Below, in pieces: positions 1 to 64,000 of a stretch of DNA of 64,000 bases. The translations under genes were made by a program, and so were the position numbers. Source of the DNA: Neorhizobium vignae (GTDB lineage Bacteria; Pseudomonadota; Alphaproteobacteria; Rhizobiales; Rhizobiaceae); contig NZ_JNNU01000017.1 in NCBI RefSeq assembly GCF_000732195.1, forward strand, positions 62,001-126,000, in the 5' to 3' direction. Position 1 is the first letter of the stretch, and each line of letters starts with the position of its first letter. The notes under the pieces are model-generated. The model was given only the letters and a program-made list of their open reading frames with translations. It was not told the origin of the DNA and did no database searches.

Positions 1-8
1 TCCTCGCG

Positions 9-554
9 TCAGAACGGTTTCACGATCACCAGAATGACGATCCCGATCATCAGAACGGTCGGGAGTTCATTCATCAAACGCCAGTAACGCGGCGTTTTTC
101 GCGGACCATCGACCGCGAAGTTGCGCACCGCGCGGCTGAACAGCACATGCACCATTGTGAGCAGCACGACAAGCCCGATCTTCGCATGCAGCCATCCGCC
201 GCGAAATTCGTAGATGTCCCAGGCGAGGTAAAGACCGAGAACCCAGGTGATCATCATCGCCGGGTTCATGATGATTTTCAGGAGCCGCTGCTCCATCATC
301 TTGAAGGTTTCGGACTGCGCCGAACCCGGTTCCGCGTCGCTGTGATAGATGAACAGCCGCGGCATGTAGAGCAGGCCCGCCATCCAGGACATCACCGCGA
401 TGACGTGGAAAGCCTTGATGTAGAGGAGGAAGTCGTCGGGCCGGGCGAGATAGACCGCAACCAGGATGGCAATAAAAACGGCAAGCGCGACGAAGGCCCG
501 CAGTGCTGACCGCCGGCCGGCCGTCTTGCCCGTCTGCCTCTCTTCTCCGCTCAC
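9..554 (-). CDS. hemJ: Protoporphyrinogen IX oxidase, HemJ family
   Basis: A 181-residue inner-membrane protein of the HemJ (UPF0093) family, which oxidises protoporphyrinogen IX to protoporphyrin IX late in haem synthesis. About four to five hydrophobic segments are visible (near residues 18-36, 45-65, 97-112, 124-141 and 163-179). The family signature is present: His50 in the [13 protein letters not shown] stretch, Arg66 in MPRLF and Lys125 in HAKIG. The start is GTG at 554 and overlaps the hemE stop by four bases (GTGA), so the two haem genes are translationally coupled. Length is normal for the rhizobial family. The assignment rests on motif and neighbour; confidence is high. Confidence 0.92.
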
Positions 555-1585
555 GCTCCGGCTCCACGCACCCGCTCGATCAGCCTGGTCACATGATCCG
601 GATTGGCTTCAGGCGTGATGCCGTGGCCGAGATTGAAGATCAGCGGCCCCTGCCCGAGTTTCTCGAGAATGGCGTCGATCCCGTCTTCGAGCGACTTGCC
701 GCCGGCCACGACCCGCATCGGATCGAGGTTGCCCTGGACCGGGCCATCCTTCTGCAACTCGGCCGCAAACGAAAGCGGCACCGACCAGTCGAGGCCGATC
801 GCATCCGCCTTGGTCTTCTGGCGATAGGATTTCAGGTTCAGACCGGCGCCTTTTGCAAACGCGATGATTTTCGCACGCGGTCGCTGGCTGCGAACGATCT
901 CGATCATCCGAGCGACCGGCTTCACCGCATAGGCCTCGAATTCCTTTTCGCCGAGCACGCCAGCCCAGGAATCGAAGATCTGCACGGCATCGGCGCCAGC
1001 ATCGATCTGGGCGATCAGATATTCGGCGGAAATTTCCGCAAGCAGCGAAAGCAGCTTTTCGAAAGCTTCGGGATGCCGGTAAGCAAACAGGCGGGCAGGG
1101 GCCTGATCGGGGGTCCCGTGGCCGGCGATCATGTAGGTGGCAACCGTCCAGGGCGCACCGCAGAAACCCAGCAGCGTGGTTTCCTCGGGCAGTTCCCGTC
1201 TCAGCCGACGAACCGTTTCCATGACCGGAGCGAGATGGGCGAGAACCCCTTCGCCTTTCAGTGCCGAAATGCCAGCAGTGTCGATCGGATCCATCTGCGG
1301 GCCTTCGCCCTGCACGAACCGCACGTTCCGATGAAGCGCATCGGGGATGACGAGAATGTCGGAAAACAGGATCGCCGCATCGAAGCCGTAGCGCCGGATC
1401 GGCTGCAAGGTAACCTCGACAGCCAGATCCGGCGTATAACAGAGATCGAGAAAGCTCCCTGCCGTCGCCCGCGTTTCCCGGTATTCCGGCAGATAACGTC
1501 CTGCCTGTCTCATGAGCCAGATAGGCGGCGGACTGAGGGTTTTGCCTTCCAGCACCTCGACGATCTTCCGGTATGCGCCGGTCAA
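551..1585 (-). CDS. hemE: Uroporphyrinogen decarboxylase
   Basis: A 344-residue cytoplasmic enzyme that decarboxylates the four acetate side chains of uroporphyrinogen III to give coproporphyrinogen III. The N-terminal signature RQAGR is at residues 26-30 and the [12 protein letters not shown] stretch, with the catalytic Asp76, follows at 74-85. Full length for the family. The start is read as TTG at 1585, preceded at good spacing by GGGAG. It is transcribed away from the putative origin to its right, the hemE-oriC-ppsR order known from Caulobacter. hemJ follows with a four-base overlap. Confidence 0.97.
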
Positions 1586-1806
1586 TGGGTTCTCCCTAAA
1601 AATATAAGATAATGAATCTTACTAGTTTCTATTTCTTAGAGTCGGTGAGTAGCAAGGATTAAAGTCAATTCACAGCCGACGCGACGATCCGCCGCCTCTG
1701 ACCTGTTGCGCGGATAAAAAAGCAGACCCAGAACCAGGTTTCCGGGACAATATAAATTTCGCCAGTTATTTCAGGAGGATGGTCGGAAGCAGAATTCGGC
1801 GCTATC

Positions 1807-1815
1807 TGTGGATAA
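1807..1815 (-). promoter_or_regulatory. DnaA box, perfect consensus
   Basis: TGTGGATAA, the reverse complement of the consensus TTATCCACA, in the hemE-ppsR gap. Confidence 0.8.
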
Positions 1816-1896
1816 GCTGGGGACAAAAAAGAGCCGCGAGGAACCTTTCCCCAGAACGCACAAGCCCGCCTGATCCGTATCCGCGGGAGTCGCGAA

Positions 1897-1905
1897 TGTG
1901 GAAAA
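1897..1905 (-). promoter_or_regulatory. DnaA box, relaxed consensus
   Basis: TGTGGAAAA, the reverse complement of TTTTCCACA, which fits TTWTNCACA. It lies 81 bp right of the perfect box and in the same orientation. Confidence 0.65.
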
Positions 1906-1964
1906 CTAGGCGGTTTTCCCGAGGCCGGGTCCGGGCCTAGGAGAACTCAATGGTCTCTCCCGAG

Positions 1965-1973
1965 TTATCAACA
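1965..1973 (+). promoter_or_regulatory. DnaA box, one mismatch
   Basis: TTATCAACA differs from TTATCCACA at one base. It lies about 16 bp before the ppsR start, so it could also affect ppsR expression. Confidence 0.5.
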
Positions 1974-1989
1974 AAGGGTTAAGTTTAGC

Positions 1990-2811
1990 GTGGAGAACAG
2001 AAAAAACTTCTTTCATCTGCACCTGATATCTGACTCGACCGGCGAGACTCTCATCTCCGCCGGCCGTGCCGCCTCGGCGCAGTTCCAGTCGTCGCTGGCG
2101 GTGGAACATGTCTATCCGCTGATCCGCAACCGAAAGCAGCTGCTCGCGGTGCTCGAAGCCCTCGACCGCGAACCGGGCATTGTTCTTTACACCATTGTCG
2201 ATCAGGAACTGGCCGGGCTCATCGATCAGCGCTGCCGGGACATGGGCTTGCCCTGCGTCAACGTGCTGGAGCCGGTGATGGCGACATTCCAGGCCTATCT
2301 CGGGGCTCCGTCCCGGCGTCGGGTCGGCGCCCAGCACGCGCTCAATGCGGACTATTTCAAGCGCATCGAAGCGCTCAATTTCACCATGGATCACGACGAC
2401 GGTCAGATGCCGGAGGACTACGACGAGGCGGATGTCGTCCTGATCGGCATCAGCCGTACCTCGAAAACGCCGACCAGCATCTATCTCGCCAACCGCGGCA
2501 TCAAGACTGCCAACATCCCGATCGTGCCGGGCGTCGATCTTCCGGACAGCCTCTACCGCGCCACCCACCCGCTGATCGTCGGCCTCGTCGCCACGACCGA
2601 CCGGATCAGCCAGGTGCGTGAACACCGCGAGCTGGGGGTCACCCAGGGCTTCGACCGGCGCCATTATACGGACCGTGCGACGATCAACGAAGAGCTGAAA
2701 TACGCCCGCGCGCTGTGCGCCCGCCAGAACTGGCCTGTCATCGACGTAACCCGCCGGTCGATAGAGGAGACGGCAGCCGCAATCGTTGCGCTACGCCCGA
2801 AGCTGCGTTAA
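1990..2811 (+). CDS. ppsR: Pyruvate, phosphate dikinase regulatory protein (DUF299)
   Basis: A 273-residue bifunctional kinase/phosphorylase of the DUF299 family, which inactivates pyruvate phosphate dikinase (or PEP synthase) by ADP-dependent phosphorylation and reactivates it with phosphate. The ISDSTGET motif is at residues 13-20 and the P-loop-like GISRTSKT at 153-160. The start is GTG at 1990, giving [20 protein letters not shown]; the ribosome site upstream is weak (AAGGG at 1974). It begins a tight rightward operon with maf, aroE, coaE and dnaQ and flanks the putative oriC, as the homologous RP001 gene does in Caulobacter. Confidence 0.93.
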
Positions 2812-2842
2812 GCGAATCCGCCGCAGCTCTTGGGAGATTTTC

Positions 2843-3436
2843 GTGACAGTGCCTCTCGTACTTGCCTCCTCCAGCCCCTTCCGCCGGATGCTGATGGAAA
2901 ATGCCGGCCTGGCCTTTGAAAGCCGAGCGGCCGATATCGACGAGCGCAAGATCGAGGCAGGCCTGGAAGGCGCAAGCCCCGACCAGGTGGCACTGACGCT
3001 CGCCAAGGCAAAGGCTTTAGAGGTCAGCGGACATTTCCCGGGTGCTCTGGTGATCGGCTCGGACCAGACCATGTCGCTTGGGAGTCGGGTTTATCACAAG
3101 CCGAAGACCCTTGCTGAAGCGAAAGAAAATCTGCTTTCCCTCTCGAACAAGACCCACCGCCTGAACAGCGCAATCGCTTTTGCGCGTGATAACCAGATCG
3201 TCTGGGAGCATGTCGCGCATGCGGACTTGACCGTCCGCGAGCTGAACGAAACCTTCGTCGATCGCTATCTGTCGCGGGTCGGCGAAAAGGTCTACGGCAG
3301 CGTCGGGGCCTATCAGCTGGAAGGCGAAGGCATCCAGCTCTTTTCGAGGATCGAGGGCGACTATTTCACCATCCTCGGCCTGCCCATGCTGCCTCTTCTC
3401 GAAAAGCTCCGTGACCTGAAAGCGATCGATGACTGA
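2843..3436 (+). CDS. maf: Maf-family nucleotide pyrophosphatase (YceF-like)
   Basis: A 197-residue member of the Maf/YceF family of nucleotide pyrophosphatases, thought to remove modified or non-canonical nucleoside triphosphates. Family marks: LASSSPFRR near the N-terminus, GSDQ at residues 72-75 and a C-terminal [12 protein letters not shown]. The GSDQ form, rather than GADT, points to the YceF (m7GTP) subgroup. I chose GTG at 2843 because GGGAG lies just upstream and it gives the family N-terminus [12 protein letters not shown]; an open frame continues further upstream without support. It overlaps aroE by eight bases. Confidence 0.9.
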
Positions 3437-4289
3437 TTCACGTGAAACATTTTTGGTTAATGCTTTCGTAACCGGGTGGCCGGTGAAGCATTCCCGCTCG
3501 CCGTTGATCCACGGCCACTGGCTGAAGCAGTTCGAAATTGCCGGGACCTACAGGCCTGAGGCCGTGACCGAAGCGGACTTCCCCGCCTTCATCCAATCGC
3601 TGAAGGACGGCAGTTCCGGCTTTCGCGGCGGCAACGTCACTATTCCCCACAAGGAGCTTGCTTTTAAGCTCGCTGATCGGCCGGATGACCTGGCGGAAGA
3701 GCTTGGGGCGTCAAATACGCTCTGGATGGAAGACGGCCTGCTACACGCCACCAATACCGACGGCCACGGCTTTACCGCCAATCTCGACGACCGCCATCCG
3801 GGGTGGGACAACACCGATCGCGCGGTGATCTTCGGCGCCGGTGGTGCGAGCCGCGCCGTCATCCAGGCGATCCGCGATCGCGGCATCGGCGAGATCCACG
3901 TGGTCAACCGCACCGTCGCACGGGCTAGAGAACTTGCCGACCGCTTCGGCGTGAAAGTTCATGCCCATCCGGCCGAAGCGCTGAATGAAGTTATGACCGG
4001 CGCCGGCTTGTTCGTGAACACGACATCGCTCGGCATGGACGGCAGCGAAACGCCTGATATCAATTACTCGCCGCTGGCATCCGGCGCCGTTGTCACCGAT
4101 ATCGTCTACGTACCTTTGAAAACACCGCTGCTGGCCCAGGCCGAGGCGCAGGGTTTCCCGATCGTCGATGGTCTCGGCATGTTGCTGCACCAGGCCGTTC
4201 CCGGTTTCGAAAAATGGTTCGGCCGCCGCCCGGTGGTCGATCAGGCGCTGCGGGATCTTGTCATCGCTGATATGGAAAGACACGGATGA
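3429..4289 (+). CDS. aroE: Shikimate dehydrogenase
   Basis: A 286-residue NADP-dependent enzyme reducing 3-dehydroshikimate to shikimate in aromatic amino acid synthesis. Shikimate-binding HSRSP is at residues 21-25, the catalytic Lys75 in TIPHK, the NTD motif with catalytic Asp111 at 109-111, and the NADP loop GAGGASR at 136-142. The start overlaps the end of maf by eight bases and the stop overlaps coaE as ATGA. Codons 2-7 coincide with a parS-like element (3434-3449), so the extreme N-terminus may be constrained by DNA-level selection. Confidence 0.96.
3434..3449 (+). promoter_or_regulatory. parS-like site A (15/16 to consensus), inside aroE
   Basis: TGATTCACGTGAAACA differs from the canonical ParB target TGTTTCACGTGAAACA at one base. 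It lies within the first codons of aroE, 1.5 kb from the putative oriC. It shares an exact 14-mer, GATTCACGTGAAAC, with four other sites in this window. Confidence 0.75.
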
Positions 4290-4897
4290 TCGTCATCGGC
4301 CTCACCGGCTCCATCGGAATGGGAAAATCGACCACCGCGAAAATGTTTGCGGAAGAGGGCGTCCCGGTGAATGACGCCGATGCCGTCGTCCACGATCTCT
4401 ATCGCACCGATGCGGTCGCACCCGTCGGCGACGCCTTTCCCGGCACCGTCAGGGACGGTGTCATCGACCGTCAGGAACTGTCCCGCCAGCTTTCGGCATC
4501 GCCTGAAAAATTCCCGGTCCTCGAAGCCATCGTCCATCCGCTGGTTCGCAAGCGTGAAGTCGATTTCCTGACCCGCCACAGAGAGGCCGGCACCGATCTC
4601 GTGCTCCTCGATATCCCGCTTCTTTTCGAAGTGAGGGGCGAGGATCGCGTCGATGTTATTGTCGTTGTCACCTGCGATCCACAGATACAGCGCGACAGGG
4701 TGCTTGCGCGTCCCGGCATGACGGAGGAAAAATTGGCAATGATTCTCTCCCGTCAGATGCCCGATGCGGAAAAACGCAAAAGAGCCGATTTCCTTGTCGA
4801 TACGGGCCTTGGACTGGACGCGGCGAGAGAACGTGTTCGCGACATCATCGCATCTCTGAAGGCCGGGAAGACGAGCGAGAAAAAGCCCCATGCGTGA
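4286..4897 (+). CDS. coaE: Dephospho-CoA kinase
   Basis: A 203-residue P-loop kinase that phosphorylates the 3'-hydroxyl of dephospho-CoA, the last step of CoA synthesis. The Walker A motif GSIGMGKST is at residues 8-16, followed by [11 protein letters not shown] at 29-39, which is typical of CoaE. It overlaps aroE by four bases and dnaQ by eight, so the operon is translationally coupled. The last ~15 residues are Lys-rich and look like an unconserved tail. Confidence 0.95.
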
Positions 4898-5594
4898 GAT
4901 CATCTTCGATACGGAAACCACGGGCCTCGAATCGAAGATCGACCGGGTGATCGAAATCGGCGGCATCGAGCTGATCAATAATTTCCCGACCGGGAGGACG
5001 CTGCATCTCTATATCAATCCGGGCGACCGCAAGGTTCATCCGGACGCGCTTGCGGTTCATGGCATCACCGACGAGTTCCTGAAGGACAAGCCGAGCTTTG
5101 GCGACGTCGCCCAGCAGATCATCGAATTTTTCGACGGTGCCAAATGGATTGCCCATAACGCGACCTTCGACATGGGCTTCATGAACGCGGAATTCGCCCG
5201 CCTCGGCCTGCCGCCCGTGATGTCCGACCAGGTCATCGACACGCTGGCCATGGCCCGCCGCAAACATCCGATGGGCCCGAATTCGCTCGATGCGCTCTGC
5301 CGCCGCTATGGCATCGACAATGCCCACCGCACCAAGCACGGCGCGCTGCTCGACTCCGAGCTGCTCGCCGAGGTCTATATCGAGATGACCGGCGGTCGTC
5401 AGACGGCGCTCGGCCTGATGGGCAACGAGCGGTCTTCGACGGTGGTCGAGGTGGAGGAAGTCGTAATCGAGGTTGCGGGTCGCCCCCGGCCTCTTGGCCC
5501 CCGGCTGACCGAAGCCGAGCTCCAGGCGCATGCCGCCATGGTCGCGTCGCTGAAGGACAAGGCGGTCTGGCTGAAATACGGAACGGCCGAATAA
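4890..5594 (+). CDS. dnaQ: DNA polymerase III epsilon subunit (proofreading exonuclease)
   Basis: A 234-residue 3'-5' exonuclease of the replicative polymerase. All DEDDh residues are visible: Asp7 and Glu9 in FDTETTG, Asp94 in HNATFDMGF, and His150/Asp155 in HGALLDSELLAEVY, which closely resembles the E. coli epsilon motif. The C-terminal ~60 residues form the tail that normally binds the polymerase subunit. It is the last gene of the ppsR operon and is followed by a strong hairpin. Confidence 0.96.
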   Translation: MREIIFDTETTGLESKIDRVIEIGGIELINNFPTGRTLHLYINPGDRKVHPDALAVHGITDEFLKDKPSFGDVAQQIIEFFDGAKWIAHNATFDMGFMNAEFARLGLPPVMSDQVIDTLAMARRKHPMGPNSLDALCRRYGIDNAHRTKHGALLDSELLAEVYIEMTGGRQTALGLMGNERSSTVVEVEEVVIEVAGRPRPLGPRLTEAELQAHAAMVASLKDKAVWLKYGTAE

Positions 5595-5619
5595 AAAGCC
5601 CGGGTCGAAGCCCGGGCTC
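5594..5619. terminator. Bidirectional terminator between dnaQ and secB
   Basis: GCCCGGG (5598-5604) pairs with CCCGGGC (5611-5617) across a 6-nt loop. A-tracts on the left serve as a T-tract for the leftward secB transcript; the rightward T-tract is short. Confidence 0.8.
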
Positions 5620-5645
5620 TTTCGTCAAATCTGGAAAATTTTGGC

Positions 5646-6122
5646 TTAGCTGTCCAGCACCTGAACCTTGGAACGGGCCTGTTCCTCGGCCATGCGCTGC
5701 GTAAACATCTGCGCAAAATCGATCGGATCGATCATCAGCGGCGGGAAGCCGCCATTGCGCGTCACGTCGGCAATGATCTGGCGCGCGAAGGGGAACAGGA
5801 GACGCGGGCACTCGATGAAGAGCAGCGGCAGCATGTGCTCCTGCGGGAAACCGGTGATGCGGAAGACGCCGCCATACACCAGTTCGGCCGCGAAGACGAT
5901 CTTGTCGCCTTCCTTGGCTTCGGCGTTCAGCGTCAGGATAACGTCGAAATCGGCGTCGGAAAGCGGATTGGCGTTGACGTTAACATTGATGTTGATCGCC
6001 GGCGCCTTGTCGCGCGCCTGCAGCGAACGCGGAGCGCCCGGGTTCTCGAAGGAGAGATCCTTGGTGTACTGCGCCAGGATGTTGAGGGACGGCGTTGCGG
6101 CCTGGTTGTTATCGTCTGCCAT
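5646..6122 (-). CDS. secB: Protein-export chaperone SecB
   Basis: A 158-residue cytosolic chaperone that holds preproteins unfolded and delivers them to SecA. The SecB core runs from about residue 12 ([15 protein letters not shown]) to 145, including the [16 protein letters not shown] stretch and the [13 protein letters not shown] motif near the C-terminus, both typical of the family. Full length. It is convergent with dnaQ and followed on the left strand by fxsA upstream; the 85-bp gap to fxsA suggests its own promoter or a loose operon. Confidence 0.96.
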
Positions 6123-6207
6123 TGGGATTTCCTCGAGGCTTTGGAGCGTTGAGGCCCTCTAACATTTCGTCTGGGGGCTTACAACCCTGGCCAACCCGCA
6201 GGACCTC

Positions 6208-6723
6208 TCAGGGTTCCTTGCTTTTGGGGCCAGCCCAGGGCGAAGAGGGATCGGGATCGCGATGGTAGTCCTGCTCGTCGAGATCGACCACCGGCCCGGT
6301 TTTCTTGGCCTCCGGAGAAGGCCTTGCGCTTTCGTAGCGATAGCTCTCGCTGCGCGGCGAACGGACGACGACGATGCGGCGGCCGACCACAGACCAGATC
6401 AGGCTGCGCACGAAGGGAATGAACAGCGCCAGCCCGATGATGTCGGTGAGGAAGCCGGGCAGCAGCAGCAGGATTCCGGCGACGACGATCATCGCGCCGT
6501 CGATCAGGGCGCGGCCCGGCGCGCGGCCGTCGCGGCTCTCAGTCGAAATCTTCCTTAGGATCTGGGTCCCCTGATTGCGCAGCAAAAGGGCTCCGAGCAC
6601 TGCGGTACCAATCACCAGACCGAGCGTCGCCCAGAGGCCTACTGCCTTGCCGACGAGCACGAAGCCCGCGATTTCGGCGAGCGGCCAGCCGATCAGAAGG
6701 AGCGGCACGAGAAAGAAGCGCAT
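6208..6723 (-). CDS. fxsA: FxsA family membrane protein
   Basis: A 171-residue inner-membrane protein of the FxsA family (E. coli FxsA modulates exclusion of phage T7 by F plasmid; the general function is unknown). Hydrophobic segments lie at about residues 2-20, 28-46 and 73-110. The N-terminal MRFFLVPLLLIGWPLAEI is characteristic. I place the start at ATG 6723, preceded by AGGGA; a 12-residue upstream extension has no support. The C-terminal 50 residues are polar and probably cytoplasmic. It is divergent from the Tim44-like gene. Confidence 0.85.
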   Translation of the reverse strand: MRFFLVPLLLIGWPLAEIAGFVLVGKAVGLWATLGLVIGTAVLGALLLRNQGTQILRKISTESRDGRAPGRALIDGAMIVVAGILLLLPGFLTDIIGLALFIPFVRSLIWSVVGRRIVVVRSPRSESYRYESARPSPEAKKTGPVVDLDEQDYHRDPDPSSPWAGPKSKEP

Positions 6724-6849
6724 GAGATTCCCTGTGTCGTGATATCCGGTTGCGCGCAAAGCGCTAACGTCTTCGCCATTTGAATGATAGGCGTATGCAG
6801 ACTATATGAGAGACTGCACCGAATATTTAAACGCCAAATGCGGGTTAAG

Positions 6850-7548
6850 ATGGGCTCCAACGACTTTATAACACTCTTTTTCCTTGTCGCAGCGGTTCTG
6901 ATCTTCCTGCAACTGCGCAGTGTGCTCGGACGCCGGACGGGAAGCGAGAAGCCGCCGTTCGATCCTTACAGCCCCCGCGACGTCGCGAAAAATCCGGGTG
7001 GCGACGACAGCAAGGTCGTGACCCTGCCGCGCCGGGATGCCACGGAGGACGAGCAGCGCTATGCGGATGTCGACGCTCTCGCCAAGCCGGATACGCCTCT
7101 CAACGCCGCGCTGCGAGAATTGGTCAAGTCCGATCCCGCTTTTCGTCCCCGCGAGTTTCTGAATGGCGCCCGCATGGCATACGAGATGATCGTCATGGCT
7201 TTTGCCGACGGTGACCGGAAGACGCTGAAGGGCCTTCTCTCCAAGGAGGTTTTCGACGGTTTCGACGCGGCGATCACCGACCGCGAATCCCGCGGCGAGG
7301 TGGTGAAGTCCACTTTCGTCGGCATCGACAAGGCGGATATCACCCATGCCGCCGTCAAGGATGCCGAGGAACAGATCACCGTCCGCATCGTCAGCCAGCT
7401 CATTTCCGCCACCTATGACAAGGCCGGCGCACTGATCGACGGCGACCAGGAAACCGTGGCCGAAGTGACAGACATCTGGACCTTCGCCCGCGACATCCAC
7501 TCACGCGATCCGAACTGGAGATTGGTCGCCACCGAATCCGAACAATGA
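6850..7548 (+). CDS. Tim44/TimA-like membrane adaptor protein
   Basis: A 232-residue protein with one N-terminal membrane anchor (about residues 5-22), a polar linker, and a C-terminal Tim44-like domain (about residues 95-230). In alphaproteobacteria such proteins are homologues of the mitochondrial import motor subunit Tim44; their bacterial role is not settled. The start at ATG 6850 (MGSNDFITLFFLVAA) is the form conserved in rhizobia; an in-frame ATG at 6838 is an alternative. The stop overlaps mltA as ATGA. Its position near secB and fxsA is suggestive of envelope biogenesis, which is inference. Confidence 0.82.
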   Translation: MGSNDFITLFFLVAAVLIFLQLRSVLGRRTGSEKPPFDPYSPRDVAKNPGGDDSKVVTLPRRDATEDEQRYADVDALAKPDTPLNAALRELVKSDPAFRPREFLNGARMAYEMIVMAFADGDRKTLKGLLSKEVFDGFDAAITDRESRGEVVKSTFVGIDKADITHAAVKDAEEQITVRIVSQLISATYDKAGALIDGDQETVAEVTDIWTFARDIHSRDPNWRLVATESEQ

Positions 7549-8663
7549 CCTTGAACTCTGCGGATTATACTCTTCGGCAGGTCACCTTCTCCGATCTTGC
7601 GGGGTGGGGCGATGACGATCCGACTGCACTGTTTGCCGGCATGCGTGCGTCGCTGGAGCATATCCGCAAGGTCAAGCCATATCGCACCGGCTCCCTTGGC
7701 CTGACGGCCGAGGAACTCGCCACCTTCATCGAAACCGCCCGGGACATCCCGGGCGGTCCCGTTTCTGCCCGGGCCTTTTTCGAGAGCCATTGCACCCCCT
7801 TCCTGATCGCCCGCAACGACGGCCGGCGCGGTTTCGTCACCGCTTTCTACGAGCCTGAGATCGAGGTCTCGGAAACGAGAGATACGGTCTGGGCGCATCC
7901 CTTCTACTATCGTCCGGACGATCTCATTGATCTCGACGACAGCAACCGTCCAGCAGGATTGGACTCCGGCTACATGTTTGGCCGGCAGACATCGGACGGG
8001 ATTGTGCCCTACCCGGATCGCGGCGAGATCGATCGTGGTTTTCTCGAGGGCCGGGGCCTGGAGATCGCGTATGCGAAATCCAGGGTCGATGTCTTCTTCG
8101 TCCATGTCCAGGGTGCCGCAAGGTTGAGATATCCGGACGGCAGCATCCGGCGGATCACCTATTCCGCCAAGGCGGGTCACCCGTTCTCGCCGATCGGCAA
8201 GCTGCTGATAGACCGCGGCGAGATCGACCCCGCGAAGATTTCCATGCAGAGCATCCGCGCCTGGCTGGCCGGGAATCCGGCTAAGGTGGAGGAAGTGCTC
8301 TGGCACAATCGCTCCTACATCTTCTTCCGGGAAGCGGATGTCTCCGATCCGTCGCTCGGGCCGGTGGCTGCCGCCAAGGTGCCTCTGATCCCGGGACGCT
8401 CGCTGGCGGTCGATCGCCAGATCCACACGTTCGGTTTTCCCTTTTTCATCCGGTCCGAGACGCTGACCCATATGGATGGGGGCAAACCCTTCGCGCGGCT
8501 GATGCTGGCGCTCGACACCGGCTCGGCGATCGTCGGCCCGGCGCGCGGCGACATTTTTACCGGCTCCGGCTTCGAGGCGGGCGAGCTTGCCGGAACGGTG
8601 CGCAACGATGCGGATTTCTATCTCCTCATCCCCAAGGCAGCGGCCGTCAGGTACGGCCGATGA
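7545..8663 (+). CDS. mltA: MltA-family murein transglycosylase
   Basis: A 372-residue MltA homologue, a lytic transglycosylase that cleaves the glycan strand of peptidoglycan to form 1,6-anhydro-muramic ends. The insert domain is followed by the double-psi barrel and 3D domain; the conserved block DTGSAIVGPARGDIF holds Asp324 and Asp336. Unlike E. coli MltA there is no visible signal peptide or lipobox at the N-terminus (MTLNSADYTLRQVTFSDLAG). Either export is unusual or the true start lies elsewhere, but the upstream gene overlaps, leaving no room. It overlaps smr by four bases. Confidence 0.88.
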   Translation: MTLNSADYTLRQVTFSDLAGWGDDDPTALFAGMRASLEHIRKVKPYRTGSLGLTAEELATFIETARDIPGGPVSARAFFESHCTPFLIARNDGRRGFVTAFYEPEIEVSETRDTVWAHPFYYRPDDLIDLDDSNRPAGLDSGYMFGRQTSDGIVPYPDRGEIDRGFLEGRGLEIAYAKSRVDVFFVHVQGAARLRYPDGSIRRITYSAKAGHPFSPIGKLLIDRGEIDPAKISMQSIRAWLAGNPAKVEEVLWHNRSYIFFREADVSDPSLGPVAAAKVPLIPGRSLAVDRQIHTFGFPFFIRSETLTHMDGGKPFARLMLALDTGSAIVGPARGDIFTGSGFEAGELAGTVRNDADFYLLIPKAAAVRYGR

Positions 8664-9241
8664 AGGGCGGTCGCAAACTCGATCCGGAAGAGCGGATATT
8701 GTGGGGAAGGGTGGCTAAATCCGCCCGCGCCCTGCCTGGCCGCATGAAGGAAATTCTCGAATTCGAGGAAGCGGAAGAGGCAAAGATCGCCGCGGAAGAA
8801 GCGGCCGTTGAAGCGAAAAAGCCGAAACCCGCGCCGCGGCAGGAGAGTTATGCGGTCGAACTTCCGGCGCCCGTTCCGGTCAGGCGTCCCGTGGGTTCTC
8901 ATCAGCCGCTTGAAAGGCCCGTCAAGAAAAAGCTCGCCAAGGGCCGGCTGCCGATCGATGCCCGTCTCGATCTGCACGGACTATTCCAGGGCGAGGCCCA
9001 CGATCTGCTTCTCGACTTTTTGCTGCGAGCCCATGAACGTGGCCTTCGCCATGTGCTGGTGATTACCGGCAAGGGCAGCTCTATGGGCAGCGAAGGTGCG
9101 CTCCGACGTGCGGTGCCGCTGTGGTTTTCGAAAGCCGAGTTCCGGTTCCTGATCTCGTCCTACGAATGGGCGGCGCGCCATCATGGCGGGGAGGGTGCCA
9201 TGTATGTGCGGCTTTCGCGCGGCCGGGGAGATCGGGAATGA
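8660..9241 (+). CDS. smr: Smr-domain protein (MutS2-type nuclease domain)
   Basis: A 193-residue protein with a charged, low-complexity N-terminal half (about residues 25-75, rich in Glu, Ala and Lys) and a C-terminal Smr domain. LDLHG near residue 103 and ITGKGSS near 138 are the two Smr signatures. Smr domains nick DNA or act on RNA; stand-alone proteobacterial Smr proteins have no firmly assigned role. It sits between mltA and an XRE regulator with ATGA overlaps on both sides. Confidence 0.87.
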   Translation: MKGGRKLDPEERILWGRVAKSARALPGRMKEILEFEEAEEAKIAAEEAAVEAKKPKPAPRQESYAVELPAPVPVRRPVGSHQPLERPVKKKLAKGRLPIDARLDLHGLFQGEAHDLLLDFLLRAHERGLRHVLVITGKGSSMGSEGALRRAVPLWFSKAEFRFLISSYEWAARHHGGEGAMYVRLSRGRGDRE

Positions 9242-9603
9242 CTCCCTTCGGTCATGCACTGAGAGAACTGCGCCGCCGCAAGGGTATCACCCAGCGCCAG
9301 CTTGCCGAGGCAATCGGCGTCACGCCTGCCTATCTTTCAGCCCTGGAGCATGGAAAACGCGGCCGGCCGACCTTCGAACTGCTGCAGCGGATCGCCGGTT
9401 ATTTCAACGTCATCTGGGATGAGGCGGAAGAGCTTTTCCGGCTTGCCGAAGCGTCGCATCCGAAAGTCGTGCTTGATACTGCGGGCTTGCCGCCATCATA
9501 CACCGGCTTTGCCAACCGGCTGGCGCAGCGGATTCGCTCTTTGCCGCCGGACGTGATAGAGGAAATGGACGCGCTCCTCAAAAAAGCCGAGATGCGGGGC
9601 TGA
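9238..9603 (+). CDS. XRE-family helix-turn-helix regulator
   Basis: A 121-residue protein with an N-terminal lambda-repressor-type helix-turn-helix at about residues 8-62 (QRQLAEAIGVTPAYLSALE is the recognition region) and a short helical C-terminus. No ligand domain is visible. ATG at 9238 overlaps the smr stop (ATGA); longer in-frame starts fall inside smr. Its target is unknown. It is the last gene before gyrB, so it may act on its own operon or on the 140-bp gyrB upstream region; this is inference. Confidence 0.85.
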   Translation: MTPFGHALRELRRRKGITQRQLAEAIGVTPAYLSALEHGKRGRPTFELLQRIAGYFNVIWDEAEELFRLAEASHPKVVLDTAGLPPSYTGFANRLAQRIRSLPPDVIEEMDALLKKAEMRG

Positions 9604-9739
9604 ATTCGCTGCGCATCCACGGCTTTCGTGCCGTATTGGTGAGGCCCAACCTTTAGAAACCGCCCCGATTTCCTTATATTCTGAGGGTGGAATGGCCGGT
9701 GATTCGCTTAACCGGCATCTCAAACGAATTGGAAGATAA

Positions 9740-12178
<2,439 letters not shown>

Positions 12179-12193
12179 CGTTCAAGCTTCGCA

Positions 12194-12229
12194 ACAAAAA
12201 GCGGCGGTCCTCGGGCCGCCGCTTTTTGT
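12194..12229. terminator. Strong bidirectional terminator after gyrB
   Basis: ACAAAAAGCGGCGG (12194-12207) pairs perfectly with CCGCCGCTTTTTGT (12216-12229) across an 8-nt loop, with T-tracts usable in both directions between convergent gyrB and the nitroreductase gene. Confidence 0.92.
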
Positions 12230-12245
12230 TTGTCCAGTTCGAAAA

Positions 12246-12261
12246 TGTTTCACGTGAATCT
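12246..12261 (-). promoter_or_regulatory. parS-like site B1 (14/16)
   Basis: TGTTTCACGTGAATCT; read on the minus strand it contains the exact shared 14-mer GATTCACGTGAAAC. It forms the left arm of an inverted pair with site B2. Confidence 0.75.
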
Positions 12262-12265
12262 TTCC

Positions 12266-12274
12266 TGTGGATAG
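12266..12274 (-). promoter_or_regulatory. DnaA-box-like sequence between two parS-like sites
   Basis: TGTGGATAG, one base from the perfect DnaA box TGTGGATAA, fills the spacer between sites B1 and B2. Confidence 0.45.
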
Positions 12275-12290
12275 GGATTCACGTGAAACA
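12275..12290 (+). promoter_or_regulatory. parS-like site B2 (14/16)
   Basis: GGATTCACGTGAAACA, mismatching the consensus at positions 1 and 3. It is in inverted orientation to B1, 13 bp away, in the gap between convergent genes. Confidence 0.75.
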
Positions 12291-12312
12291 ATTCTTAAAA
12301 CTACGCCGGCGC

Positions 12313-12912
12313 TCAGGGCTCCCCTGTGAATTTCCCCTCGAAGGCGATTTCGGAAACCGGCTTGCGCTTGCTGGGGAATTCCCGCTCCGCAAGATCCTCG
12401 GGAAGTGTGCTTCTGTCGGCGATCCGGCCGATCGCAGCCGCTGCCTCGACCCGGTAACCTTCCGGAATCCCGAGCACCTCGACGGCCTTTTCCTTGTCGA
12501 GCCCTTCCATGCCATGTGCATGATAACCGAGCTTCATCGCCTGGCAGATCACCGAAAACCAGGCCGCACCCGTGTCGTAGGAATGGGTATAGGCGAGCCG
12601 GTGTTCGCCGTTGCTGGCCACGCGATAGGTTTTCGAGACGACAATCAGGAGCGCCGCCGCATGCTGCGCCCAGCGCTGGTTACCCGGTACGAGAACATCC
12701 AGGAGCACCGAAAATGACGGCGTTCCGCGTAGCGCATAGATAAAACGCCAAGGCTGGTTGTTGCCGGAGGAGGGCGCCCAATGGGCGGCGTCGAGGATCG
12801 TCAGCATGGTCGCGTGATCGATCGTCTCCTCGGTAAACGCCCTCGGCGACCAGCGGTCGAGGAAGAAGGTATCGATCGGAAACTCCGAATCGCGGGTATT
12901 GCTGCTGGTCAT
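12313..12912 (-). CDS. Nitroreductase family protein
   Basis: A 199-residue FMN-dependent oxidoreductase-like protein of the nitroreductase fold. Near the N-terminus RWSPRAF and AHWAPSSGNNQPWRF (about residues 38-52) form the flavin-binding part; FPSKRKP near the C-terminus is also typical. The natural substrate is unknown. Two start codons are close together; ATG at 12912 has GGAG at ideal spacing, while ATG at 12918 lies only one base from it. An upstream frame continues but without support. It is divergent from the FAA hydrolase gene and convergent with gyrB. Confidence 0.85.
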   Translation of the reverse strand: MTSSNTRDSEFPIDTFFLDRWSPRAFTEETIDHATMLTILDAAHWAPSSGNNQPWRFIYALRGTPSFSVLLDVLVPGNQRWAQHAAALLIVVSKTYRVASNGEHRLAYTHSYDTGAAWFSVICQAMKLGYHAHGMEGLDKEKAVEVLGIPEGYRVEAAAAIGRIADRSTLPEDLAEREFPSKRKPVSEIAFEGKFTGEP

Positions 12913-13065
12913 GGGCATTCTCCGAAATTGCAGGCAGGGATTAGATTTAACATTAACAATAGGCCCGTCGACCTGCTTGGCAACAGACTTCTGGTTGGCA
13001 GAAAACGGGCGTGACAAGCCGGGACGCATGTTCCATAAACCTCCCGGTAAATGGAGGACCATGCT

Positions 13066-13908
13066 TTGAAACTGATGCGCATTGGCGAGCCGGGCCACGA
13101 GAAGCCGGCACTTTTTGATAACCAGGGCAAGATCCGCGATCTCTCCGGCCACGTCGCCGATATCGCCGGGGCGGCCATTTCCCCCGAAGGCCTTGCCAGG
13201 ATCGCCGCTCTCGATCCGGAAAGCCTGCCCGAATTGCAGCCGACCCGCATCGGCGCTTGCGTCGCCGGCACCGGAAAGTTCATCTGCATCGGCCTCAACT
13301 ATTCCGACCACGCCGCAGAAACCGGCGCGACCGTACCGCCGGAGCCGATCATCTTCATGAAGGCGACCTCTGCCATCGTCGGCCCGAACGACGACGTGGT
13401 CATCCCGCGCGGTTCTGAAAAGACCGACTGGGAAGTCGAGCTCGGGGTGGTTATCGGCAAGACCGCGAAATATGTCTCGGAAGCCGACGCGATGGATTAT
13501 GTCGCCGGCTACTGCCTGACCAACGACGTTTCCGAACGCGCCTTCCAGGCCGAGCGCTCAGGCCAGTGGACCAAGGGCAAGTCCTGCGACACCTTTGGCC
13601 CGATCGGCCCCTGGCTTGTCACCAAGGATGAAATCGCCGATCCGCAGAACCTCGGCATGTGGCTCACCGTCAACGGCGAGAAGATGCAGAACGGCTCCAC
13701 CAAGACGATGGTCTACGGCGTCCGTTATCTCGTCTCCTATCTCAGCCAGTTCATGTCGCTGCATCCGGGCGACATCATCTCCACCGGCACGCCTCCGGGC
13801 GTCGGCCTCGGCATGAAACCGCAGCGTTTCCTGAAACCTGGCGAAGTCGTCGAACTCGGCATCGATGGCCTCGGCACCCAACGGCAGACCTTCGTCGCCG
13901 ACATCTGA
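13066..13908 (+). CDS. Fumarylacetoacetate hydrolase family protein
   Basis: A 280-residue FAH-superfamily protein. The C-terminal catalytic domain spans about residues 72-278, with the metal-binding acids in DWEVELGVVIG and the following FDTFGPIGPW-like block (CDTFGPIGPW). Members hydrolyse C-C bonds in acylpyruvates or act on sugar acids such as 2,4-diketo-3-deoxy-L-fuconate; the substrate cannot be told here. I choose TTG at 13066 because GGAGG lies eight bases upstream and gives the rhizobial N-terminus MKLMRIGEPG. An in-frame ATG at 13051 overlaps that ribosome site. It stands alone, followed by a long perfect palindrome. Confidence 0.86.
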   Translation: MKLMRIGEPGHEKPALFDNQGKIRDLSGHVADIAGAAISPEGLARIAALDPESLPELQPTRIGACVAGTGKFICIGLNYSDHAAETGATVPPEPIIFMKATSAIVGPNDDVVIPRGSEKTDWEVELGVVIGKTAKYVSEADAMDYVAGYCLTNDVSERAFQAERSGQWTKGKSCDTFGPIGPWLVTKDEIADPQNLGMWLTVNGEKMQNGSTKTMVYGVRYLVSYLSQFMSLHPGDIISTGTPPGVGLGMKPQRFLKPGEVVELGIDGLGTQRQTFVADI

Positions 13909-13917
13909 ATGATCGGG

Positions 13918-13947
13918 GGACTCATGCCCGCCGGCGGGCATGAGTCC
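13918..13947. terminator. Perfect 30-bp palindrome after the FAA hydrolase gene
   Basis: The two 15-base arms, meeting at 13932/13933 and starting GGACTCATGCCCGCC, are exact reverse complements with no loop. Probably a factor-independent terminator, though the T-tract after it is weak (CTTAACC), so another role is possible. Confidence 0.65.
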
Positions 13948-14156
13948 TTAACCAGGCTTGGAAGGTGGAACTTTAAGGCTTACATGTCATTCTCAAGACA
14001 GCAGAATGATCTGCGGTTCCGCCTTCCTCTTGGCCAATTCAGCCGGTATTCCCCATAATGTTGCACCGCAATAGAAAAGTGCTAGCCTATCCCCACGCTG
14101 CTCCTGAACCGATTGGTTCGATGCCACTGTCGGAAATCACGAAAGGTAGCACCTCG

Positions 14157-15440
14157 ATGTTCTATCAATTCTACGAGATGAACCACGCCGCGATGGCCCC
14201 CGTTCGCGCCGCCGCGGATGCCATGCACTTCTTCTATTCCAACCCGCTCAATCCGTTTTCCCATACGACGATGGGCCGGACGTTGTCCGCCGGCCTTGAA
14301 GTCTTCGAGCGGGTCACGCGCCGATACGGCAAGCCGGCCTTCGATCTCCCCTTCACGATCGTCGAAGGCGAGACCGTCGCGGTGACCGAAGAGATCGTCT
14401 GGAACAAGCCGTTCTGCAATCTCCTGCATTTCCGCCGCGATCTGCCGGCCGGCCGTGCCCCGGACCAGAAGATCCTGATCGTCGCGCCGATGTCCGGCCA
14501 CTATGCGACGCTGTTGCGCGGCACCGTGGAAGCGCTGCTGCCAAGCGCCGATGTCTACATCACGGACTGGATCGACGCCCGCATGGTGCCGATCACCGAC
14601 GGCCGCTTCGATCTCGACGACTATATCGACTACATCATCGAGATGCTGCATGCGATCGGCCCCGGCACCCATGTCATCGGCGTCTGCCAGCCTTCCGTCC
14701 CGGTGCTTGCCGCCGTGGCTGTGATGGAATCGCAGCGCGATTCGATGGTCCCGGCCTCGATGATCCTGATGGGCGGCCCGATCGATACCCGCATCAACCC
14801 GACCGCCGTCAACAAGCTTGCGGAAGAACATCCGATCGAGTGGTTCCGCGACAACGTCATCATGAACGTGCCCTGGCCGCATTCCGGTTTCATGCGCCGC
14901 GTCTATCCTGGCTTCCTTCAATTGTCCGGTTTCATGTCGATGAACCTCGACCGGCACGTGAGCGCCCACAAGGAATTCTTCCAGCACCTCGTCAAGAATG
15001 ACGGCGAGTCCGCCGAGAAGCACCGCGAGTTCTACGACGAATATCTGGCGGTCATGGACCTTACCGAGGAATTCTACCTCCAGACCGTCGATACGGTCTT
15101 CATCAAGCATTCGCTGCCGAAGGGCGAGATGATGCACCGCAACGTTCCGGTCGATACCAGGCTCATCCGCCAGGTGGCGCTTCTGACCATCGAGGGCGAG
15201 AACGACGATATTTCCGGTCTCGGCCAGACCAATGCGGCACAGACCATCTGCCCCAATATCCCGGATGACATGCGCCTGCATTACATGCAGCCGGATGTCG
15301 GCCATTACGGCGTGTTCAACGGCTCGCGTTTCCGCCGCGAGATCGCGCCTCGCATCGTGGCCTTCACCCAGAAACATGCCAAGTCTGCGGTCAAGAAGAC
15401 TCCGGTCAAACGGGTCATCAAGGGCGGCAAGGCCGGCTAG
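14157..15440 (+). CDS. phaZ: Intracellular polyhydroxyalkanoate (PHB) depolymerase
   Basis: A 427-residue intracellular PHB depolymerase, which hydrolyses stored poly-3-hydroxybutyrate granules to 3-hydroxybutyrate during carbon starvation. The alpha/beta-hydrolase core shows the Cys nucleophile (Cys177) in HVIGVCQPSVPVLA, which replaces the Ser of the usual lipase box as in other intracellular PhaZ enzymes. The C-terminal PHB_depo_C region contains the late His in DVGHYGVFNG. ATG at 14157 (MFYQFYEMNHAAMAP) is preceded by AAGG and matches family length; an in-frame ATG at 14058 adds an unlikely 33 residues. The C-terminus is Lys-rich. No signal peptide. Confidence 0.9.
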   Translation: MFYQFYEMNHAAMAPVRAAADAMHFFYSNPLNPFSHTTMGRTLSAGLEVFERVTRRYGKPAFDLPFTIVEGETVAVTEEIVWNKPFCNLLHFRRDLPAGRAPDQKILIVAPMSGHYATLLRGTVEALLPSADVYITDWIDARMVPITDGRFDLDDYIDYIIEMLHAIGPGTHVIGVCQPSVPVLAAVAVMESQRDSMVPASMILMGGPIDTRINPTAVNKLAEEHPIEWFRDNVIMNVPWPHSGFMRRVYPGFLQLSGFMSMNLDRHVSAHKEFFQHLVKNDGESAEKHREFYDEYLAVMDLTEEFYLQTVDTVFIKHSLPKGEMMHRNVPVDTRLIRQVALLTIEGENDDISGLGQTNAAQTICPNIPDDMRLHYMQPDVGHYGVFNGSRFRREIAPRIVAFTQKHAKSAVKKTPVKRVIKGGKAG

Positions 15441-15493
15441 GCTCCTCGGGTTCTTTGAATTCCTGTTTATATTTCAGCATCTTCTTGAATTTA

Positions 15494-15521
15494 ATGATCC
15501 GTCTTCTTGAAGGCGGATCAT
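15494..15521 (+). terminator. Hairpin after phaZ
   Basis: ATGATCCGTCTTC pairs with GAAGGCGGATCAT (one G-T pair) across a two-base gap. There is no T-tract, so termination is uncertain. Confidence 0.45.
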
Positions 15522-15588
15522 GGGCTCACCAAATCGGAATGAGACGGGATGGCATGTGGCCACCCGCTGAAACATCAGGGTGTGACCA

Positions 15589-16011
15589 ATGAACCAGTCA
15601 GCATTGATTCGTCCGGATTGGACGCCGGCTACCATCGCTCTCATGGTGCTCGGTTTCGTCGTTTTCTGGCCTCTCGGCCTTGCCATGCTCGCCTATATTC
15701 TCTTCGGGGAACGGCTCCGCGGCTTCAAGCGCGATGCCAACGACCGGGCTGATCGCATGTTCGCCGGCTGCCGTCGGGCGAAATCCCGTTACAACACGCA
15801 TTTCACCACCGGCAACGTCGCATTCGACGATTGGCGCAAGACCGAGATCGACCGGATCGAAGAAGAACGCCGCAAGCTGGACGAAATGCGCGAAGAGTTC
15901 GACAACTATGTGCGCGAGCTTCGCCGAGCCAAGGACCAGGAAGAGTTCGATCGCTTCATGCGCGAGCGGCAGAACCGCTCTTCCGGCCAGAGCCCGGTTG
16001 TCGATCTCTGA
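15589..16011 (+). CDS. DUF2852 small membrane protein with coiled coil
   Basis: A 140-residue protein of unknown function matching the DUF2852 pattern. One membrane segment at about residues 14-38 (ATIALMVLGFVVFWPLGLAM) is followed by a basic stretch and a long charged helix (about residues 80-125, rich in Glu, Arg and Lys) that probably forms a coiled coil. The PDWTPATIALMVLGF start is typical of the family. It is monocistronic, with a parS-like site and a strong terminator directly downstream. The start at 15589 lacks a strong ribosome site. Confidence 0.78.
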   Translation: MNQSALIRPDWTPATIALMVLGFVVFWPLGLAMLAYILFGERLRGFKRDANDRADRMFAGCRRAKSRYNTHFTTGNVAFDDWRKTEIDRIEEERRKLDEMREEFDNYVRELRRAKDQEEFDRFMRERQNRSSGQSPVVDL

Positions 16012-16021
16012 TCCTCCCCAA

Positions 16022-16037
16022 GGATTCACGTGAAACG
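16022..16037 (+). promoter_or_regulatory. parS-like site C (13/16)
   Basis: GGATTCACGTGAAACG carries the exact shared 14-mer GATTCACGTGAAAC and lies between the DUF2852 stop and its terminator. Confidence 0.65.
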
Positions 16038-16043
16038 TGATGG

Positions 16044-16075
16044 AAAGCCGGCGTCTGTAAGGCGCCGGCTTTTTT
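16044..16075 (+). terminator. Terminator after DUF2852 gene
   Basis: AAAGCCGGCG pairs with CGCCGGCTTT across a 9-nt loop, followed by a T-tract. Confidence 0.9.
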
Positions 16076-16103
16076 ATGCGAAGGAATCGGCTAGAAAGGA
16101 TCC

Positions 16104-16865
16104 ATGTTCGCGCTTCTGAAAAAGCCAGTCCGTTCCAAATCGAAACCGCTCGAAACGGTGAAGCGGACCCTTGATGTCGGCGATCGGGCGATGCCGCTGA
16201 CGATCAGGGAAAACCGCCGTGCCACCCGCATCACGCTCCGGATCGAACCCGGCGGCCGCGCGCTGAATCTCACCGTGCCGGCGGGCCTGCTGAAGCGCGA
16301 GATCGATGATTTCCTCGACCGCCATCAGGGCTGGCTGTTGACCAAGCTGGCGAAATTCTCTGCGGACAATGCGATTCGCGCCGGTGGCCGCATCGCCTTT
16401 CGCGGCGTGCCTCACCGGATCGAACATACCGGCACGCTGCGCGGCCTCACCGAGGCGGTGCTGATCGATGGCGAACCGGTATTGAGGGTCAGCGGCCTCG
16501 AGGACCACATGGGTCGCCGGCTCTCCGCCTTTTTCAAGAAGGAAGCGCGCAAGGATCTCGAAGTGCTGGTCGCCCGCCACGCAGCCGCCATCCGAAAGCC
16601 GATCAAGTCGGTCTCCATGAAGGACACCCGCAGTCGCTGGGGATCCTGCTCCTGGGATGGAAATCTCAGTTTTTCTTGGCGCATCGTCATGGCCCCGCCT
16701 CTGATCATAGACTATCTCGCCGCCCATGAGGTGGCGCATCTGAAGGAGATGAACCACGGCCCGAAATTCTGGGCCCTGTGCAGAGAGCTCTGCCCGCGCA
16801 TGGAAGAAGCGCGAAAATGGCTGAAACAGCACGGCTCGCAGCTGCACGCGATCGACTTCGAGTGA
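16104..16865 (+). CDS. YgjP-like zinc metallopeptidase (DUF45)
   Basis: A 253-residue protein of the YgjP/DUF45 family, related to SprT/WLM zinc peptidases. The N-terminal half is a beta-rich domain (about residues 28-130). The signature RSRWGSCSWDGNLSFSWR is followed by HEVAHLKEMNH, giving zinc ligands His208, His212 and His218 with Glu209 as the catalytic base. A YgjP relation to restriction-associated peptidases is known, but no restriction genes are nearby. The physiological substrate is unknown. The start at ATG 16104 follows the terminator of the preceding gene closely. Confidence 0.85.
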   Translation: MFALLKKPVRSKSKPLETVKRTLDVGDRAMPLTIRENRRATRITLRIEPGGRALNLTVPAGLLKREIDDFLDRHQGWLLTKLAKFSADNAIRAGGRIAFRGVPHRIEHTGTLRGLTEAVLIDGEPVLRVSGLEDHMGRRLSAFFKKEARKDLEVLVARHAAAIRKPIKSVSMKDTRSRWGSCSWDGNLSFSWRIVMAPPLIIDYLAAHEVAHLKEMNHGPKFWALCRELCPRMEEARKWLKQHGSQLHAIDFE

Positions 16866-16877
16866 CGCGGAGGCAGA

Positions 16878-17020
16878 GGGATCCTCGGGTCAGGCCCGTG
16901 GATGACGACGTTGTATGTCCTGCCTGTTCTTCCGTGATCTGTCGCTCTTGCCCCCAGTCCTCTCCTTGATCAGCCCGCCAGCCTCTCCTCCGTCATCCTC
17001 GGGCCTGACCCGAGGATCCA
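16878..17020. repeat. REP-like inverted pair 1
   Basis: Two 30-bp elements, 16878-16907 and 16991-17020, are reverse complements of each other with two differences. Each has its own internal dyad (ATCCTCGGG...CCCGAGGAT in the second). This is the arrangement of a BIME-type unit. Confidence 0.75.
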
Positions 17021-17363
17021 CTCGCAGACCGATCTCAAGGCGCATATTCCGCACCGCCTCATCAGCGGCATCAACCACTTAACACCCTTCTCATCCCCGC
17101 CCCTCAAACCCATGCCTACACTCCCCGCGTCCCGTTTCGGCTACACCGGTCCGCATAACCGGCGAGATGGGACCGGTGATCTGGCGAACCGCCGTTATGC
17201 AAGCGGGTTGCCAGGGGCTGCGCAGAAAATGGTCCCCCTCTCGCCTCAAGGCGGGGCGTGCGTGTGTCGCACACAACCCGGTATGGCATCCGTGCTCATT
17301 TCCACGGAGTTAAATTCCATATCGCCGCAGAGGGACCGGAGTTGCGCGGAAAAACACACCGAA

Positions 17364-17420
17364 CGGGACACGTCGCGTGTCACTATTAAAATCTAAATTC
17401 GAGGCACACGACGTGTCCCG
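17364..17420. repeat. Inverted repeat with 33-nt AT-rich loop
   Basis: CGGGACACGTCG (17364-17375) pairs exactly with CGACGTGTCCCG (17409-17420). The loop contains CACTATTAAAATCTAAATTC, unusually AT-rich for this chromosome. It lies about 155 bp upstream of trpF. No Trp-rich leader peptide was found, so a classical attenuator is not supported. Confidence 0.6.
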
Positions 17421-17424
17421 GCCG

Positions 17425-17511
17425 ATCCTCGGGTTCGACCCGACAAAATGACCGAGATCGCCAAGGGCGTATTGTGTCCTTCGTCATCTGCAGGCTGGAC
17501 CCGAGAACAAG
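17425..17511. repeat. REP-like inverted pair 2, degenerate
   Basis: Elements at 17425-17454 (ATCCTCGGGTTCGACCCGA start) and 17482-17511 (CGTCATCTGCAGGCTGGACC start) resemble the two arms of pair 1 in the same relative orientation but with several mismatches. Confidence 0.55.
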
Positions 17512-17574
17512 GCCGCACTCGGCCCGCTATGATTTGCCTCGACTCCGTCGGAATTTCATGTCAATCCGCACGTC

Positions 17575-18231
17575 ATGAAACCTGATATCAAGATCTGCGG
17601 GTTGAAGACCCCCGAGGCAGTCGATCGCGCCGTGGCGCGGGGCGCCTCGCATATCGGTTTCATCTTTTTTGCCAAGAGCCCGCGCAACGTCGAACCCGAC
17701 CTTGCCGGCGATCTCGCCGATCGCGTCCGCGGACGGGTGAAGATCGTCGCGGTGACCGTCAATGCCGACGACGAGGAACTCGACGACATCGTCTCGATGG
17801 TGCGGCCGGATATCCTGCAGCTGCATGGCAACGAGGGCCCGGAACGGATCCTGCACCTGAAGGCGCTTTACGGCCTGCCGGTCATGAAGGCCTTTTCGGT
17901 GAAGGAAGCCGCCGATCTTGACCGGATCGATCCCTATATCGGCGTTGCCGACCGCTTTCTTTTCGATGCCAAAGCGCCTGCCGGATCCGAATTGCCGGGC
18001 GGCAACGGCGTTTCCTTTGACTGGAGCCTGATGGCTTCCCTTGACGAGGGCGTGGATTACATGCTTTCGGGAGGATTGAACAAGGATAATGCCGTCATTG
18101 CCCTCAAATCGACGCGGGCAAGCGGTATCGACCTATCGTCTGGCGTGGAAAGCGCGCCAGGCATCAAGGACCTTGGAATGATCGATGCCTTTTTCGATGC
18201 CGTCGCAGATGCGGGTCGGAAAGGCGCGTGA
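17575..18231 (+). CDS. trpF: Phosphoribosylanthranilate isomerase
   Basis: A 218-residue TIM-barrel enzyme converting N-phosphoribosylanthranilate to CdRP in tryptophan synthesis. The catalytic Cys8 lies in IKICGLKT at the N-terminus, GFIFFAKSPRNV follows at about residues 27-38, and the C-terminal phosphate-binding part shows DLSSGVESAPGIKD. Full length. It starts the compact trpF-trpB-trpA-accD-folC cluster common in Rhizobiales, 11 bp before trpB. Confidence 0.95.
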   Translation: MKPDIKICGLKTPEAVDRAVARGASHIGFIFFAKSPRNVEPDLAGDLADRVRGRVKIVAVTVNADDEELDDIVSMVRPDILQLHGNEGPERILHLKALYGLPVMKAFSVKEAADLDRIDPYIGVADRFLFDAKAPAGSELPGGNGVSFDWSLMASLDEGVDYMLSGGLNKDNAVIALKSTRASGIDLSSGVESAPGIKDLGMIDAFFDAVADAGRKGA

Positions 18232-18242
18232 GGGAGTAGAGA

Positions 18243-19463
18243 GTGAACGAGACGCCAAAACCCAATTCGTTCCGTGCCGGCCCCGACGAGGATGGCCGTT
18301 TCGGTATTTTCGGCGGGCGCTTCGTCGCCGAAACGCTGATGCCGCTGATCCTGGATCTCCAGGGCGAATGGGAAAAGGCGAAGAACGATCCTGCCTTCCA
18401 GGCGGAACTGGCTGATCTCGGCGCCCATTATATCGGCCGCCCGAGCCCGCTCTATTTCGCCGAGCGCCTGACCGAACATCTCGGCGGCGCCAAGATCTAT
18501 TTCAAGCGCGAAGAGCTGAACCACACCGGTTCGCACAAGATCAATAACTGCATCGGCCAGATCCTGCTCGCCAAGCGCATGGGCAAGACCCGCATCATCG
18601 CCGAGACCGGTGCCGGCCAGCACGGCGTGGCGTCCGCGACCGTTGCCGCCCGTTTCGGTTTCCCCTGCGTCGTCTACATGGGCGCCACCGATGTCGAGCG
18701 CCAGGCACCGAACGTTTTCCGTATGAAGCTCCTCGGCGCCGAAGTCATTCCGGTGACCGCCGGGAACGGCACGCTGAAGGACGCCATGAACGAGGCGCTG
18801 CGCGACTGGGTCACCAATGTCGATGACACCTATTACCTGATCGGCACCGCTGCCGGTCCGCATCCCTATCCGGAAATGGTCCGCGACTTCCAGTCGGTCA
18901 TCGGCACCGAAGCCCGTGCACAGCTGCTGGAAGCCGAAGGCAAGCTGCCCGACGTGGTCATCGCGGCCGTTGGCGGCGGTTCGAATGCGATCGGCATCTT
19001 CCATCCTTTCCTCGATGATCAGAGCGTCAAGATCGTCGGCGTCGAAGCGGGCGGCCGCGGCCTCCAGGGTGTCGATCATTGCGCCTCGATCACCGCGGGA
19101 TCGCCGGGCGTGCTGCATGGCAACCGTACCTATCTCTTGCAGGACGGCGACGGTCAGATCCTCGAAGGCCATTCGGTCTCGGCCGGTCTCGATTATCCCG
19201 GTATCGGTCCGGAGCACAGCTGGCTGCATTCGATCGGCCGTGCCGAATACGTGCCGATCATGGACCAGGAAGCGCTCGACGCATTCCAGGTGCTGACCCG
19301 TCTCGAAGGCATCATCCCGGCGCTGGAGCCGAGCCATGCGCTCGCCGAAGTGATCAAGCGCGCCCCGAAAATGGGCAAGGACGAAATCATCCTGATGAAT
19401 CTGTCGGGCCGTGGAGACAAGGATATCTTCACCGTCGCCAAGATTCTCGGAATGGAAGTGTGA
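18243..19463 (+). CDS. trpB: Tryptophan synthase beta chain
   Basis: A 406-residue PLP enzyme that joins indole and serine to form tryptophan, in complex with TrpA. The PLP lysine is Lys99 in [18 protein letters not shown] and the phosphate-binding GGGSNAIG loop are present. The GTG start at 18243 follows GGGAGTAGAGA. One base separates its stop from the trpA start. Full length, no anomalies. Confidence 0.97.
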
Positions 19464-19464
19464 T

Positions 19465-20304
19465 ATGACGATACGCATGGACAATCGTTTCGCGGCCCTC
19501 AAGGCAGAAGGCCGCCCCGCCCTGATCACCTATTTCATGGGCGGCGATCCGGACTTCGAGACCTCGCTCGGCATCATGAAGGCGCTGCCCGGCGCCGGCG
19601 CCGATATCATCGAGCTCGGCATGCCGTTCTCCGATCCGATGGCCGACGGCCCGGCGATCCAGATGGCCGGCCAGCGCGCCCTGAAAGGCGGCCAGACGCT
19701 TGCAAAGACGCTGGAGCTTGCACGCAGGTTCCGCGAAAGCGACGCCGAGACGCCGATCGTCATGATGGGCTATTACAACCCGATCTATGTCTACGGCGTC
19801 GAGCGCTTCCTCGATGACGCGATCGCCTCCGGCATCGACGGTCTGATCGTCGTCGACCTGCCGCCGGAAATGGATGACGAACTCTGCATCCCGGCGCTTG
19901 CAAAGGGCGTCAACTTCATCCGCCTCGCAACCCCGACCACCGACGACAAGCGTCTGCCGGCCGTTCTCAAGAATACCTCCGGCTTCGTCTATTACGTCTC
20001 GATGAACGGCATTACCGGCTCGGCGCTGCCCGATCCGTCGCTGGTGTCCGGCGCGGTCAACCGCATCAAGGGCCACACGGCACTGCCGGTCTGCGTCGGT
20101 TTCGGCGTCAAGACTGCGGATCACGCCAAGGCAATCGGCGCTGCGGCGGATGGCGTCGTTGTCGGTTCGGCAATCGTCAGCCAGATCGCCGGCAGCCTCA
20201 CCAAGGATGGCAAGGCCGGTCCGGATACCGTTGCTGCGGTCGCAACGCTCGTTCGGGGCCTTGCAACCGGCGTGCGCGCTGCCCGCCTTGTTGCCGCCGA
20301 ATAG
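19465..20304 (+). CDS. trpA: Tryptophan synthase alpha chain
   Basis: A 279-residue TIM barrel cleaving indole-3-glycerol phosphate to indole and glyceraldehyde-3-phosphate. The catalytic Glu in [16 protein letters not shown] (near residue 52) and the matching Asp in the VVDLPPE region are seen; [11 protein letters not shown] is the phosphate site. The start at ATG 19465 has GGAAG upstream; an in-frame ATG at 19477 is possible. It directly follows trpB. Confidence 0.96.
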
Positions 20305-20343
20305 TTTCCCACATTAGGCTTGAGTTAATCGGGAGTACGCCAA

Positions 20344-21240
20344 GTGAACTGGATCACCAATTACGTCCGGCCGCGCATCAACTCCATGCTCGGTCGTCCC
20401 AACCGGGACGTTCCGGAAAATCTCTGGATCAAGTGCCCGGAAACCGGGGAAATGGTCTTTCATAAGGACCTGGAAGAAAACAAGTGGGTCATTCCCGCTT
20501 CCGGGTTCCACATGAAGATGCCCGCCAAGGCCCGCCTTGTCGATCTTTTCGACGGTGGCCTCTTCGAGGCGCTGCCGCAGCCGAAGGTCGCCCAGGATCC
20601 GCTGAAATTCCGCGATTCGAAGCGTTATGCCGATCGCCTGAAAGACAGCCGTATCAAGACCGAGCAGGAAGACACGATTCTTGCCGGCCTCGGCGAAGTC
20701 CAGGGCCTGAAGCTCGTGGCCGTCGTCCATGAATTCAATTTCATCGGCGGTTCGCTCGGAATGGCAGCCGGAGAGGCGATCGTCCGGGCCTGCGAACGGG
20801 CTCTCACGGAAAAATGCCCGCTGGTGATCTTCCCGGCCTCCGGCGGCGCCCGCATGCAGGAAGGCATCCTTTCGCTGATGCAGCTTCCGCGCACCACGGT
20901 CGCGGTCGATATGCTGAAGGAAGCGGGCCTGCCTTATATCGTCGTCCTCACCAACCCGACGACTGGCGGCGTCACGGCCTCCTACGCCATGCTGGGCGAC
21001 ATCCATATCGCCGAACCGGGCGCCGAAATCGGCTTTGCCGGCAAGCGGGTGATCGAGCAGACGCTGCGCGAAAAGCTGCCTGAAGGTTTCCAGACCTCGG
21101 AATATCTGCTGGAGCACGGCATGGTCGATATGGTCGTGAAGCGCCACGACATTCCGTCGACGCTGGCCAAGATCCTGAAGATGCTGACAAAGCAGCCTGT
21201 CCAGGAAGCGCTTCCGGCGCCTATCGCGCTCAGCGCCTGA
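20344..21240 (+). CDS. accD: Acetyl-CoA carboxylase carboxyltransferase beta subunit
   Basis: A 298-residue subunit that, with AccA, transfers carboxyl from biotin to acetyl-CoA to make malonyl-CoA. The crotonase-like carboxyltransferase domain (about residues 60-285) shows [12 protein letters not shown] and [12 protein letters not shown]. The N-terminal region aligns with the E. coli zinc ribbon without gaps, but only the first of four Cys ligands remains (Cys31; Thr34, Ile50 and Ser53 replace the others), so it should not bind zinc in the usual way. GTG start at 20344. It lies in the trp-folC cluster. Confidence 0.95.
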
Positions 21241-21273
21241 CCGAAAGAGAGCATCGAGAGCCGGAGCGGCGGG

Positions 21274-22626
21274 ATGACGACCATGAACGAGCCCGTTGTG
21301 AGCGAGGCGGAGCGGGAAATCGAACGACTGATGACCCTTCATCCGAAGGGTTTCGATCTTTCGCTCGACAGGATCACCCGCCTGCTCGAAATGCTCGGCA
21401 ATCCCCACAGGAAACTGCCGCGTGTCATCCATGTGGCCGGTACCAACGGCAAGGGCTCCGTGACCGCCTTCTGCCGCGCCCTGCTCGAGGCGGGCGGTTA
21501 TGCGACGCATGTCCATACCTCGCCGCATCTCGTCCACTGGCACGAACGTTATCGGATTGGCGTCAAGGGCGGCCGCAGCCGGATCGTCAGCGACGAGATG
21601 CTGGCGGATGCCCTGCGGCGCATCGCGGCGGCCAATAATGGCCAGATGATCACCGTCTTTGAAATCCTGACGGCCGCTACCTTCCTCCTGTTCTCCGAAC
21701 AGCCGGGCGACGCGGTGATCCTCGAAGTCGGCCTCGGCGGCCGTTTCGATGCCACCAACGTCATCTCCGATCCGGCCGTTTCGGTCATCATGCCGATCTC
21801 GCTCGATCACCAGGCCTATCTCGGCGATCGGGTCGAACTGATTGCCGCCGAGAAGGCGGGGATCATGAAGCGCGGCCGGCCCGTCGTCATCGGTCATCAG
21901 GAATTCGAAGCGGCCCGCGACGTGCTGGTCTCGACCGCCGAGCGGCTCGGCTGTCCGACCGCCGTTTACGGCCAGGAATTTTCCGCCCACGAGGAATTCG
22001 GCCGGCTGATCTACCAGGACGAGTTCGGCCTTGCCGATTTAGCCCTGCCGCGTCTACCGGGCCGCCATCAATACGCCAATGCCGCTGCCGCCATCCGCGC
22101 CGTCAAGGCGGCCGGCTTTACGGTTACCGAGGCGATGATGGAAAAGGCGATGGCGACGGTCGAATGGCCGGCCCGCCTCCAGAGGCTGACCGAGGGAAAA
22201 TTGCTGCAATACGCGCCGGAAGGCTCGGAAATCTGGCTGGATGGCGGGCACAATCCCGGCGCCGGCGAGGTGATCGCCGAGGCGATGGCAGCCTTCGAGG
22301 AACGCCAGGCCCGCCCGCTCTATATCATCGCCGGCATGATCAACACCAAGGACCCGATCGGTTATTTCCGCGCCTTTGCGGATATCGCCGAACATGTCTT
22401 CACGGTGCGCATCCGCGACAGCGAATCGGGGCTTGATCCGGTGGTCCTCGCCCATGCCGCCTTTGATGCCGGCCTGGTGGCCGAACCCGCCGGCTCCGCG
22501 GCCGAGGCTCTGCAGGAAATCACCCGCCGCCAGGTACCGGGCGCTCCGCCGCCGCGCATCCTGATCGGCGGTTCGCTTTATTTCGCCGGCAATGTGCTTG
22601 CCGACAACGGCACCCCGCCGACCTGA
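21274..22626 (+). CDS. folC: Bifunctional folylpolyglutamate synthase/dihydrofolate synthase
   Basis: A 450-residue Mur-ligase-type enzyme adding glutamate to dihydropteroate and to folates. The ATP loop GTNGKGS is at residues 56-62, followed by TSPHLVHWHERYRI and the LEVGLGGRFDATN motif. The C-terminal Mur ligase domain begins near residue 300 (LDGGHNPGAG). Slightly longer at the N-terminus than average; a second in-frame ATG lies three codons downstream. It ends the trpFBA-accD cluster and is followed by a terminator. Confidence 0.94.
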   Translation: MTTMNEPVVSEAEREIERLMTLHPKGFDLSLDRITRLLEMLGNPHRKLPRVIHVAGTNGKGSVTAFCRALLEAGGYATHVHTSPHLVHWHERYRIGVKGGRSRIVSDEMLADALRRIAAANNGQMITVFEILTAATFLLFSEQPGDAVILEVGLGGRFDATNVISDPAVSVIMPISLDHQAYLGDRVELIAAEKAGIMKRGRPVVIGHQEFEAARDVLVSTAERLGCPTAVYGQEFSAHEEFGRLIYQDEFGLADLALPRLPGRHQYANAAAAIRAVKAAGFTVTEAMMEKAMATVEWPARLQRLTEGKLLQYAPEGSEIWLDGGHNPGAGEVIAEAMAAFEERQARPLYIIAGMINTKDPIGYFRAFADIAEHVFTVRIRDSESGLDPVVLAHAAFDAGLVAEPAGSAAEALQEITRRQVPGAPPPRILIGGSLYFAGNVLADNGTPPT

Positions 22627-22649
22627 GCACAAGGTCCCGGAAGATATAG

Positions 22650-22685
22650 AAAAAGCCCGGCTGCAGGGAACAGCCGGGCTTTTTT
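22650..22685. terminator. Bidirectional terminator between folC and trxA
   Basis: AAAAAGCCCGGCTG pairs with CAGCCGGGCTTTTT across a 7-nt loop, between convergent genes. Confidence 0.93.
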
Positions 22686-22706
22686 ATGCGGGCATGCGAC
22701 TGGAAG

Positions 22707-23027
22707 TTAGGCGGCGCTGGAAATCCAGGCCGAAAGGGCAGTCTTCGGAGCGGCGCCAACCTTGATGTCGGCGACTTCGCCACCCTTGAACATGGCAAGC
22801 GTCGGGATCGAACGCACGCCGAACTGGGCAGCCAGCTCAGGATTTTCGTCGATGTTCAGCTTGACGACCTTCACCTTGCCGGCGAGCTCGTTCGAAATTT
22901 CTTCGAGGCTCGGACCGATCATTTTGCAAGGGCCGCACCATTCAGCCCAGAAATCCACGACGACCGGCTGAGCGGAATCGAGGACTTCGGTCTGGAAGTT
23001 GCTGTTATCGACTTTTACGGTAGCCAT
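22707..23027 (-). CDS. trxA: Thioredoxin
   Basis: A 106-residue thioredoxin that reduces protein disulfides in the cytoplasm. The active site WCGPC has its cysteines at residues 31 and 34, and the cis-proline loop is [11 protein letters not shown] at 23027 is preceded by GGAG and gives the standard N-terminus [11 protein letters not shown]; an in-frame upstream start adds five residues. It lies 73 bp after addA on the same strand and probably has its own promoter as well. Confidence 0.97.
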
Positions 23028-23100
23028 AGGGCACTCCTTCACGATTCTCTGTTGGCATTAAATGTGAGCTTCCCGCTCAAAGTTTTCAATGGCCGCTATC

Positions 23101-26100
23101 TCACTTTGTTTTGAGTTCCGCAAGCGAGCGTGACAGCAGGTCGGATGGCAGCGACATGACTTGCGCCGACTCGGTATAGACCAGCACGCATTCGAAATCC
23201 TTCGCCGGATAAAGCGGTTTCAGGATCTCGCGATAGATCGCGAGCTGGGCGCGATGCGAGAGCGGCACGTCTTCCGCGGTCTTCGGCGGCACGCGATTGG
23301 TCTTGTAGTCGAGGATGATCACCCGCTCTTCGGTTACCACCAGCCGGTCGATGCGGCCGGAAATCGCATAGTCGCGTCCTTCCAACGAGAGCGTCCCCAT
23401 GATCGAGACTTCCGACTGGCTGCGCTGCGAAAAGACCGGCCGGAGTTCGGCATGCGAAAGCACCGACATGACGCTGGTGACGAGTTTTTCACGCTCCGCG
23501 GCCGGCCAGAAACGGGCGGTGCGGTCCGCATACCGCCGCGCGGCGGAGGCGCGTTCGGCCTCGGGGAAATCCGTCAGCATCTGCAGCATGCGATGGACCA
23601 GTTTGCCCTTCTGCAGCGCCAGCCCCGCGCTGTCTTTCTGCTCGGTGGCAAACAGCGGCGAGGTGACGATCAGATCGTCCGCGTCGTCATCGATCATCGT
23701 GCCGGCGCCAGAAGGGCTGAGCGGCCGCGGCAGGATTTTCTGGGCCGGCAGGGGGCGGGAGAGAGCCGTGGGAAGCGGCCGTTTGTCGGCCGCTGCCGCC
23801 TCCTTGTGCACCGCCTTCGGCGCTTGTCCGGGAGCTGCCGGAAGCCGCCACTTGAAGCCGCCCCATTGGCCCTCGGATCCATGGAACTCCGCCGGGCTGC
23901 AATGATGCTCGTCAGCGGCAAGCGCCTTGGAAATCATCGACTGCCAGGTGTCGGGATTGTCGATCTTGCCGCGATAACCGCAGACGATCAGCCGGTCCGC
24001 GGCCCGCGTCATGCCGACATAGAGCAGCCGGCGATATTCTTCTTCCGTCGAGGTCCTGATCCGGTCGTCATCGGCTGATGTCATCGTATTGGTCAGCATC
24101 TTGCCCGGCACCCAGGCCGGTACATCTTCGCCGCCGATCCGCAGCAGCCGGAATTTCGGCACATGCGAGGAGATGAACGCCTTCGACCCGCTGTCGACGA
24201 GGAACACGACCGGCGCCTCCAGCCCCTTGGAAGCGTGTACGGTCATGATCCGCACCTCATTGCGGCCGCCGTCTTGCTCGCGCTTCACCTCGGGCGATTC
24301 GATCTCCAGCGTTGAGATGAACGCCTGCAGGCCGGGCAATCCGCTGGTCTCGTGGTCGAGCGCGAAGGTCAGGAACTCGTCGAGAATATCGCCGGCCTCG
24401 GTGCCGAGCCGGCCAAGGAATTTCCGCCGCCCGCCCTGCGCCCCGAGAATCCGCGCAAACAGATCATGCGGGCTGAGCTGCCGCGAAAGGGCAAGCAGGT
24501 GCTGGAGTCGGTCGGCCGCATCGCGGAACCGGAGCGGTAGTTCTTCGCTCAGACGGTTGAGCTGCGCCCAGGCGCTGGCGTTCTCCGCCCGCAGCGCCGC
24601 GACTTCGAAGACGTCCTCTTCGGAAAGATTGAAAAGCGGGCTCTTGAGAAGGGCCGCCAGCGAAAGGTCGTCCTGCGGCAACAGCAGGAAACGGCCAAGC
24701 GCCAGAAGATCCTGCACGGCGATATGGCTCGTCAGCCGCAGCCGGTCGGCACCGGCGACGGGAATGTTGTCGCGGCGCTTCAGCGCCCGGGTCAGCGCAT
24801 TGACGAAGGCGTCGCGTTTTCTCACCAGAACGAGGATATCGCCGGCCTCGATCGGCCGCTCGACGCCCTTCTCGATGATCGTTTCCTTGCCGATCATCTC
24901 CTCGATCCGGTTGGCGATCCGTCCGGCGAGAATGGCAGACGGCGCCTTGTCGGGCGTCGAATCGAACGGCGCGGTCCAGTCCTCCTCCTGTTCGGAGACT
25001 TCCGGCACCACGACATCCCAGAGATCGACCGCGCCCGGATGGCCGATCCGGTTGGATCGGTGCTGCACCGGCTCGCCCAGCGCGCTGAGGCCCCGAAAGT
25101 TTTCCTCGAGCGAAAACACCTGGTCGACGGCGGCCAGCACATCGGCCGTGGAGCGGAAGGAGAGCGGCAGCCGTACCGAGTGAAAGGCCTGGTCGCTGGC
25201 CCGCACCCGCTTCTCCGTCTCGCTGCGTTCTTCCGCAAACCGTTCCGGCCGGGCACCCTGGAAGGAATAGATCGACTGTTTTTCGTCGCCGACGGCAAAG
25301 ATGGTGCGGCGGGTCTCGCGGGCGCTGGCACCGGAATAGAAATCTTCGGCCAGCGACTTGATCACGGTCCACTGGATCGGGCTGGTATCCTGCGCCTCGT
25401 CGACGAGAATGTGGTCGATGCCCTGGTCGAGCTTGTAATGCACCCAGGCACCGACGCCGTCGCGGGTCAGAAGATCGGCGGTCCGGGCGATCAGGTCCTC
25501 GAAATCGAGCAGGCTGCGCTGTTTCTTCAGGTCCTCGTAGTCGTCGTTGAGGCGCTGCGCCAGCGTCAGCGCCGCTTTGGTGGCGAGGAACATCCTGACC
25601 AGCCGCAGCCGGTCGCGACAAGTGACGACATGGGCGCGAGCGGTTGCCACCGCATCGGCCAGTTCCGGCGCGGTCGTCGTCATTGCCTTGGCGATCAGCG
25701 AACTGTCGGCCTTCGGCTTGCCCTCGCGGGTGAGGAAGATCTGGTCGAGATGCTGGGCGCGCTTCAGGACATCCGGCTCCTTGGCGACAAGACGGAGACC
25801 ATAGGCCACGTCCGTGACCTTCTGCCCGCCCTTCTGGTCGGCGAGCGCCAGATAGAGATCGAGCGTCAGGCCGGAAAGCCCGGGCAGGGGCCAGTAGCCG
25901 GCGGCGATACTGTCTTCCGTATCGGCCGGGCCGAGCCCCAAGGCGTGCTTGAGTTCTACGCCGATGCCGCCGTGCCGTTCCGCATGGGCAATGAAGCGAC
26001 GGATCGCGGTGCGCTTGGCGATGATATCGCCGAGCAGCGTTTCGAGCCCGAATTCGTCCCCGAGATCCAGCACATGCGCGAAGGCTTCGGCGAGCACCGG

Positions 26101-26649
26101 GTCTTCTTCCGCAGAGGTTGCCGTCAGGAGGGAACGCCGTGCGTCGGCAAGCAGGGCCGAGGCGGCGCGGTCGTCGAGCACGGAAAAATGGCCGGCGACA
26201 TTGGCTTCGAGCGGAAACTGGTGCAGCAGCGCTTCGCAGAAGGCGTGGATGGTCTGGATCTTCAGCCCGCCCGGCGTCTCCAGCGCCTTGGCGAACAGCC
26301 TTCGCGCCTCCGCGAGCTTGAGGGAATCCGGCTCGGCACCTTCGATGCCGGCGATCCTCTTGCGCAGTTCGTCATCGGAAAGCACCGTCCATTCCGAAAG
26401 CCGCTGAAAGACGCGGTTCGACATTTCCGATGCCGCAGCCTTGGTATAGGTGAGGCAGAGGATGGATGAGGGCCGGCAGCCGGCGAGCAGCAGCCGGATC
26501 ACTCGCTGGGTCAGCACATGCGTCTTGCCGGAGCCGGCATTGGCAGAAACCCAGGCGGAACTGACGGGATCGGAGGCGAGCGATTGCTGCACCGTCGTCC
26601 AGTCGATCCACTTGATCGGATCGTCGCCCTCGGGAGCCAGGTCATTCAT
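23101..26649 (-). CDS. addA: Double-strand break repair helicase-nuclease AddA
   Basis: An 1182-residue UvrD-family helicase with a C-terminal RecB-like nuclease, the motor of the AddAB complex that resects double-strand breaks and loads RecA. Walker A ANAGSGKTHV is at residues 36-45; DEAQDTSPIQW is the Walker B/motif II; VGMTRAADRLIVCG is motif VI. The nuclease motif LDYKTN lies near residue 1114. Length fits alphaproteobacterial AddA. ATG at 26649 overlaps the addB stop by eight bases; a longer frame would overlap addB extensively. Confidence 0.95.
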   Translation of the reverse strand: MNDLAPEGDDPIKWIDWTTVQQSLASDPVSSAWVSANAGSGKTHVLTQRVIRLLLAGCRPSSILCLTYTKAAASEMSNRVFQRLSEWTVLSDDELRKRIAGIEGAEPDSLKLAEARRLFAKALETPGGLKIQTIHAFCEALLHQFPLEANVAGHFSVLDDRAASALLADARRSLLTATSAEEDPVLAEAFAHVLDLGDEFGLETLLGDIIAKRTAIRRFIAHAERHGGIGVELKHALGLGPADTEDSIAAGYWPLPGLSGLTLDLYLALADQKGGQKVTDVAYGLRLVAKEPDVLKRAQHLDQIFLTREGKPKADSSLIAKAMTTTAPELADAVATARAHVVTCRDRLRLVRMFLATKAALTLAQRLNDDYEDLKKQRSLLDFEDLIARTADLLTRDGVGAWVHYKLDQGIDHILVDEAQDTSPIQWTVIKSLAEDFYSGASARETRRTIFAVGDEKQSIYSFQGARPERFAEERSETEKRVRASDQAFHSVRLPLSFRSTADVLAAVDQVFSLEENFRGLSALGEPVQHRSNRIGHPGAVDLWDVVVPEVSEQEEDWTAPFDSTPDKAPSAILAGRIANRIEEMIGKETIIEKGVERPIEAGDILVLVRKRDAFVNALTRALKRRDNIPVAGADRLRLTSHIAVQDLLALGRFLLLPQDDLSLAALLKSPLFNLSEEDVFEVAALRAENASAWAQLNRLSEELPLRFRDAADRLQHLLALSRQLSPHDLFARILGAQGGRRKFLGRLGTEAGDILDEFLTFALDHETSGLPGLQAFISTLEIESPEVKREQDGGRNEVRIMTVHASKGLEAPVVFLVDSGSKAFISSHVPKFRLLRIGGEDVPAWVPGKMLTNTMTSADDDRIRTSTEEEYRRLLYVGMTRAADRLIVCGYRGKIDNPDTWQSMISKALAADEHHCSPAEFHGSEGQWGGFKWRLPAAPGQAPKAVHKEAAAADKRPLPTALSRPLPAQKILPRPLSPSGAGTMIDDDADDLIVTSPLFATEQKDSAGLALQKGKLVHRMLQMLTDFPEAERASAARRYADRTARFWPAAEREKLVTSVMSVLSHAELRPVFSQRSQSEVSIMGTLSLEGRDYAISGRIDRLVVTEERVIILDYKTNRVPPKTAEDVPLSHRAQLAIYREILKPLYPAKDFECVLVYTESAQVMSLPSDLLSRSLAELKTK

Positions 26650-29600
26650 CGGCTTCCGCCTCCTCGTCGTCGGCCGTCGACCATTCGGCCACGCGGGCGA
26701 GATGGTCGTATTCGCCGCCGAAATCATTCTGCGCCATCGGCACGAGCCGCGATGCGAAGCCGGCTTCGCCATTGCGCAGCGTGATCACGAACCGGGTCAG
26801 CTGTTCGAGCGATTCCTCGGCCAGATCGATCGCCGATTTCGGCTGCCGCTTGGCCGTCGCGCTCGAGCCTTCGTTGTTGACCTTGTCTTCCCGGAACCGG
26901 TCGCCGGGCCGAAGCCGGACATAGAGCAGATTGTCCGGCGTCAGCGGACCCGCATCCCTGAAAGCTCCAGCTCGAAGCGCCGCTGCCTCAAGGCCAAGCT
27001 GGGGATCGAGCAGCGCCCGGGCCTGGGACACAGAGGGACTGAGGCCCGTCTTGTAGTCAACGATGTCCGCAAGCCCAGATCCCTTGATGTCGATCCGGTC
27101 GGCAATGCCGGTGACGCGGATGCCGGCGGGCTCCAGCTCCCAGCCGGCCCCGACTTCCGTCATCGTTTTGCGGATATCCGGTGCCCGCTCGACTTCCCAG
27201 TCCAGGAAGGCGCGGGCGACTTCAACAAAACGCGGCCGCCAGACGCGGTCGATATGCGGCGGCAGCAGCTCCGCGTCGAACAGTTCCTCGGTAATCCGGC
27301 GCATCGCCTCTTTTGCCGCAGGCGTGCCGGGCTTGTGGCCTTCGCGGGTATAGCGATCGATGATCGCGTGATAGAGCGTGCCGCGCTCCGAGGCGCCGGG
27401 ATCGCGGTTGAACGGATCGAGCGGATCGAGCTTCAGAATGCGGCGGGCATAGATCGAATAGGGGTCGCGGCGCAGGCGCCCCACCTCGCTGAAGGAATAT
27501 TTCACCGGCTGCAGATCCGCCGGCGGCTTCGGAGCCGGGCGTTTGGCAACCTGCTGGTTCTCGCCGGCATCGATCACCGACGCCCATTCCCGATATTGAT
27601 TGCCGCGTGCCTTGAGGTCGTCGGCGAACTGTTTTCCGCCGAGCGCCAGCAGCCTTTGGAGCCAGCGCGAGGCGACGGTCGGCGTTGATCCCTGCCGCAT
27701 CGAGCGCGACAGGATCAGATGCCGCGTGCCGCAGGCCATTTCGAAGTCATGGGCTAGCTGGCCGATCCGCCGTTCCGGCGGTTCCAGCCCCATGTCGGTC
27801 TTCATCGTGCGGGACAGGAACGGGTTGTTGACCGTCTGCCCCGGCCACGAGCCTTCGTTGAGCCCGCCGAGGATCATCGTATCGACGCTCTGCAGCCGGG
27901 CTTCCAGCGTACCAAAAATGAAGATACGCGGATGGCTGAGCGAACGGGGCTTTACCGCCTCGCCTGTTGTCAGCGCCATGACGATGTCGATCCATTGCGG
28001 ACCGTCCGCCTCCATTTGCCCATCGGTCTCGATGACTTCGGAAAGCAGCCCCGCCAGCCTTTCGCCGGCTTCTCCGGACCAGAGGGCCGCGAGGTCTCGC
28101 CGTTCGTCGATGCAGATCGCCTCAAGTGCGCGGCCGGTGCGGTCGGCCCATTCCGATAGCGTGAGTTTTGCCGTAAGGCCGCGTCCATCCGGTCGCCGGC
28201 GGACGAGGGCGGAGGCGAGCGGTTCGACCGCTTTCGCCAGCCGCCTGGCGAGGTCGCGGGCCTTGTCCGCCGCATCTGCCGGAAGCGACAGCCGCCAGTG
28301 AGGCGTATGCCGGTCTTCGAGTTGCGCGGCGAGTTGGATTTCCAGCAGCGGTTCCAGCGCGGAAATGTCCATCTCGCCGAGGCCGCCGCGCAGGGCCAGG
28401 ATTTCGAGCGCTTCGACGGCGGATCGCAACTCTGCTGCCGGCAGGCCGAGCCGCATCAGTGGATGCTTGATCAGCGCGACGATCGCCACCGGATCGCCGG
28501 GCCGCAGCGTCGCTTCGAGCAGAAGCTGCGCCAGCGTGCCCTGCGGCGTGCCCGACAGCGGCGAACCGGCGGAGTCGTCGGCGAGAAGGCCGAAACGGGA
28601 AAGCTCGGCGGTCACCCGCCGGGCGAGCGCACGATCGGGCGTGATCAGTGCGGCCTGGCTCTCGCCGCCATTTTTGCCCGGCTGTTCGAGTGCCAGCCGG
28701 AGTGCGATGGCGATCGCCACGGCCTCCTCGCGTTCGTTCGAGGCTTCGATCAGCGAGACGTCGGCAAAGGCTTGGGCGAGGAGTCCGTGATCGGCATTAT
28801 CCCGCCAAGTATTCCAGCGGTCGGTCGCCTTGGCAGGCACCAGTGCCTGGGACAGCGCTTCGGCGCGGAAGGCGAGATCGTCGGGAACCTCGCCGAGCAC
28901 TTCCACGTCTTCCCGCGTCACGCCGAGTTTTTTGAGCAGCCGCGACAGGCCGAATTGGGAATGGCTGCGGCTGGCGGGTTCGGGTTTGCCGTCGAAAGCC
29001 TCTTCGCCGATCATCGCCCACTGGTCCGCCGGCATCGAGAGGTCGAGGCCGGGCAGCACGACGGTGCCCTTCGGAAGGCTGGAGATCGCCGCGATAAGGT
29101 CGGCGGCGGCCGGTACCGAGCCGGTCGAGCCCGCGACGATCACCGGGCCTTTATGGTCTCTCAGGGAAATCCGCCGGGCCTCGCCGCGCAGGATCGACGC
29201 CTGGTGTTTTGCCGGCGAAGAACGGCGCAGTTCTTCCAGCCGCAGCGGCCAGAAGGCGCTGGCGATCGACAGGAACTCGGCGGTCAGCTGCCACCAGAGC
29301 GCATGTTCGCCGGTATCGAGTTTTTTGAGATCGGCCCAGTCGCGCTCTTCGGTTTCGACCGCGTCGATGAGCTCGGCGAGCGCCCGGGCGAGCCAGATGG
29401 CATCGGCAGGGCTCGCCGGCGCGACGAGCGGCGATTCCGAATGCACGTCGAGCACGATCTTCGGGAGTTGGTTGCGCCAGGCCAGGATCAGCCGGCCGAG
29501 TTCGAGCAGCCGCGCGGTGCCGCCGATCGGCAGCGCCAGGTCCATCTCCTCGGGCGCCACGAGGTCGAAATAACCGCTGTCGTCATCGGTTTCGCCGAGC

Positions 29601-29845
29601 GGCCGGATGACCGGCAGGATCGCCGAGCGGCCGCCGAGCAGGTCGACGAATTCCGAGCGCAGCACGCGGGCCGAGCGCCGCGTCGGCACGTAGATGGTCA
29701 CGTCGGCAAGCGAAAGCGGGTCGGATGCATCGTAACGAAAAGTCTCGTTGAGCCGGCCGTCGCAAAGTGCCGCCGCCAGGGTCTTGAGGAAGGGCGCTCC
29801 GGCTCCGATCGAGAAGACCCGCTTCTTGCCGGACAGCGTGGTCAT
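26642..29845 (-). CDS. addB: Double-strand break repair protein AddB
   Basis: A 1067-residue partner of AddA. The C-terminal RecB-family nuclease motif DIVDYKTG is near residue 929, with GIADRIDIKGSG just before it. The N-terminus (FSIGAGAPFLKTLAAAL) keeps the position of a Walker A loop but lacks the GKT residues, as in other alphaproteobacterial AddB proteins, so it is probably not an ATPase. It overlaps murU by four bases upstream and addA by eight downstream, consistent with fixed stoichiometry of the complex. Confidence 0.94.
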   Translation of the reverse strand: MTTLSGKKRVFSIGAGAPFLKTLAAALCDGRLNETFRYDASDPLSLADVTIYVPTRRSARVLRSEFVDLLGGRSAILPVIRPLGETDDDSGYFDLVAPEEMDLALPIGGTARLLELGRLILAWRNQLPKIVLDVHSESPLVAPASPADAIWLARALAELIDAVETEERDWADLKKLDTGEHALWWQLTAEFLSIASAFWPLRLEELRRSSPAKHQASILRGEARRISLRDHKGPVIVAGSTGSVPAAADLIAAISSLPKGTVVLPGLDLSMPADQWAMIGEEAFDGKPEPASRSHSQFGLSRLLKKLGVTREDVEVLGEVPDDLAFRAEALSQALVPAKATDRWNTWRDNADHGLLAQAFADVSLIEASNEREEAVAIAIALRLALEQPGKNGGESQAALITPDRALARRVTAELSRFGLLADDSAGSPLSGTPQGTLAQLLLEATLRPGDPVAIVALIKHPLMRLGLPAAELRSAVEALEILALRGGLGEMDISALEPLLEIQLAAQLEDRHTPHWRLSLPADAADKARDLARRLAKAVEPLASALVRRRPDGRGLTAKLTLSEWADRTGRALEAICIDERRDLAALWSGEAGERLAGLLSEVIETDGQMEADGPQWIDIVMALTTGEAVKPRSLSHPRIFIFGTLEARLQSVDTMILGGLNEGSWPGQTVNNPFLSRTMKTDMGLEPPERRIGQLAHDFEMACGTRHLILSRSMRQGSTPTVASRWLQRLLALGGKQFADDLKARGNQYREWASVIDAGENQQVAKRPAPKPPADLQPVKYSFSEVGRLRRDPYSIYARRILKLDPLDPFNRDPGASERGTLYHAIIDRYTREGHKPGTPAAKEAMRRITEELFDAELLPPHIDRVWRPRFVEVARAFLDWEVERAPDIRKTMTEVGAGWELEPAGIRVTGIADRIDIKGSGLADIVDYKTGLSPSVSQARALLDPQLGLEAAALRAGAFRDAGPLTPDNLLYVRLRPGDRFREDKVNNEGSSATAKRQPKSAIDLAEESLEQLTRFVITLRNGEAGFASRLVPMAQNDFGGEYDHLARVAEWSTADDEEAEADE

Positions 29846-30588
29846 GCCTCCACCGGATAGCGTGCGATCACCGCTTCGGCTTCCGGCAGCGCTTCCGGCG
29901 TGCCGACGGTGATCCAGTGGCCGTCGAGCATGGTGCCATAGAGCCGGCCGCGGGCGATCGCCTTGTCGAAATAGATATTAATATTGAAGGCATCGGACGG
30001 TGCGTCGTCGAGGAAGGAGGGGGTCATCGCAAAGGCGCCGGCATAAACGACCGGGTTGGCCGGATCGTCCCGGTAGCGCCTCAACCGGCCATCCGCATCC
30101 ATGCCGAAGTCGTTGACGCCGTTGTGCCCGGTCGTGTTGTCGATATCGACGCAGAGCATCGCCATATCCATGCGCTCGGGGTCGAAGAATCCGGCCAGGC
30201 GCTGCAGGTTGGTCGGCTTGCCCGGTGTCTCGCCGATCCAGAAGAGGTCGGCATTCATGACGAAAATCGTGCTGCGATCGAGAAGCTTCAGCCCCTTCAC
30301 GATCCCGCCGCCATTGTTCATCAGCGCGTCGCGCTCGTCGGAGATGAGGATTTCGAGGCCTTTATAGGCCGCGAGATGCGCCTCCATCTGGTCGGCGAAG
30401 TGGTGCACGTTGACGACGGCGCGTTCGACGCCGGCTTCTTTCAGGGAATCCAGCACGTAGTCGATCATCGGCTTGCCGGCGACCGGCACCAGCGGCTTCG
30501 GCATCGTGTTGGTGATCGGCCGCATACGGGTGCCGAGCCCTGCGGCAAGCACCATGGCCTGCTTGATGGCGGCTGGTTTAGTGGTCAT
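29842..30588 (-). CDS. murU: N-acetylmuramate-1-phosphate uridylyltransferase (MurU-like)
   Basis: A 248-residue nucleotidyltransferase of the sugar-phosphate type. The loop LAAGLGTRMRP is at residues 14-24, with the MPKPLVPVAGKPM lysine motif after it. In Pseudomonas MurU makes UDP-MurNAc from MurNAc-1-phosphate in cell-wall recycling, working after the kinase AmgK. The gene directly upstream here encodes a TsaE-AmgK-like fusion, which supports MurU over a generic mannose-1-phosphate guanylyltransferase. It overlaps addB by four bases. Confidence 0.87.
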   Translation of the reverse strand: MTTKPAAIKQAMVLAAGLGTRMRPITNTMPKPLVPVAGKPMIDYVLDSLKEAGVERAVVNVHHFADQMEAHLAAYKGLEILISDERDALMNNGGGIVKGLKLLDRSTIFVMNADLFWIGETPGKPTNLQRLAGFFDPERMDMAMLCVDIDNTTGHNGVNDFGMDADGRLRRYRDDPANPVVYAGAFAMTPSFLDDAPSDAFNINIYFDKAIARGRLYGTMLDGHWITVGTPEALPEAEAVIARYPVEA

Positions 30589-30600
30589 CGGGAACCGTAT

Positions 30601-32112
30601 TTATGATTCGGGCAGTTCTATTCCAGCCCGACGGCACCAATCGCGCAAGGGGCTGAGCACATCGTGCTGAAGCGCCGTCGCGAGATAGCGGAGCGTCCGC
30701 GGCATGTGCTTCAGATAGCCCGGCTTGCCGTCCCGCTGCAAGAGCCGCACCCAGAGACCGGCAAGTTTGCAATTGCGCTGCGCCGCCATGATCGCCCAGG
30801 CTTTCAGGAACGTGGGCTCGTCGAAGGCCCCGAGCGCACGGCGGAGTGTCACGTAATCCAGCATCAGCTGGTCGGCGAGGACCTTCGGGATGTCGACGCG
30901 CGCATCCTGGACGATCGAGGCGAGGTCATAGGCGGTCGGGCCGATCATCGCATCCTGGAAATCGATCAGGCCGACGCGGCGCACGCCCGATTCATGGGGC
31001 CGCCAGATGATGTTCGGCGAATGGAAATCGCGCAGCAGCAGGTTCTTCTCGACGCCGACGAGCTCGCAGACCAGGTTGTCCCAGATCTCCAGGTATTCCT
31101 GCCGTTCCTCGTCGGTCGCCGGCGTGCCGCGCTTCCAGGGCAGGTGCCAGTCGATCAGAAGCCGGGCTTCCATCTTCATCGCCGTCGGATCGAAATCGGG
31201 AATGTGATGGATATGCCCGTCGCCGACCGGCAGGTCCTGGCGCATCTCGTGGCTGTGCAGGAAGGCGAGGCAGACGATGCTCTCCCGGTAGCGCTCGGCG
31301 ATGGGATTGCCGTCTTCGTCGACGGCACCTTCGTCGCCGAGATTTTCGATCAGCAGGATGCCCTGGTCGTAATCCACATGCAGCACTTCCGGTGCCGCCA
31401 GTCCCAGTCCGCGCAGATATTCGTCGATCGCCACGAAGGGGTAGGGGTCTTCGGCGAGATGCGCGACCTTGGGATAGGGTTTTCCGTCGAGAACCGGCGG
31501 GCCTTGCGCCGGGCGCGGCCAGTCCATCAGAATCAGCGTTTCGCCGGTTGCGATCGTCACGCTCTCATAGGCGCGTGTCGAAGCGTCGCCGGTGAGGAAC
31601 CGCCGCCGGGCGCCGGGATAGCCATGGCTGTCGAGGAATTCACGGATCGCCAGCACGCGGCGGATGCGCTGCATCTGCGCGTCCGGTGCGGTGATCGTTG
31701 CGGTCCGGCCGTTGCCGTGCTGTTCGAGCCGGAGCTGGATGCGGGTCTGCGGCAGCAGGTCGTCGGCGACCTCAGGCCATTCCACCAGACAGATGCCGTT
31801 GGAAAGCGCCTCGTCGAAACCAAGCTCGTCCAGCTCGGAGGAATCGCCCAGCCGATAGAGATCGAAATGCGAGACCGGGATCCGCAACTCGTAGCTCTGG
31901 ACCAGCGTGAAAGTCGGGCTCGGCACTTCGAGCTCGCCGTCATCGGCCAGCGCGCGCAAAAAAGCCCGGGCGAAGGTCGATTTGCCGGCTCCGAGATCGC
32001 CGGAAAGGGCAATCCAGTCGCCCTTGTTCAGCGCCAATGCAAAATCCTCGCCGAGGCGGATCGTTTCGGCCTCGTCGGCAAGTGTCAGGGTAAGAGTTGC
32101 CTCACCACTCAT
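30601..32112 (-). CDS. tsaE: TsaE-AmgK-like fusion: tRNA t6A ATPase plus aminoglycoside-phosphotransferase-type kinase
   Basis: A 503-residue two-domain protein. Residues 1 to about 150 are TsaE, the ATPase required for threonylcarbamoyl-adenosine on tRNA; Walker A GDLGAGKST is at 38-46 and SPTFTLVQSYE follows. From about residue 165 to the end is a phosphotransferase of the APH/AmgK type, with the catalytic RDFHSPN motif (Asp362) and DFQDAMIGP. AmgK phosphorylates recycled MurNAc or GlcNAc for MurU, encoded next. The start at ATG 32112 overlaps the divL-like stop as ATGA. Both domains look intact. Confidence 0.9.
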   Translation of the reverse strand: MSGEATLTLTLADEAETIRLGEDFALALNKGDWIALSGDLGAGKSTFARAFLRALADDGELEVPSPTFTLVQSYELRIPVSHFDLYRLGDSSELDELGFDEALSNGICLVEWPEVADDLLPQTRIQLRLEQHGNGRTATITAPDAQMQRIRRVLAIREFLDSHGYPGARRRFLTGDASTRAYESVTIATGETLILMDWPRPAQGPPVLDGKPYPKVAHLAEDPYPFVAIDEYLRGLGLAAPEVLHVDYDQGILLIENLGDEGAVDEDGNPIAERYRESIVCLAFLHSHEMRQDLPVGDGHIHHIPDFDPTAMKMEARLLIDWHLPWKRGTPATDEERQEYLEIWDNLVCELVGVEKNLLLRDFHSPNIIWRPHESGVRRVGLIDFQDAMIGPTAYDLASIVQDARVDIPKVLADQLMLDYVTLRRALGAFDEPTFLKAWAIMAAQRNCKLAGLWVRLLQRDGKPGYLKHMPRTLRYLATALQHDVLSPLRDWCRRAGIELPES

Positions 32113-34688
32113 TCGGCGGCGACGGACCGCGCCGTCGTGCCGCTCGGAATGCGGCACGTAACCGTGGTTCCCTGGCCGGGCTTGCTGTCGATCGCCACAT
32201 CGCCATGATGCAGGGTCACGAAGCTCTCGACGATCGAAAGGCCGAGGCCTGCGCCGGAGCGCTTGCCGCCCTTGGCATTGGCCGAGAAGCGGTCGAACAC
32301 AGTCTTCAGGATATCTTCCGGAATGCCCGGACCCTTGTCTGTTACCGAGAAGAACACGTCGCTATGGGTGCGCCAGCAATTGAGCGTGATGGCGGAGCCG
32401 TCCGGCGCGAAGTTGGTGGCATTGGTGAGCAGCTTGATGAGGATCTGCTTCAGCCGCTGCTGGTCGGCGACGATGGTGCCGAGACCGGCCGGGGCGGTGA
32501 TCGCCAGCGTTACGCCGTTTTCGTGCAGCCGGTCGGCGATCTGCATCGCGACGTCGTCGAGCAGGTCGTCGATCGCCATTTCGGAATAGTTGAGCTGCAT
32601 GATCCCGGCATCGACGGTCGCCAGATCGAGGATGTCGTTGACGATCGTCAGGAGAACCGACGATGACGTCGAGATATGATCGATATATTCCGACTGCCGC
32701 TCGTTCAGCGGCCCGATGCCCGGCGTCTTCAGGAGATCGGTGAAGCCGATGATGTTTGTCAGCGGCGAGCGCAGTTCGTAGGAGACGTGCTGGACGAAAT
32801 CGTTCTTGAGCTCGTCGGCCTTCTGCAGCGCCTCGTTCTTTTCCTTGAGCGCCCGTTCCGCCCTGGCGCTCGCCGTCATGTCGACGAAGGTGAGCATCGT
32901 CTGGGCGTTCGGCAGCGGCGTCACGGCATAATCGAGGATCAGGCCGGAATAGAGTTCGAACGTGCCCTGCAGCGAGGGGCGCTCGTCGTCGAAATTGGTC
33001 AGCATCTGGCCGAAGCGGCGCCAGCCGTCCGGCTTGTCGTAGGACGGTGCGCAGGCCGTCTCGATCGCCTTGATATGCGTGCCCGGCTTGGATTCTTCGG
33101 CGGTGATGCCCCAGAGCGCACGGAAGGCGGGGTTGGACAGGCGGATGCGTCCGTCCGGCCCGAAAACGGCGACGCCTTCGGACAGGTGATCGATGGTTTC
33201 GCCCTGGACTTGGACCAGCGTGTTGTAACGGGTCTCGAGATCCACCTGTTCGGTAAGGTTCTCGAACACCCAGGTGGCGCCGCCCTGCGGATGGGCGGTG
33301 GCGATCACGCGCAGTGTCTGGCCGTTCGGCAGATGCCAGAGATCGGTCTGGGTGTTGGGAGATTGATAGACGGACAAGGCCGCGTCCTTCCAGCTCCGCC
33401 AGCTGAGCTGCTCCGGCAGCTTGCCTTCGCTGCGCAATTTGTCGAGCAGCTCGCTATTGTCCGGCCTGGAATCAAGGAAGGGCAGGGTGAACCCCCAGAG
33501 CTGCACGAAAGCCTGATTATAGAACTGCAGCCGCCGCTCGCCGTCGAAGATGGCGACGGGCGTTGCCAGGTGGTCGAGTGTTTCGGCGTGGCTCTTCAGC
33601 GTCCGCTTCAGTTCCTCGCGCACGGCTTCCGCCTCCGAAACGTCGACCGCCAGGCCGGCCGAACCGCCTGGAGCGACGACGTCGACGACGTCGAACATTG
33701 TCCGGTTTCCGTGCACGACCGTGGATATCCGGTCATGGAAAGGTGAGGTGGAGGTTACCGCCGACCTGATCTTTTCGCGTGCGATAGAGCCCAGAAATTC
33801 GCGGCCCTCCTCGAGCGCCTGCGCGGGCGTCGGAGCCTCCACGGCATCGCCATAGGCATGGTTCACCCAGGTGAGCCTGCCCTGCGAATCGCGGCGCCAG
33901 ACCGGATGCTCGATGGCGTCGAGCAGCGAATGGAACATCATGATCGAACTCGTCAGCCGCTCACGCTCGATCTTGAGCTCGGCAAGTTCGGCGCGCAGGT
34001 TGTTGAGTGCGATGAAGCGGACAAAGGCCTTGCCGCCTGAAACACGGCCCTGCACTTCCAGGATCTCGTCCCGGTTGGTCTCGACGACCATGTCGAAGGA
34101 GCGGGCTTCGACCCGCAGCAGTTCGACCGACTTTTCCAGTTCGCTGGCCGAGCTGCCGCGCATCCAACGGCCAAAGGCGAGAAATTCGCGGTCCTGCTGC
34201 GGTGCGCCGGTTTCCGCCGGCAGCTGGCCGAGGAATTCAGGCTTCGAGGAACCGCTTTCCCACACGACGATCCGGCGGTTCTTGTCGGCGATCAGGGCTT
34301 CAAACTTGGAAATCCGCTGCTGCGCATCGGAAAGGGCGCTGCGCATTTCCTGCGTTTCGGCTTCCATGTTGCCGCGCTGACGCACCAGCCAGATGGCGGA
34401 AAACAGGGCGGCACCGAGCGCGCCCATCACCAGCGATGAAACGATGACTTCCGTCGAAGAAAACAGGCGGACGGCTGCATTGCCCGACTGCTGCGCAAGC
34501 GCTGCGGTCGCGAGCCCGGAAAGGGCGGTGCCTGAAAGGAAAGCGCCGCCGAACAGCGCCAGGCGGCGAAGTCTTCCGACGGTCGCATTGCCGTCCGCAG
34601 GCCTCGAAACGAAACGTAAAGCCGGAGCGTCCGCTCCGCCGCAAAGGGGATCGGCCCGTTCTGACGAGCTCATTTTTTTTACCGACAT
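32109..34688 (-). CDS. divL: DivL-like PAS-domain histidine-kinase-family protein
   Basis: An 859-residue membrane protein with hydrophobic segments near residues 42-62 and 78-98, a coiled coil, several PAS domains between about 240 and 610, a HisKA-like dimerisation helix and a HATPase domain (about 750-855, with DKGPGIP and GAGLGLSIVE). The phospho-acceptor position reads FVQHVSYELRSPLT: Tyr637 stands where kinases have His. This is the hallmark of DivL, the Caulobacter tyrosine pseudo-kinase that controls CckA and thereby CtrA. ATG at 34688 is preferred; ATG at 34673 is possible. It heads an overlapping operon with tsaE/amgK. Confidence 0.85.
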   Translation of the reverse strand: MSVKKMSSSERADPLCGGADAPALRFVSRPADGNATVGRLRRLALFGGAFLSGTALSGLATAALAQQSGNAAVRLFSSTEVIVSSLVMGALGAALFSAIWLVRQRGNMEAETQEMRSALSDAQQRISKFEALIADKNRRIVVWESGSSKPEFLGQLPAETGAPQQDREFLAFGRWMRGSSASELEKSVELLRVEARSFDMVVETNRDEILEVQGRVSGGKAFVRFIALNNLRAELAELKIERERLTSSIMMFHSLLDAIEHPVWRRDSQGRLTWVNHAYGDAVEAPTPAQALEEGREFLGSIAREKIRSAVTSTSPFHDRISTVVHGNRTMFDVVDVVAPGGSAGLAVDVSEAEAVREELKRTLKSHAETLDHLATPVAIFDGERRLQFYNQAFVQLWGFTLPFLDSRPDNSELLDKLRSEGKLPEQLSWRSWKDAALSVYQSPNTQTDLWHLPNGQTLRVIATAHPQGGATWVFENLTEQVDLETRYNTLVQVQGETIDHLSEGVAVFGPDGRIRLSNPAFRALWGITAEESKPGTHIKAIETACAPSYDKPDGWRRFGQMLTNFDDERPSLQGTFELYSGLILDYAVTPLPNAQTMLTFVDMTASARAERALKEKNEALQKADELKNDFVQHVSYELRSPLTNIIGFTDLLKTPGIGPLNERQSEYIDHISTSSSVLLTIVNDILDLATVDAGIMQLNYSEMAIDDLLDDVAMQIADRLHENGVTLAITAPAGLGTIVADQQRLKQILIKLLTNATNFAPDGSAITLNCWRTHSDVFFSVTDKGPGIPEDILKTVFDRFSANAKGGKRSGAGLGLSIVESFVTLHHGDVAIDSKPGQGTTVTCRIPSGTTARSVAAE

Positions 34689-34893
34689 ATCCGGTCTGTC
34701 TCCGTCCAATTGCCGCTCATCGACAAGACATACCACTCCGCGCCTTGCCCGTAGCCGGACGGCTCCCAATCACATGGTGGGAGCGTGACGATGGTCGAAA
34801 ACCGCTTTCGGCTTTCGGCATCACGCTCCAGGGAAGGCGCGAATCAAGTTCTAAAACAATACTTGCTTAGGGAATCGCCGGGAAGGGATGCGC

Positions 34894-34930
34894 CCAAAAA
34901 AGAAACCGCGACCTTTGTCAAGGCCGCGGC
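34894..34930 (-). terminator. Terminator after ahcY
   Basis: On the minus strand CCGCGGCCTT pairs with AAGGTCGCGG (one mismatch) across GACA, followed by TTTCTTTTTT. Confidence 0.88.
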
Positions 34931-34961
34931 TACCATATCTTGTGGATTGACCGGCTATTGA

Positions 34962-36362
34962 TTAGTACCGGTAGTGTTCAGCCTTGAACGGCCCCGTCTG
35001 CGAGACGCCGATATAGGCTGCCTGTTCGTCGGAGAGTTCCGTCAGCTTCACGCCAAGCTTGGCAAGATGCAGGCGGGCGACCTTCTCGTCGAGGTGCTTC
35101 GGCAGGATGTAGACGTCGTTCTTGTACTCGCCCTGCTTGGTGAAGAGTTCGATCTGGGCCAGCGTCTGGTTGGTGAACGAAGCCGACATCACGAAGGACG
35201 GATGGCCGGTGGCGTTGCCGAGGTTGAGCAGGCGGCCTTCCGACAGAAGGATGATGCGGTTGCCCTTGGGGAACTCGATCATGTCGACCTGCGGCTTGAC
35301 GTTGGTCCACTTGAGGTTCTTCAGCGCCGCGACCTGGATCTCGTTGTCGAAGTGGCCGATATTGCCGACGATCGCCATGTCCTTCATCGCGCGCATGTGG
35401 TCGATGCGGATGACGTCCTTGTTGCCGGTCGTGGTGATGAAGATGTCGGCGCTGTCGACGACGTCTTCGAGGACGACGACTTCAAAGCCGTCCATGGCGG
35501 CCTGCAGGGCGCAGATCGGGTCGACTTCGGTGACCTTGACGCGAGCGCCGGCGCCGGCGAGCGAAGCGGCCGAACCCTTGCCCACGTCGCCGTAACCGCA
35601 GACGACGGCAACCTTGCCCGCCATCATCACGTCGGTGCCGCGGCGGATGCCGTCGACCAGCGATTCCTTGCAGCCGTACTTGTTGTCGAACTTCGACTTG
35701 GTGACCGAATCGTTGACGTTGATCGCCGGGAAGGGCAGCAGGCCCTTCTTGGACAGTTCATAGAGGCGGTGAACGCCCGTCGTGGTTTCTTCGGTAACGC
35801 CCTTGATCGCGTCGCGCTGCTTGGTGAACCAGCCCGGCGATGCCTTGAGGCGCTTCTTGATCTGCGCGATGAGAATTTCTTCTTCTTCCGAGGTCGGGTT
35901 CGAAAGAACGTCTTCGCCGGCTTCGGCGCGGGCGCCGAGCAGGATGTACATGGTGGCGTCGCCGCCGTCATCGAGGATCATGTTGGTGAGACCGCCATCG
36001 GCCCACTGGAAGATCTTGTCGGTATAGTCCCAGTACTCGGTCAGCGATTCGCCCTTGACGGCGAAGACCGGGATGCCGGCGGCAGCAATTGCCGCAGCAG
36101 CATGGTCCTGGGTCGAGAAGATGTTGCAGGACGCCCAGCGGATTTCCGCGCCGAGTTCCCGAAGGGTCTCGATCAGAACGGCCGTCTGGATGGTCATGTG
36201 GAGCGAGCCGGAGATACGGGCGCCCTTCAGCGGCTTGGTGGTGCCGAATTCTTCGCGGCACGACATCAGGCCCGGCATTTCGGTCTCTGCGATGTCGAGC
36301 TCCTTGCGGCCGTAGGCGGCAAGATTGATATCCGCGACGACGTAATCCTTTTCAGTGCTCAT
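34962..36362 (-). CDS. ahcY: Adenosylhomocysteinase
   Basis: A 466-residue NAD-dependent enzyme splitting S-adenosylhomocysteine to adenosine and homocysteine, which relieves product inhibition of methyltransferases. NAD loop [10 protein letters not shown], the DGGDATMYI insert region typical of the bacterial long form, and the C-terminal KAEHYRY are all present. ATG at 36362 is preceded by GGAGAGC; the frame extends upstream without support. It is flanked by its own terminator and by a 175-bp upstream gap containing a perfect 20-bp palindrome, so it is probably monocistronic and regulated. Confidence 0.97.
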
Positions 36363-36483
36363 AAAGCTCTCCATGTTCGGTGGTGCCCTTTCCGGCGAGG
36401 TACCGACGGACGTGGCAAGACCCGCTTTGGCCAAGCGGAAACTGGCCAGCGGTTTAGCAGGCTTCCGGCAAGCTGGCAACGGG

Positions 36484-36503
36484 ATATAAAGAAGTCTTTA
36501 TAT
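36484..36503. promoter_or_regulatory. Perfect 20-bp palindrome upstream of ahcY, candidate operator
   Basis: ATATAAAGAAGTCTTTATAT has two exact 9-bp half-sites around AG. It sits about 120 bp upstream of the ahcY start, just after the ptsH stop, in an AT-rich patch. The binding protein is not encoded in this window; an ArsR-type methionine-cycle regulator such as SahR is one inference. Confidence 0.65.
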
Positions 36504-36537
36504 GTTTATGTCAGTGAAAGGCTAAGCTGCGGCCACG

Positions 36538-36816
36538 TCAGGCTTCTTCGCCGAACTTGTTGGCGACGAGCTGTTCCAAGGCGTTCAACGCCTCCTCGGC
36601 CTGATCGCCTTCGGCTGAGACCTCGATCGAGCAGCCGGTGCTGGCGGCGAGCATCATCAGGCCCATGATCGAGGTACCGCCGACGGTCGTACCATCTTTG
36701 GAAACGGTAATACGCGCATCGAAGCTTTCCACCATCTGCACGAATTTGGCAGAGGCGCGCGCATGCAGTCCGCGCTTGTTGACGATCAGGAATTCACGGG
36801 GAGAGGGGGATGACAT
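36538..36816 (-). CDS. ptsH: HPr, phosphocarrier protein of the phosphotransferase system
   Basis: A 92-residue HPr. The active His18 lies in RGLHARASA and the regulatory Ser49 in GGTSIMGLMML, so it can be phosphorylated both by enzyme I and by the HprK encoded upstream. ATG at 36816 follows AGAGGGGG-type purines and gives the family N-terminus. It lies 13 bp after the EIIA gene. No sugar permease is nearby, so it likely serves the regulatory nitrogen-type PTS. Confidence 0.95.
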   Translation of the reverse strand: MSSPSPREFLIVNKRGLHARASAKFVQMVESFDARITVSKDGTTVGGTSIMGLMMLAASTGCSIEVSAEGDQAEEALNALEQLVANKFGEEA

Positions 36817-36829
36817 CCGGTCTGGGTTC

Positions 36830-37231
36830 TCATTTGCCGCTGAGGACGCGGCTTGCGACATTGATGTATTTGCGGCCGGCTTCGGAAGCTTCGGCAAGCG
36901 CCTTGTCCATGTTGTTGTCGCTGCGCACGCCGGCAAGCTTGATCAGCATCGGGAGATTCATGCCGGCAATGACTTCGATTCGGCCGCTTTCCATGACGGA
37001 AATGGAAAGATTGGAGGGCGTGCCGCCGAACATGTCCGTCAGAATGATGACGCCATGGCCTTCATCGGCATTGGTGACGGCATCGACGATATCCTGCCGC
37101 CGCTGATCCATGTCGTCCTCGGGACCGATCGATACGGTCTCTATGAATTTCTGAGGTCCCACGACATGCTCGACCGCATGACGAAATTCCTCAGCCAGCT
37201 TGCCATGGGTGACAAGCACTAGTCCGATCAT
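36830..37231 (-). CDS. manX: PTS EIIA component, mannose/fructose (Man) family
   Basis: A 133-residue EIIA-Man-type domain. The phosphorylated His9 lies in VLVTHGKLAEEF, and the DMFGGTPSNLS motif is conserved. It occurs alone, without the EIIB/C/D parts of a permease, in the arrangement found across alphaproteobacteria, where it is thought to be regulatory. It lies between hprK (126 bp upstream) and ptsH (13 bp downstream). The symbol follows common usage for this locus. Confidence 0.92.
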   Translation of the reverse strand: MIGLVLVTHGKLAEEFRHAVEHVVGPQKFIETVSIGPEDDMDQRRQDIVDAVTNADEGHGVIILTDMFGGTPSNLSISVMESGRIEVIAGMNLPMLIKLAGVRSDNNMDKALAEASEAGRKYINVASRVLSGK

Positions 37232-37357
37232 GAAAACTGCCCCCTGCTATGGAAACTCGGCGCCAATATCGCATTGCAATAAGGCGGTCCAGCGGTGGGA
37301 TGCCATCTTCTCCAAGTAGATTTGAAGTTCAAGTCAAAAAATCAGGCTTCAGGGTGA

Positions 37358-37822
37358 TCAAAACGGCATTTCGCCGTGAAAATCGGACGCCAGCGCCGCC
37401 AGAACCGCGAGAGGGTCCGGTGCGCCGCGCCATATCCGGACAAGCGGGAGGCCGCCGAGACCAGGAATCCGGAAGCGTTCGTTTTCCGGCGGAAGCCTTT
37501 CATCCTCGGGCAGGGAGATGATCTCGATCGCAAGGTCCAGCGCCGCGGCCGAGAGGCTTTCAACACGCGCGATGCCGCTGCCGCGCAGTTCGATGAGGCC
37601 GGCGATCGGTTCGGGCCGGGTAGCGAGCAGATGATTGCCGTGGCGCGAGACGAGCACCTGATCGTCGGCCACCAGGGCCGCGAAAGCGCCATGGCGCCGG
37701 GCAGCAGTGATGCAGGTGAAGGCGAGCATGGACTTGCCGCTGCCAGATGGGCCGGTGAAGAGGAGGCCTTTGGTGCCGATGACGATCGCAGTCGCATGGA
37801 TATTGACCGGAGTCGGGCTCAT
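37358..37822 (-). CDS. hprK: HPr kinase/phosphorylase, short alphaproteobacterial form
   Basis: A 154-residue protein corresponding only to the C-terminal kinase half of the ~310-residue Firmicutes HprK. The P-loop GPSGSGKS is at residues 24-31 and VADDQV at 50-55. It phosphorylates or dephosphorylates HPr on Ser49. Its start overlaps the chvG stop by four bases, placing PTS phosphorylation under the same transcript as an envelope-stress sensor. Confidence 0.93.
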   Translation of the reverse strand: MSPTPVNIHATAIVIGTKGLLFTGPSGSGKSMLAFTCITAARRHGAFAALVADDQVLVSRHGNHLLATRPEPIAGLIELRGSGIARVESLSAAALDLAIEIISLPEDERLPPENERFRIPGLGGLPLVRIWRGAPDPLAVLAALASDFHGEMPF

Positions 37823-39609
37823 TGGTCTTCGCCGCCCGGCAGCGACAGCGTGAAGCGCGCCCCGGTTACGGCACCTGTCTTGGCATCGTGCACGTTTTCC
37901 GCTTTTAGCGACCCGCCATGTGCCTCGGCGATCTGCCGGCTGATAGACAGGCCAAGGCCGGAATTCTGGCCGAAACTCTCGCCGTCGGGCCGGTCCGTGT
38001 AGAAGCGTTCGAAGATGCGGTCGATATCCTCGGCCTGGATGCCGGGGCCGTTGTCTTCCACCGTCGCCGTCACGCGATCCTTTATCCGCGACAGCCGGAT
38101 GGTGATGCGGCCGCCCTTTTCGGGCACGAAGGATCGCGCGTTCTCGATGAGGTTGGTGATGATCTGCCCGAGGCGAAGATCATGGCCGTTGACGAGGTAA
38201 GCGAACTTGTTGCCCGCCTTGTTGTCCACGGTGAGGCTGATCTCCACCGGCTTGCGGCCGGTGCGGATCTGCCGGGAAATATCGACCAGATTGCCGAGCA
38301 GGTTTTCCATGTCGACCGGCGCCGAATCAGAGCGGGCAAGCTCGGCATCCAGCCGGGAAGCGTCGGAAATGTCGCTGATCAGCCGGTCGAGGCGGCGCAC
38401 ATCATGGAAGATGATTTCCGTCAGGCGTTGCTTCGACTCCTCGGACTTCGCCAGCGGCAGGGTCTCGACGGCGCTGCGAAGCGAGGTCAGCGGGTTCTTG
38501 AGCTCGTGGCTGACGTCGGCCGCAAAACTCTCGATCGCGTCGATGCGGTCGTAGAGCGCGTTGGTCATCTCGCGAAGCGCGATCGAAAGATTGCCGATTT
38601 CGTCCTGGCGATAGGAGAAGTCCGGGATTTCCTCGCGCTGCTTGGCGCCGCGCCGCACGCGGATTGCGGCTGCCGCCAGCCGCCGCAGCGGATTGGCTAT
38701 GGTCGACGACAGCAGCAGAGACAGGAGGATGTTGACCAGCGTCGCCACGCCGAAAACGCGCATGATCGCCAGCCGTTCCGCATGCACGATCTTGTCGATG
38801 TCGCCGGCCTGGGTCGAAAGAAGAAGAACGCCGAGCACGGCACGGAAACGCTGGACCGGCACGGCGACGGAAACGATCAGCTCGCCGCGGTCGGTGACCC
38901 GCACGAGCGCACCCCGGACGCCGGTCAGCGCATTCATCACCTCCGGATAAATAGAACCGTCACCGCCGGGGGCTTCCTTGTAGACCGGCAGGTTGCCCGG
39001 CTGCAGCAGGCGGTTGATGAGGCCGGCGAACCAGTCGCTCCAGGTCTGCTGTTCGTTTTCCACCGGCGGCAGGTCGAAGCGCAGCACCTGGCCGCGCGAA
39101 TAGAGATGGCGGGAATCGAGCAGCAGGTTCGCATCGGCATCGAAAATCCGGGCGCGGGTGCGGGTCGGCGAAATCAGCCGCCTCAGAACCGGCGCGACGC
39201 GCTCGGGATCGATCGGGAAATCCAGGTCCTCGTCGTTCGGCACCGGCGTGATGCTCTGGCCGGCCTGCAGTTCGAGCAATTTCTGGGGATCGATGGTGAT
39301 CGAGTTGGTGTCGACGGAGGCGGAGGCGGAGATCGCCCCGGCAATGATCTCGCCCTGGGTCAGAAGGCTTTCGACCCGGGCATCGATCAGGCCTTCGCGG
39401 AACTGGTTGAGGTAGAGAATGCCGGCGACCAGCACCACCGTCGCGGCGATATTGAAGAACAGGATACGGCGGGTAAGGCTCGAAAAGACCGCGTGGCCGA
39501 ACACCCGCCGAATGAGCGTGAAGGGACGTGACCAGAACCTCCGCGGCGCGCGGCGTGTCCCAGCCTTCTCCATTCGGGCAATATCGCTGTCGAACGTTTG
39601 ATCTGCCAC
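37819..39609 (-). CDS. chvG: Sensor histidine kinase ChvG (ExoS/BvrS orthologue)
   Basis: A 596-residue membrane kinase. A long N-terminal tail precedes the first membrane span (about 48-68), a ~210-residue periplasmic domain, a second span (about 285-307), HAMP, and HisKA with the phospho-acceptor His368 in VSHELKNPL; the HATPase shows NGPGI-type DNGPGIQ and GLGLSIS. ChvG senses acid and host signals and controls exopolysaccharide, motility and virulence or symbiosis genes in rhizobia, agrobacteria and brucellae. It lies 68 bp after chvI and overlaps hprK. Identity is supported by the pckA-chvI-chvG-hprK order. Confidence 0.94.
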   Translation of the reverse strand: MADQTFDSDIARMEKAGTRRAPRRFWSRPFTLIRRVFGHAVFSSLTRRILFFNIAATVVLVAGILYLNQFREGLIDARVESLLTQGEIIAGAISASASVDTNSITIDPQKLLELQAGQSITPVPNDEDLDFPIDPERVAPVLRRLISPTRTRARIFDADANLLLDSRHLYSRGQVLRFDLPPVENEQQTWSDWFAGLINRLLQPGNLPVYKEAPGGDGSIYPEVMNALTGVRGALVRVTDRGELIVSVAVPVQRFRAVLGVLLLSTQAGDIDKIVHAERLAIMRVFGVATLVNILLSLLLSSTIANPLRRLAAAAIRVRRGAKQREEIPDFSYRQDEIGNLSIALREMTNALYDRIDAIESFAADVSHELKNPLTSLRSAVETLPLAKSEESKQRLTEIIFHDVRRLDRLISDISDASRLDAELARSDSAPVDMENLLGNLVDISRQIRTGRKPVEISLTVDNKAGNKFAYLVNGHDLRLGQIITNLIENARSFVPEKGGRITIRLSRIKDRVTATVEDNGPGIQAEDIDRIFERFYTDRPDGESFGQNSGLGLSISRQIAEAHGGSLKAENVHDAKTGAVTGARFTLSLPGGEDQ

Positions 39610-39677
39610 TGCAGTCCTTCCACCGGGCCAGCTTAGCGCTGGTCCGGCCGTGGCCTCAAGTTAACCTTTCGCAAGGG

Positions 39678-40406
39678 TCAAGCCGCCTCGCGGAATCGAT
39701 AACCCACGCCATAAAGCGTTTCGATCATATCGAAGTCGTTGTCGACCATCTTGAACTTCTTGCGCAGCCGCTTGATATGGCTGTCGATGGTGCGGTCGTC
39801 CACATAGACCTGCTCGTCATAGGCTGCGTCCATCAGCGCATCGCGGCTTTTGACGACGCCGGGCCGCTGGGCCAGGGAATGCAGGATCAGGAACTCGGTC
39901 ACCGTGAGCGTCACCGGCTCGCCTTTCCAGGTGCAGGTATGGCGTTCCTGGTCCATGGCAAGCTGGCCGCGTTCGAGCGTGCGGGCCGCCTGTGCGTCCG
40001 CTGCGGCCTTGGTGCCGGTGCCGCCGGTAGCCTGCGCCTCGCGGGCACCGGCACGGCGCAGGATCGCCTTGACCCGTTCCACCAGCAGACGCTGCGAGAA
40101 CGGCTTGGTGATGAAGTCGTCGGCGCCCATCTTCAGCCCGAACAGTTCGTCGATCTCTTCATCCTTGGAGGTGAGGAAGATCACCGGTAGGTCGGACTTC
40201 TGCCGCAGGCGGCGCAGAAGCTCCATGCCGTCCATGCGCGGCATCTTGATATCGAAGATCGCCAACTGCGGAGGGCGGGCGATCAGCCCGTCGAGCGCGG
40301 AAGCGCCATCCGTATAGGTTTCGACCTTGTATCCTTCTGCCTCGAGTGCAATCGACACCGACGTCAGGATATTGCGGTCGTCGTCTACGAGCGCGATTGT
40401 CTGCAT
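39678..40406 (-). CDS. chvI: Response regulator ChvI
   Basis: A 242-residue OmpR-family regulator, partner of ChvG. The receiver domain has Asp8-Asp9-Asp10 and phospho-acceptor Asp52 in [10 protein letters not shown]; the winged-helix DNA-binding domain occupies about residues 140-240 and ends GVGYRF. The start is taken as ATG 40406 ([12 protein letters not shown]), the form seen in relatives; ATG at 40427 would add seven residues and has a plausible ribosome site. It is divergent from pckA. Confidence 0.95.
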
Positions 40407-40735
40407 GCTCTCCATCTCCGTCATCATCTATGCGCATCTCCTGGAATTCACCCCCAGCCAGGCGGCATCAGCCAACGCGCTTCTTGAGTATAAAGGTGGA
40501 ACAAATTGTGGCAAAGATAAAGGGGCCGCTGAGGATCGTGGGTTTTGGCAATGGGGTTTAAGATAGGGCGGATGCGGATTGAAACAGTTATTAAACCGAT
40601 TTAAAGAGGAATAAAATTTTTTAAATCGATTAAATAATTGATATTATTAAAGAATTTTCGGGCCGCCTCTTGCCCTTTTGGAAATCTGTCATTAATTTCG
40701 CGTCAGTCCCCACGGCAAGCTGAAGGAGTGCGCGC
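40407..40735. promoter_or_regulatory. Divergent chvI/pckA regulatory region with AT-rich dyad
   Basis: 329 bp without a gene. The stretch 40583-40655 is extremely AT-rich for this chromosome and contains an exact inverted repeat, CGATTTAAA (40597-40605) and TTTAAATCG (40620-40628), 14 bp apart, with a further TCGATTAAAT overlap to the right. It must carry both promoters. Which regulator binds is unknown; ChvI itself is an inference. Confidence 0.65.
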
Positions 40736-42349
40736 ATGGAGGAGTTTGGACTTCACAACCCGTCCAAGGGTTTAGCGGCGATCGGTCTCGGCGGTGTATC
40801 GCGTGTTTATTACAATTCGTCCGAGGTTGAACTCTACGAAGAAGCAATCCGCCGCGGTGAAGCCGATCTGACGATCGACGGTGCGCTGCGCGCCGTCACC
40901 GGCCAGCACACCGGTCGTTCCCCCAAGGACAAGTTCATCGTCCGCGACGCCGGCACAGAGAACCGTGTCTGGTGGGGCGCCGACAACAAGCCCATGAAGC
41001 CCGAACACTTCGAAGTCCTGAAAAAGGACATGCTCGTCCATGCGGCCGGCAAGACGCTGTTCGTCCAGGATCTGGTCGGCGGTGCCGATGCCGAATACGC
41101 CCTTCCGACCCGCGTCGTCAGCGAATTCGCCTGGCACGCCCTCTTCATTCGCAATCTGCTGATCCGTCCGGATCGCGCCACGCTCGAAAGTTTCGAAGAG
41201 AAGCTGACGATCATCAACCTGCCGAGCTTCAAGGCGGATCCCGCCCGCCACGGCTGCCGCACGGAGACCGTGATCGCCTGCGATTTCACCAATGGCCTCA
41301 TCTTGGTCGGCGGCACCTCCTATGCCGGCGAAAACAAGAAGTCGGTCTTCTCCGTGCTGAACTACTTCCTGCCGGAAAAAGGTGTCATGCCGATGCACTG
41401 CTCGGCCAATGTCGGCCCGAGCGGCGACACGGCCCTGTTCTTCGGCCTGTCCGGCACCGGCAAGACAACGCTGTCGGCCGACCCGAACCGCACGCTCATC
41501 GGCGACGACGAGCATGGCTGGGGCGAAAACGGCGTCTTCAATTTCGAAGGCGGCTGCTATGCCAAGGCGATCAACCTTTCGGCCGAAGCCGAGCCGGAAA
41601 TCTATGCTGCGACCCGCCGTTTCGGCACCGTGATCGAAAACGTCGTGCTCGACCAGAATCGCGTTCCGGATTTCAACGACGGTTCGCTGACCGAGAACAC
41701 CCGCAGCGCCTATCCGCTGCATTTCATCCCGAATGCATCGAAGACCGGCACGGCACCGCAGCCGAAGTCGATCATCATGCTGACGGCCGATGCTTTCGGC
41801 GTCATGCCGCCGATCGCCAAGCTCACGCCTGAACAGGCGATGTACCACTTCCTCTCCGGCTACACCGCCAAGGTCGCCGGCACGGAAAAGGGCGTCACCG
41901 AGCCGGAAGCGACATTCTCGACCTGCTTCGGCGGGCCGTTCATGCCGCGTCACCCGGCCGAATACGGCAACCTGCTCAAGGAACAGATCGCCCGCCACGG
42001 CGTCGATTGCTGGCTCGTCAACACCGGCTGGACCGGCGGCGCCTATGGCGTCGGCCGCCGTATGCCGATCAAGGCGACCCGCGCCCTCCTCAGCGCCGCG
42101 CTCGATGGCAGCCTCAAGAACGCCGAGTTCCGGACCGACCCGAATTTCGGTTTCGCGGTGCCGGTCGCGGTTGAAGGCGTCGACAATGCGATCCTCGATC
42201 CGCGCTCGACCTGGGCGGACGGCGCCGCGTTCGACGCCTATGCCAAGAAGCTCGTCTCGATGTTCATCCAGAACTTCGGACAATACGAAGACCACGTCGA
42301 CAGCAAGGTCAGAAGCGCCGCTCCGGTCATGCTCGCCGCCGCCGAGTAA
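40736..42349 (+). CDS. pckA: Phosphoenolpyruvate carboxykinase (ATP)
   Basis: A 537-residue enzyme forming PEP from oxaloacetate with ATP, the entry to gluconeogenesis on C4 acids. Kinase loop [11 protein letters not shown] is at residues 237-247, followed by DDEHGW and the NFEGGCYAK stretch; [10 protein letters not shown] lies in the N-terminal part. Full length. It is divergent from chvI-chvG, a conserved neighbour in Rhizobiales. A parS-like site and a strong terminator follow. Confidence 0.97.
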
Positions 42350-42357
42350 TCTTTGAA

Positions 42358-42373
42358 GGATTCACGTGAAACC
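42358..42373 (+). promoter_or_regulatory. parS-like site D (13/16)
   Basis: GGATTCACGTGAAACC, eight bases after the pckA stop; its right end overlaps the pckA terminator stem. It carries the exact shared 14-mer GATTCACGTGAAAC. Confidence 0.65.
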
Positions 42374-42415
42374 GCCGGCCCGGGATAACACCCTGGGCCG
42401 GCGGTTTTCTTTTTG
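42370..42415 (+). terminator. Terminator after pckA
   Basis: AACCGCCGGCCC (42370-42381) pairs exactly with GGGCCGGCGGTT (42395-42406), followed by a T-rich TTCTTTTT tract. Confidence 0.92.
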
Positions 42416-42514
42416 CCGGCTTTGTGGGAAAGATGCGGGCCTGCCGCATGTCGCCCGAACGTGGGTGCCGGTTCCGGATCACGGCATGCGCCCAAGAACA
42501 AAGACCAGAGACTC

Positions 42515-42948
42515 ATGGCCAGCAATCCCCTTGTCATCAACAACCGCATCACCATCGCCGGTGGGAGCTGACGGAACAGTTCGTGCTGGCGGGCGGGCCG
42601 GGTGGCCAGAACGTCAACAAGGTTTCGACGGCCGTCCAGCTTTTCTACGACATCGTCAACACGCCGTCCCTGCCGGAGCGCGTGAAGGAAAACGCCATCA
42701 AGCTCGCCGGAAAACGGGTGTCGAAGGATGGCGTGCTGATGATAGAGGCAAACCGGTTCCGCAGCCAGGAGCGCAACCGGGAAGACGCCCGCGAACGGCT
42801 GAAGGAACTGATTCTCAAGGCCGCCGAACCGCCGCCGCCGCCGCGCAAGAAGACCAAACCCACCAAGGGTTCGGTGGAACGCCGGCTGAAGGAAAAATCC
42901 GGCCGGTCGGACGTCAAGAAGATGCGCGGCAGGCCAAGCGGCGACTGA
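42515..42948 (+). pseudogene. arfB: Peptidyl-tRNA hydrolase ArfB (YaeJ), frameshifted
   Basis: ArfB is a release-factor-like hydrolase that rescues stalled ribosomes. From ATG 42515 the frame reads MASNPLVINNRITIAGGS then TGA at 42569-42571. The family sequence IAGWELTEQFVLAGGPGGQ continues in the next frame: adding one T at 42562 (GGT-TGG-GAG) restores it. The rest is intact: catalytic GGPGGQNVNKVST, and the basic tail PRKKTKPTKGSVERR needed for ribosome binding. So the gene carries a single-base deletion near codon 16, either real or a sequencing error. No good start exists in the downstream frame. Confidence 0.85.
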
Positions 42949-42962
42949 CAGCGGAGATAGAT

Positions 42963-43574
42963 TTGGCGACGCTTGCGAACGGCATCAGGCACCTTCCTGA
43001 CTATCTGGATCGACCGGCGCAGGAGCATCTGGTCGAAGTGATCCGCAATGTGGTGGCCGAGGCCCCGCTCTACACGCCGGAAATGCCCGGTACCGGCAAA
43101 CCCATGTCGGTGCGCATGACCAATTGCGGCCCGCTCGGCTGGGTGACGGACAAGGACCAGGGGTATCGCTACCAGTCCTTTCACCCGGTCACGAAAAAGC
43201 CCTGGCCTGCGATGCCACGGGAACTGCTCGATCTCTGGGAAAAGCTTGGCGATTATCCCAGGCCGCCGGAAGCCTGCCTCATCAACTTCTATTCCGACGA
43301 CGCCAAGATGGGCCTGCATCAGGACAAGGACGAGAACAACCTGGCCGCCCCGGTTCTCTCCGTCTCGCTCGGCAATAGCTGTCTGTTCCGGGTCGGCGGC
43401 CTGAACCGCAAGGATCCGACCGGCTCTTTCCGGCTGGCGAGCGGCGATGTGGTCGTGTTGGGCGGGGAGGGCCGCCTCGCGTTCCACGGCGTCGATCGCA
43501 TTTATCCGGGCACGTCGACGCTGCTGAAGAACGGCGGACGCATCAACCTGACGCTTCGCCGCGTGAATAGCTGA
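42963..43574 (+). CDS. alkB: AlkB family DNA repair dioxygenase
   Basis: A 203-residue Fe(II)/2-oxoglutarate dioxygenase that reverses 1-methyladenine and 3-methylcytosine lesions by oxidative demethylation. Iron ligands are His119 and Asp121 in GLHQDKDE and His175 in AFHGVDR; the 2-oxoglutarate arginine lies in RINLTLRRV at the C-terminus. The start is TTG at 42963, preceded by GGAG at six bases; no ATG gives a sensible length. It lies 14 bp after arfB and may be translated from the same mRNA. Confidence 0.92.
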   Translation: MATLANGIRHLPDYLDRPAQEHLVEVIRNVVAEAPLYTPEMPGTGKPMSVRMTNCGPLGWVTDKDQGYRYQSFHPVTKKPWPAMPRELLDLWEKLGDYPRPPEACLINFYSDDAKMGLHQDKDENNLAAPVLSVSLGNSCLFRVGGLNRKDPTGSFRLASGDVVVLGGEGRLAFHGVDRIYPGTSTLLKNGGRINLTLRRVNS

Positions 43575-43605
43575 CGATTTAATTCAATAGCCGGCGATCG
43601 ATCGT

Positions 43606-44601
43606 CTACAATTTGCGCAGTTCGACCGTTTCCACCAGGTGGTTGCGGCCCTTGCGCAGGATCAGGTCCGCCCGCGGCCGGGTCGGCACGATGTTCTGCC
43701 GCAGGTTCTTGAGATTGATATTTTCCCACAGCCCCTCGGCGACGGCACGGGCCGCATCCGCATCGATCGCGGCATACTTCTTGAAGAACGAGGTCGGATC
43801 GCGGAAGGCGGTCTGGCGCAGCTTCATGAAGCGCTGGACGTACCAGTTGTGGATCTGCTCTTCGTCGGCATCGATATAGATCGAGAAGTCGAAGAAGTCC
43901 GAGACAATCGGCACGATCTTGCCGTCCGCCGGCAAAGCCCGGGACTGGAGGACGTTGATGCCCTCGAAGATCAGGATGTCCGGCCGGTCGACCAGCGTGT
44001 ATTCGTCGGGCAGGACGTCATAGGTGAGATGCGAGTAACGCGGCGCCTTGACGTTCGGTTCGCCGGCCTTGATCGCCGACAGGAACCTCAGGATGGTGCC
44101 GATGTCGTAGCTTTCCGGAAAACCCTTTCGCTCCATCAGGTTCTCGCGGCTCAGCACCGCATTGGGGTAGAGAAAGCCGTCGGTGGTGATCAGATCCACC
44201 TTCGGGCTCGACGGCCAGCGGGCAAGCAGTTCCTTCAGGATACGTGCGGTAGTCGATTTGCCGACCGCGACAGATCCGGCAATGCCGATGATGAAGGGCG
44301 TCTTGGTGATGTCGGAAAGGCTCAGGAAGCGGTTGCGCTGCTGGAAGAGGCGTTGCGTCGCCTCCACATGCGTCGACAGAAGGCGCGACAGCGACAGATA
44401 GATGCGCCGGACTTCGTCGAGATCGATCGGGTCGTCCAGCGAGCGCAGCCTCTGCACCTCGTCGGCGGTGAGCGTCAGCGGTGTGTCCGCCCGGAATTTC
44501 GCCCATTCCTCCGCGGTGAAGCGGTGATAGGGCGAGTAATATTCCGTGTTCGGGCCGGTTTCAGGGTCAGGCGTCTCGGCGGGCTGGGAAGCAATGCTCA
44601 T
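43606..44601 (-). CDS. coaA: Pantothenate kinase, type I
   Basis: A 331-residue P-loop kinase that phosphorylates pantothenate, the first and regulated step of CoA synthesis. The ATP loop [12 protein letters not shown] lies at about residues 104-115, with the [11 protein letters not shown] and YDVLPDEY stretches typical of CoaA. About 15 residues longer than the E. coli enzyme, mostly at the N-terminus. Its start overlaps hisE by four bases, ending the leftward his operon; coaA after hisE is usual in rhizobia. Confidence 0.95.
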
Positions 44602-44921
44602 GATGTCGGCCGGCTTGCCTTTTCTTGAAGGCCGGACTGGCCGGTCCTTCTCTGGAGTTCGTCGAGCACATCCTGCAACGGTACCGCTGCAATATTCAAG
44701 ACGACTAAAAGATGATAGAGGAGGTCCGCACTCTCAGCGGTCAGATTCTTGCGGTCCTGCTGAATGGCAGCGATGACCGTTTCGACCGCTTCCTCGCCGA
44801 GCTTCTTTGCGGCCTTCTCCTGGCCGGCGGCGAAAAGCTTTGCCGTCCAGGATTCCTCCGGTGAAGCCTTGGCCCGCTCGGCGACGATCCGCTCAAGGTC
44901 GATCAGGGAAAATTCACTCAT
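44598..44921 (-). CDS. hisE: Phosphoribosyl-ATP pyrophosphatase
   Basis: A 107-residue MazG-like enzyme hydrolysing phosphoribosyl-ATP to phosphoribosyl-AMP, the second step of histidine synthesis. The metal-binding acids lie in [13 protein letters not shown] and [11 protein letters not shown]. It is separate from HisI here, unlike the fused enterobacterial HisIE. It lies 18 bp after hisF and overlaps coaA. Confidence 0.95.
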
Positions 44922-44939
44922 AACATTCTTCCCGATGGC

Positions 44940-45716
44940 TCAATCGAGCCGCATGGCAATCCCGTGATCTGCCATATAATGCTTCGCCTGGCCGACCGTA
45001 TAGGTCCCGAAGTGGAAAATCGACGCGGCGAGAACCGCGGTCGCATGGCCCTGTTTGATGCCGGCGACCATGTCGTCCAGATTTCCGACCCCGCCCGACG
45101 CGATGACCGGGGCGCGGACGCTGTCGGCAATCATGCGCGTCAGATCCAGATCGTAGCCGCTCTTTGTGCCGTCCCGGTCCATGGAGGTGACGAGCAGTTC
45201 GCCGGCGCCCCGCTCGACCATGCCGATTGCAAATTCCAACGCGTTGATGCCGGTCGGGTTGCGGCCGCCATGGGTGAATATCTCCCAGCGGTCCGCCTCG
45301 CCGACGCCTGACACCTTCTTGGCGTCGATCGATACGACGATGCACTGGTTGCCGAACTTGTCGGCGGCCTCCGCCACGAAATCCGGGTTGGCGACCGCCG
45401 CCGAGTTGATCGCGACCTTGTCGGCACCGGCCAGCAGCAGCTTGCGGATGTCCGCCACGGCACGCACGCCGCCGCCAACGGTGAGCGGCATGAAGCAATG
45501 CTCGGCCGTACGGGCGACGACGTCGAAGATCGTATCGCGATTGTCGGAGGAGGCGGTGATGTCGAGGAAGCAGAGCTCGTCGGCACCGGCGGCGTCATAG
45601 GCCTTGGCGGCCTCGACCGGATCGCCGGCATCGATGAGGTCGAGAAAGTTGACGCCCTTGACGACGCGGCCGTCCTTCACGTCCAGGCAGGGGATGACAC
45701 GGGCTTTGAGGGTCAT
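44940..45716 (-). CDS. hisF: Imidazole glycerol phosphate synthase, cyclase subunit
   Basis: A 258-residue TIM barrel that, with ammonia from HisH, forms imidazole glycerol phosphate and AICAR. The catalytic Asp11 is in [15 protein letters not shown], the second in [13 protein letters not shown] (near residue 131), and the C-terminal phosphate site is VIASGGVG. Its start overlaps the hisA stop by four bases. Confidence 0.97.
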
Positions 45717-46456
45717 GCGGCACGTCCTTCTCTGGAGCGGATCAGGTCCAGCGCTTGCCTGGGATCGATGCGGCCGTCATAAAGCGCGCGGCCGGAAATC
45801 GCGCCTTCGAGTCGGGCCGCATCCGGCTCCAGCATGCGGCTGATATCGTCGAGCGAGGCAAGCCCGCCGGACGCTATGACCGGGATGGAGACGGCATTGG
45901 CGAGTTCCAGCGTCGACGCCCAGTTGATGCCGGCGAGAATACCGTCGCGGTCGATGTCGGTATAGATGATCGCCGAAACGCCGGCGCCCTCGAATTTCTT
46001 CGCCAGCTCGATGACGCCGAGCTCCGACGCTTCCGCCCAGCCTTCGACGGCGACCTTGCCGCCCTTGGCGTCGATGCCGACCGCGACCTTGCCGGGAAAC
46101 AGTTTGCAGGCCTCGATGACCAGCGCCGGATCGCGCACCGCGACCGTCCCGAGAATGACGCGGGTCAGCCCCCGCGCTAGCCAGTTTTCGATATGGTCGA
46201 GCGTGCGGATGCCGCCGCCGAGCTGAACCGGGTTTTTTGTGGCCTTCAGGATCGCATCGACGGCCGCACCGTTGACGCTTTCACCCGCGAAGGCGCCGTT
46301 CAGGTCGACCACGTGCAGCCACTCGAAACCCTGGTCCTCGAAGGCCTTGGCCTGGGCTGCCGGGTCGGGATTGTAGACGGTGGCCTGGTCCATGTCGCCG
46401 AGCTTGAGGCGCACGCACTGACCGTCCTTCAGGTCGATTGCAGGAAAGAGGATCAT
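45713..46456 (-). CDS. hisA: ProFAR isomerase (HisA)
   Basis: A 247-residue TIM barrel catalysing the Amadori isomerisation of ProFAR to PRFAR. Catalytic Asp8 in [14 protein letters not shown] and the partner Asp in [10 protein letters not shown] (near residue 170 region) are visible, and [12 protein letters not shown] is the C-terminal phosphate site. It lies between hisH and hisF in the usual order. Confidence 0.96.
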
Positions 46457-46485
46457 GTCTTTGGTCCTTGGTGGTTCGCGCGAGC

Positions 46486-47136
46486 TCAGGGCTTCCAGCG
46501 CAGGAAATTGGAGATGAGGGCAAGACCCAATGCTTGGCTTTTCTCAGGATGAAACTGGGAGCCCGCCACGTTGTCGCGGCCGACGAACGCCGTCATCGAC
46601 CCGCCGTATTCGGTGGTCGCGATCACGTCGCTGCGGTGCTTTGCCGCCAGATGGTAGGAATGCACGAAATAGGCGTGCAAGCCGTCCGACCCAGTCGGAA
46701 TTCCGTCCAACAGCGGATGCGGGTGATGAATATCGAGCGTGTTCCAGCCGATCTGCGGGATCTTGAGATGGGGATCGCTTGGGCTCATCTCGACGACATC
46801 GCCCTCGATCCAGCCGAATCCCGGCGTGATGGTCTTTTCGAGCCCGCGCGACGACATCAGCTGCATGCCGACGCAGATGCCGAGGAAGGGACGGCCCTTG
46901 TGCTCGACCACGTCGAGGATCGCCTCGCGCATGCCCGGCACGGCATCGAGGCCGGCGCGGCAATCCGCATAGGCGCCGACGCCCGGCAGCACGATACGGT
47001 CGGCGGTGGCGACCGCTTCCGCCTTGTCGGTCAAGTCGATCACGGCGTTGATGCCGGCTTCTCGGGCGGCCCGTTCAAAGGCCTTGGTCGCGGAACGCAG
47101 ATTGCCGGACCCGTAGTCGATGATTGCGACGCGCAT
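46486..47136 (-). CDS. hisH: Imidazole glycerol phosphate synthase, glutaminase subunit
   Basis: A 216-residue class I glutamine amidotransferase supplying ammonia to HisF. The nucleophile Cys88 lies in LGICVGMQL and the His-Glu pair in SQFHPEKSQ near the C-terminus. ATG at 47136 shares its first base region with the DUF2628 stop. The frame continues upstream through the DUF2628 gene but without a start for HisH there. Confidence 0.96.
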
Positions 47137-47627
47137 CAGCGTCCTCCATGTTCGAAAAGGCCCATGTGAGGGGCCTGCCATCCGGCGGCGGGCGCCTTTG
47201 CCTGTTTTGCCCACTCGGCCGAGACCGGCATTGGTTGGTGTTCCGGCTGCGGCAGGCCGGAGAAATAGATCTCCTCGGCCGTGTGCAGATCGGGAGCGGA
47301 GATCACCGTTTCCAGTGTCCAGCCGCGGCGGATCAGCGCTTCGGAGCGATAATGTCGGCCCTCGAGCGCGATGAGGAGGCTGATGGCGACGCCAAACAGC
47401 AGCCCGGCGGTCCAGAAGCCCGGAACCTGCATCAGGATGCCGCTGCCGATCTGGGCGAGCAGAATGACGATGCCGGCGATCCACAGCCCATGCCAGAACA
47501 GCCAGATCCACGGAAACAACAGCGCAAGCCAGGAAAACCCATCCCGCAGGACGAGGGTCGACTGGTGATCCCTGTCGGATCCGCTTCGCGGATCGGTGGG
47601 CGGTGTCAGAACGAGGTAGCTTCTCAA
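47136..47627 (-). CDS. DUF2628 membrane protein in the his operon
   Basis: A 163-residue protein of unknown function. After SYLVLTPP at the N-terminus come hydrophobic segments at about residues 30-50 ([18 protein letters not shown]), 52-65 and 72-92, then a polar tail rich in Pro and Ala. The start is taken as TTG at 47627 because GGAG stands at good spacing and yields [10 protein letters not shown], matching relatives. It sits between hisB and hisH in rhizobia without a known link to histidine synthesis. Confidence 0.78.
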
Positions 47628-47646
47628 GGATCGTCTCCTAAAGCGG

Positions 47647-48255
47647 TCAGACCAGCATTCCCTTCGTGGAGGGAACGCGATTGGCCTGCCGCGGGTCGAT
47701 TTCAATGGCAGCGCGAAGTGTTCGCGCCACGGCTTTGAAGCAGGTCTCGGCGATATGATGGTTGTTGGCGCCGTAATGGTTCAGCACATGCAGCGTGATG
47801 CCGGCGTTCTGGGCCAGCGCCTGGAAAAATTCCCGCACCAGTTCCGTATCGAACGTGCCGATCTTCGGCGCGCTGAACGCGACATTCCAGACCAGGAACG
47901 GCCGGCCGGACACGTCGATAGCCGCCTTGGTCATCGTTTCGTCCATGGCAAGATCGAGCGAGGCATAGCGGGTGATGCCGCGGCGGTCGCCGAGCGCCCT
48001 GGAGATCGCCTGGCCGATCGCGATGCCGGTATCTTCCACCGTGTGGTGGTCGTCGATATGCAGGTCGCCCTGAACCTCGATATCCATGTCGATCAGCGAA
48101 TGTCGCGAGAGCTGGTCCAGCATATGGTCGAAGAAGCCGACGCCCGTCGAAATCTTGGCCGCGCCCGTGCCGTCGAGTTTGACGGAAACGGAAACGGAGG
48201 TTTCGTTGGTTTTGCGGACGATGTTGCCCACGCGTGCGGTTGTGGTCTCACCCAT
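47647..48255 (-). CDS. hisB: Imidazoleglycerol-phosphate dehydratase
   Basis: A 202-residue Mn-dependent dehydratase forming imidazole acetol phosphate. The metal-binding histidine clusters are [21 protein letters not shown] near residue 68, and NHHIAE with AETCFKA in the second half repeat. It is monofunctional, lacking the phosphatase domain of enteric HisB. I prefer ATG 48255 (GGAG nine bases upstream); ATG 48270 would add five residues. First gene of the leftward his operon, divergent from hslV. Confidence 0.96.
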
Positions 48256-48444
48256 CTGGGTCTGCTCCATGCGGTCGATCTGCGCTCCTTATCAGGCACG
48301 ACATCAAATATCCAGCAAAAGCAGGGGTGTCGCCGCGGCATCGCGTCATGAGATTGCATTCGCCCTCGACCGTCTTACATAAATGCTCAACGGGGCCGAA
48401 ATGCCCATAAACGAAAGCCCGGAAGACGGGCCAGCAGGTGCTTT

Positions 48445-48972
48445 ATGACAACGATTATTACTGTGAGGAAGGGTGGCAAGGTCATCATGGCAGGCGACGG
48501 CCAGGTGAGCCTCGGCCAGACCGTGATGAAGGGCAATGCCCGCAAGGTGCGCCGCATCGGCAAGGGCGAAGTGATCGCCGGTTTCGCCGGCGCGACAGCC
48601 GATGCGTTCACGCTGCTCGACCGGCTTGAAAAGAAGCTCGAACAATATCCGGGCCAGCTGATGCGCGCCGCCGTCGAGCTCGCCAAGGACTGGCGCACGG
48701 ACAAGTACCTGCGCAATCTCGAAGCGATGATGCTGGTCGCCGACAAGTCGACGACGCTGGCGATCACCGGCAATGGCGACGTGCTCGAACCGGAGCACGG
48801 AACGATCGCCATCGGCTCCGGCGGCAACTATGCCTATGCCGCCGCCCGCGCCATGATGGATACGGACAAGTCGGCCGAGGAGATCGCCCGCAAGGCGCTC
48901 GATATCGCCGCCGATATCTGCGTCTACACCAACCACAACCTGGTCATCGAAACGCTGGACGCCGATGGCTGA
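48445..48972 (+). CDS. hslV: ATP-dependent protease subunit HslV
   Basis: A 175-residue proteasome-like peptidase of the HslUV (ClpQY) complex. After Met removal the catalytic Thr2 ([12 protein letters not shown]) becomes the N-terminal nucleophile. GDGQVSLGQ and GNARKVRRI are conserved. It overlaps the following GNAT gene by eight bases. A heat-shock promoter may lie in the 189-bp gap to hisB; none was identified with confidence. Confidence 0.97.
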
Positions 48973-49483
48973 AGGCGCCCCCCGCTACTCCTTTCGTGAT
49001 GTCACCCGCGAGGATTTTCCTCTCTTGGCGACATGGCTCGCCGAGCCGCATATCGCGAAATGGTGGGGTAGGGTCGACGAGGAACTGGCGAGCATCGAAT
49101 ATTCGATGACGAGCGTCGAGACCCGGCCGATGATCGCGGAACTGGAAGGCAGGCCGATCGCCTATCTCCAATATTACGATCCGCATCTTGAAGAGGATCA
49201 TCCCTATCAGGATCAGCCGAAGGGCACGCTTGGCATCGATATATCGATCGGCAATCCTGAGCTTGTCGGTATCGGCCATGGCAGCGCGATCATCCGGCAG
49301 TTTGTGGCAGAGCTTTTCGCAGGCGGCGCCCGGCGGATCGTCATCGATCCCGATCCGGAAAATGCCCAGGCGATCCGCGCCTATGAGAAGGCCGGTTTTC
49401 GCTACGTCGATACCAGGACATCCATTTACGGTCCGGCCCATTTCATGGCGCTGGACGCACCAGAAGAAACGGATTTGACATGA
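48965..49483 (+). CDS. GNAT acetyltransferase, AAC(6')-like, between hslV and hslU
   Basis: A 172-residue GNAT-fold protein resembling aminoglycoside 6'-N-acetyltransferases and related enzymes of the Acetyltransf_8 type. HIAKWWG near residue 30 and the acetyl-CoA part [12 protein letters not shown] (about 100-112) followed by [13 protein letters not shown] are characteristic. The true substrate is unknown; resistance cannot be inferred. It overlaps hslV by eight bases and hslU by four, so its expression is tied to the protease, an arrangement I know from rhizobia. Confidence 0.85.
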
Positions 49484-50787
49484 GTAACTTTTCACCCCGG
49501 GAAATCGTCTCCGAGCTGGATCGGCACATCATCGGCCAGCACGACGCCAAGCGCGCGGTGGCAATTGCGCTTCGCAACCGCTGGCGCCGCCACCAGCTCG
49601 ACGAGACGCTGCGCGACGAAGTGATGCCGAAGAACATCCTGATGATCGGCCCGACCGGCGTCGGCAAGACGGAAATATCCCGGCGCCTCGCCAGGCTCGC
49701 CGGCGCGCCCTTCATCAAGGTCGAAGCGACCAAGTTCACCGAAGTCGGTTATGTCGGCCGCGACGTCGAGCAGATCATCCGCGATCTCGTCGAGATCGGC
49801 ATCGGCCTCGTGCGCGACAAGATGCGCGCCGACGTGCAGGCGAAAGCTCACATGAGCGCCGAGGAACGCGTGCTCGATGCCCTGGTGGGATCCACTGCTT
49901 CCCCGGCCACCCGAGACAGCTTCCGCAAGAAGCTGCGCAACGGCGAGATGGATGACAAGGAAATCGACATCGAGGTCACTGACACTGGTTCCGGCATGCC
50001 CGGTTTCGAGATCCCCGGCATGCCGGGCGCCAATATCGGCGTGCTGAACCTGTCGGAAATGTTCGGCAAGGCGATGGGCGGCCGCACCAAGAAGGTCCGT
50101 ACCACCGTCAAGAAATCCTACGGCGAACTGATCCGTGACGAGTCCGACAAACTGATCGACAACGAGGTCATTCAGCGCGAGGCTGTCCGCTCGGTCGAAA
50201 ACGACGGCATCGTCTTCCTCGACGAGATCGACAAGATCGCCGCCCGTGACGGCGGCATGGGCGCCGGTGTGTCCCGCGAAGGCGTGCAGCGCGACCTGCT
50301 GCCGCTCGTTGAAGGCACGACGGTCTCGACCAAATACGGGCCGGTGAAGACCGACCACATCCTGTTCATCGCCTCGGGCGCCTTCCACGTCTCCAAGCCC
50401 TCCGACCTGCTGCCGGAACTTCAGGGCCGCCTGCCGATCCGGGTCGAGCTGAGGCCGCTGACCAAGGAAGACTTCCGCCGCATTCTGACAGAAACCGAGG
50501 CGAGCCTCATCCGCCAGTACAAGGCGCTGATGGAGACGGAAGAGCTGACGCTCGATTTCACCGAGGATGCGATCGACGCGCTGGCCGATGTCGCCGTGCA
50601 CCTCAACTCCTCGGTCGAGAATATCGGTGCCCGCCGGCTGCAGACCGTGATGGAACGGGTGCTCGACGAGATCTCGTTCAACGCCCCGGATCAAGGCGGC
50701 ACGACGGTGATGATCGACGCGGAATACGTCAAGAAGCATGTCGGCGATCTTGCCGCCGACACGGATCTGTCGCGCTACATTCTCTGA
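49480..50787 (+). CDS. hslU: HslU, ATPase subunit of the HslUV protease
   Basis: A 435-residue AAA+ unfoldase feeding substrates to HslV. Walker A GPTGVGKT is at residues 57-64, Walker [11 protein letters not shown] near residue 245, and the pore motif region GYVGRDVE near 90. The C-terminal LSRYIL is the conserved tail that docks into HslV. The I-domain insert between the Walker motifs has normal length. Confidence 0.97.
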
Positions 50788-50800
50788 GTGCGCAATCGTG

Positions 50801-50823
50801 GCAGCCGGGCAACGTCCGGCTGC
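50801..50823 (+). terminator. Probable terminator after hslU
   Basis: GCAGCCGG pairs exactly with CCGGCTGC across a 7-nt loop, followed by a weak TCATTTG. Confidence 0.55.
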
Positions 50824-51000
50824 TCATTTGCGGGCACTGACGGGATTTTGAACGCCCGCGTCTCGACACGGTCCTCAGGCCTCGCGTAAGGGAAGCGCGT
50901 TTTCATGGAAATATCCGGCGCTTGAGTGAGTCGGTCTGGAATGGCTTTAAGCATTCGGTGCCGGAGACCGGCATAGTCGAAGTCCTGGGACACGCAAATC

Positions 51001-51936
51001 TTGAAACGCATCCTTCTGGCCCTGATCCTTGTCGTCGCGACATCCGCGGCCTCTTCCGCGTTCGCGGGCGGCCTCACCATGGTTCCCGAGGGAAATCGTC
51101 ACGCGGAACAGCCGAAGGTTCCGGGCGCATCCGTGCGCCGGACCCGCGCCGGGCGCACCACATTCGACGACAAATACGAGAAGATCCGCGATCTCCTGGC
51201 ATCCGACAAGAAGCTGATCGGCAAGATCAAGTCGACGGCCGCCGATTACGGCATCGATCCGATCCACATGATCGGCGCGATCGTCGGCGAGCACACCTAC
51301 AATGTCGATGCCTATGACCGGCTGCAGACCTATTACGTCAAGGCGGCCGCCTATGCGGGCAACAGTTTCCGTTTCGGTTACGGCGACGAGAGCATCCAGC
51401 AGTTCCTCGATCGTCCGGAATTCGGGAAATGCGACGATTTCGCCGATTCCTACAAGCTCTGGTCCTGCCGCGAAGGCGTCTGGGACAAGAGCTTTCGCGG
51501 CCGTTCGGTCGGGGGCACCTCGTTTCCCGACAATCGGTTTAGCGCGGTCTTCTTCCAGCCCTTCTATGCCGGTCAGACTTTCGGCCTCGGCCAGGTCAAC
51601 CCGCTGACGGCGCTGATGCTGTCTGACATGGTGGCCAGGAATTCCGGTTACCCGAAGCTCGACGAAAACAAGGCCGCCGCGGTCTATGACGCGATCATGG
51701 ACCCGGACAAGTCGCTCGCCTATATGGCAGCCAGCATCCGCCGCTCCATCGACGACTACAAGACGATCGCCGGCATGGATATTTCCCGCAACCCCGGCAT
51801 CACCGCGACACTCTACAATACCGGCGGTTCGGCGCAGCGCGCCGCCGCCTTGGCTGCCCGCGGCGGCCTGCCGGAGGAGAATTATTACGGCTGGCTGGTC
51901 AACGAGAAGCTCGCCGAGTTGAAATCCCTCCTCTGA
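51001..51936 (+). CDS. DUF1402 exported protein, possibly lysozyme-like
   Basis: A 311-residue protein with a clear signal peptide (about residues 1-22, ending SSAFA). The mature part resembles DUF1402 proteins. Glu97 in IGAIVGEHTYNVDAYD followed later by GQTFGLGQVNPLTALMLSD is reminiscent of the catalytic Glu and GLMQ-type motifs of lytic transglycosylases, so a peptidoglycan role is possible but unproven. The start is TTG at 51001, which places the signal peptide correctly. It stands alone, 44 bp before the P450 gene. Confidence 0.75.
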   Translation: MKRILLALILVVATSAASSAFAGGLTMVPEGNRHAEQPKVPGASVRRTRAGRTTFDDKYEKIRDLLASDKKLIGKIKSTAADYGIDPIHMIGAIVGEHTYNVDAYDRLQTYYVKAAAYAGNSFRFGYGDESIQQFLDRPEFGKCDDFADSYKLWSCREGVWDKSFRGRSVGGTSFPDNRFSAVFFQPFYAGQTFGLGQVNPLTALMLSDMVARNSGYPKLDENKAAAVYDAIMDPDKSLAYMAASIRRSIDDYKTIAGMDISRNPGITATLYNTGGSAQRAAALAARGGLPEENYYGWLVNEKLAELKSLL

Positions 51937-51980
51937 CGGCTGATATACCCTCCATAGGAAACCCCTGAGGAGGGCTGTCC

Positions 51981-53399
51981 ATGGACATCCGCCCCGAACC
52001 TTTCGTTCCGCCGGCACCTGCGCATCGAGATCGGTTGCTGAACCCGATCGAGGTGATCTGGACTGCGCTGCGCAATCCGCTGGAACTTTGGGGCAAGATT
52101 TCCTACACGCTGCCCTGGTTCGAGACGAAGTTCTTCAAGGAACGGACGCTGATCGTCAATCATCCCGGGCTTATCCGGCATATCCTGGTGGATAACGTCA
52201 GCAATTACGAGATGTCGGAAATCCGCCAGCTGGTCCTTCGCCCGATCCTCCGGGACGGCCTGCTGACGGCGGAAGGCGAGGTCTGGAAACGCTGCCGCAA
52301 GGCAATGGCGCCGGTGTTCACCCCAAGGCATTCCCGTGGTTTTGCCGGCCAGATGCTGAGCCAGACCGAGGAGTTCTCAAGGAAATATGCCGAGGCCGGC
52401 GCCGAGGGCTCGGTCCGGGATATTTCGGTAGACATGACCGAACTGACCTATGCCATCCTCGCCGAAACCCTGTTTTCCGGAGAGATCGCCGGGAACAAGG
52501 AGACCGTTGCCGACGATGTCGACCAGCTTCTGCACCGCATGGGTCGGATCGACCCGATGGACATGCTGCGCGCCCCGCCCTGGGTGCCGCGCGTAACGCG
52601 TATCGGCGGCAGGAAGATACTCGACAAGTTCCGCGGAGTTGTCGCCGAAACCATGCTCATGCGGCAGGAGCGGATGCGCAAAAATCCGAGCGATGTGCCG
52701 CAGGATTTCCTGACGCTGCTGCTGCAGCTTGCCGGTCCCGACGGACTGACGATGGGCGAGATCGAGGACAATATCCTCACCTTCATCGGCGCGGGGCACG
52801 AAACCACGGCCCGGGCGCTTGCCTGGACGCTCTATTGCGTCGCTGAATCGCCTTCGGTACGGCAGAACATGGAGGAAGAGATCGACCGCGTTCTCGCGAC
52901 CGGCGCCGATCCGGTCGAATGGCTGGAACTGATGCCCTGGGTGCGGGCGGCGTTCGAGGAGGCATTGCGGCTCTATCCGCCGGCACCCTCGATCAACCGC
53001 GAAGCGATCAGCGACGACAGCTGGACGAGCCCGGAGGGCAAGAGGGTCAGGATCGACGCCGGCGTGACCGTGCTGGTCATGCCCTGGACGCTGCACCGCC
53101 ACGAACTTTATTGGGAAAAGCCGCGGGCCTTCATGCCCGAACGTTTTCTGCCCGAGAATCGCGGCAAGCTGAACCGCTTCCAGTATCTGCCTTTCGGCGC
53201 CGGCCCGCGCACCTGCATCGGCGCCACCTTCGCCTTGCAGGAAGCGGTGATCGCGCTTGCGGTGCTGATGCGCGACTATCGGTTCGACGTCACCCCGGAA
53301 ACCAAGGTCTGGCCGGTCCAGAAGCTGACCACCCAGCCGCGCGATGGCCTGCTGATGCGGGTCAGTCCGCGACATCAGAGGTCTCCGCTGGTGAATTGA
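51981..53399 (+). CDS. Cytochrome P450
   Basis: A 472-residue soluble P450 without a membrane anchor. The I-helix motif GAGHETTAR, the K-helix EEALRLYPP (ExxR) and the haem loop FGAGPRTCIG with Cys412 are all intact. Substrate and redox partner are unknown; no ferredoxin or reductase gene is adjacent. Length is at the upper end for bacterial P450s. A GAGGAG ribosome site precedes ATG 51981. The gene lies 52 bp before a hydantoinase-type gene on the same strand. Confidence 0.93.
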   Translation: MDIRPEPFVPPAPAHRDRLLNPIEVIWTALRNPLELWGKISYTLPWFETKFFKERTLIVNHPGLIRHILVDNVSNYEMSEIRQLVLRPILRDGLLTAEGEVWKRCRKAMAPVFTPRHSRGFAGQMLSQTEEFSRKYAEAGAEGSVRDISVDMTELTYAILAETLFSGEIAGNKETVADDVDQLLHRMGRIDPMDMLRAPPWVPRVTRIGGRKILDKFRGVVAETMLMRQERMRKNPSDVPQDFLTLLLQLAGPDGLTMGEIEDNILTFIGAGHETTARALAWTLYCVAESPSVRQNMEEEIDRVLATGADPVEWLELMPWVRAAFEEALRLYPPAPSINREAISDDSWTSPEGKRVRIDAGVTVLVMPWTLHRHELYWEKPRAFMPERFLPENRGKLNRFQYLPFGAGPRTCIGATFALQEAVIALAVLMRDYRFDVTPETKVWPVQKLTTQPRDGLLMRVSPRHQRSPLVN

Positions 53400-53451
53400 T
53401 CTTGGCGGCCTATGCGCTATTGATCCATAGACCGATCTTCAGGATTTTCGC

Positions 53452-55470
53452 GTGGCTTCATCCCTTCCTTCCGGCCCCCTCCTTCTCGGGATTGATACCG
53501 GCGGCACCTATACGGATGCGGTGCTGTTCCGCGAGGGCGAAGGCGTCGTCGCCAAGGCGAAATCGCTGACGACGCGGCATGACCTGGCGGTCGGCATTGC
53601 CGGCGCCGTCGATGCGGTGCTGGAAAAAAGTGCTGCCTCCGCCTCGGCAATCGGCCTCGTTTCGCTGTCGACCACGCTTGCCACCAATGCGCTGGTCGAA
53701 GGGCAGGGCGGTCGCGCCGCCTTGATCATGGTCGGCTTCACCTCGGAAGATCTGGCCCGCGGCGGGCTTGCCGAGGCGCTGGGAAGCGATCCGGTGATCT
53801 TTCTGCCCGGAGGCCATGACGTGCATGGCAACGAGACGCCGCTCGACATGACAGCTCTGGAATTGGCCATGCCGACGCTTGCGGGAACGGTCTCGTCCTT
53901 TGCGGTCGCCGGTTATTTCGCCGTCCGGAATCCGGCTCACGAAATCCGGGTGAGGGACCGTATTCGCGCGCTTTCGCATCTGCCCGTCACCTGCAGCCAC
54001 GAGCTTTCGTCGAAACTCGGCGGTCCTCGCCGCGCGTTGACCACGCTGCTGAACGCCCGGTTGGTGTCGATCATCGACCGGCTGGTCGGTTCCTGCGAGG
54101 GCTTTCTGACCGAGCGCGGCATAACAGCGCCGATGATGGTGGTGCGCGGCGATGGCGCGCTGATCTCGGCTGCCGAGGCCCGGTTGCGGCCGATCGAAAC
54201 CATCCTGTCCGGTCCCGCCGCAAGCCTTGTCGGCGCGCATTTCCTGACCGGGCTGGACCAGGCAGTTGTCTCCGATATCGGCGGGACGACGACGGATGTC
54301 GCGGTCCTCGATGGCGGGCGGCCGAAACTGGCGGAGGAGGGCGCGGTGGTCGGTGGCCATCGCACGATGGTGGAGGCCGTGGCGCTGCGCACCTACGGGC
54401 TTGGGGGCGATTCCGAGGTCCATATCGACGATCGCGGCCTCGAAGCACGGCTGACCCTCGGCCCGCGCCGGCTTCTGCCGCTGAGCCTCGCCGCCATGGC
54501 GCATGGCGAGATCATTCTTTTGACGCTGGAAAGGCAGCTGCGCGCCAGCCATGCCGGCCGGCACGACGGCCGCTTTGCGGTGCGAACCGGCGTGCCGGAT
54601 GCGATGGCCCAAGGCCTGCAGCCGCCGGAACAGGCGCTTTTTATCCGCATCGGCAGCGTGCCGGTTTCGCTCAACGATCTTCTGACGATGAATTCCCAGA
54701 AGGCGGTTCTCGACCGGCTGGTCGCCAGAGGGCTGGTGCACCTCTGCGGCATCACCCCTTCGGATGCGCTCCATGTGCTCGGCCGACAAGGCCAATGGCA
54801 GGCAGAGGCAGCGCGGCTGGGTCTGGAACTTGCCGCCCGGCGCAAGGACGGCGCGGGACGCGAGATCGCCGCCTCGCCGGAAGAGCTCGCGGAAAAGATC
54901 GTCAGCCGGCTGACGCGCCAGTCCTCCGAGGCCGTGCTCACCGCCTGTCTCGCCGAAGACGGCGCTGAAGCCATCGATCCCGCGGTCTCCCTTGCCGTCG
55001 ACCGGGCTTTGAGACGTGTTCCCGGCATCGCCCGGTTTTCCGTGTCACTCGATCGTCCGCTGATCGGGCTCGGGGCCTCGGCACCGGTCTACTATCCGGC
55101 GGTCGCGGACATGCTAGGCGCACGGTCGGTCATTCCGATTGACGCCGATGTCGCAAACGCCGTCGGCGCCGTGGTCGGCCAGGTGCGTGCCAGCATCAAG
55201 GTCGTCGTTACCTCGCCGGAAGAAGGCCGCTTCATCCTCTCCGGCGCAGGCGAGCGGCTCGCGGTCATCGGTGAAACGCAGGCGGTGGCGACGGCCCGCG
55301 AGCGCGCCATCGCTGCGGCCCTGGCGCAGGCGAATGCGGACGGCGCCAAGGATGCGGTCGTGACGGTTTCAGAAGAGCTGGATGCGCCGGAAATCGAGGG
55401 CTCGCGAAAGCTGGTCGAAGCGCGGATCACCGCCATTGCTGTCGGCAGGCCGAGGATAGCCGGTTTCTGA
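53452..55470 (+). CDS. Hydantoinase/oxoprolinase family protein (HyuA-like)
   Basis: A 672-residue protein of the HyuA/acetone-carboxylase beta superfamily, with an ASKHA-type N-terminal motif GIDTGGTYTDAVLF at about residues 13-26 and SDIGGTTTDVAVLDGG near 275. Such proteins hydrolyse 5-oxoproline, hydantoins or related amides with ATP, normally with a HyuB partner. No hyuB gene is adjacent, so its reaction is uncertain. The start is GTG at 53452 with a weak ribosome site. It may share a transcript with the P450 gene. Confidence 0.85.
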   Translation: MASSLPSGPLLLGIDTGGTYTDAVLFREGEGVVAKAKSLTTRHDLAVGIAGAVDAVLEKSAASASAIGLVSLSTTLATNALVEGQGGRAALIMVGFTSEDLARGGLAEALGSDPVIFLPGGHDVHGNETPLDMTALELAMPTLAGTVSSFAVAGYFAVRNPAHEIRVRDRIRALSHLPVTCSHELSSKLGGPRRALTTLLNARLVSIIDRLVGSCEGFLTERGITAPMMVVRGDGALISAAEARLRPIETILSGPAASLVGAHFLTGLDQAVVSDIGGTTTDVAVLDGGRPKLAEEGAVVGGHRTMVEAVALRTYGLGGDSEVHIDDRGLEARLTLGPRRLLPLSLAAMAHGEIILLTLERQLRASHAGRHDGRFAVRTGVPDAMAQGLQPPEQALFIRIGSVPVSLNDLLTMNSQKAVLDRLVARGLVHLCGITPSDALHVLGRQGQWQAEAARLGLELAARRKDGAGREIAASPEELAEKIVSRLTRQSSEAVLTACLAEDGAEAIDPAVSLAVDRALRRVPGIARFSVSLDRPLIGLGASAPVYYPAVADMLGARSVIPIDADVANAVGAVVGQVRASIKVVVTSPEEGRFILSGAGERLAVIGETQAVATARERAIAAALAQANADGAKDAVVTVSEELDAPEIEGSRKLVEARITAIAVGRPRIAGF

Positions 55471-55566
55471 GCGCCCCTGTGCACGCCTGTTGTGGACTGC
55501 CATGTAAAGCCCTATTCCACAAGGCGTAAGTAAGCCGGTATTTATTCCAGCGGGGAACAAATCGCA

Positions 55567-56490
55567 GTGATCACCAATCTTGCCGATCTGGAAATCTTCG
55601 TCAAAGTCGCAGCCAGCGGAAACATGTCGGCGGCGGCGAAGAGTCTTGGCATTTCCCCGGCGGTGGTCTCGAAGCGCATCAAGCGGCTGGAGGAGCAGCT
55701 GGGGACGCGCCTCCTGCAGCGCACGACCCGCCAGATCGGCATGACCGACGCAGGAAAAGGGTTTTACGACAGGATCGCCAACATCCTGACCGGGATCGAG
55801 GATGCCGAGCAGTTCGTCTCGGGCGGATCGACCGAGATCGCCGGCAATCTGCGCATTTCCGCGCCGACCTCGTTCGGGCGAATGCATATAGCGCCTCATC
55901 TGCCGACATTCATGCAGGCAAACCCGCATCTGTCGATCGACCTGATCCTGTCGGACGAGTTCACGGACATCATCGCCCAGGGCTTCGATGTGGCGATCCG
56001 GATCTCCGAGCTGAAGGATTCGAGCCTCGTCGCCCGCAAACTCATCCAGGTCCGGAGGATCCTCTGTGCTTCTCCATCCTATGTCGAGCGGCACGGCGCC
56101 CCGACAAGCATCGAGGAACTGGCGAACCATCACTGCCTGACGGCCCATAATGGCGAACCCTGGAGGCTGGAAGGTCCGAAAGGCCCGCTGGTCTACCGGC
56201 CGGCCGGAAGGCTGAATACCAATTCGAGCGAGGTCATCCGCGAAGCGGTGATCGCCGGGCTCGGCATCGCACTGAGATCCACCTGGGATATCGGCAACGA
56301 GCTCAGGGACGGACGCCTGGTGATTGTGATGCCTGGCTACGAGGGCTCGAAGAACGTCTCGGTCTCGGCGGTCTATCCGAGCCGGCAGCATCTCCCATCC
56401 AAGGTCCGGGCCTTCATCGAATATCTCGCCGAACTTTATGGGCCGATCCCCTATTGGGAGCGGCATTCCTCGGATGCAGGCCGGAAATAG
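55567..56490 (+). CDS. LysR-type transcriptional regulator, upstream of glcB
   Basis: A 307-residue LysR-family regulator. The N-terminal winged helix (about residues 1-60) has the recognition stretch [19 protein letters not shown]; the effector domain runs from about 90 to 295. Start GTG at 55567. It reads in the same direction as malate synthase G, 101 bp upstream, rather than divergently, so control of glcB by a glyoxylate or glycolate signal is plausible but only inferred. Confidence 0.9.
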
Positions 56491-56591
56491 ATTATTTCCA
56501 ATCTGGCATAAGTCATTCAATATTTGTGCAATTGCAATTTCCCTCGCGACCAAAGAGACTTGCGCGCGACTGGAAAAGTTCGGAGGAACCG

Positions 56592-58763
56592 ATGGCCCGT
56601 ATCGAAAAAAATGGTCTCGCAATCGACGAGAAGCTCTACGATTTCCTGGTGAAGGAAGCGCTGCCGTCGACCGGTGTCGATGCCGAACGGTTCTTCTCCG
56701 AGTTCTCGAAGATCGTTCACGACCTGGCGCCGAAGAACCGCGAGCTTCTCGCCAAGCGCGACGCCTTCCAGGCAAAGCTCGACGACTGGTACCGCAAGAA
56801 CGGCGCCCCCAGCGATCTGGCGGTTTACGAAGCCTTCCTGCGCGACATCGGTTACCTGTTGCCGGAGGGGCCGGATTTCACGGTCTCGACCGACAGGGTC
56901 GATCCGGAAATCGCCGCGATCGCCGGGCCGCAGCTCGTCGTCCCGGTCATGAACGCCCGCTATGCGCTGAACGCCGCCAATGCCCGCTGGGGTTCGCTCT
57001 ACGATGCGCTCTATGGCACCGACGCCATTCCCGAGACCGACGGCGCCGAAAAGGGCAAGGGCTACAATCCGGTCCGCGGCGCCAAGGTTATCGCCTGGGC
57101 GCGTGACTTCCTCGATCAGTCGGTTCCGCTTTCCGGCGCAAGCTGGACGGAGGTCACCTCATTTGTCGTCACGGGCGGGGAACTGACGGCTGCCGCCCAG
57201 GATGGCAAGACGGTCAACCTCGCCGATCCGGCCCAGTTTGCCGGCTTTCTCGGCGAACCGGCGCAGCCGACCCATCTTCTGCTCAGGAAAAACGGGCTGC
57301 ATATCGAGATCCGGATCGATGCCACGACCGCGATCGGCAAGGACGATCCCGCCAGGATTTCGGATGTCTGGCTGGAATCGGCGATCACCGCGATCATGGA
57401 CTGCGAAGATTCGATCGCCGCCGTCGATGCCGAGGACAAGGTCGTCGTCTACCGCAACTGGCTCGGCCTGATGAACGGCGACCTCCAGGAAGAGGTAGCC
57501 AAGGGCGGCAAGTCCTTCATCCGCAAGCTCAACCCGGATACGACGTTCAAGGCGCCTGCCGGCGGCGATGTCACGGTGAAGCGCCGCTCGCTGATGCTGA
57601 TCCGCAATGTCGGCCACCTGATGACCAATCCTGCGGTGCTGGACAGCGACGGAAGGGAAGTGCCGGAAGGGATCATGGATGCGATGGTGACGGCCCTCAT
57701 CGCCATCCATGACCTCGGCCCGAACGGCCGCCGCCAGAATTCCCGCGCCGGCTCCATGTATGTGGTCAAGCCGAAGATGCACGGGCCGGAAGAGGTCGCC
57801 TTCGCCTGCGAGATTTTCACCCGCGTCGAACAGGCGCTCGGCCTTCCCGCCAATTCCATGAAAATGGGCATCATGGACGAGGAGCGCCGGACCACGGTCA
57901 ACCTCAAGGCCTGCATCCGCGAGGCCCGCGAACGCGTGGTCTTCATCAATACCGGATTCCTCGACCGCACCGGCGACGAGATCCATACGTCCATGGAAGC
58001 CGGCCCGATGATCCGCAAGGGCGACATGAAGCAGGCCGCCTGGATCGCGGCCTACGAGAACTGGAACGTCGATATCGGCCTCGAATGCGGCCTGTCCGGC
58101 CATGCGCAGATCGGCAAGGGCATGTGGGCCATGCCCGACATGATGGCGGCGATGCTGGAACAGAAGATCGCCCATCCGAAGGCCGGTGCCAATACCGCCT
58201 GGGTTCCGTCGCCCACGGCAGCCACGCTGCACGCCACCCACTATCACAAGGTTGACGTCGCCGCCGTCCAGGCAGGCCTGAAGAGCCGGACCCGGGCAAA
58301 GCTGTCGGATATCCTCTCCGTGCCGGTGGCAGTGCGGCCGAACTGGACCCCGGAGGAGATACAGCGCGAACTCGACAACAATGCGCAAGGCATTCTCGGT
58401 TACGTCGTCCGCTGGGTCGACCAGGGCGTCGGCTGCTCCAAGGTGCCTGACATCAACAATGTCGGGCTCATGGAAGACCGGGCAACGTTGCGCATCTCCG
58501 CCCAGCACATGGCGAACTGGCTCTATCACAAGCTGGTCACGGAAGAGCAGATAGTCGAAACCATGAAGCGCATGGCCGGCGTCGTAGACGGTCAGAATGC
58601 TGGCGACCCCCTCTATATGCCGATGGCCAGGGATTTCGACGGCTCCGTCGCCTTCCAGGCCGCCCTTGATCTGGTGCTCAAGGGTCGCGAACAGCCGAAC
58701 GGCTATACCGAGCCGGTCCTGCATCGCCGTCGGCTGGAACTGAAAGCCAAGCTCGCAGGCTGA
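56592..58763 (+). CDS. glcB: Malate synthase G
   Basis: A 723-residue enzyme condensing glyoxylate with acetyl-CoA to malate. It is the long, monomeric G form, with the inserted domain between the barrel halves. Visible blocks include [14 protein letters not shown] with the metal-binding acids, GLNFTGRT-region equivalent [25 protein letters not shown], and [24 protein letters not shown] 56592 is preceded by GGAGGAACCG. Isocitrate lyase is not in this window, as is usual. A terminator follows. Confidence 0.96.
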
Positions 58764-58787
58764 TCGGCGAGCAGAGGATCAGGCAAA

Positions 58788-58825
58788 GAAAAAGGCCGCC
58801 GGAGAGTTCTCCAGGCGGCCTTTTC
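58788..58825. terminator. Bidirectional terminator between glcB and the L,D-transpeptidase gene
   Basis: AAAAGGCCGCC pairs with GGCGGCCTTTT; an inner GGAGA-TCTCC pair stabilises the loop. It lies between convergent genes. Confidence 0.9.
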
Positions 58826-58847
58826 GTATCTTCGTCGAATTTCGTGA

Positions 58848-59519
58848 TTACTGGATCACGACGACCTTGGTTTCGCGGCCCGGACGGACGCGGCTATAGA
58901 GGTCGATGACGTCCTGGTTGATCAGGCGGATGCAGCCCGAAGAAGCGGCGGTGCCGATCGAATTCCATTCCGGAGTGCCGTGCAGACGGAAGAGCGTGTC
59001 CTGGCCTTTTTCGTTGAACAGGTACATGGCGCGTGCGCCGAGCGGGTTGCTGAGGCCGGGCCCCATGCCGTCTTCGACGTATTTGGCAACGTCCGGACGA
59101 CGACCGGCCATTTCCTTCGGCGGGTGCCAGGTCGGCCATTCCTGCTTCCAGGCGACATAGGCCGTGCCGGACCAGGCAAAACCCTGCTTGCCGACGCCGA
59201 TACCGTAGCGCATCGCCTTGCCGTTCGGCATGATGTAGTAGAGATGGCGCTCACGGGTGTTGACGACGATCGTGCCCGGCTTTTCGCTGGTCTGATAGCT
59301 GACGATCTGGCGGACATACTGCTTGTCCACCTTGTTGATCGGGATTGCCGGCAGAGTATAGCCGGCGTCTCTCACCGAACCGTAGGAGTCGGTAAAGATC
59401 TGTTCGGTGTAGGAGGCCGTGGCAACCTGGGTGCCGCCGCCGGGAATCGTGGAGGCGCAACCGGCCAAGGCAGCAGTTGCCAACAAGCCGAGTGCGAGCA
59501 TGCTAGTGCGAAAGCGCAT
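58848..59519 (-). CDS. L,D-transpeptidase (YkuD family) lipoprotein
   Basis: A 223-residue exported enzyme. The signal peptide ends in the lipobox LAGC, so Cys21 should be lipidated and the protein anchored to a membrane. The YkuD domain (about residues 82-222) has the catalytic HGTPEWNSIGTAASSGCIRL motif with His180 and Cys196. Such enzymes form 3-3 peptidoglycan cross-links or attach proteins to peptidoglycan; in rhizobia many paralogues exist, so the exact role is open. Divergent from mmcB. Confidence 0.92.
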   Translation of the reverse strand: MRFRTSMLALGLLATAALAGCASTIPGGGTQVATASYTEQIFTDSYGSVRDAGYTLPAIPINKVDKQYVRQIVSYQTSEKPGTIVVNTRERHLYYIMPNGKAMRYGIGVGKQGFAWSGTAYVAWKQEWPTWHPPKEMAGRRPDVAKYVEDGMGPGLSNPLGARAMYLFNEKGQDTLFRLHGTPEWNSIGTAASSGCIRLINQDVIDLYSRVRPGRETKVVVIQ

Positions 59520-59698
59520 GGAGATCTCTTGGATAAACGAATCGATTTAGACGGGCGTCTGGCCCATCTTTGATGACGGGTTATTTTCGATTAAACTACG
59601 CTTGGCAAGCGCTGCAGCGCATCAAAACAGAGCCTGCGCATGATTGAATAAAGCCATGGCGTTTTTGCAACATCATGGAAGGGGCTTTTCGGGATTCT

Positions 59699-60202
59699 AT
59701 GACTATACTCAACCTTGCCAGTAATAATCCGTTAATAGATGGTCGCCAGTCGACTCGCGCCATGCTGGTGCGCCGGGGCGTCCAGATCCTGCTCCATGAC
59801 ATGCGGCACGCGGTATTGCCGGAACTCGTGCTGTCGAGCGGACGGCGCGCCGACCTGGTGACCATTTCGGAAAAGGGTGAAATCTGGATCGTCGAGATCA
59901 AGACGTCGATCGAGGATTTTCGCGTCGACCGCAAGTGGCCGGAATACCGGCACTTCTGCGACCGCCTGTTTTTTGCCACGCACAAGGATGTGCCGCTCGA
60001 CATCTTCCCGGAGGATTGCGGCCTCTTCCTCTCGGATGGTTACGGCGGGCATCTGCTGCGTGACGCACCGGAACACAGACTGCCGCCCGCCACCCGCAAG
60101 GCGATCACCCTGAACTTCTCGCGGGTCGCCGCCCAGCGTCTGATGTTGGCGGAATGGGCGACCGGCAAGTCGTTCGACGATGCCGGGAACGACGGCGGCT
60201 GA
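59699..60202 (+). CDS. mmcB: MmcB family DNA repair protein
   Basis: A 167-residue protein of the MmcB family (formerly DUF1052), known in Caulobacter as an SOS-associated mitomycin C resistance factor. The restriction-endonuclease-like signature RRADLVTIS...IWIVEIKTS gives Asp52, Glu66 and Lys68 as a putative nuclease site. ATG 59699 has GGGA upstream; ATG 59675 would add eight residues and lacks a site. It converges with actR. No clear LexA box was identified by eye upstream. Confidence 0.86.
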   Translation: MTILNLASNNPLIDGRQSTRAMLVRRGVQILLHDMRHAVLPELVLSSGRRADLVTISEKGEIWIVEIKTSIEDFRVDRKWPEYRHFCDRLFFATHKDVPLDIFPEDCGLFLSDGYGGHLLRDAPEHRLPPATRKAITLNFSRVAAQRLMLAEWATGKSFDDAGNDGG

Positions 60203-60778
60203 TTATTTCGGCGCGCGCTTGGCGAGGATGCGCTGCAGCGTGCGTCGATGCATGTTGAGCCGGCGGGCGGTCTCCGAAACGTTGCGTTCGCACATCTCGT
60301 AGACCCGCTGGATATGTTCCCAGCGCACGCGATCCGCAGACATCGGGTTTTCCGGCACGTCCGCCCGCTCGCCCGGCCGCTGCGTCAGAGCGCCGAATAT
60401 GTCGTCGGCATCGGCGGGCTTGGCGAGATAATCGAGCGCACCGAGCTTCACGGCCGTCACGGCCGTTGCAATATTGCCGTAGCCGGTCAGCACGATCACC
60501 TTGGTATCCTCGCGGCTCTGGCGGATCGCCTCGATCACGTCCAGCCCGTTGCCGTCGCCAAGACGCAGGTCGACCACCGCATATTTCGGCGGGCGAGCCT
60601 TCGTCTTGGCGATGCCTTCCGCGACCGACTCTGCGGTATCGACCAGGAAACCGCGGGCCTCCATCGCCCGGGCCAGACGGCGCAGGAACGGTCCGTCGTC
60701 ATCGACGATCAGCAGCGAAGGGTCAGGCCCGAGTTCTGGGTCGGCATGAGCCTTGGTCGGTTCCGGGTGTGTTTCCAT
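60203..60778 (-). CDS. actR: Redox/acid response regulator ActR (RegA/PrrA family)
   Basis: A 191-residue response regulator with the receiver at about 20-135 (phospho-acceptor Asp70 in YAVVDLRLGDGNG) and a short Fis-type helix-turn-helix (NVSETARRLNMHRRTLQRIL) at the end, the minimal architecture of RegA/ActR/PrrA. In rhizobia ActR governs acid tolerance and redox, carbon- and nitrogen-fixation genes. It lies 66 bp after actS on the same strand. Confidence 0.94.
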   Translation of the reverse strand: METHPEPTKAHADPELGPDPSLLIVDDDGPFLRRLARAMEARGFLVDTAESVAEGIAKTKARPPKYAVVDLRLGDGNGLDVIEAIRQSREDTKVIVLTGYGNIATAVTAVKLGALDYLAKPADADDIFGALTQRPGERADVPENPMSADRVRWEHIQRVYEMCERNVSETARRLNMHRRTLQRILAKRAPK

Positions 60779-60844
60779 CTCTTTTTCTCCGCGGGTTTTA
60801 AAAGGCCCGCTTGCCTTTTCATGATGATCGGCCGGCTGGCCGGC

Positions 60845-62161
60845 CTATTTCAAGTCCTGCGTGTCCATCACCGAGCGCGGCCATTCGATATGAATGCGGG
60901 CACCCGGTTCTCCGCTGTCACGGTTGCCGAAGCGGATCGTGGCGCCGGACCGTTCGAGCAGCGTCTTGGCGATGAAAAGGCCGAGGCCAAGCCCACCGGC
61001 CCGTTCGTCTTCCCGGGGTCTCTTCGTCATATAGGGTTCGCCGATCCGCGAAAGAATATCCGGCGCATAACCCTGGCCGTCGTCCTCGATGGTGATCGCC
61101 ACCCGATCGGCATTGTGCTCCACCGTGACGATCACCTTGCTCTTGGCATAATCGACCGCGTTTTCGATCAGGTTACCGAGCCCATATATAATGCCGGCAT
61201 TGCGGTTGCCGACCGGTTCGTTGGTTCGGTCGTTCTTCTCCACGAGTTCGATCTCGATGCCGAATTGCCGATGCGGCGCCACTACCTCTTCGACCAGGGA
61301 GGAAAGAGGCAGCCGGCGCATATGTTCCTCGCTCTCGGCGGAGAGCGAGGTGAGCCGGCGAAGGATGTCGCGACAGCGCTCGCTCTGGCTTCGCAGCAGC
61401 AGCACATCCTCGCGGAACCGGTCGTCGGGCCCGAGTTCGCGCTCCATCTCCTTGGCGACGACGCTGATGGTTGCGAGCGGCGTGCCGAGCTCATGGGCAG
61501 CGGCGGCGGCCAACCCGTCGAGTTGCGAAAGATGCTTTTCCCGCTCCAGGACCAGTTCGGTCGCCGCCAGCGCATCGGCGAGCAGTGTCGCCTCATGGCT
61601 GACGCGATAGGCATAAAAGGCCGCGAACATCATCATCGAGGCGATCGAACACCAGACGCCGAGCTGCATGACCGGCTGGATCCGAAGCGGCTCGCCCTCA
61701 TACCAGGGCACCGGGTAGGGCGAAAATGCGAGCACGGTGGTGCAGACGAGCGCAAAGACGATCAGGACCAGCGAATGGCGCAGCGGCTGCGATGCAAACG
61801 CGATGATGACCGGCACGCAGATCAGCGGCGCGAACGGATTGGCAAGCCCGCCGGTGATGAACAGCAGCGCCGCCATCTGCAGCAGATCGAAACCGAGCAG
61901 CGCCAGCGCCGATTTGGGGCCAAGCCGATGGGTCGGCGGAAACCAGGCCGACAGGGTGAGGTTTGCGACCGCAAGCGCGCCGACCAGGATGCCTGCCTCC
62001 TGAAGAGGCAGCGGAAACTGCAGCAGCAGCCCGACGATGACCACGGTGATCGTCTGACCGGCGACCGCGAGCCAGCGCAGCCGTACCAGTGTCTGAAGCC
62101 GGATCCGCCGGCTCGAAGGGCCGAATTGCGCAAAACGCACTGAAGGACTGTCTACGCTCAC
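60845..62161 (-). CDS. actS: Redox sensor histidine kinase ActS (RegB/PrrB family)
   Basis: A 438-residue kinase with about six membrane spans in residues 28-200, then HisKA with His223 in AAAAAHELGTPLATI, and a HATPase (about 320-430). GGLANPFAPL between spans matches the quinone-sensing motif of RegB. Cys263, in RSQSERCRDILRRL, lies exactly 40 residues after the His, the spacing of the redox-active Cys265 to His225 in R. capsulatus RegB. So the kinase should be turned down by oxidation and by ubiquinone. Upstream of actR. Confidence 0.94.
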   Translation of the reverse strand: MSVDSPSVRFAQFGPSSRRIRLQTLVRLRWLAVAGQTITVVIVGLLLQFPLPLQEAGILVGALAVANLTLSAWFPPTHRLGPKSALALLGFDLLQMAALLFITGGLANPFAPLICVPVIIAFASQPLRHSLVLIVFALVCTTVLAFSPYPVPWYEGEPLRIQPVMQLGVWCSIASMMMFAAFYAYRVSHEATLLADALAATELVLEREKHLSQLDGLAAAAAHELGTPLATISVVAKEMERELGPDDRFREDVLLLRSQSERCRDILRRLTSLSAESEEHMRRLPLSSLVEEVVAPHRQFGIEIELVEKNDRTNEPVGNRNAGIIYGLGNLIENAVDYAKSKVIVTVEHNADRVAITIEDDGQGYAPDILSRIGEPYMTKRPREDERAGGLGLGLFIAKTLLERSGATIRFGNRDSGEPGARIHIEWPRSVMDTQDLK

Positions 62162-62246
62162 CGTCTGCTCTTTACATTGCCTTATACAAGTGACTTGCGG
62201 CCGCCTTCATAAACCGGCTCGACTTCAGGTCGCAGGCGGCATTCTG

Positions 62247-64000
62247 TCACGTCCCGCGCGGTTTGGCACGCGTCGTTGGTGCGGCCTCGGCCGGGTCCTC
62301 GGGCCACGGGTGCTTCGGATAACGGCCGCGCATTTCGGCGCGCACATCCTTCCAGGAGCCGGCCCAGAAGCCGGGCAGGTCTCGCGTCGTCTGGATCGGC
62401 CGGTGCGCCGGCGAGTTCAGTTCGAGAAGCAGCGGCAGTTTTCCGCCGGCGATCGCCGGATGTTTCTTCAGCCCGTACAGTTCCTGCACCCGGATCGCCA
62501 GGACCGGCTCCTCGCCATCGTAACGGATCGGATGCCGCTCGCCGGTCGGTGCTTCGAAATGCGTCGGCGCCAGCTTGTTGAGATCCTGCGAGACGCCATG
62601 CGGAATGAGCGAGCGCAGCCCTTCCGAAAGACTGCCGGGATTGATGGAATCGATGCCCGATGTACTGCCCTGGAACGGGACGAACCAGTCGTCGAGCCGG
62701 GCGAGCAGCGCCTCGTCGCTCATGTCAGGCCAGGGCTCGCCGATCGATCGGTTGAGGAAACCGATCCGGTCGCGTAATTGCGCACCTTCCTTGGAGAATG
62801 GCAGGACCTGAAGCCCCAGTTCCCGCACGCCGTCCGCAAGCGCCTGTGCGGCCCGTTCGCCGCTCGGCCGGGGCAAAGGCCTTTCCTCGAAGATGATGGC
62901 GCCGAGCCGCGTCACCTTGCGGGCGCGTACCTGCCGGCTCGCCCGGTCGAAGAAACACTCCTCGCTCTCGCGGATCGCGCCGGAAAGCTCGGCCTCGACG
63001 TCCGCCCGGCTGATCTCCGCCGCAGCCAGGATGCGCGCCTGCGCCGCCCGGCCGGTCAAGTCGGCGATGACGAGCATTTGCGATGCCGCCAGCCGCTCGG
63101 TCTCCTGCAGTTCCGCGCCGCGCCCGTTCGCCATCACGAAACGTCCCCGTCCGCCGCGCTGGAGCGCGATCCGGTCGGGATAGGCATGCAGGAGAAGCCG
63201 GCCGGCCAGAACCGTTTCCGTCGATTGCGATCGCTTCGGCAAGTTCGAAGCTACCCTGTCCGCAAGCTTCCTTGCGGCGTCGGCCCTGTCGCCGCGCTCG
63301 TTGCGGAACCGCCGCAGCCGTTCGTCGAGATCGATATCGCTGCCGCCGAGCCCCTGTTCGGTCAGGAGCACCGCAAGCAGGCTTGCCTGCCTGCCGAAAC
63401 CCTCCTCCGCCGCGGAGATCGCCATGGCCGCAAGCCGCGGCGGCAGCGCCAGTTCCCGCATCAGCCGACCCTTTTCCGTCAACGCGCCCTGGGGGTCGAG
63501 TGCGCCGAGCTGGGCCAGCAGCCCCTTTGCCTCGTTGAAGGCCGGCCCGGGAGGCGGATCGAGAAAGGCAAGCCCCTTCGGGTCCTGGACGCCCCAATGG
63601 GCCAGATCGAGAACCAGGCCGGAAAGATCGCTCGCAAGAATCTGCGGCGGCGTGAACGCTTGGAGCGCTGCCGTCTGACCCGGATGCCAGAGGCGTATCG
63701 CGATGCCCGGCTCGGTACGGCCGGCACGGCCCGCTCGCTGATCGGCCGAGGCGCGGGAAACCCGCACCGTCTCCAGCCGGGTGATACCGGTCGAGGGCTC
63801 GAACACCGGCAGGCGCTGTTGCCCGCTGTCGATGACGATCCGGACTCCATCTATGGTGATCGAGGTTTCGGCGATCGACGTGGCCAGCACGATCTTGCGC
63901 TGCCCGGCGGGCGCCGGCCGGATCACCAGATCCTGTTCCTTCTGGGAAAGATTGCCGTAAAGCGGCACCACCACGGTCTCCGGCCCGAACCGGCCCGCTA
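62247..64000 (-). CDS. hrpB: ATP-dependent RNA helicase HrpB, C-terminal part (cut by window edge)
   Basis: The last ~585 residues of a DEAH-type RNA helicase of the HrpB family; the N-terminal helicase motifs I-III lie beyond the right edge. Seen here: VLATSIAETSITIDGV (motif V), SADQRAGRAGR (motif VI), the helicase-associated HA2 domain, and the HrpB-specific C-terminal domain ending near FWAGSWKDVRAEMRGRYPKHPWPEDP. The cellular role is not firmly known. The open frame continues through base 64000 with no start in the window. Confidence 0.92.
   Translation of the reverse strand, partial: AGRFGPETVVVPLYGNLSQKEQDLVIRPAPAGQRKIVLATSIAETSITIDGVRIVIDSGQQRLPVFEPSTGITRLETVRVSRASADQRAGRAGRTEPGIAIRLWHPGQTAALQAFTPPQILASDLSGLVLDLAHWGVQDPKGLAFLDPPPGPAFNEAKGLLAQLGALDPQGALTEKGRLMRELALPPRLAAMAISAAEEGFGRQASLLAVLLTEQGLGGSDIDLDERLRRFRNERGDRADAARKLADRVASNLPKRSQSTETVLAGRLLLHAYPDRIALQRGGRGRFVMANGRGAELQETERLAASQMLVIADLTGRAAQARILAAAEISRADVEAELSGAIRESEECFFDRASRQVRARKVTRLGAIIFEERPLPRPSGERAAQALADGVRELGLQVLPFSKEGAQLRDRIGFLNRSIGEPWPDMSDEALLARLDDWFVPFQGSTSGIDSINPGSLSEGLRSLIPHGVSQDLNKLAPTHFEAPTGERHPIRYDGEEPVLAIRVQELYGLKKHPAIAGGKLPLLLELNSPAHRPIQTTRDLPGFWAGSWKDVRAEMRGRYPKHPWPEDPAEAAPTTRAKPRGT

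Follow-up and report, generated by a model that had tools for sequence, protein, structure and literature searches.

At positions 12246-12290 of the window, by which we mean the whole 64-kb stretch of DNA analysed here, two parS-like sites stand around a DnaA-like word a short distance behind gyrB. Within the genus Neorhizobium the TGTGG core of this word is under constraint. On balance we favour the view that the composite is a ParB-DnaA element, that is, a site of ParB loading that includes a single conserved box of the DnaA type and would tie origin segregation to DnaA activity.

The composite and its neighbourhood near the presumed oriC

The left parS-like site (TGTTTCACGTGAATCT, 12246-12261, + strand) and the right one (GGATTCACGTGAAACA, 12275-12290, + strand) are apparent in the sequence and in a motif scan; each differs from TGTTTCACGTGAAACA at two positions, and over their 15 inner bases the arms are a perfect inverted repeat. 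The strandless 13-bp spacer between them (ttcctgtggatag, 12262-12274) contains on its - strand, at 12266-12274, the word CTATCCACA (TGTGGATAG on the + strand), one mismatch away from TTATCCACA, which we take to be the DnaA box consensus. These are the two facing sites 13 bp apart and the spacer word one base off a DnaA box that an earlier note on this DNA had described, and the sequence agrees with that description on both points. With up to three mismatches to TGTTTCACGTGAAACA allowed, the window holds five parS-like matches against 0.07 expected, and the genome as a whole has 12 such places, eight of them on the contig of the composite. Two others (one and three mismatches) lie on contig C28 at 26368-26383 and 51352-51367, and perhaps belong to another replicon or arose by chance. 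Across the 64 kb, seven words come within one mismatch of TTATCCACA: the hemE/PPSR gap has three, the spacer one, and three lie elsewhere. Because CTGTGGATA occurs 18 times in the 6.34-Mb genome (its two copies in the window being at oriC and in the composite spacer), about 2e-5 copies would be expected in the spacer by chance, a figure that is post hoc.

The upstream neighbour is gyrB (9740-12178, + strand, stop codon at 12176-12178), which has an NCBIfam match over the cut-off. It is followed at about 12191-12233 (+ strand) by a strong hairpin and a T run, recognized from the sequence and by folding, that we presume to be its terminator. Beyond the composite lies a convergent open reading frame (12313-12915, - strand, start not fixed) that is nitroreductase-like by weak NCBIfam matches below the cut-offs. 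The hemE/PPSR gap (1586-1989, no strand), located by its DnaA boxes and the NCBIfam assignments of hemE and PPSR, is presumably the replication origin, in what we take to be the usual rhizobial gene order; its boxes are TTATCCACA (1807-1815, - strand), TTTTCCACA (1897-1905, - strand) and TTATCAACA (1965-1973, + strand). A profile of base composition gave no abrupt change of skew at this presumed oriC. The main oriC box and the composite are separated by 10.5 kb; the ParB gene lies about 8-9 kb off oriC on the opposite side. GyrB, HemE, PPSR, ParB, RsmG, MnmG and MnmE were confirmed by NCBIfam near the presumed origin, with a ParA-family ATPase between ParB and RsmG. The genome also encodes DnaA and a RAMA-domain protein; we take the RAMA domain to be the C-terminal domain of CcrM-type methylases.

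The window's other parS-like sites, all found by motif scan, are single (3434-3449, 16022-16037 and 42358-42373, each on the + strand). The first of them overlaps the maf stop codon (the TGA of TGATTC) and the aroE start, and its position is kept in most loci read. For the composite arms, the motif is present beyond chance, and oriC, parA and parB lie nearby in the same genome; from the motif and the parB gene we infer that ParB would bind the arms.

Conservation within and beyond Neorhizobium

Our genus sample comprised 57 genomes, in all of which gyrB was found and the DNA downstream of it was read. Single and paired sites were located by the exact core TTCACGTGAA, and the decayed arms in L164 and L172 by eye. 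A facing parS pair lies behind gyrB in 44 of the 57 genomes, with its centres 26-30 bp apart (26 bp in nine, 27 in 16, 28 in one, 29 in 16 and 30 in two), while 12 loci, including the degenerate L158, have one parS site and one locus (L156) has none. The right site is kept, paired or single, in 56 of 57 genomes, once in degenerate form. In many of these genomes the composite follows the gyrB stop by 1-20 nt; in L140 it is intact 709 nt behind gyrB, with about 640 bp of extra DNA in between.

The spacer differs in length to either side of the word, which itself recurs: TGTGG is found in 38 of the 44 pairs, TGTGGA in 34 and TGTGGAT in 31. Eighteen of the 44 spacers come within one mismatch of TTATCCACA, as against none of the flanks scored alongside. 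The six paired loci without TGTGG are L151, L165, L169, L174, L175 and L178. Among the 12 single-site loci, TGTGGAT stands ahead of the remaining site in one (L187), and at other parS sites near gyrB the TGTGG word is rare.

Rates of change were compared on a tree built from gyrB alone for 53 loci, 42 of them paired, leaving out L185 and L187 (in-frame stop codons) and L186 and L188 (truncated gyrB). On the tree of the 42 pairs, each spacer column, with numbering begun at the left site, changed 2-10 times and each right-flank column 12-23 times. The mean number of changes per column was 4.6 in the spacer, 10.0 at fourfold gyrB sites (n = 175) and 17.8 in the right flank (30 columns), the spacer being slower than the fourfold sites (Mann-Whitney, p = 4.6e-5) and than the right flank (p = 1.4e-6). 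The core columns of the arms (14 per arm) showed no changes except for one left-arm column with two. Finding the loci via TTCACGTGAA forces the ten middle columns of every arm to be constant, and information comes from the four core columns per arm that lie outside them. When neutral evolution was simulated at 6.6, 9.1 and 11.3 steps per column, none of 1000 runs produced a 5-mer common to at least 36 of the 42 tips, and at a slow rate of 3.6 steps per column 0.4% of runs matched the observed sharing; the simulation is without indels, its statistic accepts any 5-mer, and the TGTGG word was picked after being seen. The presence of the word among paired loci takes two changes on the gyrB tree, and one further subclade has lost both the left arm and the word. 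The earlier note had named a freely drifting spacer between conserved arms as one outcome that would count against its proposal; within the genus, the retention of TGTGG in 38 of 44 pairs and columns slower than both flank and fourfold sites point the other way. In 17 of 56 loci a TTAA lies close by the right site; it was considered as a further signal and dropped because the right-flank columns are not constrained.

The comparison of gyrB-downstream DNA proposed in the earlier note thus upheld a constrained spacer within the genus but not across Rhizobiales. Among 80 named gyrB loci, three of which hold less than 700 nt behind the stop, a parS site lies within 700 nt of the stop in eight and a facing pair in three, and we reject conservation of the composite across the order on these counts. 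A strict facing pair anywhere in the genome was present in 18 of 394 family genomes. Behind gyrB, the genera outside Neorhizobium in which facing pairs have been found so far are g97 (3/3 loci, 42-43 bp), g106 (3/3, 25 bp) and g107 (1/2, 27 bp). TGTGG occurs in one of these seven spacers (L230) and is missing from the other six; the g106 and g107 spacers carry GTTAA. GTTAA or GTTAAC takes the place of TGTGG between the facing pairs of L222, L223, L225, L254 and, within Neorhizobium, L165. The other-genus sample was drawn from 80 genomes searched, 79 of them with gyrB; 37 of these and three chosen ones made up the 40 loci read, and the facing pairs in seven of the 40 give no frequency because five (G178, G330, G171, G231 and G236) were picked for pairs already seen. 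The more distant genera read lacked parS behind gyrB, except for single sites standing farther away. On a wider gyrB tree, several inner nodes of which are weakly supported, the pair seems to predate the word, whose apparent gain falls at the base of Neorhizobium.

A parS site followed by TGTGGA was matched in 52 of the 394 family genomes, and a hand count of the rows gave 55 matches, 41 of them with a gap of 2-9 nt. The control yielded three matches with the whole pattern reversed and hence with a different core. Because the control core differs and a rough chance estimate is of the same order as the matches, we claim no numerical enrichment, and a general parS-TGTGGA linkage by number was rejected. 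The 25 such loci examined outside the genus fall in the trmE-mnmG gap (12), at mnmG/rsmG (eight), in the hemE/PPSR gap (two), at another known gene (one) and at no reference gene (two). In the trmE-mnmG gap of other Rhizobiaceae genera, parS is followed by TGTGGA within 2-9 nt, often as TCTGTGGAATC (L191, L194-L200, L208, L209, L211 and L212), and L191 has a tandem-oriented parS - TGTGGA - parS there. In L201 and L213, from two other genera, a parS-like core and TGTGGA lie inside the presumed oriC itself, the hemE/PPSR gap.

The spacer word and competing readings

The 38 words in the Neorhizobium spacers comprise CAATCCACA (12), CTATCCACA (10), ATATCCACA (six), TCACCCACA (four), CTGTCCACA (two) and, once each, GTATCCACA, TTCTCCACA, CCATCCACA and AAATCCACA. 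At oriC box A, aligned in 53 genus loci, TTATCCACA is found in 21 and other words in 32, including CTATCCACA (three), ATATCCACA (three), CTGTCCACA (two), CCATCCACA (one) and TTCTCCACA (one), some rows being possibly misaligned. The spacer 9-mer of 20 of the 38 loci is thus also seen at box A in some genome of the genus, and that of the other 18 is not seen there (CAATCCACA 12, TCACCCACA four, GTATCCACA and AAATCCACA one each). At both places the TCCACA end is stable and the first positions vary. This variation fits a moderate DnaA box in the spacer, short of proving it, and it is from the motif and this spectrum of variants that we infer DnaA binding.

Sites of the datA type, which titrate DnaA, contain several clustered DnaA boxes. 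The titration role that the earlier note had also suggested for the composite is implausible because a single box within one mismatch of the consensus is present, the next words being at oriC and at 31370, and we rejected it as the main role.

It is possible, though in our estimate unlikely, that the word is a site for another protein, or an extended ParB contact, with DnaA uninvolved. Constraint falls on TTTCCTGTGGAT and not on the full TTATCCACA, the first three box positions being variable, and the 18 words absent from box A, together with the GTTAA-type spacers at the equivalent place in relatives, are what such a reading would lead one to see. However, the part that stays constant, TGTGGA, is the core of a DnaA box, and the 5' positions that vary are variable in box A too; in addition, the differing lengths to the left and right of the word do not suit a ParB contact that is extended and fixed.

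Slightly less probable is a plain double parS that boosts ParB loading, its word being kept by common descent alone. A pair can evidently exist without the word, since the pairs of relatives have unrelated spacers and some Neorhizobium have lost it. The pace of change in the spacer, slower than at the fourfold sites (p = 4.6e-5) and in the flank (p = 1.4e-6), speaks against descent alone, as do the neutral simulations, which fall short of the observed sharing except at the slow rate.

A terminator or hairpin between convergent genes that merely resembles parS is very improbable, for although the element would form a strong hairpin on either strand and lies 1-20 nt past the gyrB stop in many genomes of the genus, its arms are identical to single parS copies elsewhere, its outer base pair is complementary in only 35 of 44 loci, no constant T run follows it in the 57 loci, and in L140 it sits 709 nt from gyrB. 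We accordingly rejected an intrinsic terminator, for which a GC-rich stem and then a T run would be expected, the stem here being parS; that a terminator scan listed nothing at the composite carries no weight, because it also missed the hairpin behind gyrB.

A proposed coupling and its precedents

Taken as a ParB-DnaA element, the composite would be a chromosomal centromere element in which each of the two facing parS sites could load one ParB dimer, with DnaA expected at one moderate box in the 10-14 bp between them. Because a 9-bp box nearly fills this gap, DnaA and ParB would have to touch or exclude each other, and the geometry suggests either cooperation or competition. How ParB is loaded or released here, close to the origin, would then depend on DnaA activity, and origin segregation would thereby be coupled to initiation, as proposed for Caulobacter. 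By analogy with Caulobacter, a coupling of segregation and replication at the composite would be the likely result, with either direction of effect.

Both arms also contain GANTC, the CcrM site, the left as GAATC (12256-12260) and the right as GATTC (12276-12280), in each case on the side facing the DnaA-type box. We counted GANTC in all TTCACGTGAA cores up to 12 kb before and up to 6 kb behind the gyrB stop of the 57 genus loci: in 173 of 177 cores a single half, and not both, contains GATTC or GAATC, and the remaining four cores lie inside gyrB; in the 40 other-genus loci 45 of 45 cores follow the single-half pattern. These counts are not independent because the sites come from few orthologous loci. 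One core past the counted distance, in L252, has GANTC in both halves. On the gyrB side of oriC, a parS site that stands alone has its GATTC half pointing to oriC. On the other side of oriC in the window genome, GANTC is present in the site at -2851 and absent from those at -4799 and -13926, and many trmE-mnmG parS sites of other genera are without it; the rule of GANTC in one half is limited to the gyrB side of oriC. That the 45 bp form a compact three-way switch for ParB, DnaA and CcrM is a speculative and improbable extension. Fork passage would leave such an element cleared and, because both arms carry GANTC, hemimethylated, and whether DnaA or ParB rebinds first would set the time at which the origin is released for segregation.

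The question addressed here is how origin segregation is timed relative to initiation in bacteria. The natural variants in rhizobia (with the word, without it, and with a single parS) offer a comparative series, and a five-base change in the word could probe ParB-DnaA coupling outside Caulobacter. The analysis also points to parS sites that overlap CcrM sites, in these Rhizobiaceae to one side of the origin.

The idea of ParB-DnaA interplay at a centromere is not wholly new. In Caulobacter crescentus a DnaA-binding site has been described in the parS region (Mera, Kalogeraki and Shapiro 2014, as covered in PMC4468827 and PMC6399470), and according to the reviews, which draw their evidence for DnaA acting at parS from Caulobacter, it is needed for DnaA-dependent origin movement. 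The earlier note knew of no such composite; it had overlooked this precedent. A search of titles and abstract openings in the open-access literature, most subscription papers falling outside its scope, found no facing parS pair around a DnaA box. As in Caulobacter, a putative DnaA site lies at an origin-proximal centromere (there, as reviewed, about 8 kb from the origin), and segregation is proposed to be coupled to DnaA. The Neorhizobium box lies between two facing parS sites behind gyrB, a geometry that the review passages do not describe for Caulobacter; DnaA binding is shown in Caulobacter according to the reviews, whereas for the Neorhizobium composite it is predicted from sequence.

A centromere site embedded with replication-initiator sites is also reported in reviews for rctA/parS2 of Vibrio cholerae chromosome II. 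The association of the two kinds of site is alike, but there the initiator is RctB rather than DnaA, titration is reported, and the sequence is unrelated. Like other chromosomal ParABS systems, Neorhizobium has several parS-like sites gathered near oriC, and parA and parB lie alongside; unlike the usual ones, its pair faces at 26-30 bp with a constrained word between, and its parS is asymmetric, with GATTC in one half. Closest to home, the trmE-mnmG gap of other Rhizobiaceae likewise brings parS and a DnaA-like core together in the vicinity of the origin, but at a different locus and mostly as one parS followed by the word, often TGTGGAATC.
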